A DNA stretch of 33,118 nt, taken from the IMG/VR virus record IMGVR_UViG_3300024520_000303, positions 1 through 33,118 of that record; one strand, written 5' to 3'. The position numbers were made by a program, and so were the translations under genes. Shown here in pieces: positions 1-33,118 of this stretch. The notes beneath the pieces are model-generated. The model worked only from the letters and a program-made list of their open reading frames with translations. It was not told the DNA's origin and did no database searches. Each line of letters starts with the position of its first letter. Position 1 is the stretch's first letter. The stretch comes from a virus.

Positions 1-23
1 ACACTGCCAACGGCATAAGAAAT

Positions 24-272
24 ATGAAATTCGACGAGTGGACCGGTGGCGAGCAATTCTGGTTTATTAATTTTATTTGTCCCTATGGCGGTGCGTTGAG
101 TATGGTACGCAGTATTTATGACACCCTGCCGGAGTTGAATAATGCCTTTATCCGTCGGGTTAAGAAAGACGGCACTGTAAGGATAGGAAAATATGGACGT
201 CCTGCATTTTATGCTACATCGCAAGAGTCGGCACTTGGATGGGCTGGTCAAACGGAGCCTGGGATGCATTAG
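24..272 (+). CDS. Hypothetical protein at left edge, possibly truncated
   Basis: An 82-residue frame with no family I recognise. The same frame is open leftward to base 3, so the ATG at 24 may be internal and the gene may start outside the window; no clear Shine-Dalgarno precedes it. Composition is that of a normal soluble protein: an aromatic N-terminal part, then a basic stretch around residues 44-56. It overlaps the next gene by 80 bases, long for this phage. Position after the portal gene, if the genome closes, would make it a head-module gene. Coding status is likely but not certain. Confidence 0.4.
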   Translation: MKFDEWTGGEQFWFINFICPYGGALSMVRSIYDTLPELNNAFIRRVKKDGTVRIGKYGRPAFYATSQESALGWAGQTEPGMH

Positions 273-1038
273 CGAGCACGACGCATTTTATTTATGCTTT
301 GGTGACGGTGACGACGGTGACGAAGATTATTCGAACGATCCCGAAGACGGGCAGGGCAGCGCGTCGGGGTTCAGCGGCGGCGATACTGGGTTCGGTGGTT
401 CTGATGATTCTTATGGTTCTAATGACACCCTTGATATGTTCACCAAGGACGATGTTGAGGTTGCCAACGCTTATCAGGCCGACCCATCAACCATGACCGA
501 GGGTTTTGGCCCCGCTTTTGGGCCGGAACAGCGTGGCCCGTCTCCAGACGCAGTTTATGACGCAAGATCAGTTGAATTTGGCCCCCCCAGAGGGTTTACA
601 CCCGGCGTTCATAATTGGGACATAGGGACAGCATTGGGCTTTTGGGCGAACCCTGTCACTGGTGCCGCTAATGCAGCGCTGGAGTACGGCACGGGCCGAA
701 GCGCGCTCGGTTGGGGGCTTAACGCAGTGCAGGCGGCTGCGGGTGTAACGGAGGACAACCAAGACCTCGGATTTAACGTTGACACGACGGCAACCAACCC
801 CGGACAATCGAATACCGGTTATGGCGGTCCGTCGTCCAGTGTTGGCGATGTTGGCGATCTAGGTGGTTTTTCGGAGGATCGTGGAGGTAGTATTGCGAGC
901 ACTTTATCCAGCCAGCCTGTTCCCTCACGGGCACCGACGGATTTGCAGCAAGCCCTGACGACACGTTTCCGAAATGGGCCAAACAATTTCTCTGGTGAGT
1001 TATACCAGCCTCTCCAGGGGCAATTGCTAAGGAGATAG
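193..1038 (+). CDS. Hypothetical Gly/Ser/Asp-rich virion-module protein
   Basis: 281 residues, no family recognised. After about 35 residues the protein becomes acidic and very rich in Gly, Ser and Asp (roughly residues 37-85), then Gly/Ala-rich with a mildly hydrophobic segment near residues 140-185, and a Ser/Pro-rich end. The ATG at 193 follows an AGGATAGGA Shine-Dalgarno. The first 35 residues look unlike the rest, so a later start cannot be excluded. It stops 3 bases before the next gene, so the two are probably co-translated. Low-complexity composition suits a flexible structural or virion-associated protein, which is inference from position. Confidence 0.55.
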   Translation: MDVLHFMLHRKSRHLDGLVKRSLGCISEHDAFYLCFGDGDDGDEDYSNDPEDGQGSASGFSGGDTGFGGSDDSYGSNDTLDMFTKDDVEVANAYQADPSTMTEGFGPAFGPEQRGPSPDAVYDARSVEFGPPRGFTPGVHNWDIGTALGFWANPVTGAANAALEYGTGRSALGWGLNAVQAAAGVTEDNQDLGFNVDTTATNPGQSNTGYGGPSSSVGDVGDLGGFSEDRGGSIASTLSSQPVPSRAPTDLQQALTTRFRNGPNNFSGELYQPLQGQLLRR

Positions 1039-1041
1039 CCG

Positions 1042-2409
1042 ATGCCGCCTAAACCGACTGCATTGCAAGACACCTTGGGCACGTTACGTCCCGGCAATCA
1101 GGCCGCGCTGATGTCTGCTTTGCAGCGGGAATTGATGGTGGAGGCAAGAGGCCGTCTCGGCACCCGCGAGGGCAACGAAAGCATGTGGGGGCAGCCCGCT
1201 TTTTATGATAATTATGGCCCAGGCGCATCGCAGGAAGAATTAAAGAAAGCGGCGTCCGACATAGCCTTTGGCGCAATGACGGCACCGGCAGCAGGGGGAA
1301 GTTTAGTGAAAGCATTGCAACAAACCCAAGCCCGCAAGCTGCTAGGCGTAGCCGAAGACGTGCCCTACAGCGCACCACAGGTACAGCAAGGCAAGCTAGG
1401 CTATCAGGGCGGCCCAGCCAAGATACCAGCAGAACCGGGCTATCCATACGGCCAATTAAAGGACGAGTTCATCGGGACCGGCGAGGGAAATCAGGCTTAT
1501 GGACGGGGGCATTATATGGCTGAGAACCAGGGCGTGGCTAAAAGCTACCAACCTAAGGGGTGGAAGGCGTCAGATGAATATCAATATCAAGGAAAGGCCG
1601 TAGAAGATCATTATGCCGACGCTATTAAGAAGCAAGATTATGACAAAGCAACAGTTTGGGAGATGGTGCAAATGCACCTATCTAAAGACGCCACATTAAA
1701 TCAGCTACAGGAATATAATAAAGCAACCAGAGATTTTGCTAAGGGACTGCCTGATGACGTGTTTGCTCCACCCAGCGGCCAACTCCGCCAGATAGCATTC
1801 AAAGCCCAAGACGACAACCTCCTACACTGGGACAAGCCGTTGAGCGAGCAGCCCAAGGCTGTGCGGGATACACTGGAGCCGTTCATACCTGACATGCGCC
1901 CCACTAAACTATTGAATAATCAATATGGTGTGACTGCTATCGGGCGTGATGGTTCAGGAAAAAACATTGTAGGGCTTCAAGCTAATACCCCAGATGAGGC
2001 GATGCGGCTAGTGACAGGTGAAGTACTTTATAATTTCGTGAGAAAACAGAAAGCGGGCGTTGGCGCAGATATTGCTTCCACATTCAAAAAAGCAGGCATC
2101 AAAGGCATCAAATACCTAGACGGCGGCAGTCGCAATCCGGGTGGCGGCGCTGTAGCTGATACGGCAATGAGGGTCTTAAATGGCGTGGGCGGTGATGCCC
2201 AGAAAGCTATAGCGGAACTGGAAAAAAGGTTAGCCGTAAGCAACATGCCTCCAGGGTCTTCGAATATTGAGGGCGCGATCAAATGGCTCAAAGATGGCAA
2301 TAATTCGACATATAACTACGTCATTTTTAACCCGAAAGATGCCAAGATAATAAAGACAATGGGTATCGGCGGTGTTGCGGGCAATTTGGCCGGTGAGGAC
2401 AAACCTTGA
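1042..2409 (+). CDS. Virion-module protein with ADP-ribosyltransferase-like C-terminal domain
   Basis: 455 residues starting at an ATG with a strong AAGGAG site. The segment at about residues 145-170 contains GTGEGNQAYGRGHYMAENQG, followed by LLHWDKPLSEQ (about 257-267), GIKGIKYLDGGSR (about 351-363) and a YNYVIFNPKDAKI stretch near the end. This order matches ART-like domains that I know from phage polyvalent and MuF-type proteins (recalled, not searched). The N-terminal 130 residues are Ala/Gln-rich and may serve for packaging or anchoring. Lying just before the scaffold gene suggests a head or ejected protein that could modify host targets. Catalytic residues cannot be assigned with certainty. 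Confidence 0.55.
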   Translation: MPPKPTALQDTLGTLRPGNQAALMSALQRELMVEARGRLGTREGNESMWGQPAFYDNYGPGASQEELKKAASDIAFGAMTAPAAGGSLVKALQQTQARKLLGVAEDVPYSAPQVQQGKLGYQGGPAKIPAEPGYPYGQLKDEFIGTGEGNQAYGRGHYMAENQGVAKSYQPKGWKASDEYQYQGKAVEDHYADAIKKQDYDKATVWEMVQMHLSKDATLNQLQEYNKATRDFAKGLPDDVFAPPSGQLRQIAFKAQDDNLLHWDKPLSEQPKAVRDTLEPFIPDMRPTKLLNNQYGVTAIGRDGSGKNIVGLQANTPDEAMRLVTGEVLYNFVRKQKAGVGADIASTFKKAGIKGIKYLDGGSRNPGGGAVADTAMRVLNGVGGDAQKAIAELEKRLAVSNMPPGSSNIEGAIKWLKDGNNSTYNYVIFNPKDAKIIKTMGIGGVAGNLAGEDKP

Positions 2410-2451
2410 TTTTCCGAACAGTTTTCATTAGCATTAACGAGAGAGGATAAA

Positions 2452-3447
2452 ATGGCAGACGAGACGCAAACCGACGTTGCAGAAGACGTAGTTGCTGACG
2501 ATCAATCCAGCATGGCAACCGATGACGCGGGAATCACATCCCTCGACGACATCACAGTGGATAACACTGCGGATATCACCGAGGGGCAAGAGGCCGGCGC
2601 GGTTGAAAGCGAAGACGATACGACAGTAGAAGAGTCCGAGACCGGCGACGAGGAAGGCGGAGACGCTGACGAAGCCGAGACGGACGAAACCGAAATGCTT
2701 GAGTTCGTTTTCGGTGGAAATAAGCTGGAGGTGCCCAAGAACGCGGTCACACCAGAGTTGGCAACAAAGATCGACGAGTTCTCAAAAGGGACTTGGGCGG
2801 CTTTTACAAAGGGCCAGCAAGAGAATGTCGAGAAAGCACAATCTCTCGACGCCAGGGAAACAACCGTCGCTAAGTTAAATACTTTGAACGGTGAAGCCTT
2901 GCAGACGTATTCATACGGTCTGCAACTAAGGTCGGAAATTGAGCAGCTTTCCCAAGTGGACATAAATCCGTTGTGGCAATCAGACCCTGATCGAGCACGA
3001 CAGATTTCAGATTTACTAGGGTCGAAGCAGGCTGAATTTCAAAATGTACTCGCCAAAGTTGGGGAGCAGGAACGGGAAATCTCAGACGCGGAACAGGCAG
3101 AAGTCGGTCGCCGCACTGAAGAGGGTACCGCCTACCTCAATAAGCACATCAAGAATTTCTCAACTGAGAAAGCGACAGACTTGGTGGAATATGTTGTTGA
3201 CAATTACGGTATGCCGAAAGATCAGGCAGCCCGATGGGCTTTAAACCCGGTTGTCACCAGGATGGCTTACAAGGCGATGCTATTCGACCGCCAGACCGGA
3301 GCGGTAAAACGCTCTACTGCGAAGCCCGTTCAGGCAAAGCCGGTCAAGGCTGTCCCGTCTACAGGAGCAGCGACCGGTGGTGATCGAGCCCCAGACAATA
3401 TGTCCATGGGCCAGCTTGCCAAATATCTAAACCTGAACGCGGCATGA
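2452..3447 (+). CDS. Scaffolding protein (P22 gp8-like position)
   Basis: 331 residues, directly upstream of the coat gene with a GAGAGGA ribosome site. The first 85 residues are extremely acidic and low in complexity (many Asp, Glu, Thr, Ala); residues about 110-220 are charged and helix-prone, fitting a coiled coil; the C-terminus has a basic Lys/Ala/Pro patch (about 282-305) before a short conserved-looking end. Scaffolds of P22-like phages are helical, lie between portal and coat, and bind coat through a basic C-terminal region. The assignment rests on position and composition, not on a diagnostic motif. Confidence 0.75.
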   Translation: MADETQTDVAEDVVADDQSSMATDDAGITSLDDITVDNTADITEGQEAGAVESEDDTTVEESETGDEEGGDADEAETDETEMLEFVFGGNKLEVPKNAVTPELATKIDEFSKGTWAAFTKGQQENVEKAQSLDARETTVAKLNTLNGEALQTYSYGLQLRSEIEQLSQVDINPLWQSDPDRARQISDLLGSKQAEFQNVLAKVGEQEREISDAEQAEVGRRTEEGTAYLNKHIKNFSTEKATDLVEYVVDNYGMPKDQAARWALNPVVTRMAYKAMLFDRQTGAVKRSTAKPVQAKPVKAVPSTGAATGGDRAPDNMSMGQLAKYLNLNAA

Positions 3448-3476
3448 TTTTAACCCCATGCTGAAAGATACAGGTT

Positions 3477-4718
3477 ATGGCCAACACGACACTAACAGCG
3501 AGCATCATCGCCAAAGCGGCGGTATTGCAGCTAGACAACAACCTTGTGATGGCGAAAAAGGTTTTTCGCGGTTACGAGGAGGAGTTCTCAAAATCGATTA
3601 ACGGTTATGAGGTAGGCTCCAGCATCAGCGTCCGTCGCCCGATGGATTTCACGGTCCGAGACGGTGCGGTGATGAATGTGCAGGATACGACCGAGGGCAA
3701 GTTTACGCTCAACGTCGATAAGCGTAAGGGCATTGATTTCGAGTTCACCTCGCAGGAGTTGACGCTTGATATTAAAGAACTTTCCGAGCGCGTTATCAAG
3801 CCTGCCATGATCCAGCTTGCTAACCAAATCGATTCAGACTTGCACGCCGAGTACAAGAACGTTTCGAAATGGGTCGGCACGCCGGGACAGACAATCAATT
3901 CCTTTGCTGATTTAGCGAAAGGCATGGAGCGTCTGGACCAGTCCGCCGTTCCACCCGAGGGCCGGTGTGCCGTTCTAACGCCGTCCGATCACTGGGGTAT
4001 GGTGGGTAATCTAACCGGGTTGTTTATTGAACGATCTGCCAATCCCGCATACCGAAAGGGTACGCTTGGCGAAGTCGGTGGCGTTGAAATGATGATGAGT
4101 CAGAACAACAAAACCCACACCGTCGGCACTAACTGGGATACCGGCTCAACCGGGCTTACTAACGGCGCGGCCCAGGAGGTCACTTACGCCACGTCGAAAG
4201 ACACCAACACCCAGACGTTGATTACTGACGGGTGGAGTTCTGGTGCCACGACTTTGAACGCCGGCGATGTCTTTACCATTGCCGATGTTTACGACGTTAA
4301 TCCAGTGACCAAGGCGGCTTTGCCGCATCTCAAGCAGTTCACTGTTGTAACGACCATCAGTGATACGACCGGCGACATCACGCTCACCATGTCACCAGCG
4401 GCAATCCTGACCGGTGCACACCAGACCGTTAGCGCAACAATCGGTGACGGTGCGGCGATTGTTCAGGTGGGAACAGAGGCGACTGGCTACGGCCAGAATC
4501 TTATGTTCACCAAAAACGCCTTTGCTTTGGTATCGGTGCCCCTGGTTTCGCCACCCGGTGCGGTTGATGTCAGTCGTCAAAGCTACAACGGGACGAATGT
4601 GCGTGTTATTCCTGTCTATGACGGCACGAATGACATCTCAAAGTGGAGGCTTGACGTTTTGTATGGTGTAAAAACCATTGATGAGCGTTGCGCCGTTCGC
4701 GTTTCCGGCACCGCGTAA
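3477..4718 (+). CDS. Major capsid (coat) protein, P22 gp5 family
   Basis: 413 residues, close to the 430 of P22 coat. The N-terminus (ANTTLTASIIAKAAVLQLDN, then KVFRGYEEEF and the VGSSISVRRP segment) and the stretch around VIKPAMIQLANQIDSDL are typical of the HK97-fold P22 coat family. The region at about residues 245-320 (AGDVFTIADVYDVNPVTKAA and following beta-rich sequence) matches the insertion seen in this family. It follows the scaffold gene by 29 bases and ends 23 bases before a small gene with its own AAGGAGGA site. The gene most likely supplies the icosahedral shell. Confidence 0.9.
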   Translation: MANTTLTASIIAKAAVLQLDNNLVMAKKVFRGYEEEFSKSINGYEVGSSISVRRPMDFTVRDGAVMNVQDTTEGKFTLNVDKRKGIDFEFTSQELTLDIKELSERVIKPAMIQLANQIDSDLHAEYKNVSKWVGTPGQTINSFADLAKGMERLDQSAVPPEGRCAVLTPSDHWGMVGNLTGLFIERSANPAYRKGTLGEVGGVEMMMSQNNKTHTVGTNWDTGSTGLTNGAAQEVTYATSKDTNTQTLITDGWSSGATTLNAGDVFTIADVYDVNPVTKAALPHLKQFTVVTTISDTTGDITLTMSPAAILTGAHQTVSATIGDGAAIVQVGTEATGYGQNLMFTKNAFALVSVPLVSPPGAVDVSRQSYNGTNVRVIPVYDGTNDISKWRLDVLYGVKTIDERCAVRVSGTA

Positions 4719-4741
4719 AATAGTCAAAAGGAGGATTTAGC

Positions 4742-4954
4742 ATGACTATTCAGTATATTGGAGACGGCAATTCCGATGGAACCAACTTTGGCCAGAGCGG
4801 CGAAAAGATTGGTTTCTATGGGCTTGCTGCTCCTATCGTAAAGCCGACAATCACAGTCACCGCGACTGCGACGGCTACCACGGCACTAAACGAGCAGGGC
4901 TATAAGCGCATCGTTACCGCGCTAGCTGCTCTTGGCTTGGTAACTCAAGGCTAG
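4742..4954 (+). CDS. Small head protein, possible head-fibre or decoration protein
   Basis: 70 residues, placed immediately after coat with a very strong AAGGAGGA ribosome site, which implies high expression. The SDGTNFGQSGEKIGFYGLAA segment (residues 10-29) resembles the short motif found in small proteins that follow coat genes in many phages and are annotated head fibre proteins. The middle is Thr/Ala-rich, and the end carries ALAALGLV. Length and location fit a capsid surface or cement protein; function is inferred from these only. Confidence 0.6.
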   Translation: MTIQYIGDGNSDGTNFGQSGEKIGFYGLAAPIVKPTITVTATATATTALNEQGYKRIVTALAALGLVTQG

Positions 4955-4967
4955 GGGGGCTAGGCCT

Positions 4968-6242
4968 TTGTCCACCATAATGATAGATGAAGGCCCAAAA
5001 ACCTCCGGTCAAAAGGTTATGCTGGCGTCCACGGCTTACGACAGCCCGGACGCCAGCTATACTTTCGCAATCCAGCAAAGCCGTGAGGCGCTGACCGAGG
5101 CCGGCATAGGTTCGGCGTATATTCTGCTCACCGGCAATTGTCATGTTGATGATGCGCGAAATAGCGTTGTTCATGCATTCATGCAGACAGACTGCACTGA
5201 CCTTGTTTTCCTTGACGCCGATGTATCATGGCGCAAACAGGATTTGGTCATGTTATGCCAGCATCAATATATGGATATCGTAGGCGGCGTTTATCCGTAC
5301 AAAAAAGACGACAGCCGTGGCATGCCGTATATGCCGCTAGACAATGCCGTTGTTAAAGAAGATGGATTATTAGAGGTTGTCGGCCTGCCAACCGGGTTTA
5401 TGAGAATTCATCGCTCAGTCCTTGAAAAAATGATTACCGAATGTCCCAAATTCGCTAATTTCCAGAAGAATATTACCGACATTCCCCTTTTGTTTGAGCG
5501 CACCATGATTGATGGAGTACGATACGGCGGGGATATAAATTTCTGCCTCAAGTGGAGGGAAGCGGGCGGTCAAATATACGCTGACACCGAGGCAGTTCTG
5601 GGCCATGCCGTTAAAACGGTCGTCACAGACAGCCTGGGAGCCTACCTGAGACGCCGCGACCACGAATCCTTGCCACGGGTAGCCAAACTGATTCAAGGCC
5701 GTGCTGAGACGTTTGACGACTACACAGAGGCCGTTCAGTACGTCGATAACAAGTGGGGCATTAGTGCTGAGGGATTATTTGTTCTGGTTTCCGCTGTTCG
5801 CAGCGCTCAACCGGGTCCGGTAATTGAGGCGGGGTCCGGGTTATCAACGATAATCATGGCTGCCGCGACTGACGATATGGTGTGGTGTATTGAGCACAAC
5901 CCACATTTTGCCAATGAGACGATAATTATGGCCCGTCAATGTGGCTTGGAAAACATTGCCATGATTTCCTGTGACATCCATGACGGGTGGTATGCTATTT
6001 CACCAGCCGACAAAATACAGATGCCTGAGCATTTTGCCTTTGGATTTAATGACGGCCCGCCCCGGTATTTAGCAGACCGCACAAGGTTCCTTGATGAGTA
6101 CGGCGACCGTTGCGATTTGATATTATGTGACGATGCCGACGATGCGGACTATGTGGCAACGCTAACAAGTTGGGCAGGCAGCAAAGACAGACGCATAAGT
6201 TTCCCAGCGGAACGGTCGGCAATTATTATGAAAGCAGCTTAA
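4968..6242 (+). CDS. Glycosyltransferase-like / SAM methyltransferase-like fusion protein
   Basis: 424 residues from a TTG start preceded by AGGGGGG; the ATG at 4980 lacks a ribosome site. Residues about 15-225 form a GT-A type glycosyltransferase: DDARNSVVHAFM, the DXD-like FLDADVSW, the GGVYPYKK segment, GLPTGFMRI and GGDINFCLKWREAGGQIYAD. After a linker, residues about 250-424 look like a class I methyltransferase: VIEAGSGLSTIIMAAA as the SAM-binding glycine motif, then WCIEHNP and a DLILCDDADD strand. Phages use such enzymes to modify DNA bases or virion and host glycans. A fusion inside the head operon is unusual. Substrate unknown. Confidence 0.7.
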   Translation: MSTIMIDEGPKTSGQKVMLASTAYDSPDASYTFAIQQSREALTEAGIGSAYILLTGNCHVDDARNSVVHAFMQTDCTDLVFLDADVSWRKQDLVMLCQHQYMDIVGGVYPYKKDDSRGMPYMPLDNAVVKEDGLLEVVGLPTGFMRIHRSVLEKMITECPKFANFQKNITDIPLLFERTMIDGVRYGGDINFCLKWREAGGQIYADTEAVLGHAVKTVVTDSLGAYLRRRDHESLPRVAKLIQGRAETFDDYTEAVQYVDNKWGISAEGLFVLVSAVRSAQPGPVIEAGSGLSTIIMAAATDDMVWCIEHNPHFANETIIMARQCGLENIAMISCDIHDGWYAISPADKIQMPEHFAFGFNDGPPRYLADRTRFLDEYGDRCDLILCDDADDADYVATLTSWAGSKDRRISFPAERSAIIMKAA

Positions 6243-6487
6243 TGGCACGACGAGCAAAATCAGATCGTTTATCATCGGCACCCATGCAGGTTACAACGCC
6301 GCGTGTGGCTGTCCCTGCCCCCGCACAGGCCCAGCCCGTAGCTGGTGGTTTGGCAATTGGTTACAGGGACGGCGATGGCATTGTTGAGACAAAACTGTTT
6401 CCCAACGGTATCCGTGCAGAGGGTTGGCAAGACAGCCCTGCGGGTTTGGAAAACAATTACAAACTGGGCACCGTGAGGGTTGAATAA
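6242..6487 (+). CDS. Hypothetical small structural-module protein
   Basis: 81 residues. I chose the ATG at 6242 because it overlaps the previous stop as TAATG, the junction style repeated through this operon; an in-frame start further upstream would extend far into the preceding gene. The N-terminus is basic (ARRAKSDR), then Pro/Ala-rich to about residue 40, and the rest contains GYRDGDGIVETKLFPNGIRA, a beta-like stretch. It ends in another TAATG overlap with the adaptor gene, so it is probably co-translated with it. No family recognised. Confidence 0.65.
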   Translation: MARRAKSDRLSSAPMQVTTPRVAVPAPAQAQPVAGGLAIGYRDGDGIVETKLFPNGIRAEGWQDSPAGLENNYKLGTVRVE

Positions 6488-7215
6488 TGTCGTTATTGAG
6501 CATCGCGAACGCGGTCGCTGACGAAACCAAAGGGGCGAGGCCGCAGACCATTGTAGGCAATTCCGACCCTGATGCGCAAAGCATGCTGAGGCTGATTAAC
6601 AAAGTCGGCTATCGGCTTATGTTGAAGTACCCATGGTCAATCTTGCGTGCTGAGGAAATTGTCACAACACCGGGCACTGAAACCATGGTGACGGCGGCCA
6701 ATATGCCGACAGGGTTTAATCGATTTGTACCGGAGACAATGTGGGATAGAGACAGCAACAACTTGGTGTCAGGCCCGGTCCATCCCGTTGAGTGGAATGG
6801 CTTAAAGGTCCAGACCTTTAGCTCTCAAAACAAGAAATTTATATACCGTGGTGGCGCAATCCTGACGAGCCCCTTGTTCTCTGCTGGCGTAACTGTTGCC
6901 TATGAATACGTCCTGGACACATGGGTTGACATCGCCGCGACCGGCACGCCTAAATCGTCCATGACGCTAGACACCGACGTTGCAAGGATTGACGAGGAAC
7001 TTATAATTGCGGGCGCTGCTTATGCCTATCTTGAGGCTGACGGGCAACCCTATGCGACGGCATTTCAGAATTTCAAAGAAATGTTTGACACCATTGCCAA
7101 GAATGACGCTGGCGACGTCCCCATGTTAATCACCGGCGACATCTTTAGCGAAAATACACGTCATTTCCAGGGTGCACCGCAGGCGTCTAGGGCGTCATAC
7201 GGTGGGGATTTTTAA
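6487..7215 (+). CDS. Head-tail adaptor / tail accessory factor (P22 gp4-like position)
   Basis: 242 residues between coat and the gp10-like gene. The pattern of an N-terminal helix (SLLSIANAVADE), YPWSILRAEE near residue 48, a tryptophan-containing beta region (PVEWNGLKVQTF, KFIYRGG) and a helical C-terminal part (ARIDEELIIAGAAYAYLEAD) resembles small adaptor proteins that follow the portal in podovirus virions. P22 gp4 closes the portal after packaging. Start and stop both sit in TAATG overlaps. The family call is from pattern and position, so the exact homology is uncertain. Confidence 0.65.
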   Translation: MSLLSIANAVADETKGARPQTIVGNSDPDAQSMLRLINKVGYRLMLKYPWSILRAEEIVTTPGTETMVTAANMPTGFNRFVPETMWDRDSNNLVSGPVHPVEWNGLKVQTFSSQNKKFIYRGGAILTSPLFSAGVTVAYEYVLDTWVDIAATGTPKSSMTLDTDVARIDEELIIAGAAYAYLEADGQPYATAFQNFKEMFDTIAKNDAGDVPMLITGDIFSENTRHFQGAPQASRASYGGDF

Positions 7216-8759
7216 TGCCTGAAGCCCGCGCAGCCCAATCAGTGTCACTCCCATCACCTACAGCCGGTTGGGACACGCGGGAAAGCGTTGCGAACATGCC
7301 TGTTGATAGGTCTGTCAACATGGATAACTGGTTTCCCGAAACGGAAAAAGTAACGTCCAGGCGGGGCAGTGCGGTTTGGTCTACGGGCATGACGGGTGCC
7401 GTCGAGACTTTAATCGAGTATGTCGCTGTTGACGGGTCCAGTGCGTTATTTGCGGCCAATGACGGCAAACTTTATGACGTTACCGCAACGGGTGCGGTCG
7501 GGGCCGCTGTTGTCACAGGGAAAACCAATGATCGATGGCAGACTGTTGCGATGGGCACGGCTGCCGGCCAATATATCAGATGTTTTAACGGTGCTGATGC
7601 GCCCTTGTTATATGACGGCACCACATGGGCCACCACGGCTATCACCGGGTCGGGACTGACTGCCGCTAATCTTATCTGGGGGAATATCCACCAAAACCGC
7701 ATGTGGTTTGGCGAGGCTGATAGTCTGGACGCTTGGTATTTTCCTGTTCAAACGATAAGTGGTGCCGCCATCAAATTTCCTTTGGGCGGCGTCTTCCATC
7801 TCGGCGGCTACATTATGGCAATGGGCACATGGACCCGTGACGCCGGCAGCGGGCAGGATGACGTTGCTGTGTTTATAACCAGCGAGGGCGAGTGCGCTGT
7901 TTATCAGGGGACTAACCCTGCGTCTGCGGCGGCTTGGGGTTTGGTGGGTAATTTCCACATCGGCAAGCCTATTGGCCGCAGGTGTTTCGTGCAGGCAGGC
8001 GGTGATTTAATTTTGGTAACGCAGGACGGCTTTGTACCTCTGTCGGCGATTCTGGTGCTGGACAGAAGCCAAGCCGAAAAGGTTGCATTGTCTGTTCAGA
8101 TTACCGAGCAAGTCAACGCGGCGGTGAGGTCGTACAGCTCAGTTTATGGCTGGCAGCCAATTGTTTATCCGAAAGGGACGATGCTGATTTTTAACATCCC
8201 GTTGTCGGCTACGGTTTCCCATCAATACGTGTTTAATACAATCACGGGCGCGCCTTGCCGGTTTATAGGCATGAATGCCATCTGTTTCAGTCTACTCGAC
8301 GACGATATGTATTTTGGCGGGAATGACGGGCGGGTTTACAAATTTGACACCGGCACGACAGACAATCCGGGCGGTGTGGCTACCAATATAATTTGTGACG
8401 TATCTCAAGCTTTCTCCTACCTTGGATCGCCGGGCATGAGTAAGGCTTTCAAAGAGGTCGAGGGTGTTTTTGAGGCTAACGGCAACCCGTCGGCCAGTGT
8501 TACGCTTAATCTTGATTTTAAAATAGGCCCGAAAACCGGCCTGCCGTCGGTCAATAACGCGGGCACAGCATCTGCCATTTGGGGTGTTTCCTCTTGGGGT
8601 GTTGGGTTATGGGGGTCCGGGTCGCAGATATATAAAGGCTGGCGCGGTACCAGGGGTAGAGGTCGGTCTGTGAGTACGCGGGTCCGGCTGAATAATGGCA
8701 CGATCAGAGTTTCTTGGTTGGCAACTAATCTTTTGTATGTCCCAGGCGGTCCCCGGTAA
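7215..8759 (+). CDS. Tail hub / packaged-DNA stabilisation protein, P22 gp10-like
   Basis: 514 residues, near the 472 of P22 gp10. The N-terminal SLPSPTAGWDTRESVANMP with SVNMDNWFPE and a later RRGSAVW is the family's typical opening, followed by repeated beta-propeller-like units (FAANDGKLYDVT, YIRCFNGADAPLLYDGTTW, VAVFITSEGECAVYQGT, LILVTQDGFVPL). In P22 this protein forms a hexamer beneath the adaptor and holds packaged DNA inside. It starts in a TAATG overlap with the adaptor and ends in one with the next gene, matching the P22 gene 4-gene 10 order. Confidence 0.8.
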   Translation: MPEARAAQSVSLPSPTAGWDTRESVANMPVDRSVNMDNWFPETEKVTSRRGSAVWSTGMTGAVETLIEYVAVDGSSALFAANDGKLYDVTATGAVGAAVVTGKTNDRWQTVAMGTAAGQYIRCFNGADAPLLYDGTTWATTAITGSGLTAANLIWGNIHQNRMWFGEADSLDAWYFPVQTISGAAIKFPLGGVFHLGGYIMAMGTWTRDAGSGQDDVAVFITSEGECAVYQGTNPASAAAWGLVGNFHIGKPIGRRCFVQAGGDLILVTQDGFVPLSAILVLDRSQAEKVALSVQITEQVNAAVRSYSSVYGWQPIVYPKGTMLIFNIPLSATVSHQYVFNTITGAPCRFIGMNAICFSLLDDDMYFGGNDGRVYKFDTGTTDNPGGVATNIICDVSQAFSYLGSPGMSKAFKEVEGVFEANGNPSASVTLNLDFKIGPKTGLPSVNNAGTASAIWGVSSWGVGLWGSGSQIYKGWRGTRGRGRSVSTRVRLNNGTIRVSWLATNLLYVPGGPR

Positions 8760-9268
8760 TGATGATTTATGGCGAGGACAAAACAATCGCCCGGTGGGTA
8801 GAAAAACTAATCCCGCATGTTCATACGGGTTTCGGTGATTGTGTTGCTATGGGGTATGCAAACGACCAAGGTCGTCTTTTGGCCGGTTTCGTGTATAATA
8901 ATTACAGCAAAGAGTTCCGCACCATTTGTTTGTCTGCGGCGTCGGTGAGCAGAATGTGGGCAAGGCCCGATGTTATACACGAGGTTTTTCAGTATCCCTT
9001 TGAGCAGTTAGGCGTTTATAAAGTAGTTAATGTGACACCGGCAGACAATTTGCCTGCCATAAAAGTTAACGCACATATCGGCTTCAAACGAGAAGCAATA
9101 TTAGCGCATCACTTCGGCAAGGGCCGCCACGCAGTGGTACAACGATTATTGCAACCGGATTATATCCGATTATTTGGAGAGAGATATGGGTTGGGGAAAA
9201 AACAGTTCATCACCAGCGCCGACGATTGTAAACCCCAATACAGCGGCGAGCGGGCAAGCCAACTTTAA
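8759..9268 (+). CDS. GNAT-type acetyltransferase-like protein
   Basis: 169 residues. The C-terminal half contains VHEVFQYPF-like helix (residues about 76-84), GVYKVVNVTP and DNLPAIKVNAHIGFKREAIL, which is the strand-helix and N-x-x-A arrangement of phage GNAT-like proteins. Such proteins occur in many podovirus tail modules; whether they acetylate anything is unknown. The start is the TAATG overlap; a second ATG lies 3 bases on. The last 27 residues run 83 bases into the next gene in another frame, a much longer overlap than elsewhere in this operon. Confidence 0.65.
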   Translation: MMIYGEDKTIARWVEKLIPHVHTGFGDCVAMGYANDQGRLLAGFVYNNYSKEFRTICLSAASVSRMWARPDVIHEVFQYPFEQLGVYKVVNVTPADNLPAIKVNAHIGFKREAILAHHFGKGRHAVVQRLLQPDYIRLFGERYGLGKKQFITSADDCKPQYSGERASQL

Positions 9269-10442
9269 CGAGGAGGCTGCGAAAAAGCAGCGCGCGTTAA
9301 ATATGATCTGGCAGGAGGGTCCGCAGGGCAATCTATCCTATTTGCCAACCGGCACTGAAACCGAGGGCATTCCCGATTTCAAGGCGGTCACCGAATTAGC
9401 TCCGGGTCAACAGCGTCTATACGACAGCGGCGTTGCCTCGCAACAGAAATTTGCTGACATCGCTTCCAGCCAGTTAGGCCAAGTTCAGAACAAGCTATCC
9501 CAGCCGTTCGATATGTCACAGTTCGGCGCAGCACCCAGAGCGCCCATGATCCGGGGCGGTGGGATGCGCTACGGTGCATATGACCACGGGATGGCGGGCG
9601 GCAACATGGACCCCAACGCGCGTCCTAGCTCCGTGCCAGGCGGCGGCGTGTCGATGGCCGCACCGCAGCGCATGGCGGAGACGTTCCACATGCAGCCTGA
9701 CGGTAGCCTGGGTCTGACGCCGCCGGGCGGGGCTGATGGTGAGGTTATTGCCGCCCCTGATTACACCCAGATGCACCAGACGGCACAGCCTGGCTACCCT
9801 CAGCAAGGTGGCCAGCAGCACGGACGGTTTGGCCCCGCGCCGGAGGTCAACCCGGAAGTCCGCCAACGTCAGCAGGATGCTATCTTGCAGCGGTTCCAGC
9901 CACAGCTAGACCGCAACTCAGATGCCGAGCGCACCAGGCTTGCCAATCAAGGATTTGTGCGTGGCAGCGAGGGTTTCAGGGATGCCATGTTTGACGACAA
10001 TCAGGCCAGAAATGATTTCTATCTGGGGGCCGATATACAAGCGGGTGATGAGATGGCGAGAATGTTTGGTTTGCAGAATGCATCCCGCGCCCGTGATATC
10101 AATGAAATGAACCAAGATTATATTTTCGAAACCAACGCCAGAGACAGGGCCATTCAGGAGGAAATACTTTCCCGTGGCCAGCCAATGTCTGAGCTATCCA
10201 CCTTTATGACGGGTTCACAACCAAAAGACCCCAGATTTGTCCCAACCCCGCAGGGGACTATCGCCGCCCCTAATTTTCTGGATGCAACTTATGCCTCTGC
10301 TGGCCAGCAAAACGCATTCAACCAAAATCAGGCCGGCTTAAGAAATTCCGCACAGATTTCCAATAATCAGGGATTGTACGGTTTAGCGGGAACAGGCGCT
10401 AAACTTTACGGCGCTAGTCAGGGTTGGGGGTGGGGTAAATAA
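9186..10442 (+). CDS. Structural protein, probable ejection or tail protein
   Basis: 418 residues from the ATG at 9186, which has GGAGAG five bases upstream; the TTG at 9174 has no such site. Residues about 105-225 are a Gly/Pro/Gln/Met-rich region; residues about 228-330 are helical and charged (RQRQQDAILQRFQPQLDRN, LANQGFVRGSEGFRDAMFDD, RARDINEMNQDYIF), the pattern of a common uncharacterised podovirus virion protein. The C-terminus is Asn/Gln/Gly-rich. It sits between the gp10-like hub and two other long helical proteins, the place where P22 encodes its ejection proteins gp7, gp20 and gp16. Homology to those is not visible. Confidence 0.7.
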   Translation: MGWGKNSSSPAPTIVNPNTAASGQANFNEEAAKKQRALNMIWQEGPQGNLSYLPTGTETEGIPDFKAVTELAPGQQRLYDSGVASQQKFADIASSQLGQVQNKLSQPFDMSQFGAAPRAPMIRGGGMRYGAYDHGMAGGNMDPNARPSSVPGGGVSMAAPQRMAETFHMQPDGSLGLTPPGGADGEVIAAPDYTQMHQTAQPGYPQQGGQQHGRFGPAPEVNPEVRQRQQDAILQRFQPQLDRNSDAERTRLANQGFVRGSEGFRDAMFDDNQARNDFYLGADIQAGDEMARMFGLQNASRARDINEMNQDYIFETNARDRAIQEEILSRGQPMSELSTFMTGSQPKDPRFVPTPQGTIAAPNFLDATYASAGQQNAFNQNQAGLRNSAQISNNQGLYGLAGTGAKLYGASQGWGWGK

Positions 10443-11896
10443 TGCGCCAACTCGGAGAAAATCTAAGGGGCGGGAACCGTTTTCTGAGGACTTTCAGGGA
10501 AAACGCCCAACCGATAAACACGGTAAAATCCCACAGCCAGGGGATTAATCACGTCTTACAACAATTGCTGAAAGGCGTGGGTATTGGCGAGGATCGCAAG
10601 GAACGCAAGGAAATGATGGAGGCAGTCCAGGCTGCCATGGTTGCCGATCCCACCACCATTACGGAATCCATGCCAGCATCGTCATTTTCAGGCGATGAGG
10701 AAGGCGGGGAGGGTGATGAAACGGAAATCACGTCTACCAACCCCAATCAGCGCAGCCTGACTGAAAGATTGACTGCGGCTGGCGCGGGTATGTCCAACAA
10801 TTCCCGCATGCAGGATTTTCAGCGGGGCCTTATTCCGCACCGCCTACAGGCTGATCTGGCAAAGAGAAATCTGGATGAGACGAGAGCCCATCAGGCCGGC
10901 CTCCTTAAAACCAGTCGCGCCCGAGAGGATGCACAACTGGCCGATAAGAGGAATCACGCCGCCCTGGTGACTGCCGCCGCTAATAGCCGAGCGGATGCCC
11001 TTTTGCGGGACAAGATCAAGCGGGCAGATGATCTCCTCGCGGCGGGTAAGGTACATGAAGCAAATTTATTGAAGGCGGAGATTACCCGTGATGAGGCCGC
11101 GAAAACGTTGGCGTTTAACCGGTCGGTGTCACTGAAGGCGGCCCCTGCGGCCCCCAAAACAGCCATGACGCCGGACGTACTGAAACAGCAAATGCTACTC
11201 AGGGCCGCTGGCAGGCCAACAAACATCGGAAGTATCCCGTCTGGGATGCAGATGATAACTGGTCTCGATGGTACGGTTAGGCTGACTCCTATTCCCGGCT
11301 CCAAGGCGGCGGCTGCCGCAACAAACGCAGCGGCAGCTTCCGATCAAGCGGCAAAAACAGCAGTGGATAAGGCGAGTGTCATGTTGAGTACAGTGGCCAA
11401 CATTCGCAAAGAGTTAAAGGAGGCGTTGCTCCCTGCGTCTGGCACCCTATCGGTCCCCGGATCGAAGCTGTCTCTGACAAGCGCCGGGCGGGTCAGGTCT
11501 CATATCAGGACACTGCAAAGCGGCCAGGTATTGCAGACCATGCTGGAGTTGAAAAAAGCGTCATCGACGGGCGCTACCGGTTTCGGTGCTTTGAGCCAGA
11601 AAGAGTTGGACATCCTGATAGCGGAGATTGGGGCGCTGGACCCGGATATCACCGAGCCGGATATCTTGCTGGATACCATGCAGCGCATTGAGGACCGATA
11701 TATTCGCATCATGTCGGATGCGAAGCGGGACATGACACCGGAGAAAATTACGGAGTTAGGGCTGGATGATCTTATAAAGGCGGCGGACAACGCGGTAGCA
11801 AAAAAGAAACGCACGGCGGATAAGGCCAAAAAGAAATTTGGCCGCCGCAAACTGGGTGAGACAATAGCAGAGTGGCGAGCGAGGACAGGTGGATAA
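10442..11896 (+). CDS. Long helical protein, probable internal/ejection protein
   Basis: 484 residues, starting and ending in TAATG junctions. An acidic linker lies at about residues 80-100, then an Ala/Arg/Lys/Asp-rich stretch (about 130-235) that looks like a long alpha-helical or coiled-coil segment, and a second helical domain at about 285-430 (IRKELKEALLPASGT, LSQKELDILIAEIGALDPDI, MQRIEDRYIRIM). The end is strongly basic (AVAKKKRTADKAKKKFGRRK), which could bind DNA. Position in the trio after the tail hub suggests a protein ejected with DNA. No named family recognised. Confidence 0.65.
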   Translation: MRQLGENLRGGNRFLRTFRENAQPINTVKSHSQGINHVLQQLLKGVGIGEDRKERKEMMEAVQAAMVADPTTITESMPASSFSGDEEGGEGDETEITSTNPNQRSLTERLTAAGAGMSNNSRMQDFQRGLIPHRLQADLAKRNLDETRAHQAGLLKTSRAREDAQLADKRNHAALVTAAANSRADALLRDKIKRADDLLAAGKVHEANLLKAEITRDEAAKTLAFNRSVSLKAAPAAPKTAMTPDVLKQQMLLRAAGRPTNIGSIPSGMQMITGLDGTVRLTPIPGSKAAAAATNAAAASDQAAKTAVDKASVMLSTVANIRKELKEALLPASGTLSVPGSKLSLTSAGRVRSHIRTLQSGQVLQTMLELKKASSTGATGFGALSQKELDILIAEIGALDPDITEPDILLDTMQRIEDRYIRIMSDAKRDMTPEKITELGLDDLIKAADNAVAKKKRTADKAKKKFGRRKLGETIAEWRARTGG

Positions 11897-13731
11897 TGGC
11901 ATCCCCCCAAGAGGCTGGATTCTCAGCCGAAGATATCGTCAGGGAAGCACTGCGGCTTAAAAAGGCCGGGTTTAATGACGACGAGATTGCCGTGGAGTTG
12001 GGAGGGGTCACACCACCTACGCCGGCTCCCCCTGTCCCCCCGGCTCCCCCAGAGACTTTTATCGGCGACGAGGAATTTCAGGGGCCGACACCGGGAGACC
12101 AACTCCCCCTTATAGACCGGATGTTCAACACCAACACCGCAGCGCGTGCCTATAACCCCAACGTGACCGCGATGCCCCTACCTCCTCGGCAACCCACCCC
12201 TCTCCCACAGCAGGGTCCGACAGGGGCACCTCGCGGCGTCCTGCCGAGAGGGGGGCAGATTGGCCAGGGGGCACAACCACCCTCGCCAGAGGAGGGTATG
12301 CCCCTCTCAGATACTTTAGTCAGGGCGGGGCAGAATTTTGGTCCGTCTCTGGTGAAAGAGGCGAAGAACATGGCGCAGCCATTCCTTCACCCAGTGGAAA
12401 CCGCAAAGGCTTTGGGAAACCTCGGTATGGGGTTGATTGAACTTGCCATTCCAGGAGAGCAGGGAAGTGAAAAATATGCCGAGGCGGTAGGCAAGCATTA
12501 CACGGATAAATATGGCGGCGTTGAGCAGATAAAAAAGGCCATAGCAGAAGACCCAGTGAGTGTGCTCGCGGACGTGTCTGTCATCCTGACCGGAGGAGGC
12601 ACACTGGCCGCCAGAGCGCCGGGCACCCTCGGGCAGATAGGTAAAACTGTAGCCACCGTCGGAGACGCAGCAAATCCGGTAAATATAGCCGCAGGGGCCG
12701 CTAAGTTGACGGCAAAGCCGGTCGGTAAACTAAGCAGGGAGTTGATAGGAAATTTCGGAACGCACACCGGTGGGGAAAGCCTGAGACAGGCGTACCGTGC
12801 CGGCAAAGACGGGGGCAGCAGGCAGGCCACTTTCAAGGCAAATCTCGCCGGGAGAGTACCAAATACAGATGTGGTCTCACAGACCGCCGACGCCTTGGCC
12901 CGGATGCGGAAGGACCGGTCAGACGCCTACGAGGCCAATATGGTGAACGTGCGCGGAAGTAACCAGACGATCAGTATGGACACAATAGATCGCGTCGTGG
13001 ACGCCACCGAGGCTGTCGGTAAGTTTAAAGGCGTCACCGTGAAAAAGAGCGCGGCTGAGGCCTTCGAAAAAATCCGGGCACAGGTTGACGAGTGGCGGGC
13101 GCTGGATTCGTCGCAGTACCACACCCCTGCCGGCCTAGATGCGTTGAAGCAGGCCGTATATGACATCGGGGACAGCTATCCGTGGGGTACGGCGTCCAAG
13201 AAAGTCGTCATGGACGTATATCACAAGATCCGGTCAGAGATTGCCAAGGCGGCCCCCGATTATGATAAGGCCATGAAGGGGTACAGCGAGGCGTCCGATA
13301 TGATTGACGACATATCCCGCACCTTGTCCATACAAGGACCGAAGACCAACGTGGATACGGCGCTGCGGAAACTGGCGTCAGTTATGCGTAACAATGTAAA
13401 CACCAACTATGGACGCCGTGTCGATCTGGTGGACGCCCTTAGCCCTTATGGTGGCGCAGATATTATGCCGGCGCTGGCGGGGCAGGTCTTGAATAAATAC
13501 ACCCCCAGGGGACTTGGTTCGGCTACTACAGGGCCGGCGGCGGCATATCTGGCCTATACAGATCCTGTCGTGGGTTTGCCTGCTTTGGCTGCACAATCCC
13601 CTCGCCTGATGGGTGAGGCGGCCAATATGGCTGGGCGGGGTGCAAGGGCATGGGACAGGGCAGGGCCGACGGTGGCACGCGCCTCTCTGTTATCCAATCT
13701 GATTGGCCGTCATTCGCAAGAATCGAGATAG
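11896..13731 (+). CDS. Large proline-rich virion protein, probable ejection protein
   Basis: 611 residues from the ATG at 11896 (TAATG overlap, AGGTGG upstream); a GTG 24 bases earlier is less likely. The first 30 residues contain two short helices (EDIVREALRLKKAGFNDDEI). Residues about 45-135 are Pro/Gln/Gly-rich. The segment at about 155-215 (HPVETAKALGNLGMGLIELA, then YAEAVGKHYTDKYGGVEQIK and EDPVSVLADVSVILTGGG) recurs, as far as I recall, in phage internal virion proteins. Several Gly/Ala hydrophobic patches follow, which could insert into membranes during ejection. It is the last of three long helical proteins before the tail fibre. Confidence 0.65.
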   Translation: MASPQEAGFSAEDIVREALRLKKAGFNDDEIAVELGGVTPPTPAPPVPPAPPETFIGDEEFQGPTPGDQLPLIDRMFNTNTAARAYNPNVTAMPLPPRQPTPLPQQGPTGAPRGVLPRGGQIGQGAQPPSPEEGMPLSDTLVRAGQNFGPSLVKEAKNMAQPFLHPVETAKALGNLGMGLIELAIPGEQGSEKYAEAVGKHYTDKYGGVEQIKKAIAEDPVSVLADVSVILTGGGTLAARAPGTLGQIGKTVATVGDAANPVNIAAGAAKLTAKPVGKLSRELIGNFGTHTGGESLRQAYRAGKDGGSRQATFKANLAGRVPNTDVVSQTADALARMRKDRSDAYEANMVNVRGSNQTISMDTIDRVVDATEAVGKFKGVTVKKSAAEAFEKIRAQVDEWRALDSSQYHTPAGLDALKQAVYDIGDSYPWGTASKKVVMDVYHKIRSEIAKAAPDYDKAMKGYSEASDMIDDISRTLSIQGPKTNVDTALRKLASVMRNNVNTNYGRRVDLVDALSPYGGADIMPALAGQVLNKYTPRGLGSATTGPAAAYLAYTDPVVGLPALAAQSPRLMGEAANMAGRGARAWDRAGPTVARASLLSNLIGRHSQESR

Positions 13732-13784
13732 AGCAACCAACCTATAGTAAAAATGATGAAAATAGCCCAGCCATCAATATCCAT
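13710..13784 (-). CDS. Small antisense single-pass membrane peptide
   Basis: A 24-residue frame, MDIDGWAIFIIFTIGWLLYL followed by DSCE, too short for usual gene callers. It has an exceptional ribosome site: GAGGTGAT is complementary to the 16S tail, with seven bases between GAGG and the ATG. Residues 6-20 form one hydrophobic helix. It is read leftward, against the operon on both sides, and its last codons overlap the end of the preceding plus-strand gene. Small one-helix peptides are common in phages, but an antisense one in the virion operon is odd. The coding claim rests on the ribosome site and hydrophobicity alone. Confidence 0.5.
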   Translation of the reverse strand: MDIDGWAIFIIFTIGWLLYLDSCE

Positions 13785-13844
13785 AATATCACCTCAATCA
13801 AGACATGACCCCTATATCATGAGAATACAAGGAGTTTGCCTCTA

Positions 13845-15602
13845 ATGGCCCGCAACGGATCAGGCACATATACGCTTGCAGAGGCTGCATTCGTAGCCGA
13901 CACAATCATTGATGAGGCGGCTGTAAACAGTAATTTTTCGGACATAGCGGCACAGATTACCAATTCTGTCGCCACGGACGGCCAAACCACCATGTCCGGC
14001 AATTTAAAACTGGGCACCAACAAAGTCACCGGCGGCGCTGTAGGCACCCTACAAGACGACATGCCCACGCTCAGACAGGTCCAGGCCAATGCTTATGGGT
14101 ATGTGGCCAGCGATACAGGGTCGGCAGACGCATACGCTATTGCGCCCTCCCCAGCTATTGCCGCTTATGTTGCCGGGCAACGGTTTTCGTTTATAGCCAC
14201 CAATGCGTCCACAGGGGCGTCCACAGTCGATGTCAACGGTTTGGGCACCAAGGCTATACAATTGCACGGGTCGGCCCTGGCGGGGGCGGAAATAGGCGCT
14301 GGCGACCTTGTTACGGTGATGTATGACGGCACACAGTTCCAAATCCAATCCCCTGTTGGGGATGTTACGGGACCGGCGTCTGCGACTGACAACAGTTTAG
14401 CCAGATTTGACGGCACGACCGGGAAACTCCTGAAAGACGGTGCGGTAATCGGAACGGATGTTCTGGCCAATCTGTCAGAGGATACCAGCCCCCAGCTTGG
14501 CGGCGATCTGGACGCCAACGGTAGCCAAATCCAATGGTCAAAGGGTGCTGATGTTGTTTGCGCCAACGCCTTACCTTTACTGACAGACGGCAATTATTTC
14601 GACATCACCACGGGTGTGGATACTGTAACGTCGATTAACACGACGGGTGGGGCTGGCACGGTCGTTAAAGTCCATTGCGACGTAGCCATCTTGTGGACTC
14701 ACCACGCCACCAATTTAATCCTGCCCGGCGGTGCTAATATCCAGGGCGCTGCGGGCGATGAGGTCGAGTTTATCGAATATGGGGCGGGGACATACCGTTG
14801 CACGGCTTATACCAAGGCTGACGGCACTGCGGTAGCTGGTTCGTCTCTACCTAAGAATTACATAACTGGCTTAGCTCTGACTAATGATACCGACACAGCT
14901 CATGACATATCAGTGGCTGCCGGTGAGTGCCGAGGGTCCGACGACGACGAGGATATTAGTTTGACATCTGCCATGGTGAAGCGGATTGATGCTTCGTGGG
15001 CGTCAGGAACCGGTAACGGGGGACTGTCATCCTCTCTCACCCTTGCTGATGCAACTTGGTATCACGTTCATGCCATCATGGTAGGTGGTAGTGCTGATGT
15101 GGGATTCGATACTTCCATAACAGCGGCCAACCTAGTTGCCGATCATAGTGCTACAGCATATCGCAGGATAGGTTCAGTCCTAACCTTTGATAGCGGCGGG
15201 TCTAATTACGACATCGCGCAGTTCACCCAGATAGATGATATGTTCTTCTGGGATACAGCTATCACTGAGTATAACGCAGACCCTGGCACAACAGAACAAG
15301 ACATAACTTTAACTGTCCCTACCGGTTTAAAGATATTAGCCGATTTATCCACTTGGGCTGTTCATGGTTTAGGCGACAACGTTGACATGAGTATAAAAAT
15401 ATATTCGTCAGACATCAGTACTCCCGGTTTCACCTACTACATGGATAATGTGGCTGGCAACCAGACACCTGGGAACGGTGGCAGAGGATTATTCCCGACG
15501 AACACTTCAGCCCAAGTGAAAGCTATCATGGGCTCACTCAATCAAAGCAACATGACGATGGTGTGTCATGGCTATCGAGACACCCGAGGGAGGAACGCAT
15601 AA
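13845..15602 (+). CDS. Tail fibre / receptor-binding protein
   Basis: 585 residues from the ATG at 13845, with AAGGAG upstream. The N-terminus (ARNGSGTYTL, then DEAAVNSNFSDIAAQITNSV and DGQTTMSGNLKLG) is the classic opening of phage fibre and appendage proteins. Then come short repeats of the fibre type (NASTGASTVDVNGLGTKAIQ, SLARFDGTTGKLLKDGAVIG) and a C-terminal beta-rich region from about residue 330 with SGGSNYDIAQFTQIDDMFFW and a Gly/Asn-rich tip. It would form the trimeric host-binding appendage. It ends in a TAATG overlap with a small gene. Confidence 0.8.
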   Translation: MARNGSGTYTLAEAAFVADTIIDEAAVNSNFSDIAAQITNSVATDGQTTMSGNLKLGTNKVTGGAVGTLQDDMPTLRQVQANAYGYVASDTGSADAYAIAPSPAIAAYVAGQRFSFIATNASTGASTVDVNGLGTKAIQLHGSALAGAEIGAGDLVTVMYDGTQFQIQSPVGDVTGPASATDNSLARFDGTTGKLLKDGAVIGTDVLANLSEDTSPQLGGDLDANGSQIQWSKGADVVCANALPLLTDGNYFDITTGVDTVTSINTTGGAGTVVKVHCDVAILWTHHATNLILPGGANIQGAAGDEVEFIEYGAGTYRCTAYTKADGTAVAGSSLPKNYITGLALTNDTDTAHDISVAAGECRGSDDDEDISLTSAMVKRIDASWASGTGNGGLSSSLTLADATWYHVHAIMVGGSADVGFDTSITAANLVADHSATAYRRIGSVLTFDSGGSNYDIAQFTQIDDMFFWDTAITEYNADPGTTEQDITLTVPTGLKILADLSTWAVHGLGDNVDMSIKIYSSDISTPGFTYYMDNVAGNQTPGNGGRGLFPTNTSAQVKAIMGSLNQSNMTMVCHGYRDTRGRNA

Positions 15603-15838
15603 TGACTAGCCGCTTTGTAGAACGTAAGAATGGTAAAATTGTAGGTGCCACATCGCACCCTAGTGATAGGTTTGCAGAAGAGCTGGATGACCAGCACCCT
15701 GACTATCTAGAATTCCTCAACCCTCCCGAGTCCCTAGCAGACAAAGCGAAGCGGGAGAAGAGGGAGGCCGTTAAGGCTAAACCTGACAATGCCCCCGTCA
15801 CCATGAAAGACCTTCGGGATTTTGGGTTGGTGCCATAG
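15602..15838 (+). CDS. Small charged protein following the tail fibre
   Basis: 78 residues; the ATG at 15602 overlaps the fibre stop and has GGAGG about ten bases upstream. Sequence is hydrophilic: SRFVERKNGKIVGATSHPSD at the start, an acidic middle (EELDDQHPDYLEFL), then Lys/Glu-rich helix (KAKREKREAVKAK). Genes directly after fibre genes often code for assembly chaperones, so that role is possible, but I see no motif that proves it. Confidence 0.65.
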   Translation: MTSRFVERKNGKIVGATSHPSDRFAEELDDQHPDYLEFLNPPESLADKAKREKREAVKAKPDNAPVTMKDLRDFGLVP

Positions 15839-15909
15839 CGCAGTGACAAATACCACAGTTAATGCATACAACCCTTAGTAAGTTATGCTCGCGTAAGGAA
15901 TAGGATTTC

Positions 15910-16212
15910 ATGGGAAGAATTGGCGAGTTTCAAGTTAAAAAAGAAGTATCGCTCGGCAATCTCGGCTCAATGCTGATGATGATGATGATGTTTGTCGCTG
16001 GTTGGGTATCGTTGCAGGGCGATGTTGAATCAAATAAACAGGCTATAGCGGGCGGGATATTGCCAGGTGCGGACCTGCGGGTCACGACATTAGAAACCAC
16101 GATTAATATAATAATCCCGGCTATGAATCAGCGTATGGAAAACCTTGAGGGGGAAATCCGACGCCTCCGCCTGTCGTTACAGCGCACAGAAATGCCTAGC
16201 AATAAATTGTAA
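15910..16212 (+). CDS. Membrane protein with one helix and a C-terminal coiled coil
   Basis: 100 residues. A short cytosolic start is followed by one transmembrane segment at about residues 18-37, which includes five consecutive Met codons, and then a helical, heptad-like tail (IIPAMNQRMENLEGEIRRLR). This N-in single-helix plus coiled-coil build is seen in phage small membrane proteins near lysis genes, including spanin-like ones, but no diagnostic motif exists. The 71-base gap upstream has no gene and no clear promoter. AGGAATAGGA precedes the ATG. Confidence 0.6.
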   Translation: MGRIGEFQVKKEVSLGNLGSMLMMMMMFVAGWVSLQGDVESNKQAIAGGILPGADLRVTTLETTINIIIPAMNQRMENLEGEIRRLRLSLQRTEMPSNKL

Positions 16213-16250
16213 ACGCCGGAACGTTCTTCTCCGTCTTCACGTTAGGAGAG

Positions 16251-16415
16251 GTGATTTCGGCAATAAAAAACGCCCACGAGTTTTTCCGGACCCTGTGGAC
16301 GTTTTTTGAAATAGCGGTAAGAGAGCCGCTGGTGATTCAATTCCTGTATACGATAGGAATTGTGGTCAGGTCTAGGGAAAAAAAAATGACAGGATATATT
16401 TTCCGCTATTTATAG
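16251..16415 (+). CDS. Unannotated small membrane-type protein (GTG start)
   Basis: 54 residues, below common length cut-offs. The frame begins at a GTG only two bases after AGGAG, a spacing that is too short, so the exact start is doubtful. The sequence looks genuine: ISAIKNAHEFFRTLWTFFEI and then VREPLVIQFLYTIGIVVRSR, an aromatic hydrophobic stretch flanked by basic residues. Near its end the gene runs through nine consecutive A residues, and the next gene lies in another frame right after it; see the finding on slippage. Confidence 0.45.
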   Translation: MISAIKNAHEFFRTLWTFFEIAVREPLVIQFLYTIGIVVRSREKKMTGYIFRYL

Positions 16416-16417
16416 CT

Positions 16418-16693
16418 TTGGTCGCATTAGCGGCCATTTCCTCTCCGGCTACCGGCGAAACCCTACCCGCATGTGGAAGCCGTTCTGAAATAATTAATAA
16501 ACTCTATACCCGTTATGCTGAGATACCCGCAGCATTAGGCGTACACTCCAACGGGGGCGTGATTGAAATACTCACGTCTCCGCAAGGAACTTTCACGATA
16601 ATTCGAACCATGCAAAATGGCAAGGCGTGCATGATAGCCGCTGGCGAAGGATTTGAATTTTACCCACAGCCAAAGAAGGGAGCCCCACTTTAA
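16418..16693 (+). CDS. Exported small protein with incomplete signal peptide
   Basis: 91 residues if the TTG at 16418 is used. Its first residues, VALAAISSPATGETLP, are only the second half of a signal peptide. In the same frame upstream, back to a stop at 16373, lie KKN, DR and YFPLFIA codons, which would complete a normal signal sequence but contain no start codon. The mature part has CGSRSEIINKLYTRYAEIPA and a later GKACMIAAGEGFEF, two cysteines apart as in a small family of alphaproteobacterial periplasmic proteins that I recall. The start is therefore unresolved and may involve frameshifting. Confidence 0.6.
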   Translation: MVALAAISSPATGETLPACGSRSEIINKLYTRYAEIPAALGVHSNGGVIEILTSPQGTFTIIRTMQNGKACMIAAGEGFEFYPQPKKGAPL

Positions 16694-16718
16694 TACCCCA
16701 TCATTTTATAGGTGAAGT

Positions 16719-17642
16719 ATGGCTAAGCCCGTTCATAGCGATGAATATTTTATAGAGACATTCAGAAAGTTTGGGGGAACACGCACGTCGGATATTCTCC
16801 ATATAAGCCTACGGTCGGTTTTGCGTCGGCGTCGTCGGTTGGAAAAAGAAATAGGCGAACCGATAAACCCGCCGAATGCCAACAGCGCCCCAGGCCGGCT
16901 GAACATCGATCTCAATGACGGTGTGATTATTATATTCTCGGACTGCCATTACTGGCCGGACATGGTTCCGGTTATGCATCGCGCGTTAATACATTTCTGT
17001 AAAAAACTGCGGCCCGATTACGTCATTGCAAACGGCGATATCTGTGATTTCGCCGGTCTTTCGCGGTTCGATCCTATTGGTTGGGAGAACCGGCCATCCG
17101 TCATAGATGAAATAGAAACTTGCCAGATGCGGCTGGAGGAAGTTCGCAAAGCAACATCAAAGGCCAAGCATATATGGACGGCTGGAAATCACGACATACG
17201 GTTTGAATCCAAATTAGCCAAGCATTTGCCAGATATGGCGAAGGTTAAGGGCGTGCATTTGAGGGACCACTTTCCCAAATGGCAAACCACATGGTCGGCA
17301 TGGTTTAATGGTGACCTGGTTGTCAAGCACCGGATTAAGGGCGGGGCGAACGCTGTTAGAAATAACGTCATAGCCACAGGAAAACACGTTGCCACGGGGC
17401 ATCTCCACTCAGCCAAGGTTGTCCCCGTGAGTGCCTACGGTGAGACATTGTGGGGCATTGATTGCGGAACATTAGCCGACTGCTTTGGCCCGCAGTTTAT
17501 GTATGCAGAAGACAACCCGAGAGACTGGCGCTCCGGGTTTGGAATCCTCACGATTCGGGGTGGCATGCTGATGCAGCCTGAATTAGTTTTGAAAGTAGAT
17601 GATAACCGGGTAGAGTATCAAAATAAGCTGGTGGATGTATGA
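16719..17642 (+). CDS. Calcineurin-like metallophosphoesterase
   Basis: 307 residues with all signature motifs of the family: the D-x-H motif in IIIFSDCHYW (about residues 68-77), GD in VIANGDICDF (about 106-115), the GNHD motif in TAGNHDIRFE (about 151-160) and GHLHS (about 226-230). These bind two metal ions and hydrolyse phosphomonoesters or diesters. The first 50 residues are basic and may carry a helix-turn-helix (TSDILHISLRSVLRRRRRL). Phage members of this group may act on nucleic acid or nucleotides; the substrate is unknown. Its stop overlaps the next start as ATGA. Confidence 0.85.
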   Translation: MAKPVHSDEYFIETFRKFGGTRTSDILHISLRSVLRRRRRLEKEIGEPINPPNANSAPGRLNIDLNDGVIIIFSDCHYWPDMVPVMHRALIHFCKKLRPDYVIANGDICDFAGLSRFDPIGWENRPSVIDEIETCQMRLEEVRKATSKAKHIWTAGNHDIRFESKLAKHLPDMAKVKGVHLRDHFPKWQTTWSAWFNGDLVVKHRIKGGANAVRNNVIATGKHVATGHLHSAKVVPVSAYGETLWGIDCGTLADCFGPQFMYAEDNPRDWRSGFGILTIRGGMLMQPELVLKVDDNRVEYQNKLVDV

Positions 17643-17830
17643 TAAAATGTCACACTATTACCCGCACATCGACAGGCTCCATTGTCCTTCAAATCCAATG
17701 CGACCCACCCGCAAAGGACGGTGTGGAGCATAAAATCCTATCTAAATATGACCTGCTAAATCTTATTGCTGATGCGGGCAAGTTCCTGGCGGAAGATGAA
17801 TTCGAAAGAATACTTAATTGTCATGGATGA
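17639..17830 (+). CDS. Hypothetical small protein
   Basis: 63 residues, linked to the phosphoesterase by an ATGA overlap and to the next gene by another overlap at its stop, so it is probably translated in series. The first half is beta-like (TRTSTGSIVLQIQCDPPA), the second half helical and acidic (KYDLLNLIADAGKFLAEDEF). No family recognised. Confidence 0.6.
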   Translation: MIKCHTITRTSTGSIVLQIQCDPPAKDGVEHKILSKYDLLNLIADAGKFLAEDEFERILNCHG

Positions 17831-18150
17831 GGCGAATGCTTCAAGAGCGGAGAATAAATAATGGGATAGCGGTAATGTCATTTGATGATTTATCTTTGAT
17901 ATGTTCCGTTGACGGACAATGTTGGTGGCAAAGTAGCAAACACGCGAAAACCCACATGTCTGCATTGTTTGAAAGAATCGAACCGCGTTCCGGCGATTTG
18001 CTGATTGAGCCGATTAAGGAATGCGCGGTGGCAAGAGCCATTAAAGTGGTGAACGGCGAAGTAAGGTTAGGGCCACGTTTCACCGTTGATACTACGTCCC
18101 GAGGGAAATACGCCGGCAATACGGTGAGGAAGCCGTACCCCTGTGTATAA
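17827..18150 (+). CDS. Hypothetical protein
   Basis: 107 residues if the ATG at 17827 (ATGA overlap) is the start; an ATG at 17836 and one at 17875, before SFDDLSLICSVDGQCWWQSS, are alternatives. The region from residue 17 onward looks best conserved, with GDLLIEPIKECAVARAIKVV and a basic end (TTSRGKYAGNTVRKP). No family recognised. It overlaps the following gene by eight bases. Confidence 0.55.
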   Translation: MRRMLQERRINNGIAVMSFDDLSLICSVDGQCWWQSSKHAKTHMSALFERIEPRSGDLLIEPIKECAVARAIKVVNGEVRLGPRFTVDTTSRGKYAGNTVRKPYPCV

Positions 18151-18391
18151 ATGCAAAAATTGTAATCAAATTGTTCCCCGACTTTGCGGGACGTGTTCAC
18201 AACCTATTGAGAAGGAATCCAACATGGGAATTATGAAGGGTTACAAAACCTATATCTGCGCTGCTGGCGCGGGGCTTGCCACTGTCGCACAAATACTAGG
18301 CTGGATTGACGCTGCACAGTACACGGCTATTCTAGGCCTGCTGGGAGCCGGTGGGTTGGCGGCATTGCGGGCAGGTGTGAAGAACAGATGA
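18143..18391 (+). CDS. Zinc-ribbon plus two-helix membrane protein (two possible starts)
   Basis: The long form starts at GTG 18143 and gives 82 residues. Residues 4-18 hold CKNCNQIVPRLCGTC, a C-x2-C-x7-C-x2-C zinc ribbon. The short form starts at ATG 18224 with a good GAGAAGGA site and gives 55 residues: MKGYKTYICAAGAGLATVAQ and then AILGLLGAGGLAALRAGV, two Gly/Ala-rich helices like those of small phage membrane proteins sometimes called holins. Both forms could be made. The short form is surely favoured by its ribosome site; the zinc ribbon is in frame with no stop between. A lysis role is possible from position, not proven. Confidence 0.6.
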   Translation: MYKCKNCNQIVPRLCGTCSQPIEKESNMGIMKGYKTYICAAGAGLATVAQILGWIDAAQYTAILGLLGAGGLAALRAGVKNR

Positions 18392-18678
18392 AAGTACTTC
18401 TCCTGATTGCCTGCATTGGCCTTGTTGGCTGCGCTGGCTCCGCTCAAACCCGTTCCAAGGTGGCGCTGGCGATATCATGTTCGACGTATGCCCAGGCACT
18501 GTCTCAGCTAACACCCCTCAGAAAGGCCGGTAGGCTGTCCGCTGGTACGGTTAAGCGTGTCAGTGATACCAATGTGGCCTTGGAGCCTATATGCGCCGTG
18601 GGGAGCCTGTATGACCCCGCTGCGGGCGTTGCTGCGGTGGAACAGGCTATCCGTCTAATCAAAACAGTGAGGGAATAA
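18388..18678 (+). CDS. Small lipoprotein
   Basis: 96 residues with a textbook lipoprotein signal: MKVLLLIACIGLVGC, where LVGC is the lipobox and Cys15 would be lipidated. The mature part is helical with two cysteines (residues 31 and 69) and segments TYAQALSQLTPLRKAGRLSA and VAAVEQAIRLIKTVR. I recall similar lipoproteins in alphaproteobacterial phages after small membrane genes. It could be an outer-membrane lysis factor or an exclusion factor. The start overlaps the upstream stop by four bases. Confidence 0.75.
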   Translation: MKVLLLIACIGLVGCAGSAQTRSKVALAISCSTYAQALSQLTPLRKAGRLSAGTVKRVSDTNVALEPICAVGSLYDPAAGVAAVEQAIRLIKTVRE

Positions 18679-18870
18679 ATGTCCATTACAGCATCTATCC
18701 TGGCAGCCCTTGAGATTATCAATGCAGCAACGTTAGCGGTGAATGCTGCTGCGGGTGCAATTGAGGCCGCTCAGACAGGCGACGAAGCCGAAGCCGACAT
18801 ATTGCTTGCAAAGGCCCTTGCTAATTTCTCGCAGTCAGTCTCAGATTGGGACGCTGCTGGCCCCGAATAG
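18679..18870 (+). CDS. Small alanine-rich protein, last gene of the plus operon
   Basis: 63 residues, starting directly after the lipoprotein stop, with GAGGGA upstream. Residues 4-30 are Ala/Ile/Leu-rich and could form a helix in or on a membrane; the rest is acidic. No family recognised. It is followed after 51 bases by a strong terminator, so it ends the late transcript. Confidence 0.6.
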   Translation: MSITASILAALEIINAATLAVNAAAGAIEAAQTGDEAEADILLAKALANFSQSVSDWDAAGPE

Positions 18871-18921
18871 CGCCACAGTCCTTTTATCCCTTGAGGACTC
18901 ACCACTCCCCCGGCGCTATAG

Positions 18922-18953
18922 CCGCCCTGCTGTAAAAAGGCAGGGCGGTTTTT
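18922..18953 (+). terminator. Rho-independent terminator of the late operon
   Basis: A perfect nine-pair GC-rich stem (CCGCCCTGC with GCAGGGCGG) closes a nine-base loop and is followed at once by TTTTT. It stands between the rightward late operon and the leftward early operon, which end facing each other. On the minus strand the stem is not followed by a T run, so it should act on plus-strand transcripts only. Confidence 0.9.
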
Positions 18954-18971
18954 CTGCGTCTGGATCGGTCG

Positions 18972-19118
18972 TCATTCCATGTCTATCTCTCCGCTCGTTT
19001 GTGCATTCATCCGCTTCCGTTTTGCCCATTCGTCTGCCCTAAAGGCGGCGTCAGCATGATCACATTTTTTGGCTACATAGTGTAGAAACACGTCGTCCCA
19101 AGTTTTCCAGATACGCAT
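18972..19118 (-). CDS. Small hypothetical protein ending the minus operon
   Basis: 48 residues, MRIWKTWDDVFLHYVAKKCD at the start, then an Arg/Lys/Ala-rich helix and an acidic end. GGAAGG lies just upstream. It follows the HNH gene on the same strand after 55 bases. In the same frame, upstream of this start, lies a 15-codon frame beginning inside the end of the HNH gene and closed by one TAA, so the gene may once have been longer. The sequence looks like a normal soluble protein. Confidence 0.5.
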   Translation of the reverse strand: MRIWKTWDDVFLHYVAKKCDHADAAFRADEWAKRKRMNAQTSGEIDME

Positions 19119-19173
19119 CGCCTTCCGCTCGTTTTAGCTGACTTGTGATAGGGGGTTACGGCGGGGCAAACGT

Positions 19174-19527
19174 TTATCCATCACCGTTCTCCGTCTCGTT
19201 GAGGGACGTATTCACAAACGCTATCGCCCTGTCTCGCAATAGTTTCTGAGCTAGTTTTTCAAGCACCTGGGTGCGCGCCTTCTCGTCTATGACACGTCTA
19301 TCCAGTAAATCGTGGCAACGCACACACAGCCCGCCCACAATGCCCTTGGCTCTATATCCTGTGCCCCCTAACCCCATATTCATATGAGCGGGGACAATGG
19401 TGCCGTCGTTTATGCCGCAAGCTTCGCAGACACCGCCCTTGAACGTGTTCATATAGTCCCGCTCCTGCTTTTCAGTCATGATAGCGCGACGGGGGTTTAC
19501 GGGGCGGGTGTTGACTATGCGGCTCAT
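19174..19527 (-). CDS. HNH-type nuclease-like protein (YbcO/DUF1364-like)
   Basis: 117 residues. A zinc-binding HNH-like core is visible: CEACG (about residues 34-38), then TIVPAHMNMG with the conserved His, GGTGYRAKG and LCVRCHDLLD, the pattern of the small nuclease-like proteins that lie beside ninB in lambdoid phages. It overlaps the ninB stop as ATGA. A structure-selective nuclease role in recombination is known for relatives; activity here is inferred. Confidence 0.7.
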   Translation of the reverse strand: MSRIVNTRPVNPRRAIMTEKQERDYMNTFKGGVCEACGINDGTIVPAHMNMGLGGTGYRAKGIVGGLCVRCHDLLDRRVIDEKARTQVLEKLAQKLLRDRAIAFVNTSLNETENGDG

Positions 19528-19967
19528 GCTGCGTGCCTATCTGCCGGAAGGGTAAGAACTATACCTTGTTCACTGTAGTGTTTGTAGACTGCATCCAGAT
19601 ATGCGGTTTTCTGTTTTGTGTTCATCAGACGCGTGACGGGGAAATCCAGCGGTTCCATCATGCAGGCAATCTTGGTTTCGTATGGCAGCGGTTTTATGTG
19701 TTCGTCATACCGCTCACAGAACGCCAAGTTCTCCGCTCGCAGTATCGGAACACCAACCGTTAGCTTGCATTCGCCGCGTACTTCTTCCGGCGTTACGTCA
19801 CCACGTTGTTCGGCTATTTCATTGCACCACTGTCGTTGAAGACGATTTTGCTCAACGCTACGACGCTTGCCTTGGGACACATCTATGGTGAACGGCAGCT
19901 TTTGGTTTTTCAGCCATGCTATGGCCTGTTCACGTTCATACTCAGTGGTGATTATGCGGGACGGCAT
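19524..19967 (-). CDS. ninB: NinB recombination protein
   Basis: 147 residues, the normal length of NinB (lambda Orf). Characteristic parts are RRSVEQNRLQRQWCNEIAEQ (about residues 35-54), TPEEVRGECKLTVGVPILRA (59-78), then YDEHIKPLPYETKIACM and DFPVTRLMNTKQKTAYLD. Lambda Orf is a dimer that binds single-stranded DNA and SSB and helps load the annealing protein. Its neighbour here encodes an SSB-like tail, which fits. Start overlaps the upstream stop as TAATG. Confidence 0.85.
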   Translation of the reverse strand: MPSRIITTEYEREQAIAWLKNQKLPFTIDVSQGKRRSVEQNRLQRQWCNEIAEQRGDVTPEEVRGECKLTVGVPILRAENLAFCERYDEHIKPLPYETKIACMMEPLDFPVTRLMNTKQKTAYLDAVYKHYSEQGIVLTLPADRHAA

Positions 19968-20200
19968 TAAAACGGTATCTCGGTGTCTATATCACCCCCA
20001 CCGGATACGGGTGGTTGCTCTTTCTGTTGTTCTTCGCTGGCCTTTAGCGACATCCACTTGCTTTTCTGCCCGTCTTTTATCCAGGCAGCCAAGCGCCATT
20101 TCTTCCCGCTTTCGTCGGTGAAATCTCCAGTATAGTCAGGGCGCTTGTCGCCAGCTTCCTTTTTGTCGTTCTTGAATAATCGTCCGCTGTTCTCGTACAT
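19967..20200 (-). CDS. SSB-like single-strand binding protein with SSB-type tip
   Basis: 77 residues. The front half (ENSGRLFKNDKKEAGDKRPD, then YTGDFTDESGKKWRLAAWIK) is beta-rich like small phage OB-type or DUF736-like proteins. The end, DIDTEIPF, mimics the acidic tip of bacterial SSB, which recruits partners such as exonucleases and RecO. It lies next to ninB and a candidate annealing protein. It would coat phage single-stranded DNA or compete with host SSB; DNA binding itself is not proven from sequence. Confidence 0.6.
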   Translation of the reverse strand: MYENSGRLFKNDKKEAGDKRPDYTGDFTDESGKKWRLAAWIKDGQKSKWMSLKASEEQQKEQPPVSGGGDIDTEIPF

Positions 20201-20201
20201 T

Positions 20202-20846
20202 TTATAATCCTTGAATCGCTAATCGTTCTTGCACCGCGACGATCCTATCGTGAAGGGGCACAAATTCTTCCGGTAATCCCTCGCCGGTTTCCCACCAGGC
20301 TGCCGCGTTTAGTTTGGCTTCCTCAATGGTGGCGTGAAATGTCGTCATAAGGTCTTCTAAATCCGGCGTCGTGGCGATTCCACCGAGTTGTTCGGCAAAG
20401 TCTTTGAGGTTGCTTTGCAGCTCTGTCTGGACTTGCTGGCCCTTTGCTTTCCGTTCTTTGGCCCCGGTGGGCTTGAAGTCGTCTGCTTCTTCTTCTGAAT
20501 AGATAAAGCCGGACAACCCAAGCAGCTTCAGGATTACCCTATCCTTTGCCCGCTTTTCAGCCATGGCGAACGGATAAGCGTTCTTGTTGTTGTTGGGGGA
20601 CGCCTCGCCGATGCTCCATTCGTGCCTGTCGTCCATATTACCGGCGACGCACAATGCAGCGCATTTCTTTTGGCCGTCCGCTTCCAACAGAACCGGCATT
20701 TCGAACTTTATCCCGGCCCTGGCTGCTATAATTTCCAAGTCTTTGTGATAAGCAACCCACGTTCCGTGACAGTCCCATACTGCGTCCCTGGGGGAGTCGT
20801 GATACTTGCCAAGAATATCCTGCAATCGTTTATCAAGCTGCGGCAT
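20202..20846 (-). CDS. Possible single-strand annealing / recombination protein
   Basis: 214 residues from the ATG at 20846, which has GGAGAAACG upstream; a longer frame starts at 20900 without one. The region YHKDLEIIAARAGIKFEMPV followed by CAALCVAGNMDDR and NAYPFAMAEKRAKDRVILKL resembles the core of phage annealing-type proteins, in which an Ala/Lys/Arg helix near the end of the fold is conserved. The C-terminal 80 residues are helical and variable. Its neighbours (SSB-like, NinB, HNH) support recombination. The family is not certain. Confidence 0.5.
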   Translation of the reverse strand: MPQLDKRLQDILGKYHDSPRDAVWDCHGTWVAYHKDLEIIAARAGIKFEMPVLLEADGQKKCAALCVAGNMDDRHEWSIGEASPNNNKNAYPFAMAEKRAKDRVILKLLGLSGFIYSEEEADDFKPTGAKERKAKGQQVQTELQSNLKDFAEQLGGIATTPDLEDLMTTFHATIEEAKLNAAAWWETGEGLPEEFVPLHDRIVAVQERLAIQGL

Positions 20847-21057
20847 TTTCGTTTCTCCGTTCTTCACATGCGTCCGTAGCTGCTTGGCAGGCGGCTGCAT
20901 ATTGTTTGTCTGTGAGGTTGTCGAGTATGTGCTTTAGAAAGGCGGCGTCTGCCAGATTGTCACACCGGACACCCCCGCCTATATCGCTGGTTTTCTGTAC
21001 GCAGTATTCAGGGAATACGCCGATATGACGTGTGCGAACAACATATGTGCGTTTCAT
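20833..21057 (-). CDS. Hypothetical small protein
   Basis: 74 residues from the ATG at 21057 (ATGA overlap with the upstream stop). Basic N-terminus (KRTYVVRTRHIGVFPEYCVQ), then a helical acidic half (NLADAAFLKHILDNLTDKQY). Four cysteines without an obvious zinc pattern. No family recognised. Confidence 0.6.
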   Translation of the reverse strand: MKRTYVVRTRHIGVFPEYCVQKTSDIGGGVRCDNLADAAFLKHILDNLTDKQYAAACQAATDACEERRNENAAA

Positions 21058-21242
21058 AACGTCACCCAAAGGAAAAGGCCCGCAGCCAGCAGAAGGGGTA
21101 GGACTACTGACCACGGGCTAGGGCGTCGGCCCAGGGAAAAGCCGACGCTTGGGGTTGTTAGTTTAATGTTGTTCTGCACTACACGGCGGAATAGCTGGTT
21201 GCTACCCATAACCGGACTTATTTTGTCATATGCTGGCTTCAT
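21054..21242 (-). CDS. Small membrane protein
   Basis: 62 residues with one C-terminal transmembrane segment (WSVVLPLLLAAGLFLWVTL). The first 40 residues are mildly basic and soluble (KPAYDKISPVMGSNQLFRRV). Start and stop both lie in ATGA overlaps. A tail-anchored early membrane protein may serve in superinfection control, but this is speculation. Confidence 0.55.
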   Translation of the reverse strand: MKPAYDKISPVMGSNQLFRRVVQNNIKLTTPSVGFSLGRRPSPWSVVLPLLLAAGLFLWVTL

Positions 21243-21403
21243 ACCATTTCTCCTTTAGCTGCGGCTATTTCGTCCTGTATCTCGTCAGGATTAAAGCCAA
21301 GTTCTCGCAAGCTTGCCGTAAACGATTCCACGTCCTGGCATTCGCTTTCTGCGAAGTCGTCCATGGCGCGCTCGTGTTCCATTATCCAAATGTCCTTCCC
21401 CAT
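21239..21403 (-). CDS. Small acidic hypothetical protein
   Basis: 54 residues. The ATG at 21403 was chosen because it overlaps the upstream stop as TAATG and has GGAG before it; a longer frame from 21442 would overlap by 40 bases. Acidic and helical: MEHERAMDDFAESECQDVES, then LRELGFNPDEIQDEIAAAKG. No family recognised. Confidence 0.6.
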   Translation of the reverse strand: MGKDIWIMEHERAMDDFAESECQDVESFTASLRELGFNPDEIQDEIAAAKGEMV

Positions 21404-21678
21404 TAGCTTCTCCGCCCCCACGGTGCCCGTGTGGTATTCCATTCCGGATGCTTATCAAGCTCCCGCGCGGTTTCAGCGATTGAATCGCCTATCTTTTCCA
21501 GCTTCGCCATGAATTCGTCGGGTGTCTCACGGCAGGATTCGCACGTTGGAATGTCTTCATTCGGGCCGCACCAGCAGGCTGGCGTTTCGTGAAAAGACGT
21601 GTGGCAGCAATCGCATATGCGGACGGTGGGAAACTGCTTTCCAGTAAGGTAATGTACGCTTGCAATCGGTTTAGGCAT
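21403..21678 (-). CDS. Cysteine-rich zinc-finger-like protein
   Basis: 91 residues. Residues about 22-49 hold CDCCHTSFHETPACWCG and then CESC, giving seven cysteines and two histidines in C-x2-C style pairs, likely binding one or two zinc ions. A helical acidic segment follows (DEFMAKLEKIGDSIAETARE). Such small proteins in phages can bind host factors or nucleic acid. Overlaps its neighbours by 8 and 1 bases. Confidence 0.6.
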   Translation of the reverse strand: MPKPIASVHYLTGKQFPTVRICDCCHTSFHETPACWCGPNEDIPTCESCRETPDEFMAKLEKIGDSIAETARELDKHPEWNTTRAPWGRRS

Positions 21679-21997
21679 TGGTTTCCTCCTTGGTGGCGGC
21701 TATGGCCGCGCGGGCTTCGGTTAATGCGTTTGCCATTTGGCGGCGTCCGGCCATCCAGCCTGCGGTTGACTGACCCGCGCCACGTAGTGACCCGTCAATT
21801 GCACGATCGCATTTCTCAAGTGCGTCCAACATGAGTGGTGCGGCGGCTATAAGGCGGGCGTGGCATTCAAAATCGTTGCTGCCGCCTTCTTTCGGCCCAT
21901 GAACTATTGCTATGTTTGCGCCGTCCGTCGCGCCTATATCAATGGCGGCACCTGAATGCGTGTAGGACCAGTGCCATTTTTTGGGCCAGTCAGTCAT
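21671..21997 (-). CDS. Phage hypothetical protein of the ARLIAAAP type
   Basis: 108 residues. It contains ECHARLIAAAPLMLDALEKC (about 43-62), a motif very frequent in short phage early proteins of unknown function, after a beta-like N-terminus (WHWSYTHSGAAIDIGATDGA). The end is an Ala-rich helix. ATGA overlap with the upstream stop. Confidence 0.65.
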   Translation of the reverse strand: MTDWPKKWHWSYTHSGAAIDIGATDGANIAIVHGPKEGGSNDFECHARLIAAAPLMLDALEKCDRAIDGSLRGAGQSTAGWMAGRRQMANALTEARAAIAATKEETNA

Positions 21998-22188
21998 GCA
22001 GCTTCCTCCTTGCGTCTGTCCGCTTCAGTCCACAACGCGTAGTACTGTGAGCGGGCGTTACTAGCTTGGGCGCTGCTACGGCTGTTGGAATAGGCCGCAC
22101 CAGAACATTCAAGCTGGCGGTGCAGTTGTTCGGCACTGGAAAGCTGGGTGGCTAGTTCGGTGTCTGTGAGGGTGGTTAGGTCGGTCAT
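21994..22188 (-). CDS. Hypothetical small helical protein
   Basis: 64 residues, mainly helical and rich in Ala, Ser, Gln (TDTELATQLSSAEQLHRQLE). No family recognised. It starts 4 bases after the first gene of the operon and ends in an ATGA overlap. Confidence 0.55.
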   Translation of the reverse strand: MTDLTTLTDTELATQLSSAEQLHRQLECSGAAYSNSRSSAQASNARSQYYALWTEADRRKEEAA

Positions 22189-22192
22189 TGTT

Positions 22193-22483
22193 TTACCCCC
22201 TCAAGGTGATAGTCTTAACTATATCGCTCACCAATCCCGCTACGTCATGGCGATCTATAGTTTTCCCGAAAGTCACGGCGTCCAATTCACCATTGTCATC
22301 AAAGTGACATGTATTGACGCTGAATCCGTCATACCCGATTTGGACATGCACCGCAGTTTCTTCACCCATCAGGTGAAACTGGATTTCATCGTCATACGGC
22401 TCGCCCCATTCGGCGGCTACATAAATGGCCGTATATGGAGTTTTTTCGATGGCCGCGTTGATTGTGTCGGTGATGCTTTTCAT
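22193..22483 (-). CDS. First gene of the leftward operon, unknown function
   Basis: 96 residues with AGGGAT upstream of the ATG. Acidic, with alternating strands and a C-terminal helix (HDVAGLVSDIVKTITLRG); segments such as YTAIYVAAEWGEPYDDEIQF and HVQIGYDGFSVNTCHFDD. As the first gene behind the divergent control region it would be made earliest after infection; such genes often encode host-takeover or anti-defence proteins. No family recognised. Confidence 0.55.
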   Translation of the reverse strand: MKSITDTINAAIEKTPYTAIYVAAEWGEPYDDEIQFHLMGEETAVHVQIGYDGFSVNTCHFDDNGELDAVTFGKTIDRHDVAGLVSDIVKTITLRG

Positions 22484-22504
22484 TTGTCATATCCCTGTGC
22501 GTTT

Positions 22505-22541
22505 CAATATCTATAATATTGCATGCCGTAATTAAGATTAC
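22505..22541. promoter_or_regulatory. Divergent control region with two operator-like dyads
   Basis: Between the leftward operon and the rightward regulator gene lie two perfect dyads: CAATAT-N5-ATATTG at 22505-22521 and GTAAT-N4-ATTAC at 22528-22541. On the minus strand TATTAT (22518-22513) with TTGTAA (22543-22538) could act as a weak promoter with a 19-base spacer, so both dyads would cover it. They are likely sites for the HTH protein encoded next door. Confidence 0.5.
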
Positions 22542-22571
22542 AATAGCAAACGCAGAAATAAATCATTTTTC

Positions 22572-22599
22572 TTGAAAACCCGGTTTCTTTGTGTAATAT
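22572..22599 (+). promoter_or_regulatory. Promoter for the HTH regulator, giving a leaderless mRNA
   Basis: TTGAAA at 22572-22577 and TAATAT at 22594-22599 are separated by 16 bases. The -10 box ends six bases before the ATG at 22606, so transcription should start at or next to the ATG. There is no Shine-Dalgarno. This is the arrangement known for lambda cI from its maintenance promoter. Confidence 0.6.
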
Positions 22600-22605
22600 A
22601 GAACC

Positions 22606-22827
22606 ATGCTTACACATATAGAAATCATTTCAGCGTGGCCCGGCGATAAACGCGGGTGCTATGCCAAGTTGGCTGAAGACATTAACCAGTCAGAGGGAAC
22701 AATCGCAGTCTGGAAACATAGGGGGCGAATACCACCCGATTCCTGGGCGGCCATTGTTAGTGCGGCCAGAAAGAGGCGAATACGTGGCGTTACGCTTGAG
22801 GTGTTGGTGGCTAAACAGGCGGGGTAG
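22606..22827 (+). CDS. Helix-turn-helix regulator (Cro/repressor-like)
   Basis: 73 residues. A helix-turn-helix is visible at about residues 20-40: CYAKLAEDINQSEGTIAVWK, followed by HRGRIPPDSWAAIVSAARKR, the usual recognition-helix pattern of small phage regulators. The end (IRGVTLEVLVAKQAG) is typical of one-domain Cro-like proteins. It faces the leftward operon across a region with two dyads, so it probably represses that operon and itself. Predicted to be translated from a leaderless mRNA. Confidence 0.75.
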   Translation: MLTHIEIISAWPGDKRGCYAKLAEDINQSEGTIAVWKHRGRIPPDSWAAIVSAARKRRIRGVTLEVLVAKQAG

Positions 22828-22830
22828 GAT

Positions 22831-23919
22831 GTGCTCAAAGTATTGGATCTGTTTTCGGGAATTGGCGGGTTTAGCCTTGGACTTGAGCGCGCTGGCGGCT
22901 TTGAAACTGTTGCCTTCTGCGAGATTGAGGAATACCCCGGAAAGGTATTAGCGAAACATTGGCCTGATGTGCCAATCCACAGAGATGTACGGGAGTTAGA
23001 TGGGAATGACTACGCAGGACGAACCGACCTTATTTGCGGGGGATACCCATGCCAACCCTTTAGCCATGCCGGGAAGCGACAAGGCGGGGAAGATGACCGT
23101 CACCTCTGGCCTGAAGTGCATAGGCTCGTGGCTACCATCAGGCCCACTTGGTGCTTGTTTGAAAACGTTGCTGGTCACATCAGCATGGGCCTCGACCAAG
23201 TGCTTTCTGACTTGGACGACGAAGGCTACGCCAGCCAAACGCTTGTTGTTCCAGCTTGCGCCGTCGACGCCCCGCACAGACGAGATAGGGTCTGGATTGT
23301 GGCCCACGCCACGCAGTTTCGCCGCGATGGCAGCGAACATTACGGAGAAAACGACACGCCCCAAAGGGTTCAGGGGCAATCTGGAGGAAGTGGTTGCGCG
23401 AACGATGTGGCCCACGCCCACGGCCAGCGTTTACAAGGACACGGGAGACCCGGCGAAACTCGCCGCATTGGCGGAGAACGGCAGGGAGACACTGGCGAGG
23501 AAGGTTGCCGCAATGACCTTCTTGCCGACCCCGACAACGATGGGGAGCAGCATGTACGCCGAAAAGAACGCCCACATGCGGAACACTCCGGGGCTGGCGT
23601 CGGTGGCGAAATTGTGGCCCACGCCGAGTGCGTCGGACAACAAGGACCGGGGCAACTTGTCGATGCCGTCAATCCAGCGACGGCAGCGCATCGGCAAGCA
23701 GTTGAACCTGTCGATGGTGGTGAGCGAGGAATCGGGCGCACTGAACCCGGAATGGGTGGAGTGGCTGATGGGGTTCCCGCCTGGTTGGACGAACCTGACT
23801 GCGGACGAGTTGCAACCGGAGTTAAAAACAGAGCAGCCCGCTTGAAGGCTTTAGGCAACGCGGTCGTCCCCCAAGTCGTCACCCAAATCGGATACGCAAT
23901 CCTTGAAGCAGAGGGGTAG
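22831..23919 (+). CDS. DNA (cytosine-5) methyltransferase
   Basis: 362 residues, GTG start with GGGGTAGGAT upstream. Motif I (VLDLFSGIGGFSLGLERAG), motif IV with the catalytic Cys (GGYPCQPFSHAGKR, about residue 74), motif VI (FENVAGH), motif VIII (HRRDRVWIVAHA) and motif X (RLKALGNAVVPQVV) are all present in one frame, so the enzyme should be complete. The part between VIII and X, normally the target-recognition domain, is a Gly/Arg/His-rich stretch with repeated VAHA or LADP words. That same DNA carries a second frame. It probably protects phage DNA from host restriction. Confidence 0.85.
   Translation: MLKVLDLFSGIGGFSLGLERAGGFETVAFCEIEEYPGKVLAKHWPDVPIHRDVRELDGNDYAGRTDLICGGYPCQPFSHAGKRQGGEDDRHLWPEVHRLVATIRPTWCLFENVAGHISMGLDQVLSDLDDEGYASQTLVVPACAVDAPHRRDRVWIVAHATQFRRDGSEHYGENDTPQRVQGQSGGSGCANDVAHAHGQRLQGHGRPGETRRIGGERQGDTGEEGCRNDLLADPDNDGEQHVRRKERPHAEHSGAGVGGEIVAHAECVGQQGPGQLVDAVNPATAAHRQAVEPVDGGERGIGRTEPGMGGVADGVPAWLDEPDCGRVATGVKNRAARLKALGNAVVPQVVTQIGYAILEAEG
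23000..23845 (+). CDS. Overprinted 281-residue protein inside the methyltransferase gene
   Basis: Frame shifted by one from the methyltransferase, with its own GGGAG four bases before the ATG. The product has FLTWTTKATPAKRLLFQLAP with STPRTDEIGSGLWPTP, then three more WPTP or LPTP words (MWPTPTASVYKD, FLPTPTTM, LWPTPSASDNKDRGN) and GALNPEWVEWLMGFPPGWTN near the end. I recognise this pattern from phage proteins; the WVEWLMGFPxGWT part also occurs in the C-terminal region of some phage C5 methyltransferases. Both frames therefore look selected. It may supply target-recognition or helper function; that is inference. Confidence 0.65.
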   Translation: MGMTTQDEPTLFAGDTHANPLAMPGSDKAGKMTVTSGLKCIGSWLPSGPLGACLKTLLVTSAWASTKCFLTWTTKATPAKRLLFQLAPSTPRTDEIGSGLWPTPRSFAAMAANITEKTTRPKGFRGNLEEVVARTMWPTPTASVYKDTGDPAKLAALAENGRETLARKVAAMTFLPTPTTMGSSMYAEKNAHMRNTPGLASVAKLWPTPSASDNKDRGNLSMPSIQRRQRIGKQLNLSMVVSEESGALNPEWVEWLMGFPPGWTNLTADELQPELKTEQPA

Positions 23920-23921
23920 TC

Positions 23922-24107
23922 ATGGGTAATCTACTCATAGAACATGGCCGTTGGGATATTCGCGAAGGCGTTATCCATTACCGTATTTACCAGCAAGACG
24001 GCACCCCTCAGGAAATGACGTGCGCCGACACATCCCATAATCGCCAGTTTGTTTCGTGGGTGCAGGCTTACGACAGATGGCCAAACGGGATTTCTGGGCA
24101 TGGGTAA
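23922..24107 (+). CDS. Hypothetical small protein
   Basis: 61 residues, starting two bases after the methyltransferase stop. Beta-like sequence (IEHGRWDIREGVIHYRIYQQ) and a helix near the end (HNRQFVSWVQAYDRW). It overlaps rusA by eight bases. No family recognised. Confidence 0.6.
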   Translation: MGNLLIEHGRWDIREGVIHYRIYQQDGTPQEMTCADTSHNRQFVSWVQAYDRWPNGISGHG

Positions 24108-24456
24108 ATACCTATGCGTCCTGCTTCCTTTTCCTCCCACAGTGAATGCCCTGTATGCAGGCGGTAGCAAGGGCCGCTTTAAAAACAAACGATACACCAA
24201 ATGGGAAGCTGAAGCTCACCGGTTTATCAAGGGCCAGCACCTTGAACACTTCTCAACACCGGTGAATATCATAATCAGTTATGGACGTCCTGATAAACGG
24301 ACGCGTGACGTATTGAATTACGACAAAGCAATTTGTGATTTCCTGTCAAAGCCGTCTGTCAGTGTGCTTATGGATGATAGCCTTATCGAAAAAGCCACGG
24401 TTCAATGGGACGACAAAGTTATTGGCGCAATGGTAGAAATAACGGAGCGGACATGA
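24100..24456 (+). CDS. rusA: RusA-like Holliday junction resolvase
   Basis: 118 residues, the usual RusA length, from the ATG at 24100. The LPFPPTVNALYAGGSKGRFK opening, the RPDKRTRDVLNYDKAICDFL core (about residues 66-85) and VLMDDSLIEKATVQWD are typical. In E. coli RusA the catalytic aspartates lie in RDLDN and in the later DD. Here the core reads RDVLN, so the second aspartate of the pair is Leu, while the first and the later DD remain. It would cut branched DNA in replication or packaging; activity may be altered. Confidence 0.8.
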   Translation: MGKYLCVLLPFPPTVNALYAGGSKGRFKNKRYTKWEAEAHRFIKGQHLEHFSTPVNIIISYGRPDKRTRDVLNYDKAICDFLSKPSVSVLMDDSLIEKATVQWDDKVIGAMVEITERT

Positions 24457-24992
24457 TTTTATGGACGGAAAAACGTGTGCTGGATTTATACGCAGCAATG
24501 ATGGCAGGCGAGACGGCACAGTCATACGCTGACAGGAAAGGTCTTACACGATCTGCTGTAATATCAACGGCACGCCGTGAGTATTCTGGTTGGGGGCCTC
24601 AGTACGATAAAAGATTGCCAGGGCGTCCCACACGCAGGACAGGGCCGGGGGTTGATTATTTGAGTTTCAAAGGCGACCGGCCAGTCCTAACGCCAAAAGG
24701 CAGCCGAGTTTTTTATCACCAATGGACCGACCCTAAAATGAGCCTCACGAAAATGGTTGAGTTCTGGGTGTTGGGCATGGACAGGCTGCGGGCTATGGCC
24801 AAAACGTTAGGGCTCGGGACAAAAGCCTGTCCGGTCGCAAAACCCAAGGACGACACCCTGCCCAAAGGCCGCCTGGGTTATTGGCCCGACGACATGCAGC
24901 ACTTTGAGGATTCCGAAACAGCCCTTGCACAGCCCTTCAAACTACGCAAGGCAGCCGATGTAGGGGCATGGGGCTATGCAGTGAGGCGGTGA
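24453..24992 (+). CDS. Hypothetical protein with N-terminal HTH-like region
   Basis: 179 residues from the ATG at 24453 (ATGA overlap with rusA). Residues about 8-45 (LDLYAAMMAGETAQSYADRK, GLTRSAVISTARREY) look like a helix-turn-helix of the type that reads a regulator site. The middle is basic and Gly/Pro-rich, and a conserved-looking WTDPKMSLTKMVEFWVLGMD segment follows. Its place after rusA in lambdoid-like phages is often taken by late regulators, so an antitermination role is possible but unproven. Confidence 0.55.
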   Translation: MILWTEKRVLDLYAAMMAGETAQSYADRKGLTRSAVISTARREYSGWGPQYDKRLPGRPTRRTGPGVDYLSFKGDRPVLTPKGSRVFYHQWTDPKMSLTKMVEFWVLGMDRLRAMAKTLGLGTKACPVAKPKDDTLPKGRLGYWPDDMQHFEDSETALAQPFKLRKAADVGAWGYAVRR

Positions 24993-25504
24993 TGAAAGAA
25001 GCACACAGACATAGGATAACCGGCTTTAACGGCAGTCATGTTACGCACACGCAGTTAGAGACAAGGCCAAGCCATTACAGGAGGCCGTTGCGTGCAAAAT
25101 ACGATGAGGCAAAATCATTAATACATAAATATGGTATTACAGAGGTTTGGTTCCCTAGCAATTATGTCCCCGGTTCCAAGCCAATATTTAAGCGCCCCGT
25201 CGATAAGGCGGATATCCTGAAAAAAGTTGGTGTTCTTATGGACACAGATTTATCCAAGGGTGACTGGCAACTGGTTGGGTCATTTCTAAACCGGGGCGTT
25301 TCGCGCTACCTTGCGCCGAGAAGTGTGTCCCATGAAGTCCTTTCCCAAATCCGCGACGTATATAATTTGATCGAGGCTGGCGAATATAACCCCGATAATC
25401 GTCCGCCACCCTACAAGAATAAGAAACGCTCAGAGGCACATATCAATATGAATAACCATATGGTTAGGAAGGTTGCCAAAGGACGGATTGAAAAAGCCTT
25501 GTGA
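24992..25504 (+). CDS. Hypothetical basic protein, last gene of its operon
   Basis: 170 residues; the ATG at 24992 overlaps the previous stop. Basic, with HRITGFNGSHVTHTQLETRP, then KYDEAKSLIHKYGITEVWFP and a Lys/Arg-rich end (YKNKKRSEAHINMNNHMVRK). No family recognised. It is followed directly by a terminator. A DNA- or RNA-binding role is plausible from charge only. Confidence 0.55.
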   Translation: MKEAHRHRITGFNGSHVTHTQLETRPSHYRRPLRAKYDEAKSLIHKYGITEVWFPSNYVPGSKPIFKRPVDKADILKKVGVLMDTDLSKGDWQLVGSFLNRGVSRYLAPRSVSHEVLSQIRDVYNLIEAGEYNPDNRPPPYKNKKRSEAHINMNNHMVRKVAKGRIEKAL

Positions 25505-25513
25505 CCAATAAGA

Positions 25514-25554
25514 AAACCGCCCCGACAATTTGCTTGCCGGAGCGGTTTAATTTT
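25514..25554 (+). terminator. Rho-independent terminator
   Basis: AAACCGC and CCG pair with CGG and GCGGTTT around one C-A mismatch (11-base arms at 25514-25524 and 25538-25548), followed by AATTTT. It closes the operon that ends ten bases upstream and isolates the RNA region to its right. Confidence 0.75.
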
Positions 25555-25656
25555 AGTACCATAATCGTGCGACGGAAAATGGAGATATTAAGATAGCACC
25601 CCAGCAAAACAGTTACAAGACAAACCAGCCGATTTATTCGGGTGATTTTGCATGGG

Positions 25657-25883
25657 GATTTTGTGCTTTGGTGAGGGCAGCGGCGTGGAAAGCTGTTGAG
25701 AGTATGTGGGTTCGATTCCCGCCCCCTGCTTCGGCAGGGGTAGCTTATAGTGGCAATGGCGCTCAACTGGAGACACGCTTGAAGTATCCCAAGAAGGCTG
25801 GCGTTCAGCTGGGAGCCCTGACGAGGGAAAGTGTAGCCAGAGCTGGAGTAGCGCCCAGCCTGTCCTCTCCAAAGCACAAAGAC
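25657..25883 (+). ncRNA. tRNA-mimicking permuted structured RNA, Y RNA (YrlA)-like
   Basis: A T-arm (GTGGG, TTCGATT, CCCGC; 25706-25722), a 7-pair acceptor-type stem (CCCCTGC 25723-25729 with GCAGGGG 25734-25740) closed by TTCG, then T8-A9, a D-arm with G10, A14, G18-G19 and A21 (25743-25760), and an anticodon-type stem CTCAAC (25762-25767) paired with GTTGAG (25695-25700), with a 5-base variable loop. The order is circularly permuted: the T half comes before the D half. The outer ends form a long helix, 25657-25680 with 25860-25883, 22 of 24 pairs. Bacterial Y RNAs of the YrlA type have this build: a tRNA-like module plus a terminal Ro60-binding stem. No Ro60 gene is in the window. Confidence 0.7.
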
Positions 25884-26132
25884 GCCCGAAGCCATGGGCA
25901 CAGATAACATAATGGCTTATCCACCCCGATTAAAACAATCCCTACGGGACAAAGGCCGGGTAATTAATTGCCCCGGAGCAGCGCACGGCCCGCTGAGTGT
26001 CCAGATCTGTAGCTTGCGTAGGTGCAGTGAACGTGGTCGTACCACGTCCAAGGGATATTGCGCGTCATTCAGCCAGGGGCTTCTATAGGCCCTATTGGGC
26101 TTGCAGGAGAAGGCTTTTATAGGTTTTGGGGT
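25884..26132 (+). other. Gene-free structured region downstream of the ncRNA
   Basis: No convincing gene. Hairpins seen: GCCC-N8-GGGC right after the ncRNA (25884-25899), CCGGG with CCCGG around a TAATTAATT loop (near 25956-25976), ACGTGGT-CGT-ACCACGT (26031-26047), and GGGC-GCCC-GGGC elements at 26077-26100 that can pair in two exclusive ways. GGCTTCTATAGG (26078-26089) and GGCTTTTATAGG (26112-26123) are near-identical direct repeats. It may be the leader of the methyltransferase operon or part of a longer RNA. Confidence 0.4.
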
Positions 26133-26151
26133 TCGATATTGCAAATATCGA
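26133..26151. promoter_or_regulatory. Perfect 19-bp dyad, probable operator
   Basis: TCGATATT-GCA-AATATCGA is a perfect inverted repeat with eight-base arms. It overlaps a possible -35 box TTGCAA (26139-26144), which stands 16 bases before AATTAT (26161-26166), a weak -10. The next gene starts at 26229. A protein bound here would control the adenine methyltransferase operon. Confidence 0.5.
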
Positions 26152-26228
26152 TCTTGGCCGAATTATGTCAGAAACAAGTCGAAAAAGAATGCATTCAAGG
26201 TATAAACCAAAACAGTGAAGGAAGAAGA

Positions 26229-27221
26229 ATGAATACTACGCTGGTGAAATATGACGCGGCTTGCCAAGCAATAGCGGATGCCAGGACTATTGATGAGGTT
26301 AAAGATTTTCGTGATAAGGCCGATGCAATGAGGGCATACGCTAGACAAGCTAAAAACAAGGGGCTTGAGGTTGATGCAGCGGAGATACGATTCAGGGCGG
26401 AGCGCCGATTAGGAGAAATGATTTCAGCACAAAAAGACACCGTGGGTTTGGCAAAAGGTGGTTGGCCAACTCGCGGTGCCGAAGGGGAACCGCAAGTTCC
26501 GACATTATCTGAGGCCGGTATTGATAAGAAATTATCCAGTCGCGCACAAAAACTTGCTGCTGTGCCTGAAGACAAGTTTGAGGGGATGTTAGGCGAATGG
26601 CGGGGGCGGGTAGAAAAAGAGAATGAGCGCGTGACGGTAAGTCTTTTGCGTGAGGGTGAAAATGCGCGCCGTGATGACAATCTGGCGAAAGCCTCAACCG
26701 TATGGCCTGAAGGGATTTACCCGGTTATTTATGCAGATCCGCCGTGGCGGTATGAAAACCCACCTATGGGCGGAGGAAACAGGTCTATTGAAAACCACTA
26801 CCCGACAATGACGCTGGATGAAATCTGTGCTCTGCCGGTTGAATCTATTTCCGCTGATGGGTGTGTTTTGTTTCTTTGGGCTACTTCACCAAAACTGGCA
26901 GAGTGCATGGACGTTATAACCGCATGGGGTTTCAGTTATCGCACGAGTATGGTGTGGGTGAAGGACAAAATAGGAATGGGATATCACGCCCGCAATCGGC
27001 ATGAACTTTTGCTTATTGCGAAGCGTGGTGTGTTTGCCCCTCCTGAACCGTCTGACAGGCCGGATTCTGTATTGAATGCACCGCGTGCCGAGCATAGCGC
27101 AAAGCCGGAAATCTATTATAACTTGATAGAACAAATGTATCCCAACGTGCCCCGTGTTGAATTGTTCGCCCGCCAAGCCAGAGACGGTTGGGAGTCGTGG
27201 GGAAATCAAAGTGGTTCATAA
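26229..27221 (+). CDS. MT-A70 family adenine-N6 DNA methyltransferase
   Basis: 330 residues from the ATG at 26229, with GAAGGAAGAAG upstream. The catalytic DPPW lies in VIYADPPWRYENPPMGGG (about residue 176); NHYPTMTLDEICALPV, CVLFLWATSPKLAECMDV, YRTSMVWVKDKIGMGYHARN and the RHELLLIAKRG segment follow, all typical of MT-A70 enzymes. The first 150 residues form a helical part (AACQAIADARTIDEVKDFRD, EIRFRAERRLGEMI) that accompanies this domain in many phages. It should methylate adenine in phage DNA and may block host restriction. The next gene overlaps it by 11 bases. Confidence 0.85.
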   Translation: MNTTLVKYDAACQAIADARTIDEVKDFRDKADAMRAYARQAKNKGLEVDAAEIRFRAERRLGEMISAQKDTVGLAKGGWPTRGAEGEPQVPTLSEAGIDKKLSSRAQKLAAVPEDKFEGMLGEWRGRVEKENERVTVSLLREGENARRDDNLAKASTVWPEGIYPVIYADPPWRYENPPMGGGNRSIENHYPTMTLDEICALPVESISADGCVLFLWATSPKLAECMDVITAWGFSYRTSMVWVKDKIGMGYHARNRHELLLIAKRGVFAPPEPSDRPDSVLNAPRAEHSAKPEIYYNLIEQMYPNVPRVELFARQARDGWESWGNQSGS

Positions 27222-27717
27222 TTTTCAGGACTCGCTGAAAAAATCACAAGAGCAGGCAGACGCGCCTTGGTGGATAGATGTCTATCGTGAGGCATTTCCA
27301 GACTTGGCTGCGACGGTGAATGTAAGGGATGACGGTTGGGCGCAGCGGGGCGGGATTGATAGGGTTCTCACGCTCAATAGTGGGAAGACTCTCACCGTTG
27401 ATGAAAAAGTCAGGGCCGGAGATTGGCCGGATTTTTGCCTCGAATACTGGAGTAGTTACGAACACAAAACGCCGGGTTGGGTGGCTAAAGATTTGGCCTG
27501 TGATTTTATTGCCTACGCTTTTATTCCGTCTGCGACTTGTTATTTGTTGCCGTTTCAAACGCTGCGCCGAAGCTGGCGGGATAATCACAAGGAGTGGGTG
27601 AAAAACTACCTGCCCGTGAAGGCGAAAAACAAAGGATATACGACGATTTCTGTGGCTGTACCAATCGAAATCGTAATGCAGTCGATGGCTGACGGAATGA
27701 AAGTTAACTGGCGCTAA
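27211..27717 (+). CDS. PD-(D/E)XK nuclease-like protein
   Basis: 168 residues from the GTG at 27211, with GGGGAAA upstream. GGIDRVLTLNSGKTLTVDEK gives the D, then E-x-K core of PD-(D/E)XK nucleases, followed by WPDFCLEYW and a helix-rich end (YLLPFQTLRRSWRDNHKEWV). Overlapping the adenine methyltransferase gene suggests joint expression, which could mean a restriction-modification-like pair or a nuclease acting on host DNA. The core is clear; the target is not. Confidence 0.65.
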   Translation: MVHNFQDSLKKSQEQADAPWWIDVYREAFPDLAATVNVRDDGWAQRGGIDRVLTLNSGKTLTVDEKVRAGDWPDFCLEYWSSYEHKTPGWVAKDLACDFIAYAFIPSATCYLLPFQTLRRSWRDNHKEWVKNYLPVKAKNKGYTTISVAVPIEIVMQSMADGMKVNWR

Positions 27718-27735
27718 ATCGGAAGGGATAACGGC

Positions 27736-27947
27736 ATGAATTTGAACTGTGGTCATACGGGGTGGGTTAAAAGACGCGCACTACACTGGTGGCACCCTTG
27801 GTTTGCTTGGCACCCGGTTCGCGTGGGGCGTAACGCTGCGTCTGGTGGGTGTCTGTCTGGCGCAAGGGGGAGTATGACGCCGGCTGGGGAAGCGGCGCAA
27901 TGTGGAGTTGGAAGTATTCAATACTGAACCCGAAAGGAACACCATGA
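27736..27947 (+). pseudogene. Small tryptophan-rich protein gene split by a frameshift
   Basis: The first frame (from the ATG at 27736, AAGGGATAA upstream) gives NLNCGHTGWVKRRALHWWHP then WFAWHPVRVG, an opening I know from small phage proteins. After about 27833 the expected continuation is found in the -1 frame: VWWVSVWRKGEYDAGWGSGA and then MWSWKYSILNPKGTP, stopping at 27945-27947. That stop overlaps the next ATG as ATGA, the junction style of this phage. The first frame alone runs on to 27927 with unlike composition. Either one base is missing or a -1 shift is programmed. Confidence 0.55.
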
Positions 27948-28117
27948 CAGAAAAATGGTGCCACGATGTAGCAGAGACGGTTGTTTGGGATGATTTAACT
28001 TTAGCCCAAGTCTGCCGGTTTGCTTCCTATTACTACGGGGAGGAAATTAGTCCCAAGAATGTGGTTGAGCGGGTTACTGCGGCAGCCGTAGCAGCCAGAA
28101 AGGGACCAGATGACTGA
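27944..28117 (+). CDS. Hypothetical small protein
   Basis: 57 residues from the ATG at 27944, with AAGGA upstream and an ATGA overlap with the frameshifted upstream gene. Helical: CHDVAETVVWDDLTLAQVCR, then EISPKNVVERVTAAAVAARK. No family recognised. Confidence 0.6.
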   Translation: MTEKWCHDVAETVVWDDLTLAQVCRFASYYYGEEISPKNVVERVTAAAVAARKGPDD

Positions 28118-28355
28118 CTGGGCAGACAAGAAGGCGCATAGTTTATACCGTTATTGTGAGGAGTGGGATTCTTTGATTACGGACGATCTGTTGTGGTTTG
28201 CCCCAGTGGAAGATATATCCCAAGCCCTACGCGAAGCCGTGGCAGCAGAACGGGAACGTTGTGCCCAGATATGTGAGGCGGAACTTCCCAACGGCTCCTA
28301 TGACGTGGTGATTAGCAGAATAGAAGCAGCCATACGCAAACCAACGGAGGACTAA
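28110..28355 (+). CDS. Hypothetical protein with phage ERCAQIC-type motif
   Basis: 81 residues. ALREAVAAERERCAQICEAE (about 40-59) is a motif shared by many short phage proteins of unknown role; the end (VISRIEAAIRKPTED) fits the same group. It overlaps the previous gene by eight bases and stops directly before the next. Confidence 0.6.
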   Translation: MTDWADKKAHSLYRYCEEWDSLITDDLLWFAPVEDISQALREAVAAERERCAQICEAELPNGSYDVVISRIEAAIRKPTED

Positions 28356-28739
28356 ATGAATTTCGAATCTTGGTGGAAAGACTACCCCCGAAAAGTAGGG
28401 AAAGGTGCTGCCCGGCGTGAATGGGAGAAAGCAGTCAAGCTGGCGACACCCGAAGAAATACACGCTGGCCTGATGAGAAACCTTGCTTGGTTGCAGGGTG
28501 AATACAGGGGCCCGGCACAAGACTTTCGCCCGCACCCCCGCACTTGGCTGCATCAGGAGCGTTGGGAAGATGACTTGTCACCACCTGTAACAACAGAAAA
28601 CATGGTTGACTTAGCCTTACAGGCCAAATGGGAAAGGGAAGAACATGCAAGCGTCGAAGAGCCAGATAAACGAATTCGTGATAGGTCCATTGCACGTGCA
28701 CTACAGGCCCAGGTGGGACAAGCGCGAAAACCCCATTGA
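28356..28739 (+). CDS. Replication-associated protein (phage O/DnaT-like C-terminal type)
   Basis: 127 residues. FESWWKDYPRKVGKGAARRE followed by WEKAVKLATPEEIHAGLMRN and FRPHPRTWLHQERWEDD matches the domain found at the C-terminus of phage replication initiation proteins, where it contacts the helicase loader. Here it stands alone without the usual N-terminal helix-turn-helix, so it may need a partner. The next gene starts inside it. Confidence 0.65.
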   Translation: MNFESWWKDYPRKVGKGAARREWEKAVKLATPEEIHAGLMRNLAWLQGEYRGPAQDFRPHPRTWLHQERWEDDLSPPVTTENMVDLALQAKWEREEHASVEEPDKRIRDRSIARALQAQVGQARKPH

Positions 28740-29280
28740 GTACGGGCAATTAGTTTCGGACATAGTTGACGCTATTTATGCCGAGCAACCTGAGCCTGGG
28801 GCAGTTTCCGCCCGCATGACAATCTTTATGGCCGGCTGGAAATACCAGCGTTGGCCGACGCAGGCAGAGTTAATCCCGATTATCTGCCCGCCAGACAAAG
28901 AAAAAAAGCTACTTGCTGAGATATTAAACCGGGACACAAAAATCACTACCGACGAGGCACTACGCCGGGAAATCAAGCATGAGTGGCTGGGCCAAGTGGT
29001 TAAGGGCTATGGCAACCGCGATGCCGAGCGCCGGGAGAATGAGGGCGTATGGGAGGATTTAAGGCCCCCCGGATACGTCATGCACGCAGCCTACGCCCCC
29101 GAAAACGTCTTTGTCCTGAGATTATACAATTGGTACCGTTCAAAACTGGACACACTGGCTCTGGACGTGGCTAAAAACCCGGCTTTGGATTGGTGGGGGG
29201 TGCTACCAGTTCCAGACGCGGCAGAAGTCGAAAACGCAAAACGTATGGATAGGAGGGTCCAAGCACAAACGCCGCCGTAA
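28645..29280 (+). CDS. Hypothetical replication-region protein
   Basis: 211 residues, starting inside the previous gene at an ATG with GGGAAGAAC upstream; the 95-base overlap is in another frame. Contents include FVIGPLHVHYRPRWDKRENP, MTIFMAGWKYQRWPTQAELI, WLGQVVKGYGNRDAERRENE and VFVLRLYNWYRSKLDTLALD. Mixed alpha/beta, no membrane part, no family recognised. After its stop, 99 bases without a gene follow, including an AAAATA-N3-TATTTT dyad at 29342-29356. Confidence 0.6.
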   Translation: MQASKSQINEFVIGPLHVHYRPRWDKRENPIEYGQLVSDIVDAIYAEQPEPGAVSARMTIFMAGWKYQRWPTQAELIPIICPPDKEKKLLAEILNRDTKITTDEALRREIKHEWLGQVVKGYGNRDAERRENEGVWEDLRPPGYVMHAAYAPENVFVLRLYNWYRSKLDTLALDVAKNPALDWWGVLPVPDAAEVENAKRMDRRVQAQTPP

Positions 29281-29379
29281 GGCCCATAAGCCCGCCGTAC
29301 AGGCCGTTGAGCGCGGAGATGAGGATATAGACTAGACACTGAAAATAATATATTTTTAAGACAACCGGAGGAATATCGT

Positions 29380-29577
29380 GTGCAGATAAATCAAACACCC
29401 ATCGGCGATAGCGGCACCACCATCATAGCAGGTGAAATGACAGGTAGAGCAATACACGCCATCGAACTCAGCCCCACCTATGTGGATGTAGCAGTAGAAC
29501 GGTGGCAAAACTTCACTGGTGAGCAAGCTAAACGGGAGGGGGATAATATATCCAGCGTGGCTAAGAATGCCGCGTAA
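29380..29577 (+). CDS. Methyltransferase fragment (SAM-binding motif only)
   Basis: 65 residues from a GTG with GGAGGA seven bases upstream. GDSGTTIIAGEMTGRAIHAI followed by ELSPTYVDVAVERWQNFTGE is the C-terminal end of phage N4/N6-type DNA methyltransferases, where G-S-G-T-T binds SAM. No catalytic DPPY-type motif or target domain is present, so it cannot act alone. A strong ribosome site suggests it is still translated. It lies just before terS. Confidence 0.65.
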   Translation: MQINQTPIGDSGTTIIAGEMTGRAIHAIELSPTYVDVAVERWQNFTGEQAKREGDNISSVAKNAA

Positions 29578-29986
29578 ACCAACAGGCGGAAAGGTCGGAA
29601 AACCGCCATTTATCCCGACAAATGACGATAGGAAGACAGTAGAGATTATGACGGCCTGCGGCTTCAATCACGCCCAAGTCTGTAATCAACTTGGCCCAAC
29701 CGGCATCTCAGAGAAGACGCTAATTAAATATTTCCGCAGAGAACTGGATACGGCAGTGGATAAGGCCAACGCCAGAATGGGAGCCAAGGCTTACCAGATG
29801 GGGTTAGGAGGTAGCGAGCGAATGGTTCAGTATTGGCTAAATTGCCGGGCTGGCTGGAAGGATACGGCAGACAGCGGTCAGACTGACGCCAAACCCATCA
29901 ACATCCAGGTAGTCTTCACACCCCCAACCCAGATAACAGACCAGACGCCCGAATTCATCGACGTAACGCCGGACGACGATGGATAA
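29567..29986 (+). CDS. terS: Terminase small subunit
   Basis: 139 residues from the ATG at 29567, which overlaps the upstream stop by 11 bases. A helix-turn-helix is seen at about residues 28-60 (TVEIMTACGFNHAQVCNQLG, then ISEKTLIKYFRREL), followed by MGAKAYQMGLGGSERMVQYW and a Pro/Thr/Asp-rich end, as in phage small terminases. It would recognise the packaging site and hand DNA to TerL, whose gene overlaps its end. Confidence 0.75.
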   Translation: MPRKPTGGKVGKPPFIPTNDDRKTVEIMTACGFNHAQVCNQLGPTGISEKTLIKYFRRELDTAVDKANARMGAKAYQMGLGGSERMVQYWLNCRAGWKDTADSGQTDAKPINIQVVFTPPTQITDQTPEFIDVTPDDDG

Positions 29987-31265
29987 GCTACAGATACCCA
30001 GCGTATTCGAGCCGTTATGGAAACCCCATAGGTATAAGGGCGCACACGGTGGCCGAGGATCGGGGAAAAGTTATAACTTTGCAGCCATGGCGGTTCTTAG
30101 ATCAGCTAAAGAGCCAGGCCTGCGGGGCGCATGTGTCCGTGAGGTCCAGAAAAGCCTCAAGGAATCGGCACAAAAGCTGATTGTGGACACCATTACCAGA
30201 ATGGGCTTGGGCGGTGAGTTCAGGCCATTGGATACCGAAACAAGGGGGCCCGGAGGCGGTTCTATTGTTTACCAGGGCATGCAGGACCACACAGCCGAGA
30301 GCATCAAGTCGTTTGAAGGCCTGGATTGGGTCTGGATAGAAGAGGCACAGAACCTGAGCGAACGCAGTCTTGAGATGCTACGGCCCACGCTTCGCAAGTC
30401 AGGGTCGGAGATATGGGCAAGCTGGAACCCCAGATCAGCAAAAGACCCCGTTGATAAACTGCTACGAGGGCTCAGCATCCCGCCGAATTCCGCCGTTGTT
30501 GAGGCTAACTATCAAGATAACCCATTTTTCACCAAAGAACTGGGAATGGAGAGGGCTCATGACGAGAAACACAACAGAGACAGATACGCCCACATCTGGC
30601 TTGGTGGCTACGAACCACAAGCGATTGGTGCAATTTGGCTCAGGCAAACCCTTCACGAGGGCCGAGTATCTCGAATGCCGTGCGAACGCGAACGCACATT
30701 GGTCGGTATCGATCCTGCGGTTACAGACAACGACGCGAGCAATGAACACGGGATTGTCGTTGGCTGCAAAGGATCGGACGGCCACGGATACATCCTAGAA
30801 GATGCCAGCACCCACGGCTCACCCCATGAATGGGCCACCAGAGCCGTTGCTATGTATGATAAATGGGACGCTGACGGTGTGGTGATAGAAATCAACCAGG
30901 GCGGCGATATGTGCAAACATACCTTACAGACAGTCCGCAAGAACCTGCCCATAATCGAGGTCAGGGCCACCCGTGGCAAGCATGTCCGTGCAGAGCCTAT
31001 CTCAGCCCTATACACATTGGGCCACGTCCACCACGTCGGCACGTTCCCGGAAATGGAGGATCAGCTTTGCCTGTTCACTGCTTCTGGCTGGGACGGTGAC
31101 GGCGATAAGTCCCCGGATAGGGCTGAGGCTGGCATATGGTTGCTGACGGAGCTTTATGAGGATCTAATCCGCGACCAAGGGCGGGATAAAGCCAAAGACG
31201 ACGATTCCGAGGCCAAATACTGGCAAAACAATCCTCAAAGCGATTCAGGCGCTTGGATGACGTAG
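29979..31265 (+). CDS. terL: Terminase large subunit
   Basis: 428 residues. The ATPase part has Walker A (GAHGGRGSGKSYNF, about residues 22-35) and Walker B (DWVWIEEAQN, about 115-124), plus WASWNPRS as coupling motif. The nuclease part has GIDPAVTDND (about 247-256), VVIEINQGGD and a later DRAEAGIWLLTEL, the acidic triad of this fold. It powers DNA packaging into the procapsid through the portal encoded next. Terminase_3 type as far as can be judged. Confidence 0.9.
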   Translation: MDKLQIPSVFEPLWKPHRYKGAHGGRGSGKSYNFAAMAVLRSAKEPGLRGACVREVQKSLKESAQKLIVDTITRMGLGGEFRPLDTETRGPGGGSIVYQGMQDHTAESIKSFEGLDWVWIEEAQNLSERSLEMLRPTLRKSGSEIWASWNPRSAKDPVDKLLRGLSIPPNSAVVEANYQDNPFFTKELGMERAHDEKHNRDRYAHIWLGGYEPQAIGAIWLRQTLHEGRVSRMPCERERTLVGIDPAVTDNDASNEHGIVVGCKGSDGHGYILEDASTHGSPHEWATRAVAMYDKWDADGVVIEINQGGDMCKHTLQTVRKNLPIIEVRATRGKHVRAEPISALYTLGHVHHVGTFPEMEDQLCLFTASGWDGDGDKSPDRAEAGIWLLTELYEDLIRDQGRDKAKDDDSEAKYWQNNPQSDSGAWMT

Positions 31266-31302
31266 TTACTATTTATGGTAACACGTTACTTTTTATGGTA
31301 AC
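31265..31302. repeat. Two tandem 18-bp dyads between terL and portal
   Basis: GTTAC-N8-GTAAC occurs at 31265-31282 and again at 31285-31302, nearly identical (one base differs) and exactly 20 bases apart, two helical turns. The inner halves also form GTAAC-AC-GTTAC. It fills most of the only gap in this part of the late operon and could be a paired operator, a processing hairpin or a packaging-related site. Confidence 0.6.
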
Positions 31303-31328
31303 AAACGTGACACCTTGCGAGGAAATTC

Positions 31329-33118
31329 ATGGCTGACGATATCATTGCCGCTGCTCTTGATAGATTCGAACAATCGATTGAGGGCAGCGAGGAAAACCGT
31401 GCAAATTATTATGACGACACCAAGTTTGCCCGCATGGCCGATCAGTGGCCGGACAAGATCAAAAAGCAGCGCACGCAAGAGGGCCGCCCGGCTTTAGTCG
31501 TCAACAAGCTGCCCGCCTTTATTAGGGCTGTGGTAAACGAATCCCGACAAAACAAGCCGTCAATCAAAGTCGCCCCTGTCGATAACGGTGCTGATGAGGA
31601 ACACGCCGAGGTGATTGGCGGGCTGGTTAGGTCCGTCGAGCGCAATTCCCATGCCGAGGTTGCTTATGACACGGCGATTGATCAAGCAGTCACGGGCGGC
31701 TTTGGGTTCTTCCGGGTTGATATTGATTACGCCCATGAACTGTCATTCGATCTTGAGGCCAGCATTCGCCGCATTCCCAACGCTTTAATGGTCCACTGGG
31801 ACACGCACAGCACATCGTTTGACGCAAGCGACTGGGAGTATGCCTTTATTTCAGAGATACACACCAAGCGGGCATTTGAGGCTTTGTGGCCCGGTGCCAT
31901 GCAGGTCAGCTTTGAGGGCGACGACCGCGATACCGGCAGTGCGCAGTGGGTAACGGAGGATATGATCCGCGTTGCCGAGTATTTCTTGCGGACGAAGGAG
32001 AAATACAAGCTAGTCCAGATTGCCATACCCAACCCCGAAACCGGTCAAGTTGAGACGAACGCTGTGCGTGAGGAAGACTTGCTGCCAATGGCAATGTCAT
32101 TCTTTCAGGCGCGTGACGAACAGGATCAGAAAATATCTGACAGTGACGAGAAGGCCATTATAGGCGCGTGGCTAGAATCGGGTGGCGTTGAGGTGAAAAA
32201 CGAGCGCGAGGCCGAGCGGTGGAAAGTCACACGCCGGATTATATCAGGCACCGAGGTATTGGATACCGACGAGTGGCCTGGCCAACACATACCCATTTGT
32301 CCGGTGTGGGGTGATGAAATATTCATGGACGGTCGCCGATACTTTAGGTCTATGATCCGTGACGCCAAAGACCCACAGCAAATGTTTAACTTCTGGCGTT
32401 CAGCATCAACCGAACTGGTTGCCCTTGCTCCCAAGACTCCGTGGGTTGGCCCTAAAGGTTTTGTGCCAAAGGGTGACGAGGAAAAATGGGCAACAGCCAA
32501 CACCCGGTCGCATCCTTATCTTGAGTATGAAAAGTCCAGTGGCGAGCCACCAAGGAGACAGGAGTTCGCCGGTGTGCCGGCTGGTGTTGTTAACGAGGCA
32601 GCCAATAACATCGACGACATGAAGTCGATCATGGGTATCTTTGATAGCTCACTGGGTGCCCGATCGAACGAGACATCCGGCAAAGCCATCATGGCAAGGG
32701 AGCGCCAAGGCGATATTAGTAATTTCCATTTCACCGACAATCTCAGCCGCGCCATTCGGTACTGTGGTCAGATTCTTGTTGAAATCATTCCGTCGGTATA
32801 TTCGGCCCGCCAAAGCGTTCGCATTCTGGGCGACGACCAAAAGGTCAACGTTATTAATTTGACGCAGGACACGGGCGGCATGGCTGCGGCGGGACAGGGC
32901 AAGCTGTATAATTTGTCAATTGGTAAGTATGACGTTGAGGTTAAAACCGGCCCAAGCTTTGCCACGGCACGTGAGGAAACTAGGGAGACTCTTATTGAAA
33001 TCATGCGCCAGGTACCCGACGCCGCACCATTTATTAGCGACGTGCTTCTGGATCACATGGACTTTGTCGGGGCCGACAAAGTGGCTGAGCGGCTTAAGTC
33101 GATGCTTCCGCCGGAGAT
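31329..33118 (+). CDS. Portal protein, P22 gp1-like (truncated by window end)
   Basis: 596 residues seen, still open at the right edge; P22 portal has 725. ATG at 31329 with GAGGA upstream. Typical stretches: ALVVNKLPAFIRAVVNESRQ and IKVAPVDNGADEEHAEVIGG, then QAVTGGFGFFRVDIDYA, a DPQQMFNFWRSASTELVALA segment and NEAANNIDDMKSIMGIFDSS with NETSGKAIMARERQGDISNF. These mark the P22 portal family, which forms the dodecameric DNA channel. The rest of the gene lies outside the window. Confidence 0.88.
   Translation, partial: MADDIIAAALDRFEQSIEGSEENRANYYDDTKFARMADQWPDKIKKQRTQEGRPALVVNKLPAFIRAVVNESRQNKPSIKVAPVDNGADEEHAEVIGGLVRSVERNSHAEVAYDTAIDQAVTGGFGFFRVDIDYAHELSFDLEASIRRIPNALMVHWDTHSTSFDASDWEYAFISEIHTKRAFEALWPGAMQVSFEGDDRDTGSAQWVTEDMIRVAEYFLRTKEKYKLVQIAIPNPETGQVETNAVREEDLLPMAMSFFQARDEQDQKISDSDEKAIIGAWLESGGVEVKNEREAERWKVTRRIISGTEVLDTDEWPGQHIPICPVWGDEIFMDGRRYFRSMIRDAKDPQQMFNFWRSASTELVALAPKTPWVGPKGFVPKGDEEKWATANTRSHPYLEYEKSSGEPPRRQEFAGVPAGVVNEAANNIDDMKSIMGIFDSSLGARSNETSGKAIMARERQGDISNFHFTDNLSRAIRYCGQILVEIIPSVYSARQSVRILGDDQKVNVINLTQDTGGMAAAGQGKLYNLSIGKYDVEVKTGPSFATAREETRETLIEIMRQVPDAAPFISDVLLDHMDFVGADKVAERLKSMLPPE

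Follow-up and report, generated by a model that had tools for sequence, protein, structure and literature searches.

We describe here an element of the plus strand of a phage contig that probably specifies a permuted tRNA mimic built like the YrlA RNAs and best read as a Ro60-independent tRNA look-alike. The window, that is the whole stretch of DNA analyzed, is a linear IMG/VR phage contig of 33,118 bases encoding a P22-type coat protein and a terminase, and the element measures about 230 nt between its helix ends (approximately 25655-25885). Our full proposal is that the phage encodes a structured RNA of this size which, independently of Ro60, would act as a decoy or platform for host tRNA-binding proteins; it is tentative and we give it slightly less than even chances.

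Architecture of the element and its locus

Direct reading of the plus strand revealed, at positions 25696-25766, a tRNA body in permuted order that contains all parts but the anticodon loop. Its segments follow one another as positions 39-43, variable loop, T-arm, acceptor hairpin on a UUCG, U8-A9, D-arm, G26 and positions 27-31, all of canonical length with the open anticodon loop as the exception. The features of the whole element are the following (p, pair probability).

25657-25680, plus strand: 5' arm of the terminal helix; 22 of 24 pairs with 25860-25883, p mostly 0.84-1.0
25680-25696, plus strand: junction hairpin GCGGC-GUGGAAA-GCUGU with a 7-nt anticodon-like loop; MFE structure, p ~0.4
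25696-25700, plus strand: UUGAG, position 39-43 strand of the anticodon-type stem; 5/5 pairs with 25762-25766, p 0.65-0.83
25701-25705, plus strand: variable loop AGUAU, 5 nt; read from the sequence
25706-25722, plus strand: T-arm GUGGG-UUCGAUU-CCCGC; 5/5 pairs, p ~0.99, and a match to the model R1 described below
25723-25740, plus strand: acceptor hairpin CCCCUGC-UUCG-GCAGGGG, which connects both tRNA halves; 7/7 pairs, p ~1.0
25741-25742, plus strand: U8-A9; read from the sequence, position conserved across the class described below
25743-25760, plus strand: degenerate D-arm GCUU-AUAGUGGCAA-UGGC with A14, G18, G19 and A21; three pairs plus U13-U22
25761, plus strand: G26; read from the sequence
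25762-25766, plus strand: CUCAA, position 27-31 strand of the anticodon-type stem; 5/5 pairs with 25696-25700
25767-25840, plus strand: second domain, with inner hairpins inside the closing helices CUGG/CCAG and ACAC/GUGU; MFE and centroid structures, p 0.53-0.68
25842-25859, plus strand: third small hairpin GCUGG/CCAGC; MFE structure, p ~0.53
25860-25883, plus strand: 3' arm of the terminal helix; 22 of 24 pairs with 25657-25680

The sequence-only reading of this DNA had announced permuted tRNA-like parts with the acceptor arms joined by TTCG, and both the sequence and the fold confirmed it; the outer helix of 22 pairs out of 24, with one A-A and one U-U mismatch, is likewise exact. The acceptor strands occupy 25723-25729 (CCCCUGC) and 25734-25740 (GCAGGGG) with UUCG between them, and in the folding ensemble the pairs of the acceptor, of the T-stem and of the outer-helix core reach p ~0.98-1.0. 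This outer helix is continuous, without internal loop. The hairpin with the GUGGAAA loop, which competes partly with other pairings, and the multi-helix domain 25767-25859 were absent from that first description. A UGGA loop is found at both ends of the opened anticodon region (GUGGAAA, 25685-25691; CUGGAGA, 25767-25773), as if the permuted element came from tandem duplication of one tRNA gene.

The D-arm that had also been claimed stands only in part. Indeed, A14, G18, G19 and A21 are present, but the arm is weak, its canonical stem pairs have p ~0.01 and the ensemble favours another D hairpin (GCU/GGC, p ~0.85). It resembles GUAGCUUAGUGGCAGAGCG of two phage relatives (L013 and L044). Moreover, the Levitt pair 15-48 is U-U in the window, U48 being unable to pair with U15. 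The T-arm/acceptor part and the outer helix can be regarded as solid, unlike the D-arm. The broken D-arm and Levitt pair, which are constant among relatives, could indicate decay of the window element.

We then compared the element with shuffled sequences. We used a permuted descriptor that asks for less than the core really shows (T-stem 5/5, acceptor at least 6/7, D-arm and 5-bp anticodon stem). It matched the real window once, and 3003 Markov-shuffled windows gave a single match. Of inverted repeats comparable to the outer helix (21 nt, at least 19 Watson-Crick matches, gap of 100-260 nt), the window has one, and 1 of 191 shuffles also had one. Positions 25650-25890 have an MFE of -107.1 kcal/mol versus -89.7 +/- 4.6 for shuffles, none of 200 being as low (z -3.8); with 10 more bases on each side z is only -2.2, and the core part folded by itself gives an ordinary value (z -1.3). 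ARAGORN found neither tRNA nor tmRNA in the window, Rfam found there no known RNA at gathering threshold, tRNA and tmRNA included, and the canonical tRNA fold has p ~0 in the ensemble.

The element lies within ~700 bases without recognised gene or RNA, between the gene ending at 25504 and an MT-A70 methylase gene. No convincing promoter was found on the plus strand. A 15-pair hairpin a short way past the upstream gene (25514-25548) is terminator-like on the minus strand and possibly bidirectional, and the remaining gene-free stretch (25884-26200) holds several hairpins, for example 26028-26050, and folds no better than shuffles. A DNA search with 25500-26210 gave no matches in phages and plasmids, and capsid and terminase relatives showed no DNA match; R1 matches inspected in these relatives were discarded as ordinary tRNA-like. 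Relatives of the neighbouring proteins (178 aa upstream; 195 aa) were not found among viral contigs, so the equivalent locus cannot be located elsewhere, and the sole near-identical contig (L082) starts at ~26,620, so that it does not cover the RNA. A scan with the outer-stem sequence returned only 3' ends of an unrelated coding gene. IMG/VR relatives, phages and plasmids yielded no homologue that spans the whole element (25505-26230), so the helices of the window element itself, including the terminal helix and the second domain, are without covariation support.

A phage class of permuted tRNA-like RNAs

IMG/VR was scanned with a pattern taken from the window and limited to the T-loop, two T-stem pairs, UUCG and UAGC. 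It yielded 78 stretches on 77 other phage contigs (L001-L078). Every stretch has a full set of the unconstrained T-stem pairs, and its acceptor strands, likewise unconstrained, are paired at 5-7 of 7 positions. The pattern therefore selects permuted tRNA-like RNAs specifically. Such RNAs are widespread in phages. We define the class here by a T-stem of 5 bp, a UUCGANN loop, a 7-bp acceptor hairpin and a D-arm starting with UAGC, all of which the window element displays.

Two alignments were examined for covariation, one of 29 RNAs from contigs with a TROVE gene and one of 17 RNAs from contigs without detected TROVE. The acceptor stem shows two-sided changes at 7/7 pairs in both, with scores of 0.59 and 0.77, respectively, versus 0.16 and 0.20 for shuffles; this covariation of tRNA-like stems belongs to the class alignments and does not extend to the window's own helices. 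In 66 of 69 phage relatives, positions 15 and 48 form a G-C or A-U Levitt pair (shuffle maximum 52), which argues for a true tRNA elbow in the class. Altogether, the strong compensatory changes and the covarying 15-48 pair show that the class is genuine.

A model built from the RNAs of TROVE phages, the window being left out (R1), has its top match in the window at the element, with 42.8 bits against 8.2 for the next match. This score is inflated, since the search pattern came from the window and 17 letters are shared, and it is not decisive alone because tandem ordinary T4 tRNAs reach 40 bits; the 7/7 acceptor hairpin distinguishes the window element from such tandem tRNAs. With R1, the stable RNAs C and D of T4 matched no further than a T-arm, and one further candidate (L160) was rejected as an ordinary tRNA adjoining a chance match.

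TROVE/Ro60 is encoded on 44 of the 77 contigs, which indicates that the class includes the phage YrlA-type RNAs; a further TROVE match is a bacterial genome. The TROVE proteins concerned are annotated Ro-like RNA-binding proteins in mycobacteriophages and other actinobacteriophages. The Ro60 side of the outer stem bears a GTTAC/GATAC-like motif in 35/41 RNAs of TROVE contigs versus 3/29 others (Fisher p 2e-10), the motif (G[GAT]TA[CT] region plus internal loop) having been defined on the same RNAs as those counted. The other 33 contigs, many above 50 kb, have no TROVE gene, with the reservation that TROVE detection may miss divergent members, and their RNAs are mostly without this motif.

Relation to Y RNAs and competing explanations

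The element had been proposed as a candidate Y RNA of YrlA type, its outer helix being the Ro60-binding stem. The architecture withstood our analysis: as in YrlA (RF02553; Salmonella, Deinococcus, actinobacteriophages), T-arm, acceptor hairpin and D-arm, the latter weak here, are permuted, the anticodon-type stem is formed by the two ends, and a terminal helix follows. The assignment did not. The window element scores 23.2 bits with the Rfam YrlA model, far below the gathering threshold of 69, and tRNA and tmRNA models also remain below threshold; eight phage relatives that we tested reach 30-48 bits, likewise under 69 but above the window. With ~230 nt and an extra domain, it falls outside the 90-150 nt reported for YrlA (PMC8394870). 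It also differs from YrlA by its broken D-arm and Levitt pair. As for the outer helix, the marker motif of TROVE-phage RNAs was looked for in the window element and is absent, and the lack of a Ro60 gene, already noticed from the sequence, held in a TROVE search over the 33,118 bases. This contig is not complete: the gene at its right end, which we infer from position and size to be the portal gene, is truncated, so a small part of the phage genome is missing. The element follows the same structural principle as YrlA but, since motif, TROVE gene, Rfam score and length all speak against membership, it is not filed as a Y RNA, and it lies outside the Ro60-linked part of the class. A putative action on tRNA enzymes fits the evidence better than the use of a host Ro60, these being the two roles previously envisaged. 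We therefore consider it rather unlikely that the element is a true but divergent Y RNA, whose terminal helix would bind a Ro60 from the host or from the missing piece of genome and whose head would dock a nuclease such as PNPase. The permuted head shared with phage YrlA RNAs and the incomplete contig would favour this explanation; besides the points above, it has against it an outer helix devoid of the internal loop seen in TROVE phages.

One would also wonder whether the parts line up by chance, as the remnant of a pair of tandem tRNA genes, or of the 3' end of a tRNA that serves as an attachment site. The degenerate D-arm would agree with such an origin, and so would the similar R1 scores of tandem tRNAs. 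A sub-threshold tRNA-Sec match (29.9 bits, 25650-25729) points the same way, as it shares the T-arm and the acceptor 3' strand and includes the junction hairpin with its GUGGAAA anticodon-like loop; the match itself was rejected for its poor D-stem and an acceptor pairing of p ~0 in the ensemble. However, acceptor pairing of 7/7 across a UUCG is not expected from tandem genes or from an attachment site, no canonical tRNA or tRNA fold is found in the window, and the whole element is enclosed by an unusually long helix, so that we judge a leftover distinctly unlikely. Even less credit, hardly any in fact, can be given to chance or to coding sequence without RNA function. Frames of 79 aa on the plus strand and 94/148 aa on the minus strand do overlap the element, and the failure to find a promoter would be in line with this view, but it is contradicted by the shuffle tests (descriptor, MFE and inverted repeat) and by the selectivity that the core pattern showed in IMG/VR, and the 94-aa frame matches no PHROG family.

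A last explanation, which we find scarcely believable, is that of a permuted tRNA gene, cut and ligated at the anticodon loop and freed of its UUCG linker to give a functional tRNA, a pathway found in some algae and archaea. To our knowledge, no such processing is known in bacteria. The permuted tRNA genes of red algae and archaea resemble the element in having the 3' half before the 5' half and linked acceptor ends, all tRNA segments of the window are of canonical length, and the UGGA loops on both sides would read GGA (Ser); in addition, some phage relatives have full anticodon arms and one (L004) has ACCA after the acceptor strand. Nevertheless, the window has neither a splice motif nor matching loop halves that could be rejoined, its D-arm is broken, the UUCG leaves no CCA end, and the long variable arm that serine tRNAs need is absent. 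Two-piece or permuted tmRNAs also have permuted acceptor ends with a linker; they differ by a reduced D-loop, where the window has a real D-arm, no tag frame and no ARAGORN or Rfam tmRNA match. A close parallel may be drawn with phage RNAs of TROVE-free contigs (for example L012, L021, L038, L049 and L057), which share the core and the lack of both TROVE and the Ro60-side motif. These RNAs keep the D-arm and the Levitt pair, which the window does not, and often have a full anticodon arm, in some cases CAGCAA, and in several cases ordinary tRNA genes beside them, none of which is seen in the window.

Proposed role and variation within the class

To return to the Ro60-independent mimic that we favour, its head would imitate tRNA by circular permutation, with the acceptor ends joined by UUCG and the opening placed in the anticodon loop. 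The two open ends would lead through a multi-helix junction into the long terminal helix, which could protect the ends and hold the head open. As its acceptor end is not free and its anticodon loop is not closed, such an RNA could be neither charged nor used for decoding. Host proteins that recognise tRNA, such as modifying enzymes, nucleases or exoribonucleases, might bind the T-arm/acceptor elbow, and the RNA, presumably transcribed, may thus be a decoy or docking platform; where a phage has no Ro60, this seems the simplest reading. DusA and TruB both modify YrlA, which also tethers PNPase to Ro60 (PMC8394870), and the tRNA-like domain of YrlA has been suggested to be a competitive inhibitor of anticodon nuclease (PMC7790460).

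A much broader hypothesis, which we regard as improbable, is that the 33 contigs of the 77 and the window represent a Ro60-independent phage family of permuted tRNA mimics, distinct from Y RNAs, which would titrate away host proteins that act on tRNA (defence anticodon nucleases or modification enzymes, for example), a subset of the mimics possibly maturing into real tRNAs. YrlA-type tRNA mimics are thought of as Ro60 partners. The present mimic, which has neither the Ro60 gene nor the stem signature, and 33 similar contigs suggest that this module is employed independently of Ro60, and the proposed role against tRNA-cleaving defences would then be directly testable in phages.

Some variation was observed among the phage RNAs. 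A CAGCAA motif lies upstream of the permuted core in 8/29 RNAs without TROVE (L014, L016, L021, L034, L038, L039, L049 and L067) and in 0/41 TROVE RNAs, which suggests a different protein partner in these non-TROVE contigs. Many permuted RNAs have a full anticodon arm upstream of the T-arm, with a canonical variable loop of 4-5 nt. Anticodon-like loops of the form NUNNUAA (U33, U36, A37 and A38, a t6A-type context) are present in 34/70, versus a mean of 1.2 and a maximum of 6 in shuffles, and are commoner in TROVE contigs (27/41 versus 7/29).

Several permuted elements may also occur together. A second permuted RNA of L004 (9900-10020, minus strand) has an acceptor hairpin loop starting with ACCA (discriminator plus CCA), an anticodon-like loop ACG (Arg), and T-arm and acceptor strands identical to those of the window; the same stretch holds two more permuted elements and no canonical tRNA. 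Clusters of three permuted elements with differing anticodon-like loops were seen in L032, L064, L078 and L181, the last being located in an Anaerolineae genome with TROVE. Finally, the RNAs of L053 and L076 are apparently opened elsewhere, with the anticodon arm after the D-arm and a short outer stem at the variable loop.
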